Source of the DNA: Bdellovibrionales bacterium
GTDB lineage: Bacteria; Bdellovibrionota; FAC87; UBA2466
Direction of reading: 5' to 3'
Assembly (NCBI GenBank): GCA_005776395.1
Contig: SXPJ01000071.1
Location: forward strand, 1-64,000
DNA length: 64,000 nucleotides
Part shown: piece by piece, positions 1-64,000 of the stretch
How positions within the stretch are numbered: the first letter of the stretch is position 1
Layout: every line of letters begins with the position of its first letter
Program-made: the position numbers and the translations under genes
Notes under the pieces: model-generated
Seen by the model: only the letters and a program-made list of their open reading frames with translations
Databases searched by the model: none
What the model was told of the DNA's origin: nothing

Positions 1-28
1 CTCTGCCTTACCACTTGGCTATGGCGCC
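1..28 (-). tRNA. tRNA-Cys, 5' part only (cut by window start)
   Basis: Read on the minus strand from 28 down to 1, the sequence begins with the acceptor strand GGCGCCA, then TA, a D-arm with stem GCC/GGC around AAGTGGTAA, and the first bases of an anticodon stem (GAG). This 5' half resembles bacterial tRNA-Cys genes. The anticodon lies outside the window, so the Cys identity is inferred from similarity and not read directly; Gln is the main alternative. Confidence 0.8.
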
Positions 29-223
29 ATGGAAACAAAAGTTGTAGCCCTTTTTGAGTTTAGACGCAACGCTTTGTATCACTCGGGCCAATTTAACAGA
101 ACGCTACGGCGCATCAACACGAGAAAATTAGGAGTTTTTGGGATTTAACGATAAAATAATCAGTGGGAAGTTCTCTTTTCAGAGGACCTCTTTCCTCATT
201 TCTTAATTAAAAAAGGAAAAATC

Positions 224-907
224 ATGTCGGCTAGTTTGGTTCGTCTCAATCGAGTTGGGCTCAGATACGCGACTGATCGCTATGCTCTACAGAGTGTCTC
301 TTTTGACCTTCAACGTGGAGAGTTCGCCTATATCACTGGAAATAATGGAGCTGGTAAAACCACCCTTCTAAAGATGCTCTTTGCGATGGAGAAGGCCTCA
401 GAAGGTAACATTATTGTAAATAATCGTGACCTTTCTTTGTTGCCCAAAGGGAAAATGTTTCAATACCGTCGTGAAGTGGGTTTTGTATTTCAGGATTTTA
501 AACTTCTTCCGGATCTCACAGTTTATGACAATGTGAGTTTGCCATTAGAGATTAGAAAAATGACCCCTTCTGAGGTTGATTATCGAGTCCGGGGTGTCCT
601 ATCGCTAGTCGGATTGGCCGACAGGGCTCGTGATTATCCTCTGACCTTATCCGGCGGTGAGCAACAGCGAGTAGCTATTGCTCGATCTATTATTGGTAAA
701 CCCTTTCTTCTTTTAGCTGATGAACCTACAGGAAACTTAGATTCTGAAACGGCAAGAGATATCATGCAGCTATTTTTAGAAATAAATGAAATGGGAACCA
801 CAGTTCTCATTGCAACTCATGATAAAGCTTTGATGGAAGAATATCCCTCAAGAGTTATTTCTCTCAATAAAGGAAGAGTTATTTCTGATCACCGAATGGA
901 CGTGTGA
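224..907 (+). CDS. ftsE: Cell division ATP-binding protein FtsE
   Basis: ABC ATPase of 227 residues that pairs with the membrane protein FtsX at the division site and drives activation of peptidoglycan hydrolysis in the periplasm. Visible motifs are Walker A GNNGAGKTT (near residues 39-47), the signature LSGGEQQR, Walker B LLLADEPTGNLDSE and the switch histidine in IATHD. The DEPTGNLD form and the short length are typical of FtsE and LolD-like ATPases; the ftsX gene three bases downstream decides for FtsE. An AGGA ribosome site lies about 8 bases before the ATG. It is the first gene of an ftsE-ftsX-envC operon. Confidence 0.95.
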   Translation: MSASLVRLNRVGLRYATDRYALQSVSFDLQRGEFAYITGNNGAGKTTLLKMLFAMEKASEGNIIVNNRDLSLLPKGKMFQYRREVGFVFQDFKLLPDLTVYDNVSLPLEIRKMTPSEVDYRVRGVLSLVGLADRARDYPLTLSGGEQQRVAIARSIIGKPFLLLADEPTGNLDSETARDIMQLFLEINEMGTTVLIATHDKALMEEYPSRVISLNKGRVISDHRMDV

Positions 908-910
908 CCG

Positions 911-1801
911 ATGAGCAAATACAAAGGCTTTCGTTACAGCTTCTCTGATTTTAAGAGGCAACCCTGGTTACACTTCGTAAGTATTATGACGATTTCTGTA
1001 GCCCTGGTGATTATTGGCTGCTTTTTCTTGTGTTATCGAAACTTCGAGAAGCTTGCTGAAAAGACCAGCCCCCAAATCTCTGGAACTGCTTATCTGAAAG
1101 AGGAGTTAACTCAGATACAAATTCAGGCTCTTCGCGATAGAATTTTAGGACTTGAGAATGTTCAAAAGGTGTCCTTTAAGTCGAAAAGTAATGTAGTAGA
1201 AGAACTTCAGGCCTTTCTTGGTTCGTCTGGAGGATCCTATCTGCCCGGAAGTGAACTTTTTCCTGATGTGTTGGAATTGGAAGTTAAAAAGGATATTTCG
1301 CCTGAAAAAATTCAAATTATAAAAGGGATTGTTTCTCGATTTCCAGAGGTGGCAGAAGTTGATTTCTCTGATGACTGGTTGGCGCAGTATAAAAAAATTA
1401 GCCAAATCGTCAAAATTATCGGGCTCATTATAATGGGATTCATGATTGTGGGATGTAGTTTCCTCATTGCAAACTTTATGGGAATGAGACACCAATCCAG
1501 AAGAAATGAAATTGAAATAGTGAACCTTATTGGCGCGGATCGAAATTTTATTATTACTCCATATATTTGGGAGGGGGTTATTGAAGGGATTGCCGGATCT
1601 TCAATCGCTATTACGGTATTATTTTCTGTGAAAATATTTTTCTCAAGCTTGATATCTGCCCACTGGTCGACATTTCTTGGAATGCCTCATTGGAGTTTTT
1701 TGTCTTTTGCTCAAATCCTAGTTATCTACGCTATTGGAATTACCATGGCTCTTCTCGGAGGGGTTACGGTGTTCCTTCGTTTTCAAGAAGATACCTTGTA
1801 A
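911..1801 (+). CDS. ftsX: Cell division permease-like protein FtsX
   Basis: Membrane protein of 296 residues that partners FtsE. There is one N-terminal membrane segment (about residues 23-42), then a periplasmic domain of about 120 residues (region with YLKEELTQIQIQAL and VLELEVKKDIS), then three C-terminal membrane segments. This is the FtsX topology. The periplasmic loop is where FtsX binds and activates its hydrolase or hydrolase activator. It starts three bases after ftsE, and its TAA stop overlaps the ATG of the next gene by one base (TAATG), so the three products are probably made in step. Confidence 0.93.
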   Translation: MSKYKGFRYSFSDFKRQPWLHFVSIMTISVALVIIGCFFLCYRNFEKLAEKTSPQISGTAYLKEELTQIQIQALRDRILGLENVQKVSFKSKSNVVEELQAFLGSSGGSYLPGSELFPDVLELEVKKDISPEKIQIIKGIVSRFPEVAEVDFSDDWLAQYKKISQIVKIIGLIIMGFMIVGCSFLIANFMGMRHQSRRNEIEIVNLIGADRNFIITPYIWEGVIEGIAGSSIAITVLFSVKIFFSSLISAHWSTFLGMPHWSFLSFAQILVIYAIGITMALLGGVTVFLRFQEDTL

Positions 1802-2970
1802 TGAACAAGAGACTTTATATTTGGATTGTGAATAGTTTCTTTATTGGATCCTCTTCTTTGTGTCTAGCTGTCCCTCCTGTTTTCTCTGAGCCCCAAACTC
1901 CTGAAAGAGCCAAACAGCTTAAAGAGTTCATTCAAAAGGAAAAACCTCATTTTGAAATCAGAGAATCTCGAAGAAAAGATATTCTGGGTGATCTTGATAG
2001 ACTTAATGAAGAGCAAAATAAAGTTCGCGAAAGGGTTAGCTCCCTTGCTTTGAGTCAAACTGAAATGTCAATGGCCCTTGAAAACCTGTCCCTTGAGTAT
2101 AATCGTCAAAAAGAGCTAGAGCAGTTGCATCGAAGACGGATGTATCTTCTTCTAAAGATTGCCTATCGAATTAAAAAAGAAGGAATGTTGAGGTTTGTTT
2201 TTACGGGGCAGGATTTAAGCCAGCTAACTGCAAGAGTGCGAGTTCTCTATCGAACTCTGAGATCCCATACTACAGCTACAAAGCAGTTAAAAGAACGGGC
2301 TAATCGACTTGAGGAGAGTGAGAAAAAAATGAGTGAGGCCAAGAGAGAACAGCAGATCTCATTAGAGGAACTTAAAGGACAAGAGACTCTTCTTAATCAA
2401 ATTTTGTCTCAGAAAAAACAGATTTTGGCTCAAATCAATAAAAAGCAGAACTCCTATCAAGTTGCTCTTAAGGAATACAAACGGCTATCTGCCAAACTGA
2501 ATTCAATTTTTAATCAATTTAAGATACCTGAAGATGATACTGTTCCAATGGAATCTAAAAAGAGTTCGTTTGTTATTCCCGTAGTTGGAAGAATCACTCA
2601 AGGATTTGGTAAGTCAGTTAATCAAAAGTTTGGAACTGTAATTTATCATAAGGGCTTGGAGATTGAAGCCGAACATAATTCTCCTGTAAGTGCCGTTGCT
2701 ACTGGAATTGTGGAGTACTCGGGTTGGGTTCGGGGCTTAGGTAATGTGGCTATTCTCCATCATGGTTCAGGTCTTTATACGTTGAATGCACACCTATTTA
2801 AGATCTCTAAAAGTGTTGGTTCCCGAGTTGAACAAGGTGAGATCATTGGTACCGTGGGTGACACTGGAACTAATGAGAAGCCCAGTCTCTATTTTGAAGT
2901 CAGAGAAAAAGGTAAGGCTGTTAATCCCATTGCCTACTTCGCTCCTGAGACCTTTACCTACCTAAATTAA
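1801..2970 (+). CDS. envC: EnvC-like murein hydrolase activator, degenerate LytM (M23) domain
   Basis: A 389-residue exported coiled-coil protein. I place the start at the ATG that overlaps the ftsX stop, because the following residues form a signal peptide (about 1-29, ending near VFSEP); an upstream in-frame extension would lie inside ftsX. Residues about 35-240 are a long charged coiled coil, and about 258-380 a LytM/M23 domain. The zinc-site residues are not intact: HKGLE replaces the usual HxxxD, and SLYFE (362-366) replaces HLHFE. That loss is the hallmark of EnvC-type activators, which switch on amidases and do not cut peptidoglycan themselves. Being coupled to ftsEX matches the known FtsEX-EnvC relay. 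No terminator separates it from the convergent neighbour, which begins on the next base. Confidence 0.88.
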   Translation: MNKRLYIWIVNSFFIGSSSLCLAVPPVFSEPQTPERAKQLKEFIQKEKPHFEIRESRRKDILGDLDRLNEEQNKVRERVSSLALSQTEMSMALENLSLEYNRQKELEQLHRRRMYLLLKIAYRIKKEGMLRFVFTGQDLSQLTARVRVLYRTLRSHTTATKQLKERANRLEESEKKMSEAKREQQISLEELKGQETLLNQILSQKKQILAQINKKQNSYQVALKEYKRLSAKLNSIFNQFKIPEDDTVPMESKKSSFVIPVVGRITQGFGKSVNQKFGTVIYHKGLEIEAEHNSPVSAVATGIVEYSGWVRGLGNVAILHHGSGLYTLNAHLFKISKSVGSRVEQGEIIGTVGDTGTNEKPSLYFEVREKGKAVNPIAYFAPETFTYLN

Positions 2971-4170
2971 TTAACGCGGGCGCAGCCCGTGGTTGTTCAG
3001 TTCATGTGGTTTGGGTATCTCCACTTTTTGCGATTTCACGCTCGGTACGCAGCCAACTACCCAACCCTCTTGTGTGGTTTTACGCTGAACGAGATACCTT
3101 CCCCCAGGTCCGTAGATTCCGACGGTAGGAGCCATGGAAACCATATTGGAAAACGCTACATACACGTTGCGGTCCTTACGCTGTTTGTAATCGATGCCGG
3201 AAAGAAATCCCTCCGGCATTTTCATCGGATAGCGGCTCAAGCTGGATTCGCGGTTGGGGTGGTTGAGATACTTCGCGGTGTTCTGAAAGAACTCCTTCGG
3301 AGTCCACTTGTATGTGAATCCCTCCTCCGAGTCCTCTTTCTCGAGCCAGTGGGCGCTCACGGCTAGAAGATCGACGTTAGCCCCACGGTATTTCTCTATC
3401 AGATGGGCAGGCGCCCTCAATGAAATCTCCTTAATTTTTTCCACCAGTGCGAGAATTTTTTCTCTTTCCTTTGGCGTGGGATTCTTTTCATAGGCCTCGA
3501 TGGCGAGATTCATTTCTTTGAGCGACTTGTTTTCTTCGTCGTTGATGTCGGCGGTATCGTAAATATCGGCGCATATGGCGATACCCACCGTGCCCAAACT
3601 TACGGAGCTCGCATCGAACGTAGTCGCACTATTGCCAGCGGTGATGTATTTGCTCTCGTTCGCGAATTTCGTATTCACCAGATTGACCTTGCGATGTTTC
3701 GCTTTCACGCGGCCGTCGGGCCCAATAACCAGCGCAGAGTTGTAAAGCTTTCCCTCGTCATCTCCCGTGCCCTTCTCTAGAAATCCAAATTGGATGAATG
3801 CTTTGCGATCCTTGGCCACTTTGGCAAATTGCTCGAAGGGATCCGTTACTGGAATTTGGTGCAAAGGTGGTGCGCGATACGCGTAGGGCGATGCCTCTTT
3901 CACATCGTTGAAGTCGTCCTTATCAACGGGATTGGGTGTTAGAATGAGTTCGGGAAGGACATAAAGCATGGCGTCCGGTGCATCTTTGAGAGATTTCACC
4001 GCGTTATCGGCAAGAGTCTTCATTTTCTCGGCGGGCTGGGTTCCGGTGTAGCTCAAATTACCGCTGTATACTGAGACGGGGACCGTGTCCAGCTCACATC
4101 CTTTGGGTTCGGCTAGACCGAGGCAGAGGAAGAAAGTCATTCCGAAAACTAGGACAGTGAAGCTTTTCAT
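2971..4170 (-). CDS. Secreted nitrilase-superfamily amidohydrolase (biotinidase/vanin-like)
   Basis: 399 residues with a signal peptide (about 1-20, ending CLGLAEP). The nitrilase triad can be placed: Glu74 in LPELIL, Lys161 in KHRK, Cys200 in GIAICADIYDT. Members hydrolyse carbon-nitrogen bonds; export and the layout suggest the biotinidase/vanin (pantetheine or biotin amide) branch, but the substrate cannot be read from sequence. A CGGAGG ribosome site lies 12 bases before the ATG. Base composition stands out: three 60-base rows counted by hand give 48, 53 and 55 percent GC, against 30 percent in a row of envC and 32 percent in a row of the following lipase. That suggests recent acquisition. 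Confidence 0.82.
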   Translation of the reverse strand: MKSFTVLVFGMTFFLCLGLAEPKGCELDTVPVSVYSGNLSYTGTQPAEKMKTLADNAVKSLKDAPDAMLYVLPELILTPNPVDKDDFNDVKEASPYAYRAPPLHQIPVTDPFEQFAKVAKDRKAFIQFGFLEKGTGDDEGKLYNSALVIGPDGRVKAKHRKVNLVNTKFANESKYITAGNSATTFDASSVSLGTVGIAICADIYDTADINDEENKSLKEMNLAIEAYEKNPTPKEREKILALVEKIKEISLRAPAHLIEKYRGANVDLLAVSAHWLEKEDSEEGFTYKWTPKEFFQNTAKYLNHPNRESSLSRYPMKMPEGFLSGIDYKQRKDRNVYVAFSNMVSMAPTVGIYGPGGRYLVQRKTTQEGWVVGCVPSVKSQKVEIPKPHELNNHGLRPR

Positions 4171-4220
4171 AGCGCAGAATTACCTCCGACTATTGTTGTT
4201 AGCAAGAGCTTCTATAGTAG

Positions 4221-4226
4221 TATAAT
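4221..4226 (+). promoter_or_regulatory. Candidate -10 box (TATAAT) upstream of the lipase
   Basis: A perfect TATAAT lies 42 bases before the lipase ATG. The best -35 match, TTGTTA at 4196-4201, is 19 bases away, longer than ideal, so the promoter is only a candidate. Confidence 0.4.
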
Positions 4227-4268
4227 TCAAATACAAAAAATGGGATAAAATGGAACAGGGTGATAAGC

Positions 4269-5708
4269 ATGAGACAAATATATTTTTATAGTGTTTTGTG
4301 GAGTTTGTGGATTGTTACAGTGGGTGGGGCTGCAGAGCCTAATAAGGATCATCAACCTAACCAAGTACAAAATAGACCTATTGAAGAACCACGTACCCAG
4401 TTGTGTTGGCATCGAGATCTTGCGAGGCTTCATGATAATCTTATTAAGCCTGGGGGTGAAAACGATATAAAAAATGACACTCTGAAACATGAAAAAAAAG
4501 AGTATGCGTTTAAAGAAAGTTATCAACCCGCCAATTCTCCAAGCAGGCTTGTCGTTTATAAATCAAAGGATTGCGACCTAGTTTTTGCGTTTAAGGGAAC
4601 TGATATTTCAAAGGTAGAGGACATAATACACGATGTAAATTTTTTACCCAAAAAAGGGGGAGTTTATCATGATGGATTTAAGCAGGCTGCAGAAATTTAT
4701 GCTGAATATGTTTTGAATGAAATTAAAAAACTTCCCATAGAATGTGTAGCTCCTAAAATAACTTTTACAGGGCATAGTTTGGGGGGTGCAATAGCCTATC
4801 TTATGGCCAATGCTAATCTCAATCAAGAATTGAGAAAAAAACTTGAGTCATTTAGACCTAGACCGGAACTGGTTTTATTTGGTACGCCAAGAGTAGCTAT
4901 ACAAAACAGCGGTAAAACTGGGCTAATAAACAATATAATAAATCCAAACGGCATTCAAACTCCGCCAATAGATAATAGTAAGGCTATTCATTATTATATT
5001 GAGAATGATCCTGTTCCTGTTATGGCACTAAATCCTCCATTTCAAGATTTAACAGATATCAATTTTGGACTTGAAACAATTCCCGTCGATGAAAAAGTTT
5101 TCCAGGCTGGAACTCAAGTGGCACAAAATCATCTCCCTTTTAATTATCTAAAAAGAATGGAGGAAGCATGTAATAAAAATATTGGACTAAGTAAAACTAC
5201 AGAATTTAACTACAGTCCATTGAAAGCTGCAAATGATACTTTAAGTAGGTATTCAAGAGCGGGTCTAGATAAGGTTATTGAAAATGTTCAAGCGGCTGCT
5301 GATAAAATAAAAGAGGGGGCTGAAATTGCTCAAGAGGCAGCCAAAGGAGCAGCTAAAGTCGTAGTTGCTAAAGCAAAAGAGGGGGCTGAAACTACTCAAC
5401 AGGGAATCAAAGGAGTACTTGTTGGAACCGATCACGCAGGAAATCCTAATGCTTGGGGTTTAAAAGATGGTGAAAGTTTTGCTGTAATAGAGGCCTGTAA
5501 TGTTTCCTCTTTTTTCTATTCAAAAACTCGTAATGGGAGAGATCGTTATTGTGACGGAACACAGGGGTATAACCAGAAAGCAATAGACTATTGTGAAAAC
5601 AAGTGTGGAACTGAACAGAAAAATTGTTCTTTGGGTTGTCGTCATCACTTTAGTATGTTCTGCATAGGTAATAGAGCCTGTCCTGGGGACAAGCTTTCAG
5701 GAGAATAG
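4269..5708 (+). CDS. Secreted class-3 (fungal-type) lipase with Ala-rich repeat and Cys-rich tail
   Basis: 479 residues from the ATG at 4269, chosen over a GTG at 4260 because AGGG lies 8 bases before it. A signal peptide ends near VGGAAEP. The lipase_3 fold shows as AFKGTDIS, the turn HDGF, the nucleophile elbow GHSLGGA (Ser170), an Asp in YYIENDPVPV and a His in AQNHLPFNYL. After the catalytic part comes a helix rich in Ala, Lys and Glu with two 22-residue units sharing KEGAE, then a short globular region and a Cys-dense end (for example CENKC and CSLGC). It is AT-rich and looks like an accessory exported enzyme that would act on lipids outside the cell. The substrate is unknown. Confidence 0.85.
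   Translation: MRQIYFYSVLWSLWIVTVGGAAEPNKDHQPNQVQNRPIEEPRTQLCWHRDLARLHDNLIKPGGENDIKNDTLKHEKKEYAFKESYQPANSPSRLVVYKSKDCDLVFAFKGTDISKVEDIIHDVNFLPKKGGVYHDGFKQAAEIYAEYVLNEIKKLPIECVAPKITFTGHSLGGAIAYLMANANLNQELRKKLESFRPRPELVLFGTPRVAIQNSGKTGLINNIINPNGIQTPPIDNSKAIHYYIENDPVPVMALNPPFQDLTDINFGLETIPVDEKVFQAGTQVAQNHLPFNYLKRMEEACNKNIGLSKTTEFNYSPLKAANDTLSRYSRAGLDKVIENVQAAADKIKEGAEIAQEAAKGAAKVVVAKAKEGAETTQQGIKGVLVGTDHAGNPNAWGLKDGESFAVIEACNVSSFFYSKTRNGRDRYCDGTQGYNQKAIDYCENKCGTEQKNCSLGCRHHFSMFCIGNRACPGDKLSGE
5309..5391 (+). repeat. Two copies of a 17-bp direct repeat inside the lipase gene
   Basis: AAAAGAGGGGGCTGAAA occurs at 5309-5325 and 5375-5391, exactly 66 bases (22 codons) apart. The spacing matches the 22-residue helical period of the encoded Ala/Lys/Glu segment, so this looks like an internal duplication that built the repeat. 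Confidence 0.8.
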
Positions 5709-5753
5709 TGACGATAGAGTTTAGTTAGTTACGTTGCTAAATGAAAGATGTGA

Positions 5754-8426
5754 TTAGATTAAGATCTTTGAAACATTAAATGTTTCCTTAGAAACCTCTT
5801 CAAGAATCTCTAATGCACCGGCTACAATGCCTTCGGCATCTAAATGATGCAGATGAAAAATGTCGGTGGTAGTTCCTGATTTTGAAGTTTTTCTAACGGC
5901 TAAACATTTTTGTTTCGTTCCTACGATTGAGCCGATGTTATCCAAAAGCCCAGGTTCTCCATCGTGAACAGATAGCACTGGAACTCTTCCCCCTTGAAGA
6001 GAGAGCCAAGCACTTTGAGTGGAAACCTCTGAACTGGATGCTAAATAAAGATCTCCTGAAATTCCGAGTCCATTTTTTAGGTGGTCATAGTTTGCAGCAT
6101 CAGCGAAGTTGCTAAGTAATAGGTCGGAGCTCGTGACGACAAACACATTGGCGTAGATTCCTTTTTCATAGAGCTGGTCAGAGGCTTTTATGGCCTCTGC
6201 TACAAGTGCCCCCATGGCGAAAATATGTACTACATTGTCACCTGGAGTATAGTCATCGTAGCCACGGTAGTCGATTAAGGCATAAGCCCCTTTTAGAGTG
6301 TCTTGTCTAATGACCTCTAAGATTTCAACGTCCGACTGTTCGATAAAACGCTTTTGGCGTTTTAGGCGATCTAAGAAATCTTTTTGAACCAAGCCTTTAG
6401 TCACGCAGCGGATCAAAAGAGATTCTCTGTTGGAATTGTCTTTAGTGAAGTGCCGTCTTAGGCCATCAGCTAAAATCCATTCAAGCTCTTTGGCAAAAGC
6501 AGGTTCCCAGGTCACACAATTAGGGATTTGAAAATCTGATTTCCAAGAGTGTTGTGCCCCTTCGGGGGCTAAGGTGATCCCGCTGGGGGTTCCAATAGTT
6601 GCGAATGAAGAGTGCCAATACAAGTTGTAGTAGAACTGATCATGCGCACGTTTGATAAAGAAATCATAAATAGTCATCGCAGGGAAAAAGGGAATCCCTG
6701 TGAAGCAATAAAACTTTCCGATAGATCCGGCGGCTGACATGCAATTGCCTTCTGCGATTTCGAATCGAATATGGCCCGTTCTCACGTCAGTATGAGGCAT
6801 GATATCTGGGGCCTTTTCATCCTTCGCACCATATTCTGCCTCGAAATCTCTTTGGCCTACATCGCCATAGAGTTTTCCATTCATATTAGGACTGGTGTTT
6901 GTAGAGCTTCCTACATCGGGGGCCATAGTAAGAAAAAATCTAGCGACCTGTCCCCAGCCTTTGCCTAGATTGTCATTTTTGCTTCCTCTATCCCCTCGGG
7001 CAAGTCTGTCCAGTTTTGCAGCAATCTGACCCCACATCCACTGTGTATGGGCTACAGGATTAAACTTTAATGCTGAGATATCAAAGTCAACGGGCCATTC
7101 AATCGTTTGAGCCTCTTCTAACCACCTCTCTTTTCGCTCTGCTACTTCACCCAGTATTTGATCGATTCCTGATAGGAGTTTTTGTCTTCGATCTGAAAGA
7201 TAGATCTCCTCAGTGGAACTCTCAGGAAAATCTTCAAATGGCTCTTCGAAAGAGGTGCCGAATGTGGATGCAAGATCTCTAAGTTCTTGCTCCTCTGGCA
7301 TGGCTGAGTGATTTCCTGAGTGAGCTTGGAAGGAAAGCCCTTTTCCTTTAATCGTGTAAGCTACGATTAGAGTGGGGCGTGTTCGATCTTTTTTTGCTGC
7401 TTTAAAAGCTTCTACAAGTGATTCGAGATCATGCCCTGCTAAGTTATTAAAGGCTTCCTGAACCTCTTTATCAGAATAGGATTTGAGCCAACTTTTAAGT
7501 TTGCTAGATTTTTCACTTAAAACTTTTCGAGTGAGTTCCGGGCGATTGGCCGCAAGTACTGCCTGGAATTCGAAATCGGTAAACTCCTCATCGAGAACGC
7601 GTCTAAACTCTTCGCCCCCTGGCTTTTTAAAGAGTTTCTCTCGTAATTTTCCGTGCTTTAACTTAATTCCTTCCCAACCATTGGCTTTGGCTAAATGAAC
7701 GATTCGATCGGCATCACTTCCACCAAGGGCCTTTTCATTTAGAACACGTGTGCCGTCGAGATTTTGTCGATTGTAATCAACAATCCAAATTAAATTTCCG
7801 AGCTGTCTTTCACCTGCATCTGGCATAGCTTCGTGAAGAGATCCTTCTCGAAACTCTGAGTCTCCCATTAGACACCAGAAAGTAGGATCTTCATTTAGTT
7901 CAAATTTATGATCTTTAGCAAAGTGATATCCCAAAGAGGTATAGAGGGCGTTTACTGGAGGGATCCCTACAGATCCGGAAGGAAAATATCTGAAATTATC
8001 TGGATCCGATTCAGCATGATAAGACTGAAAAACGGGTTCTCCCTCATGAGAATAGTGCCGCAAATGGTGCATGGCTAGTTTTCGTTGGTCTTTGGAAAAG
8101 AGTTCGTTATTTTCGTTTCTAAAATTATGAAGCAAGCAATTAAAAGCGTGGTCCATTGGGGAGATATGGGGCTTAAAAGCAAAATAATCCTCGGGTTCTC
8201 TCATCACTAAGTGAATGGCCGCTAAAATATGTTGTGATGAAGCGCAAGCACTCGGATGGCCTCCGACTTTGGGTTCCCCTTTTTCTATATTAGGTCGGTT
8301 ATTTGCGATGTCGATCATTCTTAGCGCCATGAAATAGGCCCGATCGCAAATTTTATTTAGAACTGAATAGTCTAGAGATCTCGGAGTGGATTTTTCAGGT
8401 GTGATTTTTTTCTTGTCTTTTTTCAT
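5754..8426 (-). CDS. aceE: Pyruvate dehydrogenase E1 component, homodimeric type
   Basis: 890 residues, close to the 887 of E. coli AceE. It carries out thiamine-diphosphate-dependent decarboxylation of pyruvate and acetyl transfer to the lipoyl domain of E2. The thiamine site is seen as GDSEFREGS followed by VDYNRQNLDG. The transketolase-like central region (GTPSGITLAPEGAQHSWKS) and C-terminal domain are in the expected order. The length and single-chain layout exclude the two-subunit E1 alpha/beta type. No E2 or E3 gene is in the window. It is the last of four minus-strand genes (UPRTase-like, small membrane protein, def, aceE); 88 bases separate it from def, so it may have its own promoter. 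Confidence 0.93.
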   Translation of the reverse strand: MKKDKKKITPEKSTPRSLDYSVLNKICDRAYFMALRMIDIANNRPNIEKGEPKVGGHPSACASSQHILAAIHLVMREPEDYFAFKPHISPMDHAFNCLLHNFRNENNELFSKDQRKLAMHHLRHYSHEGEPVFQSYHAESDPDNFRYFPSGSVGIPPVNALYTSLGYHFAKDHKFELNEDPTFWCLMGDSEFREGSLHEAMPDAGERQLGNLIWIVDYNRQNLDGTRVLNEKALGGSDADRIVHLAKANGWEGIKLKHGKLREKLFKKPGGEEFRRVLDEEFTDFEFQAVLAANRPELTRKVLSEKSSKLKSWLKSYSDKEVQEAFNNLAGHDLESLVEAFKAAKKDRTRPTLIVAYTIKGKGLSFQAHSGNHSAMPEEQELRDLASTFGTSFEEPFEDFPESSTEEIYLSDRRQKLLSGIDQILGEVAERKERWLEEAQTIEWPVDFDISALKFNPVAHTQWMWGQIAAKLDRLARGDRGSKNDNLGKGWGQVARFFLTMAPDVGSSTNTSPNMNGKLYGDVGQRDFEAEYGAKDEKAPDIMPHTDVRTGHIRFEIAEGNCMSAAGSIGKFYCFTGIPFFPAMTIYDFFIKRAHDQFYYNLYWHSSFATIGTPSGITLAPEGAQHSWKSDFQIPNCVTWEPAFAKELEWILADGLRRHFTKDNSNRESLLIRCVTKGLVQKDFLDRLKRQKRFIEQSDVEILEVIRQDTLKGAYALIDYRGYDDYTPGDNVVHIFAMGALVAEAIKASDQLYEKGIYANVFVVTSSDLLLSNFADAANYDHLKNGLGISGDLYLASSSEVSTQSAWLSLQGGRVPVLSVHDGEPGLLDNIGSIVGTKQKCLAVRKTSKSGTTTDIFHLHHLDAEGIVAGALEILEEVSKETFNVSKILI

Positions 8427-8514
8427 GGCGTACCTATGTAGCTTAATCGGATAACTTTCTTAATTTGCAGTACTTTAGCTGCATTTTTATGGCTTAAAAA
8501 GTGAAACTTTTACT

Positions 8515-9051
8515 CTAGTGATCTACGGGTTCCTCTTTTATTAAAAACTGGCTGCATTCTCGGGAGAAGCCAAATTGAGATAGATCAGTAATTCTATCAA
8601 TATAGAGCTTTCCAATCAGGTGATCGCATTCATGCTGAATGACAGTAGCTGCGAAGCCCTCGGCCTCAAAATCTATTTTTTGCCCTTTGGCATCCAGGCC
8701 TGTAACCGAAATTTTATTGGGTCGATTAACTTTACCTCTAAGGCCTGGAAGACTTAAACAGCCTTCCCAACAGGAGGCGGTTTCCTCGGTGAGCGGTTTA
8801 ATCTCAGGGTTAATTAATACTCTAAGATAAGGTTTAGCTTCAGGTTCAAAGTCCCAAACCATAACGACAATTTGAAGGCTTTCATGAATTTGAGGAGCGG
8901 CTAACCCTCTTCCATCATATTCAAACATTGTTTCAATCATGTCCTGAATCAATGTTTGAATCTCGGGCTTTGAGATATCTTTTTCCGGAACCTGTTTTGC
9001 GACCTGCCGCAAAACCGGATGCCCCATGACAGCTACTTTTCTGATGGCCAT
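8515..9051 (-). CDS. def: Peptide deformylase
   Basis: 178 residues. It removes the formyl group from nascent proteins. All three family motifs are present: GRGLAAPQ (48-55), EGCLS with metal ligand Cys98, and QHECDH with His140, Glu141 and His144. Such an intact metal site predicts an active enzyme. It starts 11 bases after the stop of the small membrane protein gene, so it is probably in the same transcript. Confidence 0.96.
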   Translation of the reverse strand: MAIRKVAVMGHPVLRQVAKQVPEKDISKPEIQTLIQDMIETMFEYDGRGLAAPQIHESLQIVVMVWDFEPEAKPYLRVLINPEIKPLTEETASCWEGCLSLPGLRGKVNRPNKISVTGLDAKGQKIDFEAEGFAATVIQHECDHLIGKLYIDRITDLSQFGFSRECSQFLIKEEPVDH

Positions 9052-9062
9052 ATCAAGCGCTC

Positions 9063-9575
9063 CTAAAGAGAAAGTTTAAATCGATCAAACTCAGATAAAA
9101 TTTTTAAACGATTATAAAGACTAATTTTTGCGCCCTCTAAAGGCTGATGAACATCTTTGGTAAAGTATCCTGTGGTGAAAAAAAATCCTTTGGTGCTTGT
9201 TACACTTTTAATAAAGTCTTTAAATTCAAAAATAGTGGGCAAAGAGACATAGGGGTGAGAGAGGTCTGTTTTAAAGAATCCTAAAACATAATTTCCAAAG
9301 AAAAATTCATTGGAGCTTTCGGCAATCCAGTAGACCTCATTTTCACTTACAGAAACGCGGTCTTTTATTTTTAGACCATTTTCTTCACAAAGTTTTTCCC
9401 CAACCCGATAGAGATCTTCTAGAGTCAATTCTCGAATCTCTTTGGGATCTTTAAGAGAATCATCTTCGGGGGGAACAAGCTGAAGAGGCTCCGGAGTTTT
9501 CTGCCGAGTAATGAACATGGCCAACGCTAATCCTAAGAACACAGCAAAAAAGGCGATGGTAAAAATATTAAACAT
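9063..9575 (-). CDS. Hypothetical membrane-anchored protein, 170 residues
   Basis: I do not recognise the family. One N-terminal membrane helix (about residues 4-22) is followed by a Pro/Asp-rich linker and a globular domain ending in a hydrophobic FFFTTGYFTKDV stretch and a charged C-terminus. That last stretch is loosely like the core of some Mrr-type nuclease folds, but I see no clear catalytic set and do not claim the function. Its ATG overlaps the end of the UPRTase-like gene by 8 bases, and def follows after 11 bases. Translational coupling is likely. Confidence 0.75.
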   Translation of the reverse strand: MFNIFTIAFFAVFLGLALAMFITRQKTPEPLQLVPPEDDSLKDPKEIRELTLEDLYRVGEKLCEENGLKIKDRVSVSENEVYWIAESSNEFFFGNYVLGFFKTDLSHPYVSLPTIFEFKDFIKSVTSTKGFFFTTGYFTKDVHQPLEGAKISLYNRLKILSEFDRFKLSL

Positions 9576-10392
9576 AAGAGTTATTAATAACCTCGCCTAA
9601 GCCGCCAGCTCCAGGAACGATATATTGTTTCTTATTTAGACCACATTCTTCATTCCAAAATGTTCCTGGAACTGAATTTAAAATTTTTTCAGAACTCAAA
9701 CCTCGATCGAGTCTTAGAGCATAAACAATAACCTCAGGATGGTTTTTGCTCAAGTGGCTAAGATACTCAGGTGTTACAACCAAATGCATAGCAATAAACT
9801 TTCTGGCGTTACCATGAGTGCTATAGATATCCATTACCGTGTTGAGGGTTGAACCGGTAGCCCCCATAGGGTCTGGAATTAAAACGAAACTATTATCGAT
9901 ATTGCCGCCAATCTTCACCCCACCAAGATGGGTTCCAATCACCTGTTCATTAGCATCTGTTTTGCGGTTGATGCTAATGTGATCTTGTCTAATCCCATCA
10001 GGGTTTAAAATATAATTAAGTGCATCAAAACAGATTTGAGATGGCACTGTTCCGGCTCTAGCTAAATCGACACACACAACTTTTGTTGAGGGATCTAAAA
10101 CTGGAGCTTCAAAACGGCCCTCTGGATGGAATGCTGCCATTCGAGTTTCGAGTTGAGTATTTACCAATGGAAATTCCTGGTTCACTACAGTTTTTATAAG
10201 TTCTCGGTATAAAGTATTTAATAGTTGGTTGATTAAAGGCTGTTTGCAATCAGAGCGGCAGAGTTTTGCGAGAGTCGTAAAAAGATAGGGATCACTTAAA
10301 ATGTGAGTTTGTTTGCCGTATTTATGATTAATTTCTGAAAGTTGATACCGGCGTTCAGAGTATTGAAGATCCTTTAAAATTTTAGGGTTCAT
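9568..10392 (-). CDS. Uracil phosphoribosyltransferase-like protein, extended
   Basis: 274 residues against about 209 for ordinary Upp. The type-I phosphoribosyltransferase loop is clear (VLIPDPMGATGSTL), as are a DLARAG segment where UPRTases have LRAG, the DRGLS motif, and a YIVPGAGGLGE end resembling the uracil-binding YIVPGLGDAGDR region. The family makes UMP from uracil and PRPP. About 60 extra residues at the N-terminus and changes in the uracil loop leave the exact base uncertain. It is the first gene of the minus-strand cluster; a TTGACA at 10424-10429 on this strand has no good -10 partner. Confidence 0.75.
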   Translation of the reverse strand: MNPKILKDLQYSERRYQLSEINHKYGKQTHILSDPYLFTTLAKLCRSDCKQPLINQLLNTLYRELIKTVVNQEFPLVNTQLETRMAAFHPEGRFEAPVLDPSTKVVCVDLARAGTVPSQICFDALNYILNPDGIRQDHISINRKTDANEQVIGTHLGGVKIGGNIDNSFVLIPDPMGATGSTLNTVMDIYSTHGNARKFIAMHLVVTPEYLSHLSKNHPEVIVYALRLDRGLSSEKILNSVPGTFWNEECGLNKKQYIVPGAGGLGEVINNSYV

Positions 10393-10492
10393 GACCTATA
10401 AAGAACCCTAAAATGAAGCATAATGTCAAGTTTTCAATGGAAATATAACCCCTAGAAATTTCAAGTGTTTCAACACGTTGCGGAATCTATTG

Positions 10493-10510
10493 ACCCCTTT
10501 CGAAAGGGGT
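10493..10510. promoter_or_regulatory. Perfect 18-bp palindrome in a divergent intergenic region
   Basis: ACCCCTTTCGAAAGGGGT reads identically on both strands. It lies 51 bases before the exonuclease ATG and about 100 bases before the UPRTase-like start, in a 169-base divergent gap. No U-tract follows directly on either strand, so an operator or an mRNA hairpin fits better than a terminator. Confidence 0.55.
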
Positions 10511-10561
10511 TCTTAAATCATCTCTCTGTTTTTTGGGATCTAATACAGAAAGTGATAAAAA

Positions 10562-11131
10562 ATGCAGCTAAGTTTGGATTTAGATGAGTACGTTTTTTTT
10601 GATTTAGAAACCACAGGGTTATCTCCTTGGGGGGGAGATGAAGTTATTGAAATCGGCGCTATGAAGGTTTGGGGTCAGAACATGAACGATGCTCAGATTT
10701 TTCATTCATTAGTGAATCCTAAACGGTTAATTCCGTCTAATGCCACGAAAGTGAATGGCATTACTAACGAAATGGTAGCTGAAGCCCCGGTGATTGAAGA
10801 TATCTTTCCAAAATTTTTAGAGTTTATAGGAAATTCTTGGCTCGTGGCTCAAAATGCTAGATTCGATATGTCGTTTGTTATGAAGTATCTGATGCAGTTT
10901 CGGGTTAAACGCCAATTTGAAGTGTGGGATACTATGGTGTGTTCGCGACGTGCTTTTCCAGGTGAAAGCAAACACAATTTAGATATCATTTGCCATCGAC
11001 TTGGCTTTGAAGTGAATGCCGAAGATCGACATCGCTCGATGGGGGATGTGAAGTTAACTGCCCAAGCTTTTTTCGCGCTTAGAGACAAGTTGTCTGGAAA
11101 TCTACCGAATCGAGAAAAGTACTCGGTTTAA
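10562..11131 (+). CDS. DnaQ-family 3'-5' exonuclease (DEDDh)
   Basis: 189 residues consisting of a single exonuclease domain. Motif I is FFDLETTGL (Asp14, Glu16), motif II is AQNARFDMSF (Asp102), and motif III is HRSMGDV (His157, Asp162): a complete DEDDh metal and catalytic set. VNGITNEMV is the typical linker motif of the DNA polymerase III epsilon group. It could be the proofreading subunit or a stand-alone RNase T/epsilon-like nuclease; the lack of a clear C-terminal polymerase-binding tail keeps this open. It sits alone between a divergent and a convergent neighbour. Confidence 0.88.
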   Translation: MQLSLDLDEYVFFDLETTGLSPWGGDEVIEIGAMKVWGQNMNDAQIFHSLVNPKRLIPSNATKVNGITNEMVAEAPVIEDIFPKFLEFIGNSWLVAQNARFDMSFVMKYLMQFRVKRQFEVWDTMVCSRRAFPGESKHNLDIICHRLGFEVNAEDRHRSMGDVKLTAQAFFALRDKLSGNLPNREKYSV

Positions 11132-11141
11132 AAAGCGTAGC

Positions 11142-12554
11142 TCAATTCACTAGAACTGTGAATTCTGGAAAACTCCATTTTAGAGAAAGTGTATTGGGGG
11201 CTGCTGAGGCGAGTGATCTTTGCATATTCTCACATGGAAGCACATTGACTGTGGGAAGCTTTTTGTGGGCAAGCCAAAAAATTTCTTGAATTGAATCAGA
11301 GTAACCCACAACTCTATGCAGGTGAGGATTGTTTTTTTCGGACTGTTCGCAATTGTAAATTTGAATCGTTTGAGTTTCGGAAGTTGCTACACCTTTGATG
11401 ATCTCTAAGATTTGTCTTTGGGGTCGGTGCCATGACCACCAGCTTAAATTATGTGTTTGATAAAAAACTAAGCCACTTGAAACAATGCAAGTAAATACCA
11501 GAGAGGTCGCAATGAATTTGTGGTTAAGAAGTGTACTTGGAAAGGTGAGACCCAATACAAAGGTAAAATAAAATCCTGGAGCAAGCAACCAGCCTGGTGA
11601 GAAAAATCCATGTCCCATGTAGGTTATAAAGAAGGGGATAAAGAAAACGAAGTAGCCGCCCCTTAAGAGAATCTCTTTTAAACATTTATTAAGATAAACT
11701 TTTGAAGAGGCCGCCCCAATGACCATAGAAAAGAGGGGAATGAGAAAGGCGGCACAGATAAAAAAGAACGGAATTAGAAACCAAGTCCAGTCTCCACGAG
11801 GTTTATATCCGGGATTAAATGGAACTAAAAAGAGTCTGAAATAGAGATAGATGCAAGCAAGAATAAAATAAGGGATTAAAAACTTAATTTTTCTGGTTAG
11901 AGAATAATTTTTACCATTCGCCTTATTGAAAAGGATTAAAAGAAGGAAGGGCAAATGGAAAATAGCTGCCTCCTTAAAACCAAGCGAAAGTATGAATATA
12001 AAAATACTAAGTCCGTAAAATATTATTCCTTTTTTGGGAGTAACGGAATTAAAAGCCTTGTTGTAAAGATAGAAATTTAAAAACAGGAGAAAAATTTGAG
12101 GACAGTTCATTGTGCCTTCCCCTACCCAAACTAGGCTTGCAAAGTGGAAGTGAACCGAAAAAACAAAAAAGAGGACGAAAATAAGAGCGTTTAAGCGACT
12201 ACGAGTGAGATCAGCAATTGTTAAATATCCAAAAACAAGAGCTCCCACAGTTAATAGTAAGTTAACTGCTAGCCATCCGTAATATTGGAGTCCAAAGGTA
12301 TGATAAAGCAGATACAGTATCAGCTTGAACCAAGGCCTGAAAAACCACACCTCCGGAACAGAGTTAAAAATAAGATAGGGTTCAAAAATAAACTTCCAAT
12401 GATTAGGAATAATTCTAGCTACATTTCCAATCATGAGCCAATCATCATGACGAAAGAAAGAAAATGGGAAAGCTACTGTGAGATAAAGAGCACTAAAACC
12501 AAAAAGTACCCAGGCCAATGAAGATTGCTCGAAGTTTTTTATAACTTTCAACAA
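11142..12554 (-). CDS. Multi-pass membrane protein, GT-C glycosyltransferase-like
   Basis: 470 residues with about ten hydrophobic segments. After the first membrane helix comes RHDDW, an acidic pair at the place where GT-C enzymes (PMT/ArnT-like, lipid-linked sugar donors) carry their catalytic acid, and the C-terminal part is a soluble periplasmic region. This layout suggests transfer of sugars to a cell-envelope acceptor, but no subfamily is identifiable and the donor is unknown. It follows the CPA2 antiporter gene on the same strand after 78 bases; its stop is 10 bases from that of the convergent exonuclease gene. Confidence 0.6.
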   Translation of the reverse strand: MLKVIKNFEQSSLAWVLFGFSALYLTVAFPFSFFRHDDWLMIGNVARIIPNHWKFIFEPYLIFNSVPEVWFFRPWFKLILYLLYHTFGLQYYGWLAVNLLLTVGALVFGYLTIADLTRSRLNALIFVLFFVFSVHFHFASLVWVGEGTMNCPQIFLLFLNFYLYNKAFNSVTPKKGIIFYGLSIFIFILSLGFKEAAIFHLPFLLLILFNKANGKNYSLTRKIKFLIPYFILACIYLYFRLFLVPFNPGYKPRGDWTWFLIPFFFICAAFLIPLFSMVIGAASSKVYLNKCLKEILLRGGYFVFFIPFFITYMGHGFFSPGWLLAPGFYFTFVLGLTFPSTLLNHKFIATSLVFTCIVSSGLVFYQTHNLSWWSWHRPQRQILEIIKGVATSETQTIQIYNCEQSEKNNPHLHRVVGYSDSIQEIFWLAHKKLPTVNVLPCENMQRSLASAAPNTLSLKWSFPEFTVLVN

Positions 12555-12632
12555 GCGGACCTCTAAAAATAAGTTATTTAAATTAAAGGGGAATGAAAAT
12601 ATATTAAGATAAGTTGATTGCTTACTTAAATA

Positions 12633-13847
12633 TTATACACGAGGGCGAACGATCGAACCCAGCTTTGTTTTGGCAAAAAGCATCGGTGTGATGACGGTAG
12701 TTACAATCCCCATGATGATGAGAGTCGAAAACAGATCTTGATCAATGAGCTTTCTTTGGTACGCAATGTTAGCAACTACAAGCTCGATGATTCCACGACC
12801 ATTTAAGATAATTCCAGCCCCTAACGCTTCAAGATGTGACATCTTCAATATCTTGCCACCTAGATAGCCTCCGAGTAATTTGGTGACTATAGAGACTGCT
12901 AAGACACCCATAACGAGTGTGGGATTAGAAAAAGCGTGAATGCTGAAGCTTAAACCAATGTAGGCAAAGAAAACTGGCCCAAGAAATCCACTAGTTAAAG
13001 ATAAAACTGTATTTTGTAATTCTGAAAAGACAGAGGTTCCGAAAACATCACGGCTCAAAAGTAATGCACCGAAAAAGGCTCCAATGATAAAATGAGAACC
13101 CAGTGTTTCGCTCATGGAACCGAAGAAGAGAACAAAGATAATCGCAACACTAAATATGGCCTCGCGGCCGAAAAGATCTTCAAGTTTTTCTATGAGTCTT
13201 TCAATTTGTTTTGTTTTGTGAGTTCCCCACTGAATTAGGCGGTTGGTGATAAAAATAAGAATAGCAAATAAAGATAGTTTAAAAGAGGTTTTGATCACAG
13301 AAACAATCAAAGGAAGCAGTCCTTTAGCGCTGGTCACTTCTGATTGATCTAAAATAATACCAAGACAAAGTAGACACAAAATGTCATTCAGTATCGAAGT
13401 TGCAACTGAGAAATTTGCGATTTTACTTTGTAATAGGTTGAAGGAGCTTAGGATTTGAACAGTTACAGGAAGAGCTGTAATAGACATACATAGACCTAAG
13501 AAAAAAGTTCTAATGGCATCGAAACCAAAAGCTGTGCCCAATGCAATTCCACCCCCGAGTGGAATAAGAAAGCCTAGCATAGCTGCAATGAACCCTTTTC
13601 CCCTGATTGACTTCACTACCTCGCCCATTTCCATCTCTAATCCAGCAGCTACGACAATAAGAAATACACTTAGTTCAGAAATTGCCTCTAGGGCCTTGTT
13701 GGGCTCTATCCAATTTAAAATCGCAGGCCCCAATAAAATACCTGCGAAAATTTCTCCGACTAAAGCAGGCTGCTTTAATCGAATCATAAGTTCTCCAAGG
13801 AGTCGGGCTGTAATGAGAAGTAATAAGATGCTGGTCAGAAGGGGCAT
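12633..13847 (-). CDS. CPA2-family monovalent cation/proton antiporter
   Basis: 404 residues, nearly all membrane. The sequence shows the typical CPA2 run: VGEIFAGILLGPAI in an early helix, a discontinuous helix around FLGLCMSITALPVTVQIL, and the ion-binding SILNDI with the conserved Asn-Asp pair. It has no C-terminal TrkA-N/RCK domain, so it lacks the nucleotide-gated module of KefB/C and is closer to short NapA/GerN-type Na+/H+ antiporters. It begins 25 bases after the MocA-like gene stop and may be transcribed with the molybdenum-enzyme operon. Confidence 0.88.
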   Translation of the reverse strand: MPLLTSILLLLITARLLGELMIRLKQPALVGEIFAGILLGPAILNWIEPNKALEAISELSVFLIVVAAGLEMEMGEVVKSIRGKGFIAAMLGFLIPLGGGIALGTAFGFDAIRTFFLGLCMSITALPVTVQILSSFNLLQSKIANFSVATSILNDILCLLCLGIILDQSEVTSAKGLLPLIVSVIKTSFKLSLFAILIFITNRLIQWGTHKTKQIERLIEKLEDLFGREAIFSVAIIFVLFFGSMSETLGSHFIIGAFFGALLLSRDVFGTSVFSELQNTVLSLTSGFLGPVFFAYIGLSFSIHAFSNPTLVMGVLAVSIVTKLLGGYLGGKILKMSHLEALGAGIILNGRGIIELVVANIAYQRKLIDQDLFSTLIIMGIVTTVITPMLFAKTKLGSIVRPRV

Positions 13848-13872
13848 AATGTTATTTTTACATAGCCAGACT

Positions 13873-14469
13873 TTAAAGGCACTTAAAATAAGATTTGAGG
13901 TCTTTAGGAGTGTCTAGATCTACAATTACTGAACATTGAGGAACGGATATTGAGAGGTATTGTTTTTTTTTTAGGTTTCTAATTTGAAGGTCTAGCCTCT
14001 GTTCGCATGTTGGAATTTTATCAGAGCAAAGCTGAGAGATAAAATCAGCGCTAAGTAAAACTGGGTGTCCCCCTCGATCTTTATAACGAGGAACTACAAC
14101 TTGATGAATACCTAGATTTTCTTCGAGGGCCTTCCAAACCGAAGGTTCAGGAGCGGGTGTATCTAATGGAAGAATGAAAGCCGGCCTGTATTGCGTGAGT
14201 TCTAATCCTAACTTTAGTGATGAAAATTGTCCGCGATCAGGATTGGGATTTATAACTAAAGTAGCCTTGCTATTTAAGTTAGGAATCTTTCTTTTTATCT
14301 CTTCAGCGTGAAAGCCTAATATTATAATGGGTTGGATGCCCATTGAGTAGAGGCTATCTATTTGAAACTCGAGCAGGGTTTTGTTTTGAAAAGGAATTAA
14401 CGCTTTAGGTTTTCCCATCCGACTACTCTTGCCTGCAGCTAAGATAATAACTCTATTGTGAATGACCAT
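13873..14469 (-). CDS. MocA-like molybdopterin nucleotidyltransferase
   Basis: 198 residues from the ATG at 14469, chosen because the NTP-binding core VIILAAGKSSRMGKPKAL begins seven residues later; a longer form would extend further into xdhC. The fold is the MobA/IspD type, with LPLDTPAP as the metal-binding region. Family members next to xanthine-dehydrogenase-like genes attach CMP to molybdopterin, giving the MCD cofactor. Overlapping xdhC by 17 bases supports that role here. GMP transfer (MobA) is the alternative. Confidence 0.82.
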   Translation of the reverse strand: MVIHNRVIILAAGKSSRMGKPKALIPFQNKTLLEFQIDSLYSMGIQPIIILGFHAEEIKRKIPNLNSKATLVINPNPDRGQFSSLKLGLELTQYRPAFILPLDTPAPEPSVWKALEENLGIHQVVVPRYKDRGGHPVLLSADFISQLCSDKIPTCEQRLDLQIRNLKKKQYLSISVPQCSVIVDLDTPKDLKSYFKCL

Positions 14470-15217
14470 AGTGAAGTTGTAAGAGTTCAGCGCCAACTGA
14501 GATAGCAATTTCACCCGGAGATTTACCTAAAGCTCCAATCCCAATGGGGCACTTTACCTGTTCTAGTTTTTTTGGGGATACACCTCTGGCTGAGAGTCTC
14601 TGTTGAAATCTTCGCCACTTTGATTCGCTACCAATAAGGCCTAAGTAACGAGTTTCTTTTTTAAGTAGTATGTTGATTAGAGTTTCATCTAAATCATGTC
14701 GATGTGTAAGAACGAGGCAATAGGTTTTTAAAGAGTTAAATAGGCTTTGTGATATAAATATTTCAGGATCCATGGCATGGGAAATAACATTCTCAGGCAA
14801 TTGAGAAATCCATTCACTTCTTTCATCTACAACATGGACTGAAAAAGCCGAGTCGTTTAAAGCTCTTGCTATAGATTGCCCCACATGACCCGCACCGAAA
14901 ATATATAGGTGAGGCCCGGTGTTTAGAGATTCAAATAGAAGTTCCATGACTCCACCGCAACATTGGCCGGTTTTGGCACCTAAGGGGAATCTGATTTTGG
15001 TTGAATTGCCTTGGTTTAATTGTTTCTTAGCTTCCTCAATAGCTAAAAGCTCTAAATTTCCGCCACCGATGGTGCCTAAGAAAGCCCCATCCTCTAATAC
15101 GAGCATTTTAGCCCCAATTTCTCTTGGGGCTGAACTTTCGACTCCGGCCACAGTGACTAAACAAACGGGTTTGCTCTGTTGCTTGAATTTTTCGATTTGC
15201 CCTATCCAATCCCACAT
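14453..15217 (-). CDS. xdhC: XdhC-family molybdenum cofactor insertion protein
   Basis: 254 residues. XdhC proteins bind molybdopterin, promote its sulfuration and hand it to the apo-enzyme. The N-terminal XdhC/CoxI domain contains SSAPREIGAKM and TGQCCGGVMEL, and the C-terminal Rossmann domain starts with YIFGAGHVGQSIA. Overlaps of 16 bases with the FAD-subunit gene and 17 with the MocA-like gene show one coupled operon. It predicts a cyanolysable-sulfur (xanthine-oxidase-class) enzyme and not a CO-dehydrogenase type. Confidence 0.9.
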   Translation of the reverse strand: MWDWIGQIEKFKQQSKPVCLVTVAGVESSAPREIGAKMLVLEDGAFLGTIGGGNLELLAIEEAKKQLNQGNSTKIRFPLGAKTGQCCGGVMELLFESLNTGPHLYIFGAGHVGQSIARALNDSAFSVHVVDERSEWISQLPENVISHAMDPEIFISQSLFNSLKTYCLVLTHRHDLDETLINILLKKETRYLGLIGSESKWRRFQQRLSARGVSPKKLEQVKCPIGIGALGKSPGEIAISVGAELLQLHYGHSQ

Positions 15218-16053
15218 AAAAATTCTTCTAGCATATTTTGAGAGACAATAAGACGATATTTTCCGGTTGAGCGGATATCATCAATAGGATGAAGATCTCT
15301 ACTTAGTATTTTTTTAGCCTCAAGAATTGTAGAGGGGCTGAGAATTTTTCCTTTTAAGAAAGTCTCAACTTCTAAACAACGGACTGCTGTAGGCGCCACA
15401 CTTCCTAAGGCTATGCGAATATCTTCAATACGTTTCCTATTCACTTTAGCTAGGGCCGCTATCATAGTTTTAGAGATAGCTTGAGATCTCCGGCTTCCCA
15501 CTTTTCTCCAGAAATGATGATGTTTTTGGAACTCTGGTTTCAAGGTTATCGAATGAATGAGCTCATCTTTTTGTAGTTCATTTTTTTTATATCCAAGATG
15601 AAATTTCGTATAGTCCAATGTTCGTAGTCCACGTTTAGAAATTAGATTAATTTGAGCTTCATAGACTAATAGCCCAGGCGGAAGGTCCGCAGCCGGTGAA
15701 CTGTTGGCTATATTTCCACCGATAGTGCCTCTGTTTTGTATTGCAATAGCCCCCACCTCTCGTGCGCTAGCACATAAAATAGGAAAGTTACTTTGTATTA
15801 ATTTGTGATTGCGAATTTCTGAGTAGGTAGTTAAGGCTCCAAGCGAGAGAGCTTTCTTTGTGGATCTAATTCCTTGAAGCTCTTTGATAGCTAAAATATC
15901 GAAATAGTTATCAGGAGGAAGGGCCCCAGCATCTAACAGTACCATGATGTCGGTCCCTCCTGCGAAGGGTTTTGCGCCGGCTTCAAGCTGTGAGAAAGCC
16001 TCTGTAAGAGTCTTAGCTCTGTGGAATGAATAGTCTGGAAGATAAGCTCTCAT
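15202..16053 (-). CDS. Molybdenum hydroxylase FAD-binding subunit (CoxM/XdhB-like)
   Basis: 283 residues. I start it at the ATG at 16053 because that codon forms an ATGA overlap with the stop of the 2Fe-2S gene, and the protein then begins MRAYLPDYSF as in relatives. FAD contacts are FAGGTDIMV near the N-terminus and AIQNRGTIGGNIANSSPAAD in the middle, followed by a CO_deh_flav_C domain. It carries electrons from the iron-sulfur subunit to an unknown acceptor. Confidence 0.92.
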   Translation of the reverse strand: MRAYLPDYSFHRAKTLTEAFSQLEAGAKPFAGGTDIMVLLDAGALPPDNYFDILAIKELQGIRSTKKALSLGALTTYSEIRNHKLIQSNFPILCASAREVGAIAIQNRGTIGGNIANSSPAADLPPGLLVYEAQINLISKRGLRTLDYTKFHLGYKKNELQKDELIHSITLKPEFQKHHHFWRKVGSRRSQAISKTMIAALAKVNRKRIEDIRIALGSVAPTAVRCLEVETFLKGKILSPSTILEAKKILSRDLHPIDDIRSTGKYRLIVSQNMLEEFLCGIG

Positions 16054-16508
16054 GGTTTGGTTCCGCAATTTTGAACACTTTTAATAATAGGAGAGTAACC
16101 GGTGCAACGACAAAGATTCCCGCCTAGCCCTTCTCGGATCTCTTGTTTTGAGAGCTTTTTTTTCTTTTTTATTAGGGCATAGCCCGCCATTAACATACCA
16201 GGTGTGCAAATTCCACACTGGGCTCCGCCACATTTCATAAAACTATTTTGTAGAGGGGTTAGAGATTTATTTGCTAGTCCCTCTACGGTAAGAATTTTTT
16301 TGCCTTCAACTTGTAATAATGGAACTAAGCAACTGTTGACCAGTTTTCCATCAAGCATGACTGAGCACGCTCCACATTCACCTTCGCCACACCCCTCCTT
16401 AGTTCCAGTTAGTTGAAGTTCCTCTCTTAAGACATCGAGTAATCTGGAAAAGGGATGGCATGAGACGGTTAATTTTTTGCCATTGACTGTAAGGCTCATT
16501 TTTTTCAT
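16050..16508 (-). CDS. Molybdenum hydroxylase 2Fe-2S subunit (CoxS/XdhA-N-like)
   Basis: 152 residues. Two clusters are ligated as in the whole family: the plant-type site by Cys40, Cys45, Cys48 and Cys60, and the helical site by Cys98, Cys101, Cys133 and Cys135 (NLCRCTGY). The chain wires the molybdenum site to FAD. The start forms ATGA overlaps with the large-subunit stop, and the stop does so with the FAD-subunit start. The gene order large, 2Fe-2S, FAD differs from the common FAD, 2Fe-2S, large order of Cox operons. Confidence 0.94.
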   Translation of the reverse strand: MKKMSLTVNGKKLTVSCHPFSRLLDVLREELQLTGTKEGCGEGECGACSVMLDGKLVNSCLVPLLQVEGKKILTVEGLANKSLTPLQNSFMKCGGAQCGICTPGMLMAGYALIKKKKKLSKQEIREGLGGNLCRCTGYSPIIKSVQNCGTKP

Positions 16509-18727
16509 TTATTTATCTCTTCCATTTGAGCCATTAATTTTTCAGGTGTCATGGGAATTTGGCGAAGGGTTATTTTAAGAGCATGTTCCATGGCATTCAA
16601 AATAGCAGGCGAGGGGCCATCTAGGGGTAACTCACCAAGTCCCTTTGAACCTCCACCTCCGTACGAATAGGGGAGTTCCAGAAAATGAACCTCTATCTCT
16701 GGAACATCTAAGGTAGTCGGCATGATGTAGTTACTCATCTTATTGTTAGCCATCCTTCCCTCTTTCCAAATAACCTCTTCATAGAGTGCATAACCGATTC
16801 CTTGAGCTACCCCTCCAATGATTTGTCCTTTAGCTAGTAGGGGATTAATGACTTTTCCAACCTCTTGAACTGCCCAGAACTTATCGACGGTGGTTTCAAA
16901 TGTTCTAGTATCGGTAGATGTTTCTGCTACATAAGCAGCCCAAGCGTAAGTACCATAGGCATCTCCTTGGTATTTTTGTTCATCCCAGACAATATGAGAG
17001 GGGGCTTTGTATTGTGAGCTTCCTTTGAGTTCTCCAATCTCTTTGATATATTTTTTACAGGCTGAAATAAATTCTTTTCTTGTATATTTCTCTTTGAGTA
17101 ATTGAGCTGAAATTAATTTTTGTTTCAGATCTTTGGAAGCCTGCTCTACCAATTTTCCTACAATCATGCAGGTTCTTGAAGCGACAGTCGGACCGCTATT
17201 GGGTACATGAGCTGTATCTGGTTGAACGACTTCGATATCAGAGAAGTCGATATTAAGAGCATCGGCAGCCATTTGGGAGAAGATGGTATTTGTTCCCTGC
17301 CCGATTTCGGTATTAGAAGTTAGAATCTCAATCTTTCCTTCGGGCGTAGCTTTTACTGCGGCGATGGAGGCTAAAAATGTCTCTCCTGATCCAGTGAAAC
17401 CGGCTCCATGCATAAACACAGCAAGTCCGATCCCTTTTTTAATCGGACTATTTTTATTGGTTTTTACGAAGGCTTTTCGTTTTTTGTGAAAATCGCTCTC
17501 TATAAGAGCTTTTTCTACAACTGAATTAAGTTTGATCTTTTCTTTGACGAGCTGACCGCAACCTAAGATCTCTCCATGTTTAATGAAATTTAGCTTTCGA
17601 AATTTAACGGGGTCTAGTTTGAGTTCTCTAGCACAGAATTCCATATGTTTTTCAATTGCAAAAAGACTTTGAGGGGCTCCGAATCCTCTAAAGGCTCCAT
17701 GAGGAGGGGTATTAGTTGCTAGTGCACGACTTCGAATTTTAATGTTCGAAGAAAAATAGGGTCCTGAAGCGTGGAGTGTGCCCCTTGAGAGAACCACTGA
17801 GGATAGAGTTGCGTAAGCACCTCCATCGATTGTGAAATCAATGTCTAGAGCTATTAGTTTATGGTTTTTATCAAAGGCGGTTTTGATTCGAGTTTTGGAG
17901 GGATGGCGCTTGGTGGTTGCAACCATGTCTTCCATTCGATCATAGATTATTTTGACGGGGCGTTTTGCTTTCCAGGAAAGAAGGGCCGCATGACCTGAAA
18001 TAACTGAAGGGTACTCCTCTTTTCCACCGAAGCCTCCACCTGTTTCTGCTTGTACAACCCTGATTTTTTCAGGGGGAAGGTTAAATAGTGGAACCAATGC
18101 TTTGTGAACATAGTAAGGGCATTGCATTGAGCCCCAAATAGTAACCCCCTCTTTTTCATTCGCTATAGCAATGACTCCATTGGGCTCAATATAGAGTTGT
18201 TCTTGCGCTCCGGTTTCATAAGTTCCCTCTAATAGGATATGCGCGTCTTTGAATGCCGACTCGACATCTCCTCGATCAATGGCATAACTTTTAAAAGTAT
18301 TGTTTGTTCCCCAAATAATAGGGTCTTGCTTTATTGCCTCTTCGAGGGTGAAAACTGGAGGAAGAGATTCAATGTGAAATTTAATTAGGCTTCGAGCTTT
18401 TTCTAAAATGTGTTTATTTGAGTGAGCTAATAGAAGTATCGGTTCCTCTGGGTGGTTTATCTTTTCATCAACCAAGTAGGGCTGATCTTTTTTGATGAGG
18501 GCAACATAATTATTTCCTGGGATGTCCTTTGCAGTCACTGTAATGAATTCGTCCCAGTTGACACCAGGTAGATATTCAATTTTTTTTAGAAGACCGCGAG
18601 CAATGGGGCTTCGAACGGTGATTCCATGCATCATTCCAGAAAGGGAGATGTCATCAATATACTTTGCCTGACCTCTTAGTTTACTGTCGCCCTCTTTTCT
18701 CAGGGCGCTTTTTCCAACCCAAGTCAC
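16505..18727 (-). CDS. Molybdenum hydroxylase large (molybdopterin-binding) subunit
   Basis: 740 residues starting at a GTG preceded by AAGGA. Cofactor and active-site motifs: ETGGGFGGKEE, AFRGFGAPQ (an xanthine/aldehyde oxidase form, not the AYRCSFR loop of CO dehydrogenase), TEIGQGTN, and KGLGELP, whose Glu is the catalytic base. The enzyme hydroxylates a carbon on an aldehyde or N-heterocycle using water. The substrate is not readable; no urate or purine-breakdown genes are near. It is the first gene of a five-gene unit with its own XdhC and cytidylyltransferase. Confidence 0.92.
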   Translation of the reverse strand: MTWVGKSALRKEGDSKLRGQAKYIDDISLSGMMHGITVRSPIARGLLKKIEYLPGVNWDEFITVTAKDIPGNNYVALIKKDQPYLVDEKINHPEEPILLLAHSNKHILEKARSLIKFHIESLPPVFTLEEAIKQDPIIWGTNNTFKSYAIDRGDVESAFKDAHILLEGTYETGAQEQLYIEPNGVIAIANEKEGVTIWGSMQCPYYVHKALVPLFNLPPEKIRVVQAETGGGFGGKEEYPSVISGHAALLSWKAKRPVKIIYDRMEDMVATTKRHPSKTRIKTAFDKNHKLIALDIDFTIDGGAYATLSSVVLSRGTLHASGPYFSSNIKIRSRALATNTPPHGAFRGFGAPQSLFAIEKHMEFCARELKLDPVKFRKLNFIKHGEILGCGQLVKEKIKLNSVVEKALIESDFHKKRKAFVKTNKNSPIKKGIGLAVFMHGAGFTGSGETFLASIAAVKATPEGKIEILTSNTEIGQGTNTIFSQMAADALNIDFSDIEVVQPDTAHVPNSGPTVASRTCMIVGKLVEQASKDLKQKLISAQLLKEKYTRKEFISACKKYIKEIGELKGSSQYKAPSHIVWDEQKYQGDAYGTYAWAAYVAETSTDTRTFETTVDKFWAVQEVGKVINPLLAKGQIIGGVAQGIGYALYEEVIWKEGRMANNKMSNYIMPTTLDVPEIEVHFLELPYSYGGGGSKGLGELPLDGPSPAILNAMEHALKITLRQIPMTPEKLMAQMEEINK

Positions 18728-18779
18728 TGAAGTTATCCTTTCAGATAATCATTCCTCTGAGCTAATTATCCGCTGAAGA

Positions 18780-18974
18780 CTACTTACCGGCCTTCTTTTT
18801 TGCGGCAGATTTAATTGCTGATTGCCCGGTAGGAGGGGTCGCAAGTTTATTTAAGTTTTTTATACAGTCTCCGCTGTTGCATGAAGCGCTACTTGCAGAG
18901 CTATCTGAGGTTGGTTGACTTGAACAGGAAACTAATACTCCAAGGCAAGCGAACAAAGCTATAATTCGTAACAT
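18780..18974 (-). CDS. Small lipoprotein, 64 residues
   Basis: A signal sequence MLRIIALFACLGVL leads to the lipobox LVSC (Cys17), followed by a Ser-rich linker, one CNSGDC pair and a Lys/Ala-rich basic end. A strong AAGGAG ribosome site is 8 bases before the ATG, which makes this a convincing small gene. The function is unknown. It precedes the molybdenum hydroxylase operon by 52 bases on the same strand. Confidence 0.8.
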   Translation of the reverse strand: MLRIIALFACLGVLVSCSSQPTSDSSASSASCNSGDCIKNLNKLATPPTGQSAIKSAAKKKAGK

Positions 18975-19067
18975 TAAAGACTCCTTTAGAAATGGACCTG
19001 GAACTAAAAACCAAAATCATTATCTCATACCTTAGTGACAGGGAAAAGAGCTGAGGATAATAGTTAT

Positions 19068-19096
19068 TTGCAATCGATTAAGGGGCTCGTTACAAT
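19068..19096 (+). promoter_or_regulatory. Sigma-70-type promoter for yceI
   Basis: TTGCAA at 19068-19073 and TACAAT at 19091-19096 are separated by 17 bases and lie 41 bases before the yceI ATG. Confidence 0.6.
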
Positions 19097-19136
19097 TTTC
19101 CCCCAACAAAAATATCTCTTCTAGAAAGGAATAGTT

Positions 19137-19727
19137 ATGAAGCTTCAATATGTTTTAGTTTTATTTCTGGCTAACTTAGGTTTTGCGGCGCAGTGGGACA
19201 TTGATGGGGCCCACGCCTCAGCTCGTTTTAAGATTCGTCACATGACCGTTTCTAATGTGAGCGGTGAAATCACTGGCATGACCGGTATATTCAAGGTGGA
19301 TGATAAAGACAGCAGCAAAATGAGTCTTGAAGGCACCCTTGATATGAGCACCCTTAATACGAACAATACTGATAGGGACAATCATTTAAAGGCTCCTGAT
19401 TTTTTTGATGTTAATAAATTCCCTAAGGCGGCCTTTAAAACAAAAAGCATCACAAAGGGCGAGGGAGATAAGATTACTTTGGTAGGGGATCTTACTATGA
19501 GAGGTATTACTAAAGGGGTCTCTATTGAAGGGGAGTTAACACCGGTTTTAAAAGATCCTTTTGGCAAGCTACGCCGTGGTTTGTCGGGGACAACAAAAAT
19601 CCATCGTAAGGATTTTGGAATTACTTGGAATAAGATCCTCGATAATGGGGGCTTGGCCCTGGGGGAAACAGTAGAGATAACTCTTGAAATTGAATTAACC
19701 CAGCCTGGAAAAGATAAAAAAGGTTAA
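19137..19727 (+). CDS. YceI-family periplasmic lipid-binding protein
   Basis: 196 residues with a signal peptide ending at LGFAAQW. The YceI barrel is recognisable from WDIDGAHASARFKIRHMTVSNVSGEITG at the mature N-terminus (quoted by position: residues 20-47), the DRDNHLKAPDFFDVNKFPKA-type segment and the RKDFGITWN end. Family members bind isoprenoid chains in a lipocalin-like barrel and often relate to ubiquinone/menaquinone or stress. AGGA lies 8 bases before the ATG. It is a single-gene unit with a promoter upstream and a hairpin terminator downstream. Confidence 0.9.
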   Translation: MKLQYVLVLFLANLGFAAQWDIDGAHASARFKIRHMTVSNVSGEITGMTGIFKVDDKDSSKMSLEGTLDMSTLNTNNTDRDNHLKAPDFFDVNKFPKAAFKTKSITKGEGDKITLVGDLTMRGITKGVSIEGELTPVLKDPFGKLRRGLSGTTKIHRKDFGITWNKILDNGGLALGETVEITLEIELTQPGKDKKG

Positions 19728-19740
19728 TAGTGATTTGATA

Positions 19741-19769
19741 AACGGTCGATGGCTTGAGCCTCGACCGTT
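19741..19769 (+). terminator. Rho-independent terminator after yceI
   Basis: AACGGTCGA at 19741-19749 pairs with TCGACCGTT at 19761-19769, and an inner GGC/GCC closes a TTGA loop, so the stem is about 12 pairs with one bulge. ATTTTAAAA follows on the plus strand. The right arm overlaps the first two bases of the mtaB stop codon read from the other side, so it may also end mtaB transcripts. Confidence 0.75.
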
Positions 19770-21051
19770 ATTTTAAAATGGTCCAAACCTTATCGCCTTC
19801 AACTTTTATAATTTCGCAACTTACTTCCATTTTGGGTTGAGCAGTTGAAAGTAATGTGTAGGTGGGTAAATAATTTTCTGTGTGGCCCAACCAGACATCA
19901 GGATGTTTTTTCGAGGGGCGTTCAAGAATTGTTTTTTTGGTTTTTCCAATTTGGCTTTCCATAAATTGGAAATATTGTTTATCACTTAACCGACGTAAAG
20001 CTTCAGACCTCTCTGCAATGATGTTGTCAGGAACTTGGGCATCTAATGTAGCTGCTACAGTTCCTTTTCTCGCAGAAAAAGAAAATACGTGAAGTTTAGT
20101 CCAGTAAGATTTCTCCAAACAGTCTAAAGTTTCCTGAAATTCTTTCTCCCCTTCGCCAGGAAAACCTACAATGACATCGACTCCAATAAAAGTATCTGCC
20201 CGTAGGCTGTTAATACGCTTGGTAATCTCGATGAATTCTTTAGCTTGATAGATTCGGCGCATGCGACTTAAGATCAAATCACTTCCGCTTTGAAGGGCGA
20301 TATGAAAATGAGGGCAGAATCGTTCATGGGTCTGAAAAAGATCTAAAAGTTCATTTGGAATCTCGAAAGGGTCTAATGAGCTCAGTCGAATTCGTGGCCC
20401 CTGTTTATTTAGAAGTCTTCTCATTAGCTCTACGAGATCTGTGTTTTGATCCCAACCGTAATGAGCTAAGTGAATCCCTGTAAGAACCACCTCTTTAAAA
20501 CCTTCCTGATAGGCTTGAGCTACTTGCTGTTCAATAACCTCTAATTTCAAACTTCGGCTTCGTCCTCTTGCTTCTGGAATAATACAAAAACTACAGCGGT
20601 AGTTGCAGCCATCCTGAATTTTAATTGTAGCTCTGGCGTATCTGGAACCTGGAAATTGTTCAGGCAAGAATCCTTTAGCGGGTTCGACTTGATCCTTAGA
20701 GATCACTTCATTTTTAAATGCTTTTTCAAAATGATCTAAAATCTTAAATTTGTTGGCAGTCCCCACCACGAAATCAACTTCTGGTAGTTGTAATAAAGTG
20801 TCTTTGGCAACTTGAGCATAGCAACCTACCATAGCCACTAAGCCCCCTTGGTTTTGTCTTTTGAATCGATGGGCTTGATGCCTGGCATCTCGATCGGCAT
20901 TTTCAGTAACTGTACAGGTGTTGATTACATAGGCATCGGCAGGAGCCGTTTCGTCAACAATTTCGTAGCCCCGTTTTTTTGCTTCTAAAAATAGGGCATC
21001 GCTATCAGTGCTATTGGCTTTGCATCCAAATGTTTTAATTGCGATTCGCAT
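19768..21051 (-). CDS. mtaB: tRNA t6A37 methylthiotransferase MtaB
   Basis: 427 residues of the methylthiotransferase family. The N-terminal UPF0004 domain has Cys10, Cys46 and Cys77 for one 4Fe-4S cluster, the radical-SAM site is CNYRCSFC (149, 153, 156), and a TRAM-like domain ends the protein. FGCKANSTDSD at the N-terminus is the MtaB form, distinct from MiaB and RimO. It adds a methylthio group to t6A at position 37 of tRNAs reading ANN codons. The ATG shares one base with the mnmA stop. Confidence 0.92.
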   Translation of the reverse strand: MRIAIKTFGCKANSTDSDALFLEAKKRGYEIVDETAPADAYVINTCTVTENADRDARHQAHRFKRQNQGGLVAMVGCYAQVAKDTLLQLPEVDFVVGTANKFKILDHFEKAFKNEVISKDQVEPAKGFLPEQFPGSRYARATIKIQDGCNYRCSFCIIPEARGRSRSLKLEVIEQQVAQAYQEGFKEVVLTGIHLAHYGWDQNTDLVELMRRLLNKQGPRIRLSSLDPFEIPNELLDLFQTHERFCPHFHIALQSGSDLILSRMRRIYQAKEFIEITKRINSLRADTFIGVDVIVGFPGEGEKEFQETLDCLEKSYWTKLHVFSFSARKGTVAATLDAQVPDNIIAERSEALRRLSDKQYFQFMESQIGKTKKTILERPSKKHPDVWLGHTENYLPTYTLLSTAQPKMEVSCEIIKVEGDKVWTILK

Positions 21052-22175
21052 TAGTGCACCGATAAGCTTTCAATCCAACCGCCACCTAAGGTTCGAGTTC
21101 CATCATAGAAGACCATAGCTTGACCTGGAGTGATAGCTCTTTGAGGAATTTCAAATCTTACCTCTATCGAGGAGTCATCCATGGGAATTATTTCAACTGG
21201 GCTCTCTTTGCTACGATATCTAATTTTAGCTAGAGCTTTTAAAGAGGAAGATAAATCCATTTCGTTAACCCAAGAGATGTTTTTAACGATAGCACTTTTT
21301 CTGAAAATAGAACTTTCGGGCCCTACGATCACCTCATTGTTTTTAGCGTTTAAGGCGAGAACATAGAGAGGTTCCAGGGAGTTTAGTTGTATTCCTTTTC
21401 TTTGGCCTACAGTGTATTGATGAAGGCCTGCATGTTGTCCTAAAACTTTTCCTTCTGCGTTAACGAAATTTCCAGGACGTAAAATCTCCGCCGGAACTTT
21501 CTCTTCGATAAAGTCTTTGTAGCTCTTCCCTTGAACAAAACAGATCTCCTGACTATCGGGTTTATTAGCTACACGTAATCCATACTCCTCGGCAAGAGCT
21601 CGAACGATCGGTTTTTCAAAACTACCTACGGGAAAGAGGGTTCTAGCTAGTTCAGCCTCTTTCATTGTGAATAAGAAATAGGATTGATCCTTGCCGTTAT
21701 CTCCACCTTTATGAAGTTCATGACGATTCAAGTTCGCATTCCATTGAATAGTAGCGTAGTGGCCTGTAGCTAAGAAATCGGCACCAAGATCTAAGGCCCA
21801 ATCCATTAACTTTTTAAATTTCACTTTTTCATTGCAGCGAACACACGGATTCGGTGTGCGTCCATTTAAGTACTCTTGAACGAAATCATCGATTACAGCT
21901 TCATTGAAAGCTGTCTCCATATTGTTCACATAGAAAGGAATATCTAGAACTTCAGCGACTCTTCGTGCGTCATTAAGATCACTTAAGCTGCAGCAAGTTC
22001 CAAATTCGTTATCTATCTTTTCGGCCATGTCATGAAGTTGGAGGGAAATTCCAATCACATTGTAACCGTTTTTAGAAAGCCAGCCCGCAGCTACACTGCT
22101 ATCGACTCCGCCACTCATGGCGACGACTACTTTGGCCCCTTTTTTGGGGAGTTGATTTTGAATCATCGGGTTCAC
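21051..22175 (-). CDS. mnmA: tRNA 2-thiouridylase MnmA
   Basis: 374 residues. It forms 2-thiouridine at wobble position 34 of Glu, Gln and Lys tRNAs. The PP-loop is AMSGGVDSSVAA, the catalytic cysteines are Cys111 (PNPCVRCN) and Cys212 (SQEICFV), and TGHYA and GKDQSYFLF are typical. The start may be the GTG at 22175 or the ATG nine bases later. It lies 9 bases after the desulfurase gene, which probably supplies the sulfur. Confidence 0.95.
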   Translation of the reverse strand: MNPMIQNQLPKKGAKVVVAMSGGVDSSVAAGWLSKNGYNVIGISLQLHDMAEKIDNEFGTCCSLSDLNDARRVAEVLDIPFYVNNMETAFNEAVIDDFVQEYLNGRTPNPCVRCNEKVKFKKLMDWALDLGADFLATGHYATIQWNANLNRHELHKGGDNGKDQSYFLFTMKEAELARTLFPVGSFEKPIVRALAEEYGLRVANKPDSQEICFVQGKSYKDFIEEKVPAEILRPGNFVNAEGKVLGQHAGLHQYTVGQRKGIQLNSLEPLYVLALNAKNNEVIVGPESSIFRKSAIVKNISWVNEMDLSSSLKALAKIRYRSKESPVEIIPMDDSSIEVRFEIPQRAITPGQAMVFYDGTRTLGGGWIESLSVH

Positions 22176-22184
22176 TTTTCTGAC

Positions 22185-23333
22185 CTACTTTGAGACCTCT
22201 TTTAACTTGTTTCTAGCACGAATTCTCGTTACGTGAGCTATCACTTTTTGGGCAACCTCTTCAACTGTATTTAATGAACTGCTTTGTCCCCAACTAAAAC
22301 GGACACACTCTTTTGCTTCAGCTTCTGAAAGTCCCATTTCTAAAAGCACATGACTTGGGGAAATTGAGCCTGATGAACAGGCAGATCCCGCTGAAATATA
22401 GATCCCCTCTAGGTCTAAAGCTCCTAAAAGGACTTCAGAAGCAATTCCCTTGAAACGGATATTAGAAGTATTGGGAATTCTTGGCTCTTTGTCCCCTTGA
22501 ATAGTGACTCCATCGAGCCCATGACTAATGAGATTTTCAAATTGATCGCGGATCTCTTTTAAATTCTGAGAGCTGTGGGTTTGAATAAGCTCCTTAGCAG
22601 ATCCTCCGAAACCACAAATACCTATGACATTTTCGGTTCCACCCCGTCTTTTGATCTCTTGAGCCCCCCCATAGTGAGTTGCGACCAATTTCACCCCTTT
22701 TTTAACGATTAAAGCTCCTACACCTTTGGGGCCATAAATTTTATGGGCTGAAATAGAGATCAGATGCGCCTTTCGATAAAACGAAGGATCTAATTTTCCT
22801 AATCCTTGAACCGCATCGGTATGAAAGAGACAGCCATACTTCTCACAGAGTTCAAGAATCTGAGGTATGGGAAAAATAACTCCAGTTTCGTTGTTGGCTG
22901 TCATTAAGGACATCATATGGGGCTTAAAAGTATTTAGAATTATCTCTAAATCTTGCAGCGAAATTTTACCGCTTGAGTTGACTGGAATATATTGAATTAC
23001 TCCCCCCATCTTTTCTATAAGGGGAAGAGTGTCTTTAATTGAAGAGTGCTCTACTTTGGAGGTTAAAAGTCTAAATCCGGGAGCCATCTCTAAAGCCGTT
23101 CCCATAAGAGCTAAAGTATTGGCTTCACTTCCCCCTGAAGTAAAAACTATATTGTTAGCATTAACTCCTACTAAGGTAGCCACCGACTCTCTAGCTTTAT
23201 TAATTAATTCTAATGCTTTACGGCCATATTTGTGGCTTGAAGAGGGGTTTCCCCAAAACTCTAAGGCTTGGGCTATTGCCTGTGTGGCTCCGTCACTTAA
23301 TGGGGTCGTTGCATTGTAGTCTGCGTAAATCAT
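22185..23333 (-). CDS. Cysteine desulfurase (IscS/NifS class)
   Basis: 382 residues from the ATG at 23333; I prefer it over an upstream TTG because relatives begin MIYADYNATTPL. The PLP lysine is in SAHKIYGPKG and the persulfide cysteine in SACSSGS, on a long flexible loop as in group-I enzymes. It draws sulfur from cysteine. Placed just before mnmA and mtaB with no iscU or other Fe-S assembly gene nearby, it looks dedicated, at least in part, to tRNA thiolation. Confidence 0.92.
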   Translation of the reverse strand: MIYADYNATTPLSDGATQAIAQALEFWGNPSSSHKYGRKALELINKARESVATLVGVNANNIVFTSGGSEANTLALMGTALEMAPGFRLLTSKVEHSSIKDTLPLIEKMGGVIQYIPVNSSGKISLQDLEIILNTFKPHMMSLMTANNETGVIFPIPQILELCEKYGCLFHTDAVQGLGKLDPSFYRKAHLISISAHKIYGPKGVGALIVKKGVKLVATHYGGAQEIKRRGGTENVIGICGFGGSAKELIQTHSSQNLKEIRDQFENLISHGLDGVTIQGDKEPRIPNTSNIRFKGIASEVLLGALDLEGIYISAGSACSSGSISPSHVLLEMGLSEAEAKECVRFSWGQSSSLNTVEEVAQKVIAHVTRIRARNKLKEVSK

Positions 23334-23447
23334 GGTTTTGACGCAACACTCTAACCTAATTGGGCTTAAGTCCAAAGCTTAAAAGTGAGTTAAAAATAAC
23401 ACAATTCGACCGTGTCTTTTTTGCCCTTTTACAATAGAGTGCCCCTT

Positions 23448-25709
23448 ATGTATTCGCCCAAAGAGAGCTATGAATTTAAGCGCCGTAAGCGCGAGAAGGT
23501 GATCGCGGGGGTGGTCTTTGTGACCATTATTATTTTTACCGCTATTGAAGTTCACCTTTTAAAGCTCTCTTCAAAACTCCCTTTTGTTAATAGTATTTTC
23601 TTCTTTGGGTTGATGAACTTAAATGTTCTTCTGGTCATGGTGCTTCTGTTTTTGGTTTTTAGAAATGCCTTGAAGCTAATTTTAGATGAACGTCGGGGAC
23701 GATTGGGATCGCGTTTAAAAACGCGTCTAGTGGTGAGCTTTCTTTTATTTGCCACTATTCCTACGGTATTTCTTTTTACGACATCGGCGCTGTACATCAA
23801 GAGTAGTTTTGATAAGTGGTTTAACGTAAAAGTTGAAGGAACCCTTCAGAGAAGTATTGAAGTGGTACAAAACTACTATCAGACCACCGAGCGAAATGCC
23901 TCTCACTTTGCTCGAAAGATCTCATTTTCATTGGAGAGACATTCTTTAAGTGGGGAAGCTTTTTATCGAAAGCTTCAACAGGCTCGAATTGAATATGGAC
24001 TCGATGCTATTGAATACTATGTATCCCCCTTTGCCACTAGGGTCGCCTCGATCTCTCCTGATCGTTTGAATGTAATTCCTGTTGCAAGTCTTGAAACTTT
24101 GCAGCGGGCTTTTTCTGGAACTAATGAGTGCAAAGTTCAAAATGTAGGTGAGGGAGAATTGGTTAGATGTGGAGCCTTTCTGGGCGTGGGTCGGGGGGTG
24201 TTATTTGCGAACTACTTTATTCCACTCAAATTAGCTAATCAGTTGGCAGATATTCACATGACCTATTCGGATTATAAACTCGATAATCCGCTTAACTATC
24301 CCATTAAATCGACCTATTTTTTTATCCTATCCATGGTGACTTTGCTTGTACTTTTTGCCGCTGTCTGGACAGGATTTTATGTGGCTAAAAGGCTAACTGG
24401 ACCTATTGAGGAGTTGGTTAAGGGCACAGGCGAGGTGGCTCGAGGAAATTTGGATTATCATATTAATCTAACGGGTGGAGATGAACTGGCGAAACTAGTT
24501 GATTCTTTTAATAGCATGACTCGAGAACTCAGAGAAAATAAGAGAGACATCGAAGTCACCCATTCGAGATTACAAAAATCTAATCAAGAGATAGAACACC
24601 GTAGAAAATACATCGAGATTCTTTTGGAAAATGTTCAATCAGGGGTGGTCTCTCTGGATGAAAAGGGTCTTATTTCAATGATTAACCCTGCGGCTTCACA
24701 GCTTTTTAAGATTCCTATGGGGGAAATATTAAAGCAGCCTTATTGGGCCCTTGTTCCTCCCTCTCATCGTGAGGAATTAGGAGATTTATTAAGAGGAGTT
24801 TATGGATCTTCGAAATCTATTCGAAGAGAATTGCGAATTCAAAATGCTAAGGGCCATTGGGTTAATCTTATTGTAACTTTAAGTGTTCTAAGGGATGAAA
24901 ATAAACGCCAGATTGGTGTTCTTGCAGTTTTTGATGATGTTACCGAAATTCAACAAATTGAAAGAATGAGTGCTTGGCGGGAAGTTGCTAAACGAATCGC
25001 TCATGAGATTAAAAATCCATTAACCCCCATTCAGTTGTCGGTGCAACGGCTAAGACGACGATATCTGGACAAAATTAATGATGATGGGACTTTTGGAGAA
25101 TCGACAGAAATTATTTTGAAAGAGGTTGATGCGCTTAAGACCCTTGTGAATGAGTTTTCTTCTTTTGCAAGGCTTCCTGAGATACAAAAAAAGAACGAAG
25201 ATTTAAATGAGGTTGTCATCGAGGCGGTTAATCTTTTTAAAGCTGCTCATGATTCCATTCAATTCAAACTCGAATTGTTTTCGGAAATTCCCAAGATGCA
25301 GTTAGACCGATCACAACTAAAAAGGGTTCTGATTAATCTTTTTGATAATTCAGTGACCGCTATGAATCAAAAAGGCATTATTGAGATCTCTACCGAGATT
25401 ATTGAAGATTCACAAATGATACGACTCATGGTGAGTGATGAAGGTTGTGGCATTGATCCTCAAGGTCTAGATCAACTTTTTGAGCCCTACTTTTCCACAA
25501 AACAGGGTGGAACTGGATTGGGACTTGCCATTGTTCAACGGATTGTGGCTGACCATGGAGGAACTGTGAGAGCTGAATCTAACGATTCTAAAGGGACTAG
25601 CTTCATAATTGAATTTCCGGAGAAGATACAAATTAAAGAAACTAAAAATCAGCATGGCTTAAACCTCATCGTTGAAGATTTAGAATTGGAGAAAAACCCA
25701 TGGTGTTAA
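23448..25709 (+). CDS. ntrY: NtrY-like membrane sensor histidine kinase
   Basis: 753 residues from the ATG at 23448; a GTG at 23412 is possible but less likely. Three N-terminal membrane segments and a periplasmic region are followed by a fourth membrane segment near residues 285-310, a HAMP domain (LTGPIEELVKGTGEVA), a PAS domain (about 390-500), HisKA with phospho-acceptor HEIKNPLTPIQLS, and an ATPase domain (DEGCGIDP, GGTGLGLAIV). This is the NtrY order. TACAAT at 23430-23435 would start transcription only about 6 bases before the ATG. ntrX overlaps its end by 10 bases. Confidence 0.9.
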   Translation: MYSPKESYEFKRRKREKVIAGVVFVTIIIFTAIEVHLLKLSSKLPFVNSIFFFGLMNLNVLLVMVLLFLVFRNALKLILDERRGRLGSRLKTRLVVSFLLFATIPTVFLFTTSALYIKSSFDKWFNVKVEGTLQRSIEVVQNYYQTTERNASHFARKISFSLERHSLSGEAFYRKLQQARIEYGLDAIEYYVSPFATRVASISPDRLNVIPVASLETLQRAFSGTNECKVQNVGEGELVRCGAFLGVGRGVLFANYFIPLKLANQLADIHMTYSDYKLDNPLNYPIKSTYFFILSMVTLLVLFAAVWTGFYVAKRLTGPIEELVKGTGEVARGNLDYHINLTGGDELAKLVDSFNSMTRELRENKRDIEVTHSRLQKSNQEIEHRRKYIEILLENVQSGVVSLDEKGLISMINPAASQLFKIPMGEILKQPYWALVPPSHREELGDLLRGVYGSSKSIRRELRIQNAKGHWVNLIVTLSVLRDENKRQIGVLAVFDDVTEIQQIERMSAWREVAKRIAHEIKNPLTPIQLSVQRLRRRYLDKINDDGTFGESTEIILKEVDALKTLVNEFSSFARLPEIQKKNEDLNEVVIEAVNLFKAAHDSIQFKLELFSEIPKMQLDRSQLKRVLINLFDNSVTAMNQKGIIEISTEIIEDSQMIRLMVSDEGCGIDPQGLDQLFEPYFSTKQGGTGLGLAIVQRIVADHGGTVRAESNDSKGTSFIIEFPEKIQIKETKNQHGLNLIVEDLELEKNPWC

Positions 25710-27067
25710 AAAAGATTCTTGTCATTGATGATGAGGAAAATATTTTAGCGACTCTAAAAGGGGTCTTAGAAGATGAAAAGTTTATCGTAGAAACCGCTAA
25801 GAACGGTACTGCAGGGCTTCAAAAGCTTAAGAAATTTAATCCCGATGCAATCCTACTTGATATCTGGATGCCAGGAGATGACGGGGTCGTAGTGCTCGAG
25901 AAAATTAAGAGATCTCACCCCAATACCCCTGTTGTGATGATGTCGGGACATGCCACGGTTGAAACTGCTGTTAAAACTATCAAGCTTGGGGCTTTTGATC
26001 TCCTTGAAAAACCGATCCATTTTGACAAACTCATTCTTTTGTTAAGCCATCTTTTTGCTTTCAAAGAGTTAAAAGATGAGAACGAATATTTAAAGCAAGA
26101 GTTACACGATGATGATTTCCTTATTGGGGATAGTCCTGCGATGGTTAAGCTTAAAAAGTTGATTGAGGTCACAGCCCCTTCCAATGGTTGGGTTATGCTT
26201 CAAGGAGAAAATGGAACAGGAAAAGAACTTGTCGCCCGAGCGCTTCATGAGGGGAGTCCCCGTCGAAAAGAAAGATTTGTGGCGGTTAACTGTGCAGCTA
26301 TTCCAGATGAACTTATTGAAAGTGAATTATTTGGTCACGAAAAGGGATCGTTTACTGGCGCTCATGATCGCAAAATGGGGAAATTTGAACAGGCTAATGG
26401 TGGAACTCTATTTTTAGATGAAGTGGGAGATATGGGGCTAAAGATGCAAGCCAAGATTCTAAGGGCCTTACAGGAGTGTACTATTCAAAGAGTGGGTGGA
26501 GATGAATCTATTGACTTAGATTTAAGAGTTATTGCTGCGACCAATAAGGACTTGAAAAAGGGTATTAAAGAGGGGGAGTTTCGGGAGGATCTCTTTTACC
26601 GGCTTAACGTAATTCCTATTCAGGTCACCGCTCTTAGAGAGCGTGGAGAGGATATTCCTCAATTGATACAGCATTTCATAAAGAGGTACTCTAGCGGAAA
26701 AGTGCGAAAAATCAGTGAAAAGACATGTGAAATCTTGGCATCGTACTCTTGGCCAGGTAATGTAAGAGAGTTAAAAAATTGGGTTGAAAGGGCCTGTATT
26801 TTGTCGAAAACAGAAATCATCGACTCAATGGAGTTGGAAGATTCGGAGCCCTTGATAGCTCAAGATTTGTTTACTTGTGAAGACAAGACTTTGCGTTCAG
26901 CAAGAGCTGTGTTCGAGAAGCAATTTATTTTAAAGATGCTCACTGAAAACGGGGGCAACATCTCGAAAACGGCAAATACCATAGGGGTTGAGCGAAGCCA
27001 TCTGCACAAGAAGATGAAAGTTTACGGAATTGAATCAAACATCACCAATTACGGGGGCAATGTATGA
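25700..27067 (+). CDS. ntrX: NtrX-like sigma-54-dependent response regulator
   Basis: 455 residues. Receiver domain with phospho-acceptor Asp54; AAA+ domain with Walker A GENGTGKE (169-176), the sigma-54-contact loop GSFTGA (216-221, Ser where most have Ala) and Walker B LFLDEVGD; and a C-terminal Fis-type helix-turn-helix (SKTANTIGVERSHLHKKMK). It activates sigma-54 promoters when phosphorylated by NtrY. I did not find a convincing sigma-54 promoter inside this window. Confidence 0.92.
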   Translation: MVLKKILVIDDEENILATLKGVLEDEKFIVETAKNGTAGLQKLKKFNPDAILLDIWMPGDDGVVVLEKIKRSHPNTPVVMMSGHATVETAVKTIKLGAFDLLEKPIHFDKLILLLSHLFAFKELKDENEYLKQELHDDDFLIGDSPAMVKLKKLIEVTAPSNGWVMLQGENGTGKELVARALHEGSPRRKERFVAVNCAAIPDELIESELFGHEKGSFTGAHDRKMGKFEQANGGTLFLDEVGDMGLKMQAKILRALQECTIQRVGGDESIDLDLRVIAATNKDLKKGIKEGEFREDLFYRLNVIPIQVTALRERGEDIPQLIQHFIKRYSSGKVRKISEKTCEILASYSWPGNVRELKNWVERACILSKTEIIDSMELEDSEPLIAQDLFTCEDKTLRSARAVFEKQFILKMLTENGGNISKTANTIGVERSHLHKKMKVYGIESNITNYGGNV

Positions 27068-28131
27068 TAGCAACTGAAAAAATTCAGCGCCACAAGACAA
27101 GAGAGATCAATGTAGGGGGAGTAAAAATCGGGGGAGGTAACCCTGTGCGTATTCAGTCCATGACCACGCCCAAGACCGATGATGTTATTGAGGTGGTCAA
27201 ACAAATTCATGAATTAGAAACTGCGGGATGTGAGTTGGTTAGGGTTACAGTAAACAATCAAGAATCGGCGGATGCTTTACCGCAAATTCTAAAACAGGTT
27301 CGTATTCCTGTGATTGCGGATATTCATTTTGACTACAAAATGGCGCTTGAAGCGATGAAACATGATATCGCCTGTGTTCGAATCAATCCGGGTAACATTG
27401 GAGCCGAATGGAAGACACTTGATGTCATTAAAATGGCTAGAGATATGGGAAAGGCTGTGCGTATCGGAGTTAACGCGGGATCTTTAGAAAAACCGCTTCT
27501 CAAAAAATATGGCCATCCAACTCCAGAGGCACTTGTTGAAAGCGCATTAAGTGCTATCGAGCTTGTGGAAAAACAAAACTTTTTTAATTTCAAAGTATCT
27601 ATCAAGTCCTCTGATGTTCTTTCGAACTATCGAGCCTATAGTTTGTTATCTGAGAAAACGGAAGCCCCTCTTCATCTTGGGGTGACTGAAGCCGGAACCA
27701 AAAATTACGGAGCTGTGAAGTCTGCTGTGGGTATCGGTTCATTACTTCTAGCGGGTATTGGAGATACCATTCGAGTCTCTTTGAGTACGGAGCCGATTGA
27801 AGAGATCAAAGTTGGCGTTTATATTTTGAAATCGTTAGGTCTTAAAAATGACACACCAGAGATTATTTCATGTCCCAGTTGTGGTCGTGCCGATATCGAT
27901 GTTTATAAATTAGCCGAGGAAGTGGAACGAAGAGCTTTGGGACTTAAGAAAAACATCAAAATTGCAGTGATGGGTTGTGTAGTTAATGGGCCGGGGGAGT
28001 CTATGGAAGCCGATATCGGTATTGCTGGAGGTAAAGGCGAAGGGCTTGTTTACAAAAAAGGAAAAGCGATTAAAAAAGTTCCTGAATCTGAAATGCTTGA
28101 ATACTTAATGAGCGAAGTTGAGAGAATGTAA
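27064..28131 (+). CDS. ispG: 4-hydroxy-3-methylbut-2-enyl diphosphate synthase IspG
   Basis: 355 residues, the short bacterial form. It carries out the sixth step of the MEP isoprenoid pathway with a 4Fe-4S cluster; ligands are in SCPSCGR and GCVVNGPGE. RIQSMTTPKTDD near the N-terminus is diagnostic. An ATGA overlap couples it to ntrX, and proS follows after 2 bases. Another MEP gene, dxs, is found at 50920-52893. Confidence 0.95.
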   Translation: MIATEKIQRHKTREINVGGVKIGGGNPVRIQSMTTPKTDDVIEVVKQIHELETAGCELVRVTVNNQESADALPQILKQVRIPVIADIHFDYKMALEAMKHDIACVRINPGNIGAEWKTLDVIKMARDMGKAVRIGVNAGSLEKPLLKKYGHPTPEALVESALSAIELVEKQNFFNFKVSIKSSDVLSNYRAYSLLSEKTEAPLHLGVTEAGTKNYGAVKSAVGIGSLLLAGIGDTIRVSLSTEPIEEIKVGVYILKSLGLKNDTPEIISCPSCGRADIDVYKLAEEVERRALGLKKNIKIAVMGCVVNGPGESMEADIGIAGGKGEGLVYKKGKAIKKVPESEMLEYLMSEVERM

Positions 28132-28133
28132 CT

Positions 28134-29564
28134 ATGGCTCAAAGAATTACTCCTCGAAGTGAAGATTTTTCCCAGTGGTACTCGGACGTAATTACTCATG
28201 CCAAATTGGCAGATTACAGTCCTGTGAGAGGTTGCATGGTATTGCGACCTCAGGGCTATGCGCTTTGGGAAGTGGTTCAACGAGAGTTGGATAAACGATT
28301 TAAAGAGACCGGGCATAAAAATGCCTACTTTCCTATGTTCATTCCTGAGAGTTTTATCAATAAGGAAAAAGATCATGTGGAGGGGTTTGCACCTCAACTC
28401 GCTGTTGTGACCCATGGTGGGGGAAAGAAGTTGGAGGAGCCTCTAGTGGTTCGTCCTACATCTGAAACCATTATCAATGCGATGTATTCGAAATGGATCT
28501 CAAGCTATCGAGACTTACCTGTGCTGATCAATCAATGGGCTAACGTAGTTCGTTGGGAAATGAGAACTAAGCCCTTTTTGAGAACTATGGAATTTCTTTG
28601 GCAAGAAGGGCATACTTGCCACGAAACTGAAGATGAAGCACGAAAAGAAACTTTCAAGATGTTGGACATCTACAAACAGTTTCTTATGAATATTTTTGCA
28701 ATTCCGGTAATCCCTGGTGAGAAAACACCGAGTGAAAAATTTGCGGGGGCCGAACAGACTTATTGTTTGGAACTCATGATGCAAGATAAGAAAGCACTTC
28801 AGGGTTGTACATCCCATTATTTTGGAAACAAATTTGCTAAGGCTTTTGATATTAAGTTTCAAGATAGAAATGGACAGCTTCAATACGTGTATCAAACCTC
28901 TTGGGGGCTTACGACTCGAGTTATTGGTGCCCTAATTATGATCCATAGTGATGATCAGGGATTGGTCATTCCTCCCAAGGCGGCACCCACTCAAGTGATG
29001 ATTGTACCTATCACTCAAAAGAACAAAGATAACTCGGCAGTTCTTCAAGCCTGTCAGCAAATTCAATCCACCATGAAGGGTGTTGGAGTTACAGTGGAGA
29101 TAGACGATAGAGAAGGTCAGAGTGCGGGCTATAAGTTTAATGAATGGGAAATTGCAGGAATTCCACTGAGAGTGGAAGTGGGTCCAAGAGATCTGGCTAA
29201 TGAGATCTGTGTTTTTGCTCCGAGAGTAGGAGAGAAATTTCAAGTTAAACTCAGTGACATTGCCATTAAAACTACGGAAGCTCTAGATGCGTTACAAAAA
29301 CGTCTTTATGAAAAGGCCGCTCAGTTTTTGGAAAGTAATATGCATTTAGAAAATGATTACGCTAAGTTTCAAGAGCGGATCGAGTCAGAATCTGGCTTTT
29401 ATCAAATGCATTGGTGTGGAAGTGCTAAGTGTGAATCGCAGGTTAAAGAAGAGACCAAAGCTACGATTCGCTGCGTTCCATTTGCGCAGATAAAAGAGGC
29501 TGGAAATTGCGTTTATTGCAAGGCGCCATCTCAGGGTAGGGTTATCTTTGCTCGAAGTTACTAA
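28134..29564 (+). CDS. proS: Prolyl-tRNA synthetase, archaeal/eukaryotic-type
   Basis: 476 residues. It charges tRNA-Pro. Class II motifs include GCMVLRPQGYALWE, VRPTSETIINAMY and RWEMRTKPFLRTMEFLWQEGH (residues about 133-153). There is no editing insert between motifs 2 and 3, and the C-terminal domain has a cysteine-rich CGSAKC...CVYC site as in the archaeal/eukaryotic form. The bacterial form with its editing domain is longer (about 570 residues). The archaeal-type enzyme is known in several bacterial phyla. It is coupled to ispG. Confidence 0.95.
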   Translation: MAQRITPRSEDFSQWYSDVITHAKLADYSPVRGCMVLRPQGYALWEVVQRELDKRFKETGHKNAYFPMFIPESFINKEKDHVEGFAPQLAVVTHGGGKKLEEPLVVRPTSETIINAMYSKWISSYRDLPVLINQWANVVRWEMRTKPFLRTMEFLWQEGHTCHETEDEARKETFKMLDIYKQFLMNIFAIPVIPGEKTPSEKFAGAEQTYCLELMMQDKKALQGCTSHYFGNKFAKAFDIKFQDRNGQLQYVYQTSWGLTTRVIGALIMIHSDDQGLVIPPKAAPTQVMIVPITQKNKDNSAVLQACQQIQSTMKGVGVTVEIDDREGQSAGYKFNEWEIAGIPLRVEVGPRDLANEICVFAPRVGEKFQVKLSDIAIKTTEALDALQKRLYEKAAQFLESNMHLENDYAKFQERIESESGFYQMHWCGSAKCESQVKEETKATIRCVPFAQIKEAGNCVYCKAPSQGRVIFARSY

Positions 29565-29638
29565 TATTTAATCGCTGAGTCATTGAATCCTTCGGAAGAG
29601 TGTGGATAGACCCATCTTTTTTGGTTATTCTTATAGAG

Positions 29639-30979
29639 ATGCTTAATTCAAAACTTACACATGTTATCACTTTTGTTTTATTTCAATGGATCACTTTGGC
29701 CTATTCATTTGGTGATGTGGGCGAACCTTGTGCCAAAGTGACAGGGATGTTCGGGATTGTTAGTTATAATCAGGGCTACAATATAACTAATGATCAAAAA
29801 CTGAATCAAGGTTCCGAAATCAGAACGGGAGAGAATTCAAGAATTGAACTCGTTTTGAAAGACAAATCTATCATTGAAATAGGTGACAACTCTCAGTTCA
29901 CCTTAACCGCTTGTGAAATCATTCAAGATTCAAATAATATAAATTTGGAACTTGAGTTTGGAATCTTACGGGTAAAAGTTTCTAAGGATTTTAAAAGTCA
30001 AAGGCGAGAATTTAATTTAAAGACACCTACCTCAGTTCTTGGAGTTCGCGGAACTGAGTTCTACGTTATTTGGCAGCAGGATTCCTCTGGCATTGTGGCT
30101 GAAAGGATCTCGGTAAGTGAAGGACAAGTTGAAGTCACCTCTCTCTTTGATCAAACTAATCCTTCTTTACTGATAGAACACGGAAATGAGTTTCGGGCGG
30201 AAGGTAAAATTCAGGACTTAGGAGCTGAAGCAAGTCTTGAACCTATTGGTTCTCCTCAAATTGATACATTTACTTCATCTGAGCGAGAGGAGCTAGAAGA
30301 GTATTTTCAGCTAGAGTATGTCCGCTCGGAGGAATCCTCTGAAAATATTGAGAGAGGTTTGGATTCTAATCTGGAAGAGAAAACACAGGAAGAGGAGGAG
30401 AGTGGAATCGATTTTAAACATGAAGATGCATTCATTGATAATTATGAGGCTATTCGCAGTGAGCATTATGTAAGACGAGCTATTCTTTCAACCATTGTAA
30501 ATACTATAGGTAAATTTGAGTTTAATCGAATCTATCTCAACCACTTGATGGGCTTTAGTTCAGTTTATCAACAGCAAACAGGGGCTATTAAATTTACAAA
30601 ATATACCTCTGGAATGCAGGGCCTTTCAGTGGGATATGTGACTAATAAAGGACATGCTTTTGAGTTGGGGCTAGAGGTTTCTGCAGTCAGTAATATATTT
30701 GGGGGGTATCGATATATTTGGCGACCTGAAACTTTTTCACTTTGGCCTTTTGCGGGGATTGGAATAGGAACGGAGATCAGTTCAGTAAGACTTTCTCAGG
30801 GCCCCTCTGAAGCAGAGAGCTATGGTCGTTTAGGCGGAATAAAGCAGATGGGCTTTGGAGCGCTCGGAGTTTTAATTCCTATTGTAGAGGTTGGAATTAA
30901 AGCTGAAGTAAGGTTTACCTTTTATGGATTAGATCGAATGGTTTTAAGTCAGGGAGTGGGTCTAATCGTCTTTCTTTAA
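29639..30979 (+). CDS. FecR-domain protein with C-terminal barrel-like domain
   Basis: 446 residues from the ATG at 29639, which gives a signal peptide ending near ITLAYSFG. Residues about 30-150 form a FecR domain (GSEIRTGENSRIELVLKDKS, then TPTSVLGVRGTEFYV). A Glu-rich linker follows, and about the last 170 residues are alternating hydrophobic strands ending in VGLIVFL, which suggests an outer-membrane barrel. There is no sigma factor or TonB receptor nearby, so this is not the classic FecIRA system. The stop codon overlaps the convergent neighbour by 4 bases. Confidence 0.75.
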   Translation: MLNSKLTHVITFVLFQWITLAYSFGDVGEPCAKVTGMFGIVSYNQGYNITNDQKLNQGSEIRTGENSRIELVLKDKSIIEIGDNSQFTLTACEIIQDSNNINLELEFGILRVKVSKDFKSQRREFNLKTPTSVLGVRGTEFYVIWQQDSSGIVAERISVSEGQVEVTSLFDQTNPSLLIEHGNEFRAEGKIQDLGAEASLEPIGSPQIDTFTSSEREELEEYFQLEYVRSEESSENIERGLDSNLEEKTQEEEESGIDFKHEDAFIDNYEAIRSEHYVRRAILSTIVNTIGKFEFNRIYLNHLMGFSSVYQQQTGAIKFTKYTSGMQGLSVGYVTNKGHAFELGLEVSAVSNIFGGYRYIWRPETFSLWPFAGIGIGTEISSVRLSQGPSEAESYGRLGGIKQMGFGALGVLIPIVEVGIKAEVRFTFYGLDRMVLSQGVGLIVFL

Positions 30980-32142
30980 AACATCACCAATAGACCTGGC
31001 ATAATAGCAAACACATACCTGTTGCTACTTTTGTAGGGAATATAGAGCTGAGCTTCAGCTTTCAAATATACATGTGAAATAGGTAGCATGATAGAGACGC
31101 TAGGAACTATATAGTATTTTTTTTGTAGGTCTCCACTAGTTTGATCCCAGTTCACTACCAGACGATCTTCAAGAAAGTAACTTACACCCAATCCCCCCAT
31201 AAATCTAAAGGGGCTATTTCGTTCAGAAAATAGGTATTTGAAAGAGCCTGTCACGGCATTGTAGGCAAACATATTTAATGAGGTTTCCAGATAAAGTTTA
31301 TCGTAAACCCGAACAGCTAATTTGCCTGAGATAAGATTAGAGTTCCAGATTTTACCAGCCTTTCCACGGGAGATAGCGGCACCTAGTCCAGCGGAAAAAT
31401 AGAAATGGCTTTTAGCCTCTCGATTAACCAGCTCTAGAGAAGAGGTGCTTGCAATATATCTTGGAATTTCTGATTGAAGAATGGCGGGACTATCATCCCT
31501 AGGCATTTCATAATATTGATTTTTAATATAGCGATAAAGAGTTCTTCGAATCAGGAGTTTGGTATAGTAACTGGCCGCTTCTGCATTTAGATCATATCGT
31601 GCGGAACTTGATAGGGATTCAGTGTGCGCATAAATCTGATTAGGCGTTCTCTTATCATAAAGATACATTTCAAAATTATTTGCATTTAAGACTGAGATAA
31701 TCACTATTTCCGCATTTAGCTTGGCTATTGTAAAACGAAATGATTCAAGGGTCAGACTTGGCATGGTCTGATCGGTCTTTTTGACATTAATCGAAGAGCT
31801 ATAAGCTTGAATTGAACTTTCAATAGTAGAAACAACAGGCTCAAGAGTTTTCAGATCGGTGTAGTTGATCGGTTTTAAAATATAAATTTTTGCGGAATCT
31901 CCGTCAGATTTTGTGAGCTTATTGATTAGAATATTTTTAGCTGATTGTTTAAATTTCTCAATTCGAACCGCTTCTGCTGAGCTAGCGTTGAAATTATCAG
32001 AAAGTGATTCTTGAAGTTCTTCCCCTTTAACGACCGAAACAAAACTCATCGTTAATAGGCAAATGGTTATCCATTTATCAAGCCAAATTGATTTTTGAGA
32101 TCTGTTTTTCAAACTATATTTCTCGAATAAATTAGGGTTCAC
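30976..32142 (-). CDS. Exported protein with C-terminal barrel-like domain, 388 residues
   Basis: The best start is a GTG at 32142, though no clear ribosome site is seen. A hydrophobic segment (about residues 24-40) acts as a signal peptide. Residues about 60-200 form an alpha/beta domain (AKIYILKPINYTDL, AEIVIISVLNANNFEMYLYDKR) that recalls periplasmic CsgG/LpoB-like folds, only loosely. The last 160 residues look like a small beta barrel. Its end (SIMLPISHVYLKAEAQL, then GLLVMF) can be lined up with that of the convergent FecR protein (VLIPIVEVGIKAEVRF, then GLIVFL), so the two barrels may be related. The function is unknown. Confidence 0.7.
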   Translation of the reverse strand: MNPNLFEKYSLKNRSQKSIWLDKWITICLLTMSFVSVVKGEELQESLSDNFNASSAEAVRIEKFKQSAKNILINKLTKSDGDSAKIYILKPINYTDLKTLEPVVSTIESSIQAYSSSINVKKTDQTMPSLTLESFRFTIAKLNAEIVIISVLNANNFEMYLYDKRTPNQIYAHTESLSSSARYDLNAEAASYYTKLLIRRTLYRYIKNQYYEMPRDDSPAILQSEIPRYIASTSSLELVNREAKSHFYFSAGLGAAISRGKAGKIWNSNLISGKLAVRVYDKLYLETSLNMFAYNAVTGSFKYLFSERNSPFRFMGGLGVSYFLEDRLVVNWDQTSGDLQKKYYIVPSVSIMLPISHVYLKAEAQLYIPYKSSNRYVFAIMPGLLVMF

Positions 32143-32230
32143 TTAACATTTCGGAAAAAATCCAAAGAGACTTAAATACTTATCAATATTGGCAAGAAGA
32201 TAAAGACTGGTTAAACTCTTAGGTAAGAAC

Positions 32231-32968
32231 ATGAATAATGTTGACGCCATAAATAAAGTCTTCGGAATTGAACTATTTCTATTTCCCTTTGAAGAGTGTG
32301 ATGCAGCGAGTCTTGAGTCGGTAGGAAAGAAAGTTCTTTTACCCATTGCCCCCAAAAGGTTGGGCAGAAGTGTCAAGCGAATGCGTTCGTATTGGGCGGG
32401 TAGGGCGGCCTTAGCTATTGCATTTAAACGGTTAGGTATTAAGGGATATATTCAACCTGAGCCTAATTATGGTTACCTTCAAGTGGTTAATGGGGAGGGT
32501 AAAAGTTTTTCTAATCTGTATGTCAACCTCTCTCACACTGAATCGATTGTGGCGGTGGCATTATCCCCATGTCCAGTGGGAGTGGATATCGAACTGGCGG
32601 ATCGAGATGCTTCTAAAGTTGTCACTCGGGTTGCTAGCGATTTTGAGAGAAATTTAGCAAGTCAGGGTGTTTTTGCGACAAATGGAAAATCTTTAAATCC
32701 GAATATTGCTTTGTGGAGTGCAAAGGAGGCCGCTGCTAAAGCCGTGGGATTAGGAATGAAGTTTGGTCTTAATTGCTTTGAGATTCACTTTGCTAAGGAT
32801 GATATCTATCGAGTCAAAAGCGATAGGATAGGTCCCTTAAGTTTAAAATCCCCAACTTTAATCATTGAGTCCTTTAATCCCTATATTATTTCCATCTGTT
32901 CTGAATCTGAGGTAATGCCTTCAGGACGGATTGGTCGGAGCCTGATAAGTTCCTTCGATCTCGCTTGA
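32231..32968 (+). CDS. 4'-phosphopantetheinyl transferase
   Basis: 245 residues of the Sfp/EntD superfamily. It moves phosphopantetheine from CoA to a carrier-protein serine. The family signatures VGVDIELADRD and WSAKEAAAKAVGLG hold the magnesium ligands and catalytic Glu/Lys, and NLSHTESIVAVALS precedes them. No polyketide, nonribosomal peptide or fatty-acid carrier gene is in the window, so its target is elsewhere. Its last 48 bases are also the end of the convergent membrane-protein gene. Confidence 0.88.
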   Translation: MNNVDAINKVFGIELFLFPFEECDAASLESVGKKVLLPIAPKRLGRSVKRMRSYWAGRAALAIAFKRLGIKGYIQPEPNYGYLQVVNGEGKSFSNLYVNLSHTESIVAVALSPCPVGVDIELADRDASKVVTRVASDFERNLASQGVFATNGKSLNPNIALWSAKEAAAKAVGLGMKFGLNCFEIHFAKDDIYRVKSDRIGPLSLKSPTLIIESFNPYIISICSESEVMPSGRIGRSLISSFDLA

Positions 32969-33388
32969 GGTTGGAGTGGGCGGATTTTCTTGGGCTTTCT
33001 TTGATCTGTCCAGAAGTTCTTTCAAGAGGATCGAGAGATCTATCCAAGAGAAAATGGCTACACTAGTTGAACAGATTAAAACTGACACAATAAATAGAAC
33101 TCCATAAAGATTCACACTTGGGGCTAATCTTGAAATCGTAAAAATAAGAATTAGGGAGAATAAGGTTAGAAAAGTTCCCCAGAGGGCCGAGGCAAGTTTG
33201 ATGAAATGATTTTTGGTAAACTTAAGTAAAAAGAGACTTAAAGGAATTCCAAAGGCCTTAATTGTTATCATCCATAGATGGAGTTTGCCTGAACTTAGAG
33301 TTGTTTCTAAATTAAATAGACTGGGGGGGGTCGTACAGGCCGCGATACCCGCCAAAAAAAGTAAAAAAAGAGAAATAAAAACAATCAT
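32921..33388 (-). CDS. Small membrane protein, 155 residues
   Basis: Starting at the ATG at 33388, which has AAGGA 9 bases before it, the protein has four hydrophobic segments between residues 2 and about 125 and a Pro/Ser/Thr-rich soluble tail. The first segment ends in IAAC, which could be a lipobox, although later membrane helices make lipoprotein status uncertain. I do not recognise the family. The C-terminal 15 codons are antisense to the end of the phosphopantetheinyl transferase gene. Confidence 0.65.
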   Translation of the reverse strand: MIVFISLFLLFLAGIAACTTPPSLFNLETTLSSGKLHLWMITIKAFGIPLSLFLLKFTKNHFIKLASALWGTFLTLFSLILIFTISRLAPSVNLYGVLFIVSVLICSTSVAIFSWIDLSILLKELLDRSKKAQENPPTPTSSEIEGTYQAPTNPS

Positions 33389-33422
33389 TTGCAATTCCTT
33401 AAGGGGCTTATTTGATCTAGTT

Positions 33423-33448
33423 CGTTAAACGGTTCAGACTCTTTAACG
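33423..33448. other. Inverted repeat upstream of the RNase E/G gene
   Basis: CGTTAAA at 33423-33429 pairs with TTTAACG at 33442-33448 around a 12-base loop. It lies 110 bases before the RNase gene and 35 bases before the divergent membrane-protein gene. It may be an operator, but 7 bases could arise by chance. Confidence 0.3.
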
Positions 33449-33558
33449 ATTAGAAGAGTTAGATTGAAGTGCCCTTTCTCTCATGTTATCGGTAAGATCT
33501 TGTACTTTTTATAGTAAACCATATTTTGGGTTGAAAGAGATGTTGAGAACGAGGGTTC

Positions 33559-36549
33559 ATGAGTAAGCAGATTTTGGTTAATTTTAGCCACTATGAGACG
33601 CGGGTGGCTACCCTGGAGAATGGGGAAATACGCAGTCTTCACATAGAACGTGAAGAAGATAAAAATGTTGTTGGAAATATATATTTAGGGGTTGTTAAAA
33701 GAGTTTTACCAGGAATGCAGGCTGCATTTTTGGAATTAGGACTGGAACGAACTGCCTTCTTATATGTGGATGACATTATCGATCAACCTTTTGGTGGGGA
33801 TTTTGATCTGCTTGAGGAAGATTCATCTGTTGAAGGTGAATCTACTGAGCTAGGCGCTGAAGATGATGGAGAGCCTCTCAAAGAGAGCTATGATGAAGAG
33901 GTTGAATCGGAAGAGGGACGTCAAAAATGGGAACGGGATGTCACTGAGATTTCTGCTAAAGGGGCTGTGACGGTTAACCCTGCCTCGACTGAGCCAGTAG
34001 TAGCCCCTACTGAAGAAACTGAAGAGTTTTTTGAAAAATCTCCAGAAGAGAGAGCCGAAGAGTTGGTGGAAACTGCTCAAGAAGATGAAAATAGCGATGA
34101 AGATGAGTTGCTCTTTGAATCTGAGGATACAGCCGAGGATGAAGAGGAGAGTGATGAATCCGATGAAGATATCGAAAGTGATGAAGATTTTGAAGAGGAT
34201 GAAGAAACTGAGTTTGAAGATGAATTAGAAAACAAAGAAGAGGCTCCCCCAGAAGCGAAAGCCGTTACTGAGCAAGTTCTAGAAACCAAATCTGAACCTG
34301 TTCCTTTTGAAGCGAAAGAGAGCCAAGTTGAAGCTAAGACATCTGAAATTCTTGCTGAAGGTTCTGAAACCCAACCTAAAGAATCAAGACAACCTGATTA
34401 TCGAAATGAAAATGAAAACGATAATTTAGGAAATCGGATTAATAGTTCCCGTGGTAACTCAGAAGAAGGACGCCCTCGCGGTAGAAGTTGGGGAAGAGGG
34501 GGACAAAGACACTCGTCATCTCGCCCAGATTCACATCGAAATAATCGAAATCGAAATTCTTACGAAACACGTGATCGACAAGGTAGAGATAGGGATTACA
34601 ATCGACAAGATGAGTACAGGGCCCCTAGTGATAGGGAGTCTTCCTATTCAAGAGAGGCTCGAGAAGGCTATCGTTCAGAGTCTTATCAAGAGAGAGGCAA
34701 TGATCGGGAATCTAATCGAGGACAAAATAGAAATAGAGGATTTCAAGACAGGGATCGCTCCGATCGTGACAGAGACCAAAACCAAAACCGAGATAGATCG
34801 GACTATAGGGAGCGTTCCGATCGTGATAGAGACCAAAACCAAAACAGAGACAGATCAGACTATAGAGATCGTTCCGATCGTGATAGAGATCAAAACCAAA
34901 ACAGAGACAGATCAGACTATAGAGATCGTTCCGATCGTGACAGAGATCAAAACCAAAACCGAGATAGATCGGACTATAGGGAGCGTTCCGATCGTGACAG
35001 AGATCAAAACCAAAACAGAGACAGATCAGACTATAGAGATCGTTCCGATCGTGACAGAGATCAAAATCAAAACAGAGACCAAAACAGAGACCAAAACAGA
35101 GACCAAAACAGAGACCGATCAGACTATAGAGATCGCTCCGAGTCTCGAGAACGAACCGAGCGTGATCCAAGGGACAGAAATCGCCCTTTAAGAGCTCAAG
35201 GCAGAAATAATCGAGACCGAAATACTAGAGACCGTGGAGGTCAGGAAAGTAATGAGGGGGGACGTCGTTCACCTCGCAGACCTCATCATCATACTGGACG
35301 GCCAAGAAATAATCGACGATTCCAGAAACGTCGAACTCGTGGTAGCGCCAATATTCAAGACCTTTTGAAAGAGGGACAAGAGATTCTAGTTCAGGTTGCG
35401 AAAGCTCCAATTGGAACTAAGGGAGCTAGACTTACAACTCACATTAGTCTTCCGGGGCGTAATTTGGTTCTCATGCCGACAGTGAAGCATCTTGGAATTT
35501 CCAGAAGAATTGAAAGTGAGCGAGAGCGGCGAAGACTACGAGATATTTTTACAAAGAGACTTCGTCCAAAGGATGCAGGTTTTATTATTCGAACTGTAGC
35601 TGAAGGTAAGAGTTTCAGAGATCTCAAAGCTGATGCGGAATACTTATTAAAAACATGGGCTAGAATTAAACGAGACTCTAAAAAGAAACGAGCCCCAGCT
35701 TTAATTCACGAAGATCTTTCTCTTTCAATGAGATCGGTTCGAGATTTCTTTACTGAAGAGGTGGACTCTTTTGTGATCGATAATGCCGAGGAACATGAAA
35801 ATGTACTCCAATTTATCGAACAGTTCATGCCACAGCTTAAGAACACTGTAAAACTTTTCAAAGGTCCTTCTCAGTTATTTGAACACTATGGAATTGAAGC
35901 TGAGATTTCGCGGGCTTTAAATAAAAAAGTTTGGTTGAAGTCTGGAGGATACCTTCTCTTTGATCAGTCCGAGGCTTTAACGGCAATTGACGTCAATACA
36001 GGTCGTTATGTGGGTTCTAAAAGCTTGGAAGAGACTATTCTCAAAACGAACTTAGAGGCGGTTAAAGAGATCGCATATCAGCTTAGGATTCGTAACGTTG
36101 GGGGAATTATCATTCTTGATCTTATCGATATGGAATCGATGGAGAATCGAGAAAAAGTTTATCAGGCGTTACAAGAGGCTCTTAGTGAAGATAAATCTCG
36201 AACTAACATCTTAAAGATCTCTGAACTGGGTCTAGTGGAGATGACTCGCAAGAGAACACACGAAGACCTGATTCGTTATCTCACAGAAGCTTGCTCGATT
36301 TGTGAAGGACGTGGTTATCACAAGAGTAGACGTACAGTCTGTTTTGAAATCTTCAGAGAGATCGAAAAAGAGGCTATATCAAACACCAAAAATATTGTGG
36401 TGTTTGCCGCTCCTGCAGTTGTTTCTCGTATGATGAATGAAGAGAAAAAACATGTGGCCATGTTAGAAGAGCGATTCGGCAAGAAGATTGCTGTTAAACA
36501 GGATCCTGTTTTTCATGTCGAACAGTACGAAGTATTTGGTAAGCACTAG
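33559..36549 (+). CDS. RNase E/G family endoribonuclease with giant disordered insert in the S1 domain
   Basis: 996 residues. The conserved body is RNase G-like: an S1 domain begins at residues about 38-73 (GNIYLGVVKRVLPGMQAAFLEL), breaks off, and resumes at about residue 598 (ILVQVAKAPIGTKGARLT); then come the RNase H-like and DNase I-like parts with metal ligands Asp811 (AIDVNTG) and Asp854 (ILDLIDM), and the Zn-link Cys912/Cys915 (CSICEGRGY). It cuts single-stranded RNA in mRNA decay and rRNA/tRNA processing. The insert of about 520 residues is acidic at about 90-235 and Arg/Asp/Asn/Gln-rich at about 308-594, and contains tandem repeats. It has no C-terminal scaffold region of the E. coli RNase E type. 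It is a single-gene unit. Confidence 0.9.
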   Translation: MSKQILVNFSHYETRVATLENGEIRSLHIEREEDKNVVGNIYLGVVKRVLPGMQAAFLELGLERTAFLYVDDIIDQPFGGDFDLLEEDSSVEGESTELGAEDDGEPLKESYDEEVESEEGRQKWERDVTEISAKGAVTVNPASTEPVVAPTEETEEFFEKSPEERAEELVETAQEDENSDEDELLFESEDTAEDEEESDESDEDIESDEDFEEDEETEFEDELENKEEAPPEAKAVTEQVLETKSEPVPFEAKESQVEAKTSEILAEGSETQPKESRQPDYRNENENDNLGNRINSSRGNSEEGRPRGRSWGRGGQRHSSSRPDSHRNNRNRNSYETRDRQGRDRDYNRQDEYRAPSDRESSYSREAREGYRSESYQERGNDRESNRGQNRNRGFQDRDRSDRDRDQNQNRDRSDYRERSDRDRDQNQNRDRSDYRDRSDRDRDQNQNRDRSDYRDRSDRDRDQNQNRDRSDYRERSDRDRDQNQNRDRSDYRDRSDRDRDQNQNRDQNRDQNRDQNRDRSDYRDRSESRERTERDPRDRNRPLRAQGRNNRDRNTRDRGGQESNEGGRRSPRRPHHHTGRPRNNRRFQKRRTRGSANIQDLLKEGQEILVQVAKAPIGTKGARLTTHISLPGRNLVLMPTVKHLGISRRIESERERRRLRDIFTKRLRPKDAGFIIRTVAEGKSFRDLKADAEYLLKTWARIKRDSKKKRAPALIHEDLSLSMRSVRDFFTEEVDSFVIDNAEEHENVLQFIEQFMPQLKNTVKLFKGPSQLFEHYGIEAEISRALNKKVWLKSGGYLLFDQSEALTAIDVNTGRYVGSKSLEETILKTNLEAVKEIAYQLRIRNVGGIIILDLIDMESMENREKVYQALQEALSEDKSRTNILKISELGLVEMTRKRTHEDLIRYLTEACSICEGRGYHKSRRTVCFEIFREIEKEAISNTKNIVVFAAPAVVSRMMNEEKKHVAMLEERFGKKIAVKQDPVFHVEQYEVFGKH
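34756..35133 (+). repeat. 57-bp tandem repeats in the RNase E/G insert, with a 12-bp sub-repeat
   Basis: Unit starts fall at 34756, 34813, 34870, 34927, 34984 and 35041, each 57 bases apart; each unit encodes 19 residues with consensus RDRSDRDRDQNQNRDRSDY. The sixth unit is 36 bases longer because CAAAACAGAGAC occurs four times in a row (35068-35115). Copies differ at only a few bases, so the array is recent or homogenised. Confidence 0.95.
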
Positions 36550-36613
36550 CCTTGGTTGTTTTGTGGATAACGAAATTACCAGGGTAAAAACTTGTGAATA
36601 AATTCAGAGCTGT

Positions 36614-37966
36614 TCATGTGAGACAGGGATAATCTCCTGAAAAACAGGCGTGGCAGAAGCCTTCTCCTGATTTTTCGGAGGCAACCTTTAAAAGCCCTTC
36701 AAGACTTAAATAGCCCAGCGAATCAGCACCCACAAAGACTCTGATTTTTTCTATGGAGTTTGAGGATGCCAAAAGTTCTTTTTTAGTTGGAGTATCAATC
36801 CCATAAAAACAGGGATGTGCGGTCGGAGGCGCGGAGATCCTTAAGTGAACTTCTCTGGCTCCAGCATCTCGTAAGTGCTGAATTAATTTTTTAGAGGTAG
36901 TTCCTCGAACCAAACTATCATCTACCACAACGATACTTTTGCCTTTAATAATTTCAGCAACTGGATTGAGTTTCAGTTTAACGCCAAAATCTCGAATCGC
37001 TTGCCGGGGTTCAATAAAGGTTCTACCAATATAATGGCTCCGAATAATTCCCATTTCGAATGGTAGATTAGAAAATTCAGAATAGCCTATAGCTGCATAG
37101 ACTCCAGAGTCAGGTACGGGGATTACCATTTCTGCATGGAGTGCAGGTTGTTCTTCTGCTAACTGTTTTCCTAGGTTTTTGCGGGTATGGTACACGGTGC
37201 TTCCGTAAACAAGACTATCAGGACGAGCAAAATAGACCTGTTCAAATACGCAGCGTTTTTTTAGTGCTGAATTTAGAGGTCTAATCGAACTCACACTGAA
37301 GTTATTATTTAGAGAAACGATAACCATTTCACCAGGCTCTATTTCTCTTTCATAAGTAGCACCTATAAGATCAAAGGCAGTGGATTCACTAGCAAAAACA
37401 GGTCTTCCCTTATGAGAACCCATAACTAAGGGGCGAAATCCTTGAGGATCTCTGACCGCTATAAGGTATTCATGGTTTAATACCAAAAGAGAATAGGCTC
37501 CGATGACTTGATTTAGAGCGTGTATCAGCGCTCGTGTTAGTTCTCTTTCCTTGGATTTTGCCATCAGATGCAGAATGACTTCGGTGTCAGCAGTGGATTG
37601 AAAGATTGAACCTTCTTGCTCGAGCTTCTTAGTGAGTTCAGTCGCATTGACTAGATTTCCATTATGAGCAATGCTCACCCAGCCTAATGAGCTTTTCATT
37701 ATTAAAGGCTGCAAATTTTCAGAAGTATTTCCACCTGCAGTAGAGTATCGATTGTGCCCTATAGCTGTATGTCCTTGAAGGCTATTGATAACTGAAGCTG
37801 TAAAAACATCACCTACAAGCCCCCGTTCTTTATGAACAAAGGGTTCTTTTCCATGGGTGGAAACGATTCCGGTTCCCTCTTGACCTCGGTGCTGGAGAGC
37901 ATGAAGACCTAGATAGGTTAGATTTGAGGATTCATCAACTCCTGAAATTCCAAAAATAGCACACAT
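36614..37966 (-). CDS. purF: Amidophosphoribosyltransferase PurF
   Basis: 450 residues. First step of purine synthesis: PRPP plus glutamine to phosphoribosylamine. Cys2 is the glutaminase nucleophile and directly follows the initiator Met, so no propeptide is needed. The PRPP loop is VVVDDSLVRGTTS. Cysteines in CVFEQVYFARPDS, HPCFYGID and CHACFSGDYP match the iron-sulfur ligands of the Bacillus-type enzyme, predicting an oxygen-sensitive cluster. It is the last gene of the purine operon, 15 bases after purL. Confidence 0.96.
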   Translation of the reverse strand: MCAIFGISGVDESSNLTYLGLHALQHRGQEGTGIVSTHGKEPFVHKERGLVGDVFTASVINSLQGHTAIGHNRYSTAGGNTSENLQPLIMKSSLGWVSIAHNGNLVNATELTKKLEQEGSIFQSTADTEVILHLMAKSKERELTRALIHALNQVIGAYSLLVLNHEYLIAVRDPQGFRPLVMGSHKGRPVFASESTAFDLIGATYEREIEPGEMVIVSLNNNFSVSSIRPLNSALKKRCVFEQVYFARPDSLVYGSTVYHTRKNLGKQLAEEQPALHAEMVIPVPDSGVYAAIGYSEFSNLPFEMGIIRSHYIGRTFIEPRQAIRDFGVKLKLNPVAEIIKGKSIVVVDDSLVRGTTSKKLIQHLRDAGAREVHLRISAPPTAHPCFYGIDTPTKKELLASSNSIEKIRVFVGADSLGYLSLEGLLKVASEKSGEGFCHACFSGDYPCLT

Positions 37967-37981
37967 AAAAAATTACGATCC

Positions 37982-40225
37982 TTACCTGAAAAATTTATTC
38001 CATTTTTGGGTCCATTTCGCCTTAAGATCGGGAATATGGGCGGAGAGTACTTGTGCCCCCCCTTGGCGAATATTCATTGCGCTTAAATCATTTGTGTTTC
38101 CAATATGGGTAAATTTAACTCCAGCTTGGCTTGCTGTATTTTCAATGTCTACCTGTTCAATCGGATCATAGGCCAGGACAATTCTAGGAATAGTTTCACC
38201 AAATAAAAATTTATCTACATCGATTTCAGAAGGGATATGAAGATCTATTCCAGTGCAATCATAGGGAGAGTGAAATGCCATTTCAAGCAGCGAACATACG
38301 AGTCCTCCATCGGAGATATCGTGAGCCGCATAGGTTAGCTTTTTCTTTCTTAGGCGTTGGCAGAATTTAAGCATTCTCTCGAGCATGGCGAGATCTGTTT
38401 CTTCGGGCTGACCACATTCTCTTTTGAACCAGCTAGAGGCCATTAAGCTTCCCCCGAGCCCCCCCTCTATGGGGCCTATAAGTGCTAACTCGAGTTGAGT
38501 ACTATAAAAATTGGAATGGGGTAGAGCGAGTTTATCCTCGATAATACCTACCATTCCAATCATTGGTGTTGGGTAGATAGGTTTACCATCGGTCTCATTG
38601 TAAAAGCTGACATTACCTGAGACGACGGGGATTTTTAAAGCATCACAGCTTTCTGAGATTCCTTCAATCGATTCGCAAAACTGCCACATCACCTCTGGAT
38701 TCTCGGGGCTTCCAAAATTTAAGCAATCGGTAATGCCGATAGGCTCACTTCCACGTACAGCAAGATTCATAGCGCACTCGGCGACTGCCCGTCTTCCCCC
38801 CTCGCGGGGCCAGAGCCAAGAGACTCTGGGATTGCAATCGGCTTTTACTGCAAGTCTAATCTCTTTCTCTCCCATCTCTCTTATTCTGATCACAGCCGCA
38901 TCATCTTGTGAGCTACCTAGAGTTCGATTTCCTACCATCGAGTCATATTGTGAAATTAGTTTTTCAGGGTTTGCAAAATTGATCTCTTCCATCAAGGTTT
39001 GAAATTTAGAGTTGAGGGTTGCGACTAGCATTCGATTTCTATCTAAAAACCAACGTTGTTTAAGATCTACAGGGGGACTTGAAGCTCGTTCTGCCATCAA
39101 AGGCTCGGTCACTAGTTCTACTGGAAGATCGACCACAATCTTTTCAGCTTTAGTCATCTGAATACGATTTCCAGAAATAACAGTTCCAATCTCCTCGGCA
39201 TGGAGATCCCATTTTTCGTAAATACGTTTTAATGAATCCACTTTGTCTGGAGAGGTGACTAAGAGCATTCGTTCTTGTGATTCTGATAAGAGTAGTTCAA
39301 AAGCAGCCATTCCAGACTCACGAGTGGGAATTTTATCTAGATTAATTTCTAAACCTGTTTTTGCTCTATGGGCCATTTCAAAAGAGGAAGAGGTAAGTCC
39401 AGCAGCTCCCATGTCCTGTATTCCTACAATGACACCCGCTTTCATCGCTTCAAGTGTGGCCTCTAGAAGTAGTTTTTCAGTGAAGGGATCTCCTACTTGC
39501 ACTGTGGGACGTTCCAGCTCTTTTTCTATCGAGAATTCTTTGGAAGCCATGGTGGCTCCGTGAACTCCATCTCGTCCCGTTTTGGCCCCTACATACACTA
39601 CGGTATTGCCAATGCCTTTGGCATAGCCCAAATAGATCTCATTGGATTTTACAATCCCTAAGGTGAAGGCATTCACTAGAGGGTTACGGGTATAGCAGGG
39701 ATGAAAAAAAGTTTGTCCGGCTACAGTAGGCACTCCGACACAGTTTCCGTAATCGCCTATTCCTTTAACCACGCCATTTACAATGCTTGAAGTTCTTTCA
39801 TAGTCGAGACTTCCAAAACAAAGGGCATTCATCGAAGCGATAGGACGAGCCCCCATTGTAAAAATATCTCTAAGAATCCCTCCAACCCCTGTGGCAGCCC
39901 CTTGGTAAGGTTCGATAAAAGAGGGATGGTTGTGGCTTTCCATTTTGAAGGCGACTGCCCAACCCTCTCCAATATCTAAAATACCTGCATTCTCTCCAGG
40001 CCCCTGAATGACCCTTTTTCCTTGAGTGGGAAATCGCTTAAAAAATTTCTTCGAAGATTTATAACTACAATGTTCGCTGAACATCGCTGAGAAGATACTT
40101 AGTTCAGCGTAGTTTGGAGCTCTTTTTAAACTTTGACACACATGCTGGTATTCGGTGGATGAAAGGCCTAAAAGTTTAGCTAACTCTAAAGTTGAGGGAG
40201 ATGTGTCGGTGATTTGCTGGCTCAT
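37982..40225 (-). CDS. purL: Phosphoribosylformylglycinamidine synthase subunit PurL (small type)
   Basis: 747 residues from the ATG at 40225, chosen because it makes an ATGA overlap with the purQ stop. This is the short PurL that works in a complex with separate PurS and PurQ, unlike the single 1,300-residue enzyme of enterobacteria. [10 protein letters not shown] and [12 protein letters not shown] near the N-terminus and the AIR-synthase-like repeats are typical. It performs ATP-dependent amidation of FGAR. Confidence 0.95.
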
Positions 40226-40890
40226 GAGTGCAATCCTAATTGTATTTTTAATGAGCTCCAAATTTTTAGGCCATCGTGAATTCTAAGATCGGTGGCTCTC
40301 TCTGGATGGGGCATTAGGCCGAAAACATTATTGTTTTTATTGCAAACTCCAGCGATATTGTGAGTACTGCCATTAGGATTGTTCTGATAGGTCAATACAA
40401 TTTGAGAATTTTTAACAAGTTCTTCGTAACCGTCATTATCAATCACAAATCGTCCTTCTCCATGAGCAATCGGAAGAGTTAAAGTTGTGTTTTTTTCGGT
40501 GCTACGGGTCCACGGAGTTTCAACTGTCTCTATTTTTACTGTGACATCTTTACAGATGAAGTTCAGACTTAAATTTCTGGCAAGAGCTCCGGGGAGAAGG
40601 CCCGACTCGCAAAGGATTTGAAATCCATTACAGATTCCAAGAACAAATCCCCCTTTGCTCGAGAAATTTTTTACCTTTTCCATGATAGGCGAACGGGCTG
40701 CCATGGCTCCACAACGAAGGTAATCCCCATATGAAAATCCTCCAGGAAGAACAACGAGAGCAAAGGAACTTAGGTCGGGAGTATCTTTGTGCCATAGTCT
40801 TTCGACATCAAAGCCCCCTACCTTTTTTAATGAATCGACAACATCGTCGTCACAGTTACTTCCAGGAAATGTAATAACTCCAGCTTTCAT
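40222..40890 (-). CDS. purQ: Phosphoribosylformylglycinamidine synthase glutaminase PurQ
   Basis: 222 residues of the class-I glutaminase fold. The nucleophile is the Cys in GICNGFQIL, and the His/Glu pair is in MPHPERA near the C-terminus. FPGSNCDDD at the N-terminus is diagnostic. It supplies ammonia to PurL. Its ATG overlaps the purS stop by one base. Confidence 0.96.
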
Positions 40891-41132
40891 TAATCTAAAA
40901 TCTCATGTTTAAAAGATTCAATGACAGGGTTTGCTAAAAGTCTCTCGCACATTTTTGTAACATCTCGTTTAGCTTCTTCTTTAGAGTCATAATCCATCTC
41001 TAAATCAATTACTCGACCCATTCTAATGTTCTTGATCTTATTAAATCCCATTCTCTTTAGAGACTCCTCTACAGTACTTCCTTGAGGATCAAAAACGGAG
41101 TCTTTGTAAAATACGTGAATTCTAGCTTTCAT
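40890..41132 (-). CDS. purS: Phosphoribosylformylglycinamidine synthase subunit PurS
   Basis: 80 residues. The small subunit bridges PurL and PurQ. DPQGSTVEESLKRMGF and the MCERLLANPVIESF end are typical. It forms an ATGA overlap with purC and a TAATG overlap with purQ, so subunits are probably made at matched levels. Confidence 0.94.
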   Translation of the reverse strand: MKARIHVFYKDSVFDPQGSTVEESLKRMGFNKIKNIRMGRVIDLEMDYDSKEEAKRDVTKMCERLLANPVIESFKHEILD

Positions 41133-41860
41133 AGGCTTGCCTCAAAGTAATTTTGGAGTCGTTTAGAAACTTCCAGATAGGCTTCATCGACACCGCCCAA
41201 GTCTTGACGAAATCGATCCTTATCCATGGGTTCTCCAGTTTTTTTATCCCAAAGTCGGCAGCCATCAGCTGTAAATTCATCAGCAAGAAGAACATTGCTA
41301 TTAGCTTCACGTCCAAACTCTAGCTTGAAATCGATTAGCTCAAGTCCAATCTCGCTAAAGACACTCTTTAAAAGATCATTGACTCTTATGCTTTGGGTAA
41401 TCATGACTTCGAGCTCTTTGGGGGTGGCCCACTTGAAATGATAAATATGGCTTTCCGCAATTAGGGGATCTCCTAGAGCATCCGATTTGTAGAAAAACTC
41501 TATAAGGGCCGGTTCAAAGGTTTGTCCTTTTTGTATCGCAAGTCTTTTACAAATACTTCCAGCAGCCCGATTTCTAACAACGACTTCCACTGGGATAATT
41601 TCAAGTTTTTTGCAAAGCATTTCTCTTTCAGAAAGATAATGCACGAAATGAGTTTTAACCCCATGATTTTCCAAATACTGAAATAAGGCCGATGAAACTT
41701 TATTGTTAATAAATCCTTTGTTTTTGATGGTTCCCTTTTTTAGAGCATTAAAGGCGGTCGCATCATCTTTAAAAAACTGAATGACATGTTCAGGGCTGTC
41801 GGTCGAGTAAAGTATTTTTGATTTCCCCTCTCTAATCGGGGTTGTTTTTTTAGGGGTCAT
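41129..41860 (-). CDS. purC: SAICAR synthetase PurC
   Basis: 243 residues. It joins aspartate to CAIR. The SAICAR signature appears as EVVVRNRAAGSICKRL and, later, IDFKLEFGR, with an N-terminal REGKSKILYSTD ATP-site segment. Both ends overlap neighbours by ATGA. Confidence 0.96.
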   Translation of the reverse strand: MTPKKTTPIREGKSKILYSTDSPEHVIQFFKDDATAFNALKKGTIKNKGFINNKVSSALFQYLENHGVKTHFVHYLSEREMLCKKLEIIPVEVVVRNRAAGSICKRLAIQKGQTFEPALIEFFYKSDALGDPLIAESHIYHFKWATPKELEVMITQSIRVNDLLKSVFSEIGLELIDFKLEFGREANSNVLLADEFTADGCRLWDKKTGEPMDKDRFRQDLGGVDEAYLEVSKRLQNYFEASL

Positions 41861-43161
41861 GTTTGAAGTACCTTTTTATAAAGATAATCGAGATGTTGAA
41901 AATAACAGTTTGTATCAAAAAGTTTCTCTAATGTTTCATACCCTTCTTTGTCTAGAAGTGATTTTATTGAGGCATCTGATTTTAAAAGGGCTAAAAAAGA
42001 AGTTTTAGTATCAAGGGCCGCTAGAGCGTTTCTTTGAATGATAGCGTAAGAATCATCACGTGACAGTCCCTTTTCAACTAGAAATAAGAGAGCTCTTTGA
42101 GAAAAGATAACCCCATGTAGTTGATCTAGGTTAGCTTTCATTCGCTCTGGGAAAATTTCAAGATTACTTAAAAGCTGGTTAAGTCTTGCTAACATATAGT
42201 CAGCTAAGATATTCGCATCGGGTCCGATGACTCGTTCCACAGAGGAGTGGCTGATATCTCTTTCGTGCCAGAGAGCTATGTTCTCCATTGAGGGAATCAC
42301 CATGCCTCTTAAAAGTCGTGCGATACCAGTTAAATTTTCTGCGCTTATCGGATTTCTTTTGTGAGGCATAGCCGAAGAACCTTTTTGTCCTTTGGAAAAG
42401 CCCTCTCTTGCTTCACTGACTTCAGTTCTTTGTAAATGCCTCAATTCGACTGCAATCGCCTCAACACAAGAAGCAAGCAGCGCTAGAGCTGAGAAATAGC
42501 TAGCAAAACGATCTCTGGAAATAACCTGAGTCGAAATAGAATCTGGAACTAAGCCCAATTTTTCACTTACATATTTTTCAACTTCAGGGGGAACATGAGC
42601 ATAATTTCCAACCGCTCCACTGAGTTTTCCCACTGCGATCTGTTTTTTAGCTTCTAGAATTCTGGCTTTTGACCGTTTAAGCATGTCATGCCACAAGAGC
42701 CACTTAAGACCCATAGTCATGGGCTCTGCATGAATTCCGTGAGTTCGTCCAATCATGGGAATGTGTTTGTCTCTCAAAGCCTTTTCTTGGGTAACCTTAA
42801 GACATAGATCTAATTCTTCCAGGATAATCTCGGCCGATTTGGTCATTCGGTAAGATAAAGCTGTATCTAGAATATCGCTGCTGGTGAGACCTAAGTGAAC
42901 ATAACGACCGGCCTCTCCGATGTGGCTTTGAACATCAGAGACAAAAGCTGCTACATCATGCTTGGTTTCCTTTTCGATTTCCAATATCCGAGCGATATTG
43001 AAATTGGCTTTTTCTTGAATTTGTTTGAGTTCAGGCTCAGGGATTTTGCCGAGTTTGGCCCAGCCTTCACAGGCCAATACTTCAATGTCTAACCAGGTTC
43101 TAAATTGTGCTTCTTCGGACCAAACCCATGCCATCTTAGGCCGGCTATACCTGGCGATCAC
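41857..43161 (-). CDS. purB: Adenylosuccinate lyase PurB
   Basis: 434 residues starting at a GTG with AAGGAG 5 bases before it. It releases fumarate from SAICAR and from adenylosuccinate, so it serves steps 8 and the last AMP step. The fumarase-superfamily signature GSSAMPHKRNPI is present, as are TSSDILDTA and GRTHGIHAEP. It is the first purine gene of the operon; only 28 bases separate it from the upstream hypothetical gene on the same strand. Confidence 0.96.
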   Translation of the reverse strand: MIARYSRPKMAWVWSEEAQFRTWLDIEVLACEGWAKLGKIPEPELKQIQEKANFNIARILEIEKETKHDVAAFVSDVQSHIGEAGRYVHLGLTSSDILDTALSYRMTKSAEIILEELDLCLKVTQEKALRDKHIPMIGRTHGIHAEPMTMGLKWLLWHDMLKRSKARILEAKKQIAVGKLSGAVGNYAHVPPEVEKYVSEKLGLVPDSISTQVISRDRFASYFSALALLASCVEAIAVELRHLQRTEVSEAREGFSKGQKGSSAMPHKRNPISAENLTGIARLLRGMVIPSMENIALWHERDISHSSVERVIGPDANILADYMLARLNQLLSNLEIFPERMKANLDQLHGVIFSQRALLFLVEKGLSRDDSYAIIQRNALAALDTKTSFLALLKSDASIKSLLDKEGYETLEKLFDTNCYFQHLDYLYKKVLQT

Positions 43162-43189
43162 AGAGTCTCCTTAGTTAACACTCTTTACT

Positions 43190-44230
43190 TTATTCTTCTG
43201 AAACACTGTCCTCTGTCAGAGTAAGTAAAGTCTCTAGAAGTGTATTGAGTGCAAAATCAATCCCAAAGGGAATATTTATTCCAAAGTCAGCACCCGTGTA
43301 ATAACGGAAGTAACCTTGATTATTTACATACCACATTCCTTGTACCAAAGTCAGTTCCCGCTGAATAGTGGGGAACAGTTTGCCACTAGCTGATTGAATA
43401 TTGAGTTCAGGAGTAGGAAAGTTCGCCGGTTTTTGAACCGACTCAAAACGAATTGAAAATTCTTTTAGATTACCCTGTTCTTTTTCGATTAAATCATTTT
43501 TAAAAATATACCAAAAGCCCACTGGAAATCCAAAGGCCATAGGTCCTCGGACACCAATAAAAGCATAAAAAGGTGTGTAATCAATCTTCTCAACTGGAGG
43601 CAAAAGATCTCCAGAGTTCATATCGATTTCATTGAATTCAAGAAGGGCTTTAAATCCGCCTGATTTACTAGGGTACTTTTTGATGTTTTTGAGCCGACTA
43701 ACAGCCTTTTCATAGATTCGATTTAGAGTTGCTTCGTCTTTATTCTGTCCTAAGTAACAGGATCCATCGGTAAGATACCAATATTCTTTTTTGTGGGTCG
43801 TTACGACCTTTTTTTCCAGATCTTGATTTGCACAAGATCCACACTTACGGGTTTTTCCTAAAAGTAGGTTGCGACTTTCGTTCATTTTCTCTTCAGCACG
43901 GTCGATACTTTCAGGGCTGCTTTTTTGATTGATGAGATCGTTCAAAGCCTTTTTATTGTATTGGTATTGAGTTTGAACTGTTTGAAGTTCTGCTTGGCAC
44001 TGCTTGTCTGCGAGTCGATCGGCAAAAAATTTCTTAGTAGGGACTCCTTGGGTGAGCTTAAGATCCTCTCCCGAAGCTGGGATCGTGGGTCTATCTCCAA
44101 CTCCAGCCAAAATAAGCCCAGCATTTAGAGTTAGGACACCTAGAACTGAGAGCTTTGTTATCAGAAGCGTTGACGTTCCCATAACTTTTAAGACCTGGTT
44201 TTTGACCGTTACTTTATTCGTTGACACCAT
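43190..44230 (-). CDS. Exported hypothetical protein, 346 residues
   Basis: I start it at the ATG at 44230, since GGAGGAG, the strongest ribosome site in the window, lies 8 bases before it. A hydrophobic segment (about residues 18-42, ending NAGLILAGVGD) is a signal peptide or anchor. A helical region follows, with cysteine pairs KCGSC and a lone GSC, then a beta-rich part with aromatic runs such as PVGFWYIF and MWYVNNQGYFRYY, and an acidic end. I do not recognise the family. It sits 21 bases after the 819-residue lipoprotein gene and 28 before purB. Confidence 0.75.
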   Translation of the reverse strand: MVSTNKVTVKNQVLKVMGTSTLLITKLSVLGVLTLNAGLILAGVGDRPTIPASGEDLKLTQGVPTKKFFADRLADKQCQAELQTVQTQYQYNKKALNDLINQKSSPESIDRAEEKMNESRNLLLGKTRKCGSCANQDLEKKVVTTHKKEYWYLTDGSCYLGQNKDEATLNRIYEKAVSRLKNIKKYPSKSGGFKALLEFNEIDMNSGDLLPPVEKIDYTPFYAFIGVRGPMAFGFPVGFWYIFKNDLIEKEQGNLKEFSIRFESVQKPANFPTPELNIQSASGKLFPTIQRELTLVQGMWYVNNQGYFRYYTGADFGINIPFGIDFALNTLLETLLTLTEDSVSEE

Positions 44231-44250
44231 AAAACCTTCTCCTCCTAAAT

Positions 44251-46710
44251 TCAACTTTTCGTTAGACTTTTTATTAACGAAAAGAGGGACCTAAGTTCGC
44301 GGGATTTTTCCCATCTCCATAATATCGACGCCAGGCGTTGCATGCGATCGCTTTTTAAGTTTCCTAAAATCTTAATAGTATTTTCAAACTCTCCTCGCCC
44401 TTGAAGAGCTTCAAGCTCTGAAACGAACTGAGAGAGATTTTGCGAAGTATTCAACTCTACTAGAATCCGGTATAGATCTGAAAAAGACCCAGAGCTGATG
44501 AATCGATAGATCCATTTTTGTTCGGATTCGGTGAGAGAGAGATTTAAAGAGCCTTCTTGGGATAGGTTGATTAAAATTTGTAAAGTTTTAATGTTTTTAA
44601 TTAGGATATCTTTAAAAAAAGAACTAAGTTCGCTGATATCTGAATCTTTAGTCCCGATTACAGAGCGCGATATTTTTAGAAGGGATTCCTGTTGCTCTTG
44701 AGTTGCTTCTCCTAAACTTTGAATAAATCTAGATAATGCAATTTCATGGGTTAAAGCCTGAATGAGACCCGGGTATTTGGCTCCTGAAGGGGAAACTTCT
44801 AACAGCGTTGTCGATTGTAAAAACGAGAACAGCGCGGTGAGTCCTTTGATATCATTATCTCGGCAATGAACAAGAAAAGAATGATAGAACTCAAGTAGAC
44901 TTATTTGATTGGGTAGGTGAGCGTCCAATTCGTAGAGCACTTGCAGATTTTGCAAAATACTGTCTAAAAGTTCAGCGGTTTCTGGATTGTTAGGATAAAG
45001 ACTTTTTAATCTTTCACGATCTTCAATAGAAATATTTCCTATTTGAAGATCTTCAAATAGGAATGTGATTAGTTTTCGAATGTGAGAGAAAGAGAGCCCC
45101 TTTAAAAAATTTTGAATGCTGTTCAGCATATTAGGAGATTCTAAATCGGCCAGAATCAGTGGGCTTCCCTCTTCGGGTCTAGAAAATAGAAAAGCCATTG
45201 AAGTTAAAAATGGAACTGGATCAGCTAGAGGATGGGCTCTATGCAGAGCTACTAGGGTCTTTTCAAGGGACTCTTTTAAGGTTGAGGTATTTCCACCTGA
45301 GGCAATCTTGGTGATTGTTGGGCCAAATGATTTTTGTTTTACAGACCATTCTAAATCATTAGAGAACTCTTTTAGTCCAAGAGCTTTAAGTTCTAAATCG
45401 ATTTTTGAAGCTAAAATAAACTTACCATTGTTGTCCTTAATCGGTTTTTTTTCTTCATCCAGTTCCAATAAATTTAATGCGAACGAGAAAGATTTTATGG
45501 GCTGTTGCCAGAAGAATTTATCGAAGTTTTCAACAGGTAATGCATTAATCAGATCATGATTTGCTCTGGCATAATGTTCAAACCATTCAGCCAATAAAAA
45601 TGAGTTAAGAGTTACTGAAGTATCTTTAATTATTCTAGAGCTATTTGATGTTTTATCTAGAGCAAACTGAATACGTTGTAAGAGATGAATTAAGTTTTTT
45701 GTGGGGGGATCAGAAATGTTTTTTCGAGGGAGCTCTAACCAGAATTTAGCATTTAGTTCCAGATCATCGAAAGGCTCCTTTAACGTCTCTCGAATAAAAC
45801 CGGAAGTTCCCTTTAGAATCATGGGCTCGAATCTCTCTGAGAGTAATCTTACCAATGCCTGACCCTCATCGGTTTTTAGAGTTTGTTGAGCTTTTAAAAA
45901 CAGGCCAGATGTGGGGCGGTTTAAAAGTTCTGCAAGTTTAAGAAATCGAGTAACTTGAGAAGGTGATTCTTGAGTTGCTTTTAAACTTTTTATTACAGAT
46001 TGACTTAGCTCTCGAAAGATTGAAGCTCCTCTTTCTTGACCTAGAGATTGAAAGGTAAGAAATACATTTTTGCCTAATTCAGAGACTCTTAAATGTTTAG
46101 ATAGGATTATTAGATTTTTCTCAAATGAGGGATTTTCAAATAACTGGCTTAAATCTTTTAGGAGCTGAGAGTTATCTGCTAAGAACTCCGAATATGAAAG
46201 AGTTGAGACCTTAAAAGGTTTGAAGGCTCGATGCCATTCAGGATTAAAAAGATAAGAATTTCTTTTTAAAAGCTTGGGCAAACTAGAATGGGAAAGAGTC
46301 GAACTCAAAACTTGATTAAGAGGAAGGGATGGGTATTTCTTGTTCAAGTTCTCTAAATCTTTTGATAGGTCGGAAAAACTTTTTAGATCTACTTGGTTTT
46401 GAATTAGGGCGGGGAGGCCTTCTGGATTGAAAGCATCCTGATAAAGATATTCGTTAGCCGCAGCTCCCAAAATTTTTAAGTCATGATTTGAAGTCGAATT
46501 TAACCAGGGTTTAAATCCATTGAGTTGTCCCTTTGAATTGAGAGCTTCAAATATTTTTCTGAAATCATCTGGAGTAAGTAAATCTCGAAGAGCGATTTCG
46601 GGAAAAGATTGGGTTCTTGAATTCTCTAAAATGGGAAGTTCAGGTGGGCTAGAACAGCCTACAAAGAAAAAAGATAGCCCAATTAGAATCGCCCAGAAAA
46701 CCCTTTGCAT
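44251..46710 (-). CDS. Large helical lipoprotein, 819 residues
   Basis: Signal sequence and lipobox FVGC (Cys19) followed by SSPPELP, so it should be lipid-anchored. The remaining 800 residues are almost wholly helix-forming, with Leu-rich segments and no known catalytic motif that I can see; parts look like helical-repeat scaffolds. The strong promoter directly before the ATG and the absence of a ribosome site suggest a leaderless mRNA. The function is unknown. It is likely co-transcribed with the 346-residue protein. Confidence 0.78.
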   Translation of the reverse strand: MQRVFWAILIGLSFFFVGCSSPPELPILENSRTQSFPEIALRDLLTPDDFRKIFEALNSKGQLNGFKPWLNSTSNHDLKILGAAANEYLYQDAFNPEGLPALIQNQVDLKSFSDLSKDLENLNKKYPSLPLNQVLSSTLSHSSLPKLLKRNSYLFNPEWHRAFKPFKVSTLSYSEFLADNSQLLKDLSQLFENPSFEKNLIILSKHLRVSELGKNVFLTFQSLGQERGASIFRELSQSVIKSLKATQESPSQVTRFLKLAELLNRPTSGLFLKAQQTLKTDEGQALVRLLSERFEPMILKGTSGFIRETLKEPFDDLELNAKFWLELPRKNISDPPTKNLIHLLQRIQFALDKTSNSSRIIKDTSVTLNSFLLAEWFEHYARANHDLINALPVENFDKFFWQQPIKSFSFALNLLELDEEKKPIKDNNGKFILASKIDLELKALGLKEFSNDLEWSVKQKSFGPTITKIASGGNTSTLKESLEKTLVALHRAHPLADPVPFLTSMAFLFSRPEEGSPLILADLESPNMLNSIQNFLKGLSFSHIRKLITFLFEDLQIGNISIEDRERLKSLYPNNPETAELLDSILQNLQVLYELDAHLPNQISLLEFYHSFLVHCRDNDIKGLTALFSFLQSTTLLEVSPSGAKYPGLIQALTHEIALSRFIQSLGEATQEQQESLLKISRSVIGTKDSDISELSSFFKDILIKNIKTLQILINLSQEGSLNLSLTESEQKWIYRFISSGSFSDLYRILVELNTSQNLSQFVSELEALQGRGEFENTIKILGNLKSDRMQRLASILWRWEKSRELRSLFSLIKSLTKS

Positions 46711-46716
46711 GGGGGC

Positions 46717-46745
46717 AATATAGATAAATTTATGCCTTGTGTCAA
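46717..46745 (-). promoter_or_regulatory. Promoter of the 819-residue lipoprotein, ending at its start codon
   Basis: On the minus strand TTGACA (46745-46740), a 17-base spacer and TATATT (46722-46717) form a near-ideal promoter. Only GCCCCC separates the -10 box from the ATG at 46710, so transcription would begin at or next to the A of the ATG. Confidence 0.7.
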
Positions 46746-46789
46746 TTTGGCATTAGGAAAACTTACAACGCATTGAAATACTGAAATTA

Positions 46790-47752
46790 TTAGTTGTTTA
46801 CAATATTTCTAATCAGCTTTGCGAGTCGGACACCTTCTTTATACCCGGAAAAAATAGCTAGGCGTTTTTGGGTGAAACTGGTGGGAGAGGCCTGGAGTTG
46901 AATGTGCCCGATTACGTTAGCCTCTTTTAACTCCTTAGCTATATTTTTTTTCAAAGAAGAAAGATAAAGCTGGCGAAAAACCCCATCGCTGGAATCCTTT
47001 TTTCCACTTTTAAGGAATTCAAAATAATCATCATACATTTCAACAGCTACTATAATTTTACCCCCTCGTTTTTTTGCCTCCTCTACATCAAGTCCTTGAA
47101 GTGATTGAATCCATTCTTGTTGAGCGCCTTGAGGATAGGGGCGAAAGATTCCGGGAACTGACATTGTTTTTAGAAGAGGTGTTCTCCAATCTCCGCGGTC
47201 GTAAATATCACTAGCGTCTCCCTCTGTATTTGCGGAAGAGATTACTAATGGAAATTTAGACTCTTCAATTTCCTTCTGTCGAAAATTGGATTCAATTAGA
47301 GCCGAGAGCTTGTCGTGGCCTGCATAGCCTTTACTGGGATCAAAGATGCTGGCTTTGTAAAAGTCTTTCTCCTGGAGTCGCATGGCGAACCACTCTACAT
47401 CATGAATACTTTTTAAGAATCCTCCAGCAAGAGCAAAAAGCGTAGGCCATCCGGTTGTGATAAGGGTCTCAATCTCGATCCCTTCTTCATGGAATCTTTT
47501 TAAGAGTCCAACCGTTGCAAAACTTGCTATTCCAGCCCCACCTAGAACTAGAGTGATTTTTTTTCGTTCGGCTATGGGTCGGGCAGGCTCAATCGGAGTG
47601 GCCAGGGAAGAATGCGATTCAGTTTCGGTGGATTTAGTGGGTTCGCTCTCTTCAGGTTGAGAAGAATTAGAGGGGGATAAGAATGAGCAACTGATTAAGT
47701 TGACCATGAGTAATAAAACTGAGCTGATGAGGATCTTTTTATAAACGTTCAT
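46790..47752 (-). CDS. Patatin-like lipoprotein without catalytic residues
   Basis: 320 residues from the ATG at 47752, which gives a lipoprotein signal ending LISC (Cys22), then a Ser/Thr/Glu-rich linker. From residue 64 the chain follows the RssA/patatin pattern (ITLVLGGAGIASFATVGLLKRF, residues 66-87). Where active members have GTSAG, this protein has TTGWPT, with no serine; where they have DGG, it has QEWIQ. The oxyanion-loop glycines are partly kept. It is therefore probably a non-catalytic patatin fold on a membrane. The gene overlaps the end of tlyA by 14 bases. Confidence 0.72.
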   Translation of the reverse strand: MNVYKKILISSVLLLMVNLISCSFLSPSNSSQPEESEPTKSTETESHSSLATPIEPARPIAERKKITLVLGGAGIASFATVGLLKRFHEEGIEIETLITTGWPTLFALAGGFLKSIHDVEWFAMRLQEKDFYKASIFDPSKGYAGHDKLSALIESNFRQKEIEESKFPLVISSANTEGDASDIYDRGDWRTPLLKTMSVPGIFRPYPQGAQQEWIQSLQGLDVEEAKKRGGKIIVAVEMYDDYFEFLKSGKKDSSDGVFRQLYLSSLKKNIAKELKEANVIGHIQLQASPTSFTQKRLAIFSGYKEGVRLAKLIRNIVNN

Positions 47753-48494
47753 AAAATAAAAGGTACTCCACATTACCACTTTTCTTCCCTACTAGGGGAG
47801 ATGTTTCAGGTCCCCCCTTTAAAATCAGTCCTTGAGACTTTATCCAACATGAAAAATCTTTCATCGCCCCTTCGACGTCAGCCGTTTCTTTAACGATTCC
47901 ACCTTGCAAAATATTGTCGGGAGATAATTCAAATTGAGGCTTAAATAAAAGTAACCATTGTTTACCTTTGGGAAACTGTGAAACTAAATTAGGAACAATA
48001 CTTCTAAGAGAAATAAAAGAGACATCTGAGACTAGTAGTTCAATATTTTCAGCTTCGAGGGATAAACTTAAAAGCTGAGATTGAGTAAGTAGTCTCGCAT
48101 TGGTTTTTTCAACTACGATGACTCTGGGATCCTCTCTAAGCTTAATGTCTAAAAGCCCGTATCCCACATCAACTGCAAAAACAGCTTTAGCTCCCTGTTT
48201 TATAAGACAATCTGTAAACCCACCTGTTGAACTCCCGATATCCAAGCACACTTTATTTGAAGGATTAAGTCCAAAGATTTTGAGTCCATGCTTAAGCTTA
48301 TCCCCCGCCCGGCTGACGAATTCAGACTTTTTACTGCGGATCTCAAGAGAAATATCGGTTTTTAGTTGAGTTCCCGGCTTATCGATTCGCTGATTCTGAC
48401 TCCAAACGATGCCTTCCATGAGAAAGGCTCGTGATTCTTCAAGGTTAGCAGCCAGCCCTTTTTCAACCAATAGAATGTCTACTCGTTTTTTCAT
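47739..48494 (-). CDS. tlyA: TlyA-family rRNA 2'-O-methyltransferase
   Basis: 251 residues. An N-terminal S4 RNA-binding domain (RVDILLVEKGLA) is joined to an FtsJ-like methyltransferase with SAM site CLDIGSSTGGFTDCL. TlyA methylates 16S and/or 23S rRNA at cytidines; some homologues were called haemolysins. No ribosome site is visible before the ATG, which faces the divergent neighbour start only 22 bases away. Confidence 0.9.
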   Translation of the reverse strand: MKKRVDILLVEKGLAANLEESRAFLMEGIVWSQNQRIDKPGTQLKTDISLEIRSKKSEFVSRAGDKLKHGLKIFGLNPSNKVCLDIGSSTGGFTDCLIKQGAKAVFAVDVGYGLLDIKLREDPRVIVVEKTNARLLTQSQLLSLSLEAENIELLVSDVSFISLRSIVPNLVSQFPKGKQWLLLFKPQFELSPDNILQGGIVKETADVEGAMKDFSCWIKSQGLILKGGPETSPLVGKKSGNVEYLLFYERL

Positions 48495-48516
48495 TTCAAT
48501 ATGCTAGATTGCCTGA

Positions 48517-49647
48517 ATGTCGGTGGACTTACAAATAGGAAAGTCGAATCAGCGGTTCTCTAATCTCAATCCTTGGGCACTTATTTTATTTGTATTTCCA
48601 ATTCCGATTTTGATTGTGGGATTGTTTTTTTATTACTGGTCGACCGCTAGAGCGGATTACAAAAGGGTTACTAGTCAATTTATACAACGGCAGAATCAGG
48701 TTCTAGCTCATGATGCTATGGAAGTAGCTCGCGAAGTGTCTCACCTTCTTGAGGAAGCGGCTCATGATGTTCAGACCCTTTCTCTTATCCCTACGACACC
48801 GGCCAATTTTACTAAGTTTTATATCTCAAGAGTGGGGCAGTTAACTCAATTGGATCCCAGAGATGACTCGGTTAATATCATTCCACTTCCTCTCTACAAT
48901 GAAATTATATTTTTAAATTTACATGGAGATGAGCAACTTCGACTAAAAAATGGTCAACAAGAGTCTCAGCTTCGTCGATTTAATCAATGTTCCGGTATTA
49001 ATCTATGTGATGCTGAGCTTATTAAAAAGGCTATATCATTATCTGAAGGAGAAATTTACTTCGGAAGACTGATTCGATGGTACTCCAAGGAAAAAGAGAA
49101 TGAAAAAAATGAAGGTTCTTATTTGCCGGTAGTCTATCGAGCTGCTGATGGCTTTTTTTTACTTGGGTTGGATTATCGTTATTTAAAAGAATTGTTAACT
49201 CAACCTACATTTCCTTATGAGCGAAAACAGAACCTGCTCCAGTCTTATCAAAACGGGAACTATATTTATATTGTTGATAGTGAGATGGATTTTATAGCAC
49301 ATCCAAAATTTTGGAATGTGAGTGGGTTTTCACCTCTTACTGGTTTTAGAGTCGAGTCAATGCAGATAGATGCTGATGAAGGTGAGCATCCCATTAACAT
49401 TCGAAGTTATCGAGGGGAGAGACTCAAGACCTATTTTGATAGATTGCTCAATCGTTCTTTTCTTCAGAGATCGGTGGATGTTTTTCAAGCCTCTAATTTG
49501 GGGGGAAGTAACCGCGTTCTTTCTGTGGCTCCAATTCTCATGCAAAAAGGGCAGTTTAGGACAACTGGCATTTTTGGATATGTAATCCTGGGATGCAGCG
49601 TCGATTATTTTGAGGCGCCTAAGGAGCAATATGTCCCTTACTATTAA
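48517..49647 (+). CDS. Membrane protein with Cache-like periplasmic region, no output domain
   Basis: 376 residues. One membrane helix (about residues 20-41) is followed by a helix with heptad-like spacing and a large extracytoplasmic region (about 60-370). The layout, with a long helix, then mixed alpha/beta segments such as NEIIFLNLHGDEQLRL and YIYIVDSEMDFIAHP, resembles double-Cache sensor domains of chemoreceptors and kinases. No HAMP, kinase, cyclase or methyl-accepting domain follows. TATGCT at 48500-48505 is a possible -10 box. It may act through a partner. Family assignment is moderate. Confidence 0.68.
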   Translation: MSVDLQIGKSNQRFSNLNPWALILFVFPIPILIVGLFFYYWSTARADYKRVTSQFIQRQNQVLAHDAMEVAREVSHLLEEAAHDVQTLSLIPTTPANFTKFYISRVGQLTQLDPRDDSVNIIPLPLYNEIIFLNLHGDEQLRLKNGQQESQLRRFNQCSGINLCDAELIKKAISLSEGEIYFGRLIRWYSKEKENEKNEGSYLPVVYRAADGFFLLGLDYRYLKELLTQPTFPYERKQNLLQSYQNGNYIYIVDSEMDFIAHPKFWNVSGFSPLTGFRVESMQIDADEGEHPINIRSYRGERLKTYFDRLLNRSFLQRSVDVFQASNLGGSNRVLSVAPILMQKGQFRTTGIFGYVILGCSVDYFEAPKEQYVPYY

Positions 49648-49675
49648 TTGAGTGTATAGCGCTGAATACTTTTTA

Positions 49676-49715
49676 TTGAAAGACTTGCTAATATGCGAGA
49701 TTATTATCTCGCATA
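49676..49715 (+). promoter_or_regulatory. Promoter with 10-bp inverted repeat over the -10 box and start site
   Basis: TATGCGAGAT (49692-49701), loop TATT, and ATCTCGCATA (49706-49715) form a perfect 10-pair inverted repeat ending one base before the ATG at 49717. TTGAAA at 49676-49681 and GATTAT at 49699-49704 are 17 bases apart, so the repeat covers the -10 box and probable start point. An operator is the simplest reading; an RNA hairpin is possible too. Confidence 0.6.
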
Positions 49716-49716
49716 A

Positions 49717-50904
49717 ATGAAGATATCCAATTCAAATATTGTAGCGTCTATAATGAGCGTGGGATTTTTTTCGTTTTTCTCACTTCTGATTTTGGGTTCC
49801 TGTGGAACTAAAGATACCTATTTGCTATTCACCGATTCGCTAGCCGGAGTTATTGGAGGGGCTGTTTTAGCCACACAATCTCCACCTTCCAGAAGGGGAT
49901 TAGCAAAACAAACATTTGATCACTTTCCTCAAAGCAACACCTCTTGCCCTGAGATTACTAATCAGGATGATTCTTTCGCTAAATGCTTAGACTTTCAAAC
50001 CGATAAAATTGTAGAAGATCCAGGAAGATACTTGCGACGTTATTGGGGGCTTTGTCAATTTCAGGGTTTACAAATGATGCCTTGGTGGAGATCTTATCAC
50101 CGAATTGAATTCCCTGATCAAGCGACCTGCAACGCGTTCAGAAACAATAATAATGATGGCTTTACCCCAGCCAATATTAACGCAAATTCCTTGGTCAATG
50201 AAAGTATTACTCTTAATTTTGGCTTGGGACCTAATGGAGATGAACAAAATATTGTATTTTCTGAAGATGGGAATGTTCAGTATTTATGGAGTGATTTTCC
50301 AACGGGATTTCTCGAGGCCAAGCAGGGTGGAATTCAAGTCTCTTTTCCCGCCTCAAATGAAAGAAGTCTTTTAATTCACGGTCTTCAAGTTAAAGATTTT
50401 AAACCTGTGAATGGGGAGATCAATAACCCTTTGGAGCTTTATGTTAGCATGCAAAATAATCCAAGTGATGGGGTTTTGACCTTGTTCTCGGATAAGACTT
50501 TCTCTTCAATTAAAGTTGGAGATCGCCTACATGAACGTAAAGATGCTAATCTGGATTTTCAATATGGGGATGACTATCCATTGGTGGTCAAGTATTCAGG
50601 TGCGGTTCCAGTTGTTTTAGCCGGAGGTAAAATTCGTACTCAGTTCAATTCAAAGGGAATTTTAGGGCTTTCGACTATTTCTGAAGATCTTAGATATGAG
50701 GATGCGACCTGTTGTTGGCCCTCTTCTGGGAAAATAACAACCCTATTTAATAGTCTTTATGCTTTACCTACTGTTCGAAGAAGAAAATTCACCGAGGAAG
50801 TTATTGAGTTTTCTTCTACTTGTGGCCAGATAAAACTTATACAATCTGGTGGAGATGCAAGTGACGTTCCTGAAAGAACTCTTCAGCTTTCCCAGTGCTT
50901 TTAA
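49717..50904 (+). CDS. Lipoprotein, 395 residues, unknown function
   Basis: A long signal sequence with hydrophobic core leads to lipobox LGSC (Cys29). The mature part carries several cysteines (for example NTSCPEIT, AKCLDF, YWGLCQF, DATCCWP) and looks beta-rich in its second half. I do not recognise the family. No ribosome site precedes the ATG; the space is taken by the inverted repeat. Its stop is 15 bases from the convergent dxs stop. Confidence 0.75.
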   Translation: MKISNSNIVASIMSVGFFSFFSLLILGSCGTKDTYLLFTDSLAGVIGGAVLATQSPPSRRGLAKQTFDHFPQSNTSCPEITNQDDSFAKCLDFQTDKIVEDPGRYLRRYWGLCQFQGLQMMPWWRSYHRIEFPDQATCNAFRNNNNDGFTPANINANSLVNESITLNFGLGPNGDEQNIVFSEDGNVQYLWSDFPTGFLEAKQGGIQVSFPASNERSLLIHGLQVKDFKPVNGEINNPLELYVSMQNNPSDGVLTLFSDKTFSSIKVGDRLHERKDANLDFQYGDDYPLVVKYSGAVPVVLAGGKIRTQFNSKGILGLSTISEDLRYEDATCCWPSSGKITTLFNSLYALPTVRRRKFTEEVIEFSSTCGQIKLIQSGGDASDVPERTLQLSQCF

Positions 50905-50919
50905 ATAATTATTTCGAAA

Positions 50920-52893
50920 CTACTGCAATGATAAAGAGGATTCTTTAATTGTTCTTTTGGATTTTGTTTTTGTTGTTGTTGTTGTCTTGGGTGCCAAGTC
51001 TAAAGACTTCAACTTTTCGATAGTTTTTGTGGCTATTCCATTGCCGTCTAGAAAGCACATGGCGCGCTGAGACTTTGGAGATGCATGATCAATAAAATGA
51101 TCAGGTAAACCTAAAACTAAACAGTTTTTCTGAAGATTCTGTCTTTGGAAAAGCTCGAGCACCCCAGAACCAAACCCCCCCATCACTGAGTTTTCTTCGA
51201 TAGTTACAACAAGGTTTGAGCGTTTTGCCCAATAAAGGAGAAGCTCTTCATCTAGAGGTTTAATATATCTGGCGTTGATTAATACAGTTTTTAGCCCTTG
51301 TTCACGCAGGATCTTCTGAGCCTCTATCGAGGACTGAACAGCTTGTCCTACGGCGAAGATACTAATATCGACCTGTTCCGCATCAGCAGAGAGAAGCTCG
51401 CCTTTTCCAATCGGTAAACAGATAGGTTCTTTATCCATTTTAACACCGACAACTTCACCTCTAGGATACCTGAAAGCAATAGGGCCTGTTTGATGGTGAA
51501 TTGCAGTTTTAATCATGTGCTGCAACTCATTTTCATCTTTAGGCGCCATGATAACGAAGTTTGGAACTGCCCTCAAATAACTAAGATCAAAAGCTCCTTG
51601 ATGGGTTGCTCCATCGGCCCCCACCAGGCCTCCACGATCCATTGCAAAAATGACTGGAAGATTTTGAATTCCCACATCGTGGATGATTTGATCGTAAGCT
51701 CGTTGTAGGAAGGTTGAGTAAATTGCAGCTACAGGACGGTATCCTTCTGTGGCCATACCAGCCGCAAAAAGTACAGCATGGCTTTCGGCAATTCCTACAT
51801 CATAAGTTCGAGTAGGAAATTCTTTTTGGAATTTATTAATGCCAGTTCCACTTGGCATCGCTGCAGTTATCGCTACAATTCGGGGATCTTCTTTAGCAAG
51901 TTTAATTAAAGTATCCGCAAAAACATCCTGATAGTTAGGTGTTTTTGGGCCTGAACTTTGAATACCATCATTAATTTTAAAGGATGTGACCCCGTGATAT
52001 TTCAGAGGCAACTCTTCAGCAAGTTTGTAACCTTTGCCTTTTTTGGTGATAGCATGGACTAAATAGGGCCCGCTCTCAACACCTTCTGAACGAATAAATT
52101 TAAGTGTGTCGACCAGTTCTTCAAGGTTGTGACCGTCGATTGGACCTAAATAACGAAAGCCAAAGCACTCAAATAACATTCCCGGAGTAAAAAATGTTTT
52201 TACACTTTTTCGGATCTTGGAGGCTACATTTCTAACGGGAACTCCATGGTTATTTAAAGAATCCACTAGAGAACGGATCTCTTTTCTAAAACGATTATAG
52301 CCTGGATGGGTTACGGTATGGTTGACGAATTTTGAAAGAGCACCCACATTAGGATCGATCGACATATCGTTATCGTTAAAGATCACCACCAAATTTTTTG
52401 CAGGGATGTGGCCCGCATTGTTAAGAGCTTCATAAGCTAAGCCCCCCGTCATTGAGCCATCACCGATAACAGCAATTCCCATGTGAGGAGTTCCTGCTAA
52501 GCGCATTCCTTCGGCAATACCTAAAGCAGCTGAAATAGAGGTGCTGGCATGACCCGCTCCGAAATGGTCGTATTCACTTTCAAACCGATTAGTAAAGCCA
52601 CTAAGGCCACCTTCTTGTCGAATGGTGTGAAAACGGTCCTTTCGACCAGTTAAAATTTTATGAGGATAGGATTGGTGCCCAACGTCCCAAACGATCTTGT
52701 CTTTTGGGGTTTCAAACACGTAATGCAGAGCTACTGCTAACTCTACGGTTCCAAGGTTTGAGGCAAAATGCCCCCCCTTTTCCGAAACAACTTGTAAGAT
52801 AAGCTCCCGAACTTCCTGAGCTACTTGTTTTAAAGAAGAAGCTTTAAGTTTCCTTAAGTCTTCTGGAGAATTGATTTTCTCTAAAAGTTTCAT
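50920..52893 (-). CDS. dxs: 1-deoxy-D-xylulose-5-phosphate synthase Dxs
   Basis: 657 residues; entry enzyme of the MEP isoprenoid pathway, joining pyruvate and glyceraldehyde 3-phosphate on thiamine diphosphate. GDGSMTGGLAYEALNNAG is the thiamine site and DRGGLVGADGATHQGAFD the transketolase-type central motif. The C-terminus has an extra Thr/Lys-rich tail (PKTTTTTKTKSKR) encoded partly by a GTT triplet run near 50969, not found in typical Dxs. It starts 8 bases after ispA. Confidence 0.95.
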   Translation of the reverse strand: MKLLEKINSPEDLRKLKASSLKQVAQEVRELILQVVSEKGGHFASNLGTVELAVALHYVFETPKDKIVWDVGHQSYPHKILTGRKDRFHTIRQEGGLSGFTNRFESEYDHFGAGHASTSISAALGIAEGMRLAGTPHMGIAVIGDGSMTGGLAYEALNNAGHIPAKNLVVIFNDNDMSIDPNVGALSKFVNHTVTHPGYNRFRKEIRSLVDSLNNHGVPVRNVASKIRKSVKTFFTPGMLFECFGFRYLGPIDGHNLEELVDTLKFIRSEGVESGPYLVHAITKKGKGYKLAEELPLKYHGVTSFKINDGIQSSGPKTPNYQDVFADTLIKLAKEDPRIVAITAAMPSGTGINKFQKEFPTRTYDVGIAESHAVLFAAGMATEGYRPVAAIYSTFLQRAYDQIIHDVGIQNLPVIFAMDRGGLVGADGATHQGAFDLSYLRAVPNFVIMAPKDENELQHMIKTAIHHQTGPIAFRYPRGEVVGVKMDKEPICLPIGKGELLSADAEQVDISIFAVGQAVQSSIEAQKILREQGLKTVLINARYIKPLDEELLLYWAKRSNLVVTIEENSVMGGFGSGVLELFQRQNLQKNCLVLGLPDHFIDHASPKSQRAMCFLDGNGIATKTIEKLKSLDLAPKTTTTTKTKSKRTIKESSLSLQ

Positions 52894-52901
52894 GGTTGTT
52901 T

Positions 52902-53801
52902 TTAAGCTTTCCTTGTACGGATGAACTCTGCAATATCTATCAAATTCTGAGATTTGTCACCCAAGGATCTAATGGAGCTTATAGCATGGTCAATGAGAAG
53001 ATTTAACTTCTGTTTCATCTCCGAAGGACTCATGACTTGGGTGTAGCAGGGTTTGGGTTTTTTTCTTGGACCGCGTGAATATCTAATAGAAGTTTCAGAG
53101 TCTAAAAGATCATCCGAAATTTGGAAAGCTAATCCAATAGCCTCTCCATATCTTCGAAAACTTTGAACTTTTTCTTCTTCCAGAGGCATTAGCTTAGTAG
53201 GAATAAGTACTGAGGCTAGTATCAAGGCCCCGGTTTTGTGAATATGAATAAACTCAATTTCTGGAAGCGATGAGTCGGAAGTGTCGATGGTTACATCTAA
53301 AAGTTGCCCCCCTACCATTCCTCTAACCCCTGAATGATGAACTAGAAGATCCATGACCCCTAAAATTTGAGCTGGCTGAAATTTTTGAGACTCTCCCAAT
53401 AATAGAACTTGGCCAAAGGCCTCGGTTAAAAGAGCATCTCCCGTTAATATGGCAACTGCCTCACCGAATCTTTTATGGTTTGATGGCTTTCCCCTTCGAG
53501 TGTCGTCATCATCTAAGGCAGGAAGATCATCATGAATAAGTGAATAGGTATGAATGTATTCTAGAGCACAAGCTGCTGGGAGAACATCTACGGGGTTTAA
53601 CCCGAGGGCTTCTGCAGCAGATAGAGTTAAAATAGGGCGAAGTCTTTTGCCTCCCCCTTCTAAAGAGTACCGCATAGCCTCGATAAGAGGCTCGAATCTT
53701 TGAGAACAAGATTTTTCAAATCTGATTAGATTGGATTCCAAATAGTCATTAATCAGTTTAATTCGTGCTTCACTATACGCACGTGATACCTTATCACCCA
53801 T
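52902..53801 (-). CDS. ispA: Polyprenyl (farnesyl/geranylgeranyl) diphosphate synthase
   Basis: 299 residues from the ATG at 53801. Both aspartate-rich motifs are present: HDDLPALDDDDTRRG (first) and FQISDDLLD (second), and GGKRLRP near residue 50 binds isopentenyl diphosphate. Chain length is probably C15 to C20; the context between xseB and dxs is that of ispA. It supplies chains for quinones and undecaprenyl carrier. Confidence 0.92.
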   Translation of the reverse strand: MGDKVSRAYSEARIKLINDYLESNLIRFEKSCSQRFEPLIEAMRYSLEGGGKRLRPILTLSAAEALGLNPVDVLPAACALEYIHTYSLIHDDLPALDDDDTRRGKPSNHKRFGEAVAILTGDALLTEAFGQVLLLGESQKFQPAQILGVMDLLVHHSGVRGMVGGQLLDVTIDTSDSSLPEIEFIHIHKTGALILASVLIPTKLMPLEEEKVQSFRRYGEAIGLAFQISDDLLDSETSIRYSRGPRKKPKPCYTQVMSPSEMKQKLNLLIDHAISSIRSLGDKSQNLIDIAEFIRTRKA

Positions 53802-53858
53802 GCCACACCCCAATTCCCATGAAAAGGATAGGTGACTTAATCAAAGAGTGTCAACTGC

Positions 53859-54101
53859 TTAAGGTGTTTCTGTAAATGGAACTGATTTCAGTTGGTTTTC
53901 ACTGTCCCGCATCAGAACTTCAACCCTTTTCTCAACCGCTTCCAATTGACTTATGCATTCCCGGGATAAAGCTACCCCTTTTTCAAAGTGCTTGAGTTGG
54001 GTTTCTAAAGGGTTTTCACCTCGCTCTAGGTCGGCGACTATCTTTTCAAGCTCTTTCAAGGAGACTTCAAATGGTTTGGCTTTTTCCTCTTTTTTTTCCA
54101 T
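53859..54101 (-). CDS. xseB: Exodeoxyribonuclease VII small subunit XseB
   Basis: 80 residues: SLKELEKIVADLERGENPLETQLKHFEKG matches the family (residues 15-43; quoted in part: LEKIVADLERGENPLE). It forms a helical bundle on the large subunit XseA, which is not in this window. It is the first gene of xseB-ispA-dxs. The promoter ends 7 bases before the ATG and no ribosome site is seen. Confidence 0.93.
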   Translation of the reverse strand: MEKKEEKAKPFEVSLKELEKIVADLERGENPLETQLKHFEKGVALSRECISQLEAVEKRVEVLMRDSENQLKSVPFTETP

Positions 54102-54108
54102 AAGTGGG

Positions 54109-54138
54109 ACATTAGGAGATAAAAGAAAGCCCTGTCAA
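54109..54138 (-). promoter_or_regulatory. Candidate promoter of xseB, placed at the start codon
   Basis: On the minus strand TTGACA (54138-54133), an 18-base spacer and TAATGT (54114-54109) lie just before the ATG at 54101, with CCCACTT between. Transcription would start at or within a base or two of the ATG. Confidence 0.5.
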
Positions 54139-54179
54139 ATTCTATGATGGATTTAAATAGCTAAAATTTTTGCGATTTA

Positions 54180-54208
54180 TTGACAACCAGTATCCGGCAT
54201 ATTTACAT
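54180..54208 (+). promoter_or_regulatory. Candidate promoter of the liv operon
   Basis: A perfect TTGACA at 54180-54185 is followed after 17 bases by TTACAT (54203-54208), a modest -10 match. It lies 34 bases before the livK ATG; GGGAG at 54225-54229 can serve as ribosome site. Confidence 0.45.
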
Positions 54209-54241
54209 ACCTAAATTGCTATTTTGGGAGATTAAAAAAAG

Positions 54242-55429
54242 ATGATTTTATTAAAAACGATGACCCCACGGGCCTTTTTAGCTTTTGGCATTTTGGCGAT
54301 TTTTTTAAATTTCGGCTGTGTAAAAAAAGAGGGGGGCTCTTTAAGCTCTTCAGCCAATGTACCTACTGGAAATGAGATTTGGGTAGGTGAGTATGGTTCA
54401 ATGACAGGATCAGAAAGTACGTTTGGTGTCTCAACTCATAAAGGTATTTTGATGGCGCTTGATGAGGTAAATAAAGCGGGTGGAATAAATGGAAAAAAGA
54501 TTCAGCTTAAGAGCTATGATGATCAAGGGCAGGCTGCTGAAGCTGTAACTATTATTACTAAGTTAATTACACAAGACAAAGTAAGTTTGATTTTAGGTGA
54601 AGTTGCAAGCTCTCGATCCATTGCTGCGGGCACTGTGGCTCAGCAATATAAAATTCCTATGGTGAGCCCTTCCAGTACCAATCCCAAAGTAACTCAAGTG
54701 GGCGATTATATTTTTCGAGTCTGTTTTATTGATCCATTTCAAGGCTCTGTGATGGCTAAATTTGCTATTAACAATTTAAAGCTAAAAAAAGCAGCGATTT
54801 TCAGAGATATTAAAGCTGATTATAGTGTGGGGCTTGCTAACTTTTTCGTAGATGAATACAAAAAAATGGGCGGAGAAATTGTAGCTGATGTTTCCTATTC
54901 CGGCGGAGATATGGATTTTAAATCGCAGCTAACTTCTATTAAAGGTAAGAACCCTGATGTTCTTTTCATTCCTGGATATTACACTGAGGTTGGCTTAGTC
55001 GCTCGTCAGGCTAGAGAGCTCGGTCTTAAGGCTGTGCTTTTAGGTGGCGATGGTTGGGACAGCGAAAAACTGACAGAGATTGGTGGAGATGCGGTTGTAG
55101 GGGGTTATTTTAGTAACCATTATTCGCATGAGGATAAAAGCCCTGTCGTTCAAAACTTTGTAGCTCAGTTTAAGGCTCGATATGGTGAAGTTCCTAGTGG
55201 TCTAGCTGCCCAAGGATATGATGCTGCGATGGTTGCGGTGGATGCTATGAAAAGAGCCACGGAAATGAGTCCAAAAGCATTCAGAGAAGCTTTAGCTCAA
55301 ACCAAAAATTTCCAAGGGGTTACCGGTATGATCACTATTAATGAAGAGAGAAATGCCGTGAAACCTGCAGTAGTTCTAAAAGTTGTTGGCCCTCAAAAGT
55401 TCAGTTACATAACAACAATTAATCCCTAA
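54242..55429 (+). CDS. livK: Branched-chain amino acid ABC transporter, substrate-binding lipoprotein
   Basis: 395 residues. The signal ends in lipobox NFGC (Cys26), so the receptor is lipid-anchored. The type-I periplasmic binding fold (Peripla_BP_6) is clear: WVGEYGSMTGSESTFG, then ALDEVNKAGGINGKKIQL, DDQG and SPSSTNPKVT. Such receptors bind Leu/Ile/Val, other amino acids or amides; the exact ligand is not certain. It leads a five-gene transporter operon. Confidence 0.92.
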   Translation: MILLKTMTPRAFLAFGILAIFLNFGCVKKEGGSLSSSANVPTGNEIWVGEYGSMTGSESTFGVSTHKGILMALDEVNKAGGINGKKIQLKSYDDQGQAAEAVTIITKLITQDKVSLILGEVASSRSIAAGTVAQQYKIPMVSPSSTNPKVTQVGDYIFRVCFIDPFQGSVMAKFAINNLKLKKAAIFRDIKADYSVGLANFFVDEYKKMGGEIVADVSYSGGDMDFKSQLTSIKGKNPDVLFIPGYYTEVGLVARQARELGLKAVLLGGDGWDSEKLTEIGGDAVVGGYFSNHYSHEDKSPVVQNFVAQFKARYGEVPSGLAAQGYDAAMVAVDAMKRATEMSPKAFREALAQTKNFQGVTGMITINEERNAVKPAVVLKVVGPQKFSYITTINP

Positions 55430-55441
55430 GAAGAATTTTTG

Positions 55442-56347
55442 ATGTTGCAGGCTTTTTTACAAAACATCATCAATGGTCTGGCTCAGGGGAGTGTGTATGC
55501 TCTCGTGGCTTTAGGGTACACCATGGTTTATGGTGTTCTCCAATTTATCAACTTTGCTCACAGCGATATTTTTATGTTGGGAGCCTTTGCAGGATTTTAT
55601 CTGGCAAAATGGTTATCCCCTGCCGTTTCTAATCCGATTTTTCTCTTAGTATCGGTCATTCTTGGAAGTATGGCTTTTTGTGTGGCCGTGGGATTAACAG
55701 TTGAACGGATTGCCTATCGACCCCTTAGATCAGCTCCTAGACTTAATGTTCTTATTACTGCGATTGGTGTTTCTCTCTTTTTGGAGAATCTTGGACAGAT
55801 TGTTTTTGGGGCTGATCCTCAGGTGTTTCCTTCTCTGATTGCGACTCAATCACTTTTAGGCGGGGAGGGTTTAGTTCTCAATAATATTCAAGTGATTGTG
55901 GTTATTGTCTCCTTAGTTTTAATGGTACTTCTTCATTGGATAGTTCGGCATACTAAGCTTGGTATCGCAATGAGAGCTGTAAGTTTTGATATCGAAGTCG
56001 CAAACTTGATGGGTATTCCGACAGATACGATCATTATATTTACATTCACTATTGGATCATCGTTAGCAGGAGCTGCAGCTATTCTTTATGGCCTATCTTA
56101 TCCTAAAATTGAGCCACTTTTAGGTGTCATGATTGGATTGAAAGCTTTTGTGGCCGCTGTGTTTGGCGGCATTGGTAATATCATGGGGGCTGCTGTGGGG
56201 GGCATTGTATTGGGATTGGCCGAAGCCTTCACGGTTTATTACATATCCTCAACTTTCCGAGATGCAATTGCATTCGGAATTTTAATTTTTATTTTGCTTT
56301 TTAGACCTGCGGGACTATTTGGAACCTTTAGAAGAGAAAAAGTATGA
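55442..56347 (+). CDS. livH: Branched-chain amino acid ABC transporter permease LivH
   Basis: 301 residues from the ATG at 55442, with an in-frame TTG one codon earlier. Eight or so membrane helices. NGLAQGSVYALVALGYTMVYG near the N-terminus and GGIGNIMGAAVGGIVLG near the C-terminus are the family hallmarks. It forms the channel with LivM. It ends in an ATGA overlap with livM. Confidence 0.94.
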   Translation: MLQAFLQNIINGLAQGSVYALVALGYTMVYGVLQFINFAHSDIFMLGAFAGFYLAKWLSPAVSNPIFLLVSVILGSMAFCVAVGLTVERIAYRPLRSAPRLNVLITAIGVSLFLENLGQIVFGADPQVFPSLIATQSLLGGEGLVLNNIQVIVVIVSLVLMVLLHWIVRHTKLGIAMRAVSFDIEVANLMGIPTDTIIIFTFTIGSSLAGAAAILYGLSYPKIEPLLGVMIGLKAFVAAVFGGIGNIMGAAVGGIVLGLAEAFTVYYISSTFRDAIAFGILIFILLFRPAGLFGTFRREKV

Positions 56348-57288
56348 AGATTTTTCAAGTGGCTATATTACTTGGTGTCGTCGCTCTTCTCTGGGGACTC
56401 AATTTTTTTTTCGAAGAGAATATTAATCCCTATATTCTAAGAGTTATTATCAATTGTGGCATTGGAATGATCCTGGCGATGAGCCTTAACCTTGTAAATG
56501 GATGTGCAGGCCAGTTTTCATTGGGCCATGCAGGATTTATGGGAGTGGGAGCTTATATGAGCGCTACAATCACTACCGTATTAAATCTTTCCCCCTTCTT
56601 TCAAACAGATCTAGGCGTAGGATGCGCCATCGTAACAGGTGGGATTGCGGCCGCGATTGCGGGTTATTTGGTGGGATTACCGTCGCTTAGATTGAAAGGT
56701 GACTATCTAGCTATCGTGACTCTTGGATTTGGAGAAATTATTCGGATCTGTTTTTTAAATATTGAATCGGTTGGGGGAGCAAGAGGTTTATCTGGAATTC
56801 CTCCTAAATCCAATTTTTTCTGGGTGTATCTTTGGGTAGTGATCACCTTTGTCGCTTTATTGAGACTGTTAAGATCTAGTTACGGAAGAGCGATTCTATC
56901 GGTCAGGGAAAATGAAATTGCAGCAGAATCTATGGGAATTGATATTTCCCGTTATAAAATTGTAGCTTTCGTAGTGAGCTCTTTTTTTGCAGGGATTGCC
57001 GGGGGACTATTTGCTCATTTACAAAGTTTTATTGATCCCAATTCCTTTGTTTTTAATAAATCAATAGAAGCGGTCATCATGGTCGTTATTGGTGGCATGG
57101 GAAGTCTGTCTGGAGCAATCTTTGGTGGAATTATTGTGAGCCTTCTGCCTGAGCTTCTTCGTGTTTTTGAACAATACCGAATGGTAATATTCCCACTTAT
57201 TTTGATTATTTTAATGTTGGTTCGTCCTATGGGATTGTTGGGGCATAAAGAAATTTGGGAAATTTTCCGTAAGAAGGCTTCGTCGTGA
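56344..57288 (+). CDS. livM: Branched-chain amino acid ABC transporter permease LivM
   Basis: 314 residues, multi-pass. SLNLVNGCAGQFSLGHAGFMGVGAY and the LRLKGDYLAIVTLGFGEI segment (residues about 118-135) are typical, as is GGMGSLSGAIFGG near the end. It pairs with LivH. GTGA overlap with livG. Confidence 0.94.
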   Translation: MKIFQVAILLGVVALLWGLNFFFEENINPYILRVIINCGIGMILAMSLNLVNGCAGQFSLGHAGFMGVGAYMSATITTVLNLSPFFQTDLGVGCAIVTGGIAAAIAGYLVGLPSLRLKGDYLAIVTLGFGEIIRICFLNIESVGGARGLSGIPPKSNFFWVYLWVVITFVALLRLLRSSYGRAILSVRENEIAAESMGIDISRYKIVAFVVSSFFAGIAGGLFAHLQSFIDPNSFVFNKSIEAVIMVVIGGMGSLSGAIFGGIIVSLLPELLRVFEQYRMVIFPLILIILMLVRPMGLLGHKEIWEIFRKKASS

Positions 57289-58073
57289 GCCAGGAACAAG
57301 TACAAGTTTTAGGCGATGACTTTAAAATTGATTCTCTTTCAATCTCCTTTGGGGGATTAAAAGCAGTCAATAGTTTTAATCTCCACATTAAGCCCATGGA
57401 GTTACAGGGTTTAATCGGTCCTAATGGAGCCGGAAAAACAACAGTTTTTAATCTGATTACAGGAGTTTATGTTCCCGATTCAGGAACTATGGTGTTGAAT
57501 GGAAACTCTCTTATTGGACTTAATCCGCATCAAATTTCTAAGGCTGGAATTGCTCGAACCTTTCAGAATATTCGTCTCTTTGGAGACTTGACCGTTATTG
57601 AAAATGTGATGGTCTCTTATCACATGCGAATAGGCTACGGTTACTTGGATCTTTTCTTAAGAACTCCACGGTACTACCAAATTGAAAATCAGTTTCGAGA
57701 AAATGCAACTGAGTTACTTAAAGTTATGGGACTTGAACAGAAAAGAAATGATAAAGCTAAGAGCCTTGCCTATGGGGACCAAAGAAGGCTTGAAATTGCT
57801 CGAGCTCTAGCCACTGAACCTAAAGTGTTATTACTGGATGAGCCGGCAGCCGGCCTTAATACTCAGGAAAAAGCAGCTCTCATGGGAACCATTGCTGAGA
57901 TTCGTAATAAATTTAAGACGACCATTTTGCTAATTGAGCATGACATGAAACTTGTGATGGGAATTTGTGAAAAAATTACGGTTCTAGATCATGGTGAGGT
58001 TATTGCGGTTGGAACCCCTCGAGATATTCAAGATAATCCAAAAGTGATTGAAGCTTATTTGGGGGTAGGGTGA
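57285..58073 (+). CDS. livG: Branched-chain amino acid ABC transporter ATPase LivG
   Basis: 262 residues with a GTG start that overlaps the livM stop. Walker A GPNGAGKTT, signature LAYGDQRRLE, Walker B VLLLDEPAAGLN and switch LIEHDM. The LAYG form of the signature and the AAGLN after Walker B are diagnostic of LivG. It energises transport together with LivF. Confidence 0.95.
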   Translation: MSQEQVQVLGDDFKIDSLSISFGGLKAVNSFNLHIKPMELQGLIGPNGAGKTTVFNLITGVYVPDSGTMVLNGNSLIGLNPHQISKAGIARTFQNIRLFGDLTVIENVMVSYHMRIGYGYLDLFLRTPRYYQIENQFRENATELLKVMGLEQKRNDKAKSLAYGDQRRLEIARALATEPKVLLLDEPAAGLNTQEKAALMGTIAEIRNKFKTTILLIEHDMKLVMGICEKITVLDHGEVIAVGTPRDIQDNPKVIEAYLGVG

Positions 58074-58771
58074 TTCTTTCGGTAAAAAATTTGTCGGTTA
58101 ATTACGGGCTAATCTCTGCGATTAGAAATTTATCGATGGAGGTTCCAAAAGGGGAGATCGTGGCTCTCATTGGAGCTAATGGCGCCGGAAAAACAACTAT
58201 TCTTAGAACCATTTCTGGCTTGATTAAACCAGTTTCAGGCAGTGTTATTTTTGATGGGCAAGATATTGCTCATGTAAAGCCTCATTTGATTGTTAGACGA
58301 GGGATGTCTCATGTTCCTGAGAGACGTGGTATTTTTGCCAATTTGACAGTCTATGAAAATCTTCTTATGGGGGCCTACACTCGAAAGTTAATGGCTGGAG
58401 ATCTTGATGAGGTTTATGCTTTATTCCCTCGTTTAGCAGAAAGAAAAAAGCAGATTGCTGGCACACTTTCAGGCGGAGAACAGCAGATGTTAGCTATTAG
58501 TCGAGCCTTATTGTCTCGTCCAAAACTTATGTTGCTCGATGAGCCCTCTTTAGGTTTGGCCCCCCAGATTACCAAATCAATTTTTGAAACTATCCAGCGA
58601 ATTAATAAAACTGGAACTACAGTGTTATTGGTAGAGCAGAATGCTCAGGCCGCTCTTAAGATTGCTCATCGAGGATATGTCTTAGAAGTAGGAGACATTA
58701 CCTACTCAGATACCTCTCAAGCGTTACTTAATAATGATGTGGTTAGAAAAGCCTACTTAGGTGATCACTAA
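58070..58771 (+). CDS. livF: Branched-chain amino acid ABC transporter ATPase LivF
   Basis: 233 residues with a GTG start overlapping the livG stop. Walker A GANGAGKTT, signature LSGGEQQML, Walker B LMLLDEPSLGLAP, and VPERRGIFANLTVYENL, all typical of LivF. It completes a full KHMGF transporter with no gene missing. No strong terminator follows. Confidence 0.95.
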   Translation: MILSVKNLSVNYGLISAIRNLSMEVPKGEIVALIGANGAGKTTILRTISGLIKPVSGSVIFDGQDIAHVKPHLIVRRGMSHVPERRGIFANLTVYENLLMGAYTRKLMAGDLDEVYALFPRLAERKKQIAGTLSGGEQQMLAISRALLSRPKLMLLDEPSLGLAPQITKSIFETIQRINKTGTTVLLVEQNAQAALKIAHRGYVLEVGDITYSDTSQALLNNDVVRKAYLGDH

Positions 58772-58817
58772 AACTGTTTTTGAAACAAGCACGGGCATTA
58801 GCGTACCTAAGTACTTT

Positions 58818-59258
58818 TCAAGATAAAGCATGAATTAATAGTTTTTCACCAGAGCGGAAAATCACTACGATTTTTTTGTCGATCTTTATCTCTTCAACAA
58901 TACCTACCCCGAAAGAGGTGTGATTAATGACATCCAATTTTTGGAACGTCTGTTTTGGACTATAGGGCTTTAAAGGCTTCCCTTTTTGTAGGTCCAATTG
59001 TTGCTGCCAATAATCCTGAGCTAGCACGACCCTTTTTCTAGGCTCTTTAGATGTTGCATTTTTCAACACTGATTTTGCTCGGGAGTCCCCAATTCTTTTA
59101 AAGTTATGGTTTCCTTTGCACATCTTGCATTGGACTCTAGCCGGTTTTTTATCAACCATAGAAACAACGACATGGGAAAATTCCCCTTGGCATTTTGAGC
59201 AATAAGCGAGGATATCCCCACCAACCTTAGGGGAACTGTATAGAGGTAATTCAGCCAT
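58818..59258 (-). CDS. Zinc-ribbon protein with Tudor-like C-terminal domain, 146 residues
   Basis: Two CxxC pairs (Cys20/Cys23 and Cys44/Cys47) form a likely zinc ribbon. A basic linker follows, then a C-terminal segment INHTSFGVGIVEEIKIDKK and VIFRSGEKLLIHA with the pattern of the small barrel found at the C-terminus of UvrD/PcrA helicases (and CarD-like proteins), which contacts RNA polymerase there. This pairing suggests a nucleic-acid or transcription-associated role, but I do not know a named family. It is divergent from tlpA. Confidence 0.72.
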   Translation of the reverse strand: MAELPLYSSPKVGGDILAYCSKCQGEFSHVVVSMVDKKPARVQCKMCKGNHNFKRIGDSRAKSVLKNATSKEPRKRVVLAQDYWQQQLDLQKGKPLKPYSPKQTFQKLDVINHTSFGVGIVEEIKIDKKIVVIFRSGEKLLIHALS

Positions 59259-59312
59259 GATAATTTCCTTTGTGTAATCTTACTTTTAGCATCTTGGCAG
59301 ATTGTACTATAT

Positions 59313-59354
59313 TTAAGATGTACTAGGTCGCCATTATGCTATCATTAAGATGTA
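59313..59354 (+). promoter_or_regulatory. Direct repeat TTAAGATGTA upstream of the thioredoxin gene
   Basis: TTAAGATGTA occurs at 59313-59322 and 59345-59354, 32 bases apart, about three helix turns. Both continue with ACT after zero or two bases. The second copy lies just before the GGAG ribosome site of tlpA. It could be a pair of regulator sites in the divergent gap. Confidence 0.4.
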
Positions 59355-59370
59355 TACTGGAGTTTAAATT

Positions 59371-59922
59371 ATGGCAATTACGAGCGGAAATAAAATATTG
59401 AAGCCGCACGAAGTGATAATCGCCATAGGAATTGTTTGTCTAGTTTTTGGGCTTATCCTCTTTTTTGCAGGCCGTTGGGAGCTTTCACAAAATAATTTTT
59501 TGGGCTCACTTGCTCCCGAAATTGAGTTTCAGTCGAGTACCGGAAAAACCGTCAGTCTTTCTCAGCAACAAGGGGTAGTGGTTTTTATCAATTTTTGGGC
59601 AAGCTGGTGTACTCCATGTATGGAGGGGATGCCAAGCCTTAGAATGTTAGAAGAACATTTTAAAAATAGAGGGTTTATTCTACTCGCTTTTAATATCGGC
59701 GAGGCCAACGGACAGACTCTCGCAGGCAAGATAGCCAGTTCCAAATTACCTAAGAACTTAGTCTTTAACTTTTCCAAAGAGCAACTAAAACCCTATTCCA
59801 TTGATAGCCTTCCTGTTTCAATTTTGATTAATAAGCAGGGTAAAATATTTAAAGTCTATCGAGGGCCTCAAAACTGGATGGATATTTCGATTCTTAGAGA
59901 GATAGAAACCCTGATGAAATAG
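59371..59922 (+). CDS. TlpA/ResA-like membrane-anchored thioredoxin
   Basis: 183 residues. One membrane helix (about 15-33) anchors a periplasmic thioredoxin fold with active site WASWCTPC (Cys80, Cys83) and the cis-Pro in SLPVSILI. Family members reduce disulfides outside the membrane, for example in cytochrome c or copper-site maturation. No cytochrome genes are near, so the partner is unknown. GGAG lies 8 bases before the ATG. Confidence 0.88.
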   Translation: MAITSGNKILKPHEVIIAIGIVCLVFGLILFFAGRWELSQNNFLGSLAPEIEFQSSTGKTVSLSQQQGVVVFINFWASWCTPCMEGMPSLRMLEEHFKNRGFILLAFNIGEANGQTLAGKIASSKLPKNLVFNFSKEQLKPYSIDSLPVSILINKQGKIFKVYRGPQNWMDISILREIETLMK

Positions 59923-59945
59923 TAAGCCTGTTTTCCCTCCTTAAG

Positions 59946-59974
59946 TTGACGATAATCTGCATGTTTGATGAAAT
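59946..59974 (+). promoter_or_regulatory. Candidate promoter of the PAP2 gene, placed at the start codon
   Basis: TTGACG (59946-59951), 17 bases, and TGAAAT (59969-59974) lie six bases before the ATG at 59981. No ribosome site is seen, so a leaderless message is possible. Confidence 0.45.
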
Positions 59975-59980
59975 AAGCTA

Positions 59981-60655
59981 ATGAGTTATAGTCCAATATA
60001 TTCCTTTAGGGAAAAAATGAGACCGCTGTTGTTGTTCTTTGTGGGATATGGGGTGTTTTATATTTTTCCGAATTTCTATGCGACCTGGCAACCTTCACTA
60101 CTTCCACTTTCGAGTTTGGATCAGGCTGTACCTTTTTTGCCTTGGACATTTTTGATCTATACTTCTGATTATGTGCTGATTGGTTTAACTATTCTTATTA
60201 TTGACGATAAACTGTCCTTTAACTCTTTAAGTCGAATGATGTTTTTCGCGCTTATTATCTGTGGCCTATTTTTTCTTTTACTCCCAACTACCTATCCAAG
60301 ACCTATCTATCCAGTTTTGGATAACTTAATAATTCAAAGGGCTATGGACTTAGTCTATATGGCCGATAGTCCCAATAATTGTTTTCCGAGTATGCATGTG
60401 GCCTTAACTTCGATAGCGACTTGGAATTTAAGGAGCCGTTCAAAAGCTATCTTTATTCCTTTTGTGGTTTGGACTTTGGCCATCATTGTCTCTACCATGA
60501 CAACTAAACAGCATTATTTTGTAGATCTTGTGGGGGGGCTGACAGTTGTATTTCTGGTCGCATTAGCTGAAAAAAAGCTCATCCCCCATCTAGCCACTCA
60601 ACATTCTAAGTACAATAAAATCTTAGAAACCTTTAAATTTACTAAGGTTTTATGA
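59981..60655 (+). CDS. PAP2-superfamily membrane phosphatase
   Basis: 224 residues with about six membrane helices. The acid phosphatase motifs CFPSMHVAL and TKQHYFVDLVGG provide the two catalytic histidines and aspartate. The pattern is closest to the inositolphosphotransferase/phosphatidate phosphatase type (AUR1-like) PAP2 proteins. It may act on lipid phosphates such as phosphatidate or undecaprenyl diphosphate. Substrate unknown. Confidence 0.82.
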   Translation: MSYSPIYSFREKMRPLLLFFVGYGVFYIFPNFYATWQPSLLPLSSLDQAVPFLPWTFLIYTSDYVLIGLTILIIDDKLSFNSLSRMMFFALIICGLFFLLLPTTYPRPIYPVLDNLIIQRAMDLVYMADSPNNCFPSMHVALTSIATWNLRSRSKAIFIPFVVWTLAIIVSTMTTKQHYFVDLVGGLTVVFLVALAEKKLIPHLATQHSKYNKILETFKFTKVL

Positions 60656-60704
60656 TTCCTTCCCGTTAATTGTGTATTGTTTTCTCCTGTGCTAAGACCA
60701 CTGA

Positions 60705-61559
60705 GTGTTGAATTTTACTGAATTAATGCATGCTATTTCAGTCGAGTGTGAAGTTGATAGGGTTAATGACGATGTCACAGTTCGACTTCTTGGTGAAAAC
60801 CAATCCATTTCAGCTAGAGCTATTTTACGAGTTAGAGAAGCTGGTTTTTTTTCGGGCTCATCAGTTATTGAAGCCTTTAGTTCTCTTTTCGAGAGTCGAG
60901 TCAAAGTCATTAGCAATATCAAAGAAGGTGATGAGCTTAAATTGGATCAAGAGATTTTGAGGCTCGAGGGAACTGCAGACCAGTGTTTATCTTTAGAAAG
61001 AACATTAATTAATTACTTAAGCTATCTAAGTGGCATAGCCACATTAACCCATAGTTTTGTCGAGGCTGTTAAACCTCACCCAACCCGAATTTTAGCAACC
61101 CGAAAAACTTTGCCTGGTCTAAGAGCCCTTCAGTTACAGGCGGTTATTGCAGGGGGGGGGCACATTCATCGTCGAAATTTAAGTGATGGGATATTAATTA
61201 AAGAAAACCATCAAATTTTTTTAGATTCCTATACTCTACTAAGTAGAGCTAGGGTTAACAGATCTCCTCTTCATCGAATTGAGATCGAAGTCCAAGATTT
61301 TTCTCTTTTGGAATGTGTGCTTCAAAAGTCTCCAGATGTGATTATGTTAGATAATTTTTCAGAGAGTGAATTGCCTAGGGCCATTCAACAGATAAGAAAA
61401 CACACTCAGGCTTCACATTGCCAAATTGAAGTCTCTGGGGGAATGACCGTAGATAAAGTAGCTAAAATAGCAGCCATGGGAGTTGATTATATTAGCGTGG
61501 GACGACTCACCCATTCGAGTCCCTCTTTAAATATGTCAATGGATCTAGAGAAGTTATGA
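60705..61559 (+). CDS. nadC: Quinolinate phosphoribosyltransferase NadC
   Basis: 284 residues from a GTG at 60705; an ATG at 60726 is an alternative. It converts quinolinate and PRPP to nicotinate mononucleotide. TRKTLPGLRALQLQAVIAGGG and HRRNLSDGILIKENH (residues about 130-167, quoted in parts) are the family signature, and EVSGGMTVDKV closes the site. It is the first gene of nadC-nadB-nadA. Confidence 0.93.
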   Translation: MLNFTELMHAISVECEVDRVNDDVTVRLLGENQSISARAILRVREAGFFSGSSVIEAFSSLFESRVKVISNIKEGDELKLDQEILRLEGTADQCLSLERTLINYLSYLSGIATLTHSFVEAVKPHPTRILATRKTLPGLRALQLQAVIAGGGHIHRRNLSDGILIKENHQIFLDSYTLLSRARVNRSPLHRIEIEVQDFSLLECVLQKSPDVIMLDNFSESELPRAIQQIRKHTQASHCQIEVSGGMTVDKVAKIAAMGVDYISVGRLTHSSPSLNMSMDLEKL

Positions 61560-63133
61560 CGAGAAAACAAAAAACCCAATGTCTTATAATTGGGGGAGGA
61601 ATCGCTGGAATCTCAGCTGCCATTGCAGCTGCCGAACAGGGATTGGAAGTTACTGTCTTAACCGCTGCTAATGAAGCTAAAGAGAGCAACACTTTTTACG
61701 CTCAGGGCGGTATTATTTATAAAGCTCTCAAAGAATCTCCCGAACAGTTAGAAAATGATATTTTGGAAGCCGGTTGTAGGATCAATTATATTCCGGCGGT
61801 AAGGCAGGTGGCCACACTGGGTCCCGAGCTTGTGAAATCCATTTTAATTGAGAAGGCTATAGTTCCTTTCGATCGTGAAGGTCGAGAGTTAAGTTTGACT
61901 CGTGAAGGAGGTCATAGCCAAAGCCGAATACTTCACAAAGGAGATCAAAGCGGAATGGCCATAGAGACGGCTCTGCTTTCATATTGTGAAAAATTTCCGA
62001 ACATCCATTTTTTGCTATCTCATACAGCTGTTAATCTTTTGATGACTTCGTTTCACTCGAAAGATCGTTCGTTAAGGCATGGAGAGGCCCGTTGTTTTGG
62101 AGCTTTTGTTTTCGATCAAACGACTCATGAGGTTTATCCGATTGTTTCAGAACATACGGTTTTGGCAACAGGGGGAATCGGTCAGTTATTTTTGCATAAT
62201 ACTAACAGCCAATTCGCACGAGGTGATGGCATTGCTTTAGCTTCGCGTGCAGGATGTCGAATGGAGGATTTGGAGTACATTCAATTTCACCCGACCACAT
62301 TTTACGAGCCTACTAGTCATCGATTTTTAATTTCAGAGGCGTTGAGAGGTGAGGGGGCAATTCTTCTTAATACTAAAGGGGAGAGGTTTTTACCTAAGTA
62401 TTTGCCCTATTATGCAGTGCCTGAGCTGGCCCCCAGAGATCGAGTTGCTAAAGCCATTCATCAAGAGCTTTTATCAAGCGGTCAACCTTGTGTTTATTTA
62501 GACATTAGTTTTAAAGAGGCTCTATGGATTAAAGAGCGATTTCCTTTTGTTTATCATTCTTGTTTAGAGCAGGGGGTGGATATCACTCAAAAGCCAATTC
62601 CCGTAGTTCCTGCGGCCCATTATCATTGTGGAGGGGTGTGGGTGGATCTCGAGGGCAGAACTTCTATCCCTCATTTGTGGGCTGTAGGAGAGGTGTCCTG
62701 TACAGGATTGCATGGAGCCAATCGTCTTGCCAGCACCTCTTTACTTGAGGGGCTGGTATGGGGAACTCAAGCGGGGAGGGCGATAGGAGAAAAAATAGGT
62801 TCCGAAGCTATCCCCTCCATTCCGGAGATTGACGACTGGAAGAGTGAAACCGCTAAAGTGGATAGCTCTTTTATTACTCAGGATTGGCTAACTTTGAAAA
62901 ATACGATGTGGAACTATGTGGGGCTTATCAAAACTGAAACTCGTTTGAAGCGAGCGCAGGGAATTTTGACCGAACTTTCTCGTGGTATTGATGTGTTTTA
63001 TCGGAAAGCGCAATTGAGTGATGGGTTAATTGGGCTTCGTCAGGCGGTTCTGGTTTCCAACCTAATTTTAGAGGCCTGTATGAGAAATACAAAAAGTTTG
63101 GGTTGTTACCAGCGTGAGGATTTGGAAATATGA
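61556..63133 (+). CDS. nadB: L-aspartate oxidase NadB
   Basis: 525 residues. First step of NAD synthesis from aspartate, FAD-dependent, giving iminoaspartate. FAD site LIIGGGIAGISAAIAAAEQG; FYAQGGI; HPTTFYEPTSHRFLISEALRGEG in the substrate domain (residues about 238-260); and GLHGANRLASTSLLEGLVWG. ATGA overlaps join it to nadC and nadA, so iminoaspartate, which is unstable, would be made beside NadA. Confidence 0.95.
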   Translation: MTRKQKTQCLIIGGGIAGISAAIAAAEQGLEVTVLTAANEAKESNTFYAQGGIIYKALKESPEQLENDILEAGCRINYIPAVRQVATLGPELVKSILIEKAIVPFDREGRELSLTREGGHSQSRILHKGDQSGMAIETALLSYCEKFPNIHFLLSHTAVNLLMTSFHSKDRSLRHGEARCFGAFVFDQTTHEVYPIVSEHTVLATGGIGQLFLHNTNSQFARGDGIALASRAGCRMEDLEYIQFHPTTFYEPTSHRFLISEALRGEGAILLNTKGERFLPKYLPYYAVPELAPRDRVAKAIHQELLSSGQPCVYLDISFKEALWIKERFPFVYHSCLEQGVDITQKPIPVVPAAHYHCGGVWVDLEGRTSIPHLWAVGEVSCTGLHGANRLASTSLLEGLVWGTQAGRAIGEKIGSEAIPSIPEIDDWKSETAKVDSSFITQDWLTLKNTMWNYVGLIKTETRLKRAQGILTELSRGIDVFYRKAQLSDGLIGLRQAVLVSNLILEACMRNTKSLGCYQREDLEI

Positions 63134-64000
63134 AATTTGATCTGCAACGAATTCAACAATTAGAATCTTTAGAGGATGAAATTCTAGTTGAAAGAATTCA
63201 AAAGATTCGTGAGAGCCAGGGTAAGAATCTCTGTATACTCGCTCATCTGTATCAACGAAAAAAGATTACAGAACTCGCTGACTTTGTCGGGGATTCATTT
63301 GGACTTTCTCAATCGGCAGCGAGATCTTCGGGGAAATATATTGTGTTTGCTGGGGTCAGATTTATGGCCGAGAGTGCGGCCATTCTATGTCGATCTAGCC
63401 AGGAGGTACTTCATCCTGATCCAGAAGCGGGTTGTCCTATGGCAGATATGGCCTCTTATTCTGAGGTTCGTAGAGCCTGGGAGTATTTAAAAGGGGCTCA
63501 TCCACCCGTTCCTGTGACCTACATGAACAGCACTGCAGATATCAAAGCTTTTTGTGGTGAGTTTGGGGGGACGATCTGTACCTCAAGTAATGCTTTAAAA
63601 ACGTTTGAATGGGCTTTTGAAAAATCATCTAGAGTTTTCTTTTTACCTGATGAGCATCTAGGTAGAAATACAGCGCTTAAGTATGGGGTTGATCCAGAAG
63701 ATATTGCCGTATGGGATCCGGAAAAGGCTGATGGGGGTGAACCCGAAAATTACGAATCAGCGAAAGTGATTTTGTGGAGAGGGTATTGTCCTGTTCATCA
63801 AAAGTTTACTGTGCGTGATATTGAACAGGTTAGAAAATTCTATCCTGGGGCTATTGTTATTGTTCACCCAGAGTGTCCTACCGAAGTTGTTCAGGCCGCA
63901 GATGAAGTGGGCAGCACCGATTTTATTCGAAAGTTTGTGGCCCAAAAGACAAAGCCTGGAGATAAGATTTTTATCGGTACAGAGATAAATTTAGTGCAGA
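63130..64000 (+). CDS. nadA: Quinolinate synthase NadA, 3' end beyond the window
   Basis: Open to the last base: 290 codons are visible. It condenses iminoaspartate and dihydroxyacetone phosphate on a 4Fe-4S cluster. The N-terminus has LAHLYQRKKITELADFVGD (family form AHYYQ...AD...GDS). Cluster ligands Cys102 (EAGCPMADM) and Cys220 (WRGYCPVH) are present; the third should be past the edge. PDEHLGRN is typical. The start ATG overlaps the nadB stop (ATGA). Confidence 0.95.
   Translation, partial: MKFDLQRIQQLESLEDEILVERIQKIRESQGKNLCILAHLYQRKKITELADFVGDSFGLSQSAARSSGKYIVFAGVRFMAESAAILCRSSQEVLHPDPEAGCPMADMASYSEVRRAWEYLKGAHPPVPVTYMNSTADIKAFCGEFGGTICTSSNALKTFEWAFEKSSRVFFLPDEHLGRNTALKYGVDPEDIAVWDPEKADGGEPENYESAKVILWRGYCPVHQKFTVRDIEQVRKFYPGAIVIVHPECPTEVVQAADEVGSTDFIRKFVAQKTKPGDKIFIGTEINLVQ

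Follow-up and report, generated by a model that had tools for sequence, protein, structure and literature searches.

RNase E scaffolds have been described as C-terminal, and the work on their condensates was done in alpha-proteobacteria. BR-bodies are driven by the C-terminal IDR of Caulobacter and Sinorhizobium RNase E, with its alternating charge patches (PMC10412687, PMC12691583), and alpha-proteobacterial condensates require this C-terminal IDR (PMC12691583). A second kind of disordered region lies within the S1 domain: the inserts published for alpha-proteobacterial and plant RNase E are 50-150 aa long, that of Caulobacter binds the RhlB helicase and reaches the RNA site, and deletion of the insert lowers the activity of Arabidopsis RNase E (PMC4245959). 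With peptides, alternating R/D sequences alone did not phase separate, whereas blocky ones did so with RNA and poly-Glu (PMC9324279).

Here we describe an RNase E/G of a Bdellovibrionales bacterium, encoded in the window (the whole stretch of DNA that was analysed, 64,000 nucleotides of contig SXPJ01000071.1), whose sole large region of predicted disorder sits in the RNA-binding fold and is several times as long as the published S1 inserts. This insert is a real, extreme form of a known feature for which we found no report in the literature searched, though a review (Ait-Bara and Carpousis 2015) may mention large S1 inserts; an Arg/Asp-rich tail on PNPase is, in the same literature, an undescribed companion of the RNase E insert. 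The first-pass annotation had put the locus forward as a candidate undescribed system: the size of the insert, the missing C-terminal scaffold, the conserved acid-to-arginine order and the PNPase counterpart are indeed unusual, whereas S1 inserts as such had already been described.

An RNase E/G with a long charged insert in its S1 loop

The gene (33559..36549, + strand) is an ORF of 996 aa with matches to TIGR00757, PF10150 and PF20833, the RNase E/G thioredoxin-like domain. TIGR00757 scored 482.7 bits, above its curated cut-off of 325.95, with the match split in two stretches, and PF10150 scored 347.7 (cut-off 25.5; E 6e-104) with a match that starts only at residue 630. The best NCBIfam score, 523.9, was that of the RNase G equivalog PRK11712, below its cut-off of 594, and the profile of scaffold-type RNase E sensu stricto, PRK10811, reached 301.5 against a cut-off of 908; the C-terminal tail after the small domain is 4 aa long, which leaves no large non-catalytic scaffold. 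A genome-wide search found this single copy and no second RNase E/G; the genome also encodes one PNPase and one RNase J, and no RNase Y was found in it. Rfam models, such as the rne 5' UTR element, gave no match over the gene at gathering score.

The conserved parts of the enzyme flank the insert on both sides. The N-terminal part (residues 1-73; 33559..33777, + strand) contains the first S1 half at about residues 38-73, as judged from the HMM boundary, alignment with E. coli RNase E and a pLDDT of 81-95. Residues 598-992 (35350..36534, + strand) comprise the second S1 half, 5'-sensor, DNase I-like domain, Zn-link and small (thioredoxin-like) domain, assigned from profiles, the HMM and the model. 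D811, N813, D854, C912 and C915 are invariant in an alignment of 35 sequences; with roles assigned from the E. coli enzyme, we take the first three to be catalytic and the two cysteines to form the Zn-link. A Foldseek search with the full AlphaFold model confirmed the fold family: it returned E. coli RNase E and also, as a local match, the S1/5'-sensor fragment of Caulobacter RNase E (4OXP). The second S1 half matches 4OXP from chain residue 157. The two S1 halves presumably pack onto each other, as read from sequence; the global rmsd of the full model is ~20 Å (Foldseek), which makes its domain arrangement untrustworthy, and the model was therefore used neither for this packing nor for locating the insert with respect to the RNA channel.

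HMMs iterated over relatives (N part 1-73, C part 598-992) place the insert at residues 74-597 (33778..35349, + strand), a length of 524 aa. A query from which it was removed aligns through the junction to E. coli RNase E without a break (2bx2/5f6c, E ~1e-37); at the junction the E. coli enzyme has ~18 residues between FLPLKEI and NIKDVLREGQ. Both approaches thus agree with the original proposal that the S1 fold breaks off after residue 73 and resumes near 598, and the span first given for the insert, 33784-35346, was right to within two codons.

The insert is highly charged (FCR 0.47-0.53), with two halves of different character. An acidic block, residues 74-270 (33778..34368, + strand), has an NCPR of -0.345 and more Glu than Asp; within it, residues 90-235, the stretch singled out at first reading, contain 45% D+E (NCPR -0.38). 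The mixed-charge region likewise recognized at residues 308-594 (34480..35340, + strand) is rich in Arg, Asp, Asn and Gln (R 30%, D 17%, N 11%, Q 8%) and nearly devoid of lysine (0.3%, one Lys in 287), with an FCR of 0.53 and an NCPR of +0.08. The halves differ in net charge by 0.30, more than in any of 5000 shuffles (maximum 0.21). The R/D half is itself a well-mixed polyampholyte, with a kappa of 0.068 that lies below shuffled sequences (z -3.1); since this is better mixed than chance, "alternating charge blocks" is the wrong description for it, although the 200-aa acidic block and a net-positive hinge at the far end give the insert some large-scale blockiness. Of the charge patterning initially suggested, then, the acid/base split between halves stands and Caulobacter-like blocks within the R/D half do not. 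Two further ORFs in this region were rejected: one at 34451-35191 (+), in another frame of the R/D repeats, is spurious, a compositional shadow of the repeats, and one at 34712-35170 (-) is a frame shadow of the same repeats.

Disorder was predicted in two ways. On the Uversky (charge-hydropathy) plot every part of the insert falls on the disordered side and both flanks on the folded side, and in the AlphaFold model (built from a 35-sequence alignment) residues 77-593 have a pLDDT <50, compared with 80-95 for most flanking core blocks; AlphaFold predicts no structured microdomain within the insert.

Inserts at the same site in relatives

Inserts occur at the same site in relatives, where their length varies widely: the genus has examples of 479 and 577 aa, the sister genus of 361 and 381 aa, and the inserts of other family members measure 59, 89 and at least 271 aa. 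The range is 59-577 aa in the family and 15-577 aa in the phylum (69 genomes), and 31 of these 69 exceed 150 aa, the upper end published for alpha-proteobacteria and plants (PMC4245959); several Myxococcota have S1 inserts of 226-460 aa. Within the genus, insert identity is 45-56% compared with 93-95% for the core, so that the position is kept while the sequence varies, the pattern that the initial reading had proposed to look for.

The insert is combined with different C-termini. Bdellovibrio-type families have neither a long S1 insert nor a C-terminal tail, sister families have an S1 insert of 230-440 aa plus a C-terminal tail of 190-370 aa, and the family of the source bacterium has the insert without the tail; only 6 of the 69 genomes, five of them in the source family, pair an insert of 150 aa or more with a C-terminal tail of <10 aa. 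In one relative with both elements (L158, 260-aa insert plus tail) the insert is again disordered in the model, and a single helix, residues 862-882, is predicted in the C-terminal tail, with no counterpart in the source RNase E/G. It had been proposed that the scaffold moved into the S1 domain. Because sister families combine insert and tail and Bdellovibrio-type families have neither, we favor expansion of the S1 loop in a tail-less lineage over a scaffold that demonstrably moved. With natural variants that carry the insert only, insert and tail, or neither, the phylum allows one to ask if a scaffold must be C-terminal and if compositional matching alone pairs two enzymes.

Composition is retained while sequence drifts. 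The repeat units differ from species to species, yet the acid-first, base-second order is found in 75 of the 81 distinct inserts that are 50 aa or longer, and in each of the family members tested arginine greatly outnumbers lysine in the second half of the insert (Fisher test against the member's own core, p 6e-3 to 1e-13; 1.4e-13 for the source insert). Sorangium (L106) has its own RE-rich repeats at the same S1 position, and these look convergent. We regard these patterns as evidence of selection on insert composition.

An arginine- and aspartate-rich tail on PNPase

The PNPase of the same genome, an 886-aa frame located outside the window (G000:C79:16202-18811, - strand), ends in a C-terminal tail of 182 aa (R 27%, D 20%, K 0.5%, FCR 0.56) that closely resembles the R/D half of the RNase E/G insert in composition. 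Every family member for which the C-terminal end of PNPase was read has an Arg-rich tail of this kind, and the source family and its order hold the longest PNPase frames in the surveyed phylum. The resemblance extends to a short motif: in RNase E/G the boundary between the acidic and R/D parts reads DNLGNRI (34420..34440, + strand), and GNRI likewise stands at the acidic-to-R/D boundary of the PNPase tail. In one relative, G002, the RNase E/G and PNPase genes alike carry GNRS there, which is suggestive, though it is a single event. In genome-wide searches the GNRI pattern found PNPase only and a strict RDRDRD pattern had no match; with the PNPase tail as query only PNPases were matched at E 0.01, a search in which low-complexity handling may hide others.

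The lengths of the two proteins are also correlated. RNase E and PNPase frame lengths vary together across 131 genomes (rho 0.63) and as family medians (rho 0.68, p 3e-4, n=23), as do insert and PNPase-tail length across 69 genomes (rho 0.77), a value that rests on about six changes of insert state, or independent origins. Phylogenetic contrasts of insert and PNPase tail gave r 0.45 (p 1e-4); an independent-pairs test has no power with about six state changes. As a control we used the length of IF-2, chosen as an unrelated disordered protein. IF-2 is uncorrelated in the raw data (rho 0.12) but close to PNPase in ordinary contrasts on the same tips (r 0.38 versus 0.40), and rank contrasts on those tips gave 0.49 for PNPase and 0.19 for IF-2, so that the control separates from PNPase only in part. 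Insert and tail lengths are not locked together, since the longest PNPase tails belong to two members of the order whose inserts are short, at 89 and 114 aa. A comparison of insert and tail composition within genomes gave p 0.046 (9 genomes, kinship ignored) and was not counted as evidence. Co-evolution of the insert and the PNPase tail is plausible on the length data. The similar make-up of the two flexible regions suggests that they may keep RNase E/G and PNPase together.

Proposed role and comparison with known systems

The reading we prefer, and hold with about even confidence, is that this is a general RNase E/G in which the disordered S1-loop region replaces the missing C-terminal degradosome scaffold, serving as a tether or scaffold that concentrates RNA and PNPase. 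Beyond position, predicted disorder, composition and the PNPase tail, we infer the steps as follows. The four inserts of a tetramer would surround the RNA channels, where the basic hinge and Arg-rich half could tether RNA near the active site and the acidic block might, by competition, keep RNA out of the channel or off the Arg-rich half, thereby limiting promiscuous binding. The R/D region and its PNPase counterpart would bring endo- and exonuclease together, perhaps by weak multivalent or condensate-type interaction, and to this R/D-based assembly the acidic half may add short docking motifs specific to the lineage. Given that RhlB is bound in Caulobacter by an S1 insert extending into the RNA site, and that the Arabidopsis enzyme is less active without its insert, the insert described here could reach RNA and partners. 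By analogy with BR-bodies, it would be the natural candidate for a condensate driver, if the organism forms such bodies. Against this count the good mixing of the R/D half, given that peptides of alternating R/D stayed dispersed when alone (PMC9324279), and the dependence of alpha-proteobacterial condensates on a C-terminal IDR (PMC12691583), which the source protein does not have. Autoinhibition by the acidic block and helicase docking would be compatible additions to the tether or scaffold.

More tentatively, the degradosome might be assembled through like-with-like disorder, the S1-borne R/D region co-assembling with the R/D tail of PNPase. RNA and both nucleases would then gather where the active site opens, and RNase E would need no C-terminal scaffold for this.

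A purely intramolecular role, which we consider doubtful, would have the acidic block mimic RNA in the channel and the hinge bind substrate, tuning catalysis or specificity without scaffolding or condensation. There is a precedent in the Caulobacter insert, a helix of which reaches into the RNA site and bears acidic side chains that were proposed as RNA mimics (PMC4245959), and the ends of the insert fit such a gate or tether. Even short linkers begin acidic (D+E make up 34% of their first 20 aa), and long ones are marked by the basic hinge that precedes the second S1 half (NEGGRRSPRRPHHHTGRPRNNRRFQKRRTRGSA, 35251..35349, + strand). This hinge is near-identical within the genus, and the last 20 aa have a net charge of at least +3 in 69 of 81 long inserts versus 7 of 43 short linkers. 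What a purely intramolecular role leaves unexplained is the ~290 R/D-rich residues and the matching tail on PNPase.

Alternatively, the insert might act chiefly through short linear motifs that recruit components of the degradosome, such as a DEAD-box helicase, with a spacer role for the R/D repeats. The candidate docking motifs are islands in the acidic half conserved within the genus, namely EDDGEPLKESYDEEV (33859-33903) and RQKWERDV (33919-33942), together spanning 33859..33942 and aligned with L032 and L035, and ETEEFFEKSPEERAEEL (34015..34065), a possible short helix (modeled at 162-165 with low confidence), all on the + strand. Caulobacter again provides the precedent (PMC4245959), and the genome has one classical DEAD-box helicase; however, the contig ends within this gene, so that no tail is available for comparison, the islands differ in the sister genus, and the model has no structured microdomain. 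As the main role of the insert, docking seems unlikely to us.

Inert expansion of a permissive surface loop, lengthened by replication slippage into an entropic bristle, is quite unlikely in our view. The R/D half does contain tandem repeats (+ strand), one of 57 nt (19 aa, SDRDRDQNQNRDRSDYRD/ER) in 5.7 copies at 34753..35079 and one of 12 nt (QNRD) in 4.1 copies at 35068..35116. Repeats pose problems for assembly, and in this draft genome their exact copy number may yet prove incorrect. Slippage would suit the species-to-species variation of the repeats, the spread of lengths within the family (59-577 aa) and the frame changes within the insert in two MAGs. Against it, six of the seven variable sites among five copies of the 57-nt repeat are synonymous (p 2e-4, sites taken as independent), and neutral growth would account neither for the R-over-K bias in each family member tested nor for the conserved islands and hinge, the acid-to-base order kept phylum-wide and the apparently convergent RE-rich repeat of Sorangium. 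An assembly or annotation artefact, the refuting outcome named at the outset and one that a draft genome with repeats might invite, is very improbable, as the frame is uninterrupted and independently assembled relatives (L032, L035, L036, L040), and others phylum-wide, carry like inserts at the same site, which also disposes of misassembly or frameshift as the origin of the insert.

The enzyme and its insert have partial counterparts in several known systems. E. coli RNase G shares the short C-terminal end, and its profile scored best, below cut-off; E. coli RNase G lacks a long S1 insert, and the source enzyme is the sole RNase E/G of its genome. The R/D region has the hallmarks of the R-MCD of eukaryotic speckle proteins such as SNRNP70 (PMC9324279), being dominated by R and D, near-neutral, Lys-poor and well mixed; here, though, it is bacterial, lies within an enzyme fold and follows a 200-aa acidic block, and shared ancestry is without support. 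Like the C-terminal IDR of BR-bodies, the insert is a long, disordered region with Arg-rich and acidic stretches carried on RNase E, and PNPase is the partner exonuclease there. It differs in lying inside the S1 domain instead of at the C-terminus, in having one acidic block followed by well-mixed R/D sequence instead of several alternating blocks, and in that condensation is here a candidate property only. A further close counterpart is the S1 insert of Caulobacter crescentus (4OXP, PMC4245959) and of other alpha-proteobacteria and plants, which occupies the same S1 loop beside the RNA-binding site and is likewise highly charged, predicted to be disordered and variable. As the first-pass annotation had noted, the insert here is larger, at 524 aa compared with 50-150 aa (PMC4245959), and it adds the acidic-then-arginine order, the R/D repeats and the conserved basic hinge. 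The source enzyme has no C-terminal IDR, whereas in Caulobacter and Sinorhizobium RNase E bears one as well.

Insert boundaries and C-terminal tails in other RNase E/G proteins

In families f8 and f13, two families of relatives other than that of the window, the S1 insert has a strongly conserved end, EF(R/K)EQR(G/S)RDRRIKSK (loci L148, L158, L177 and others), which directly precedes the second half of the S1 domain, whereas the corresponding hinge in the window's family is RRFQKRR. The C-terminal tails also differ: the f13 RNase E at L158 contains a predicted helix at residues 862–882 that is absent from the window protein and could be a degradosome docking element. The RNase E/G of Sorangium cellulosum (L106) lacks a C-terminal tail, and its S1 insert of 460 aa contains repeats of the REGREAREG type; in Myxococcota, an Arg-rich mixed-charge insert thus placed in S1 looks convergent.

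Interrupted reading frames and a divided match

In the MAGs of two relatives a change of reading frame breaks the insert within its acidic part, which may reflect assembly error or slippage-based variation; the frames lie at nt 1319 and 1815 of L033 and at nt 3781 and 4353 of L038. The RNase E/G match in the single-contig genome G085 (family f6) consists of two far-apart pieces on opposite strands, C1:533462-534055 (-) and C1:876351-876635 (+), each containing a stop, and the gene is split, rearranged or misassembled.

A further window protein and the PNPase tail

Judged by its sequence, a 459-aa protein at window positions 29600-30979 (+) has an N half that resembles a FecR-type domain (TPTSVLGVRGTEFYV), then an acidic linker and a beta-rich C half.

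The PNPase of the window's own genome (G000, C79:16202-18811 (-); loci L184/L255) carries a disordered C-terminal tail that is rich in R and D and contains repeats of its own (RQDRPERQDRGP); the acidic C-terminus, RDDED, is echoed in relatives. At 182 aa, this tail is unusually long compared with PNPases in general.
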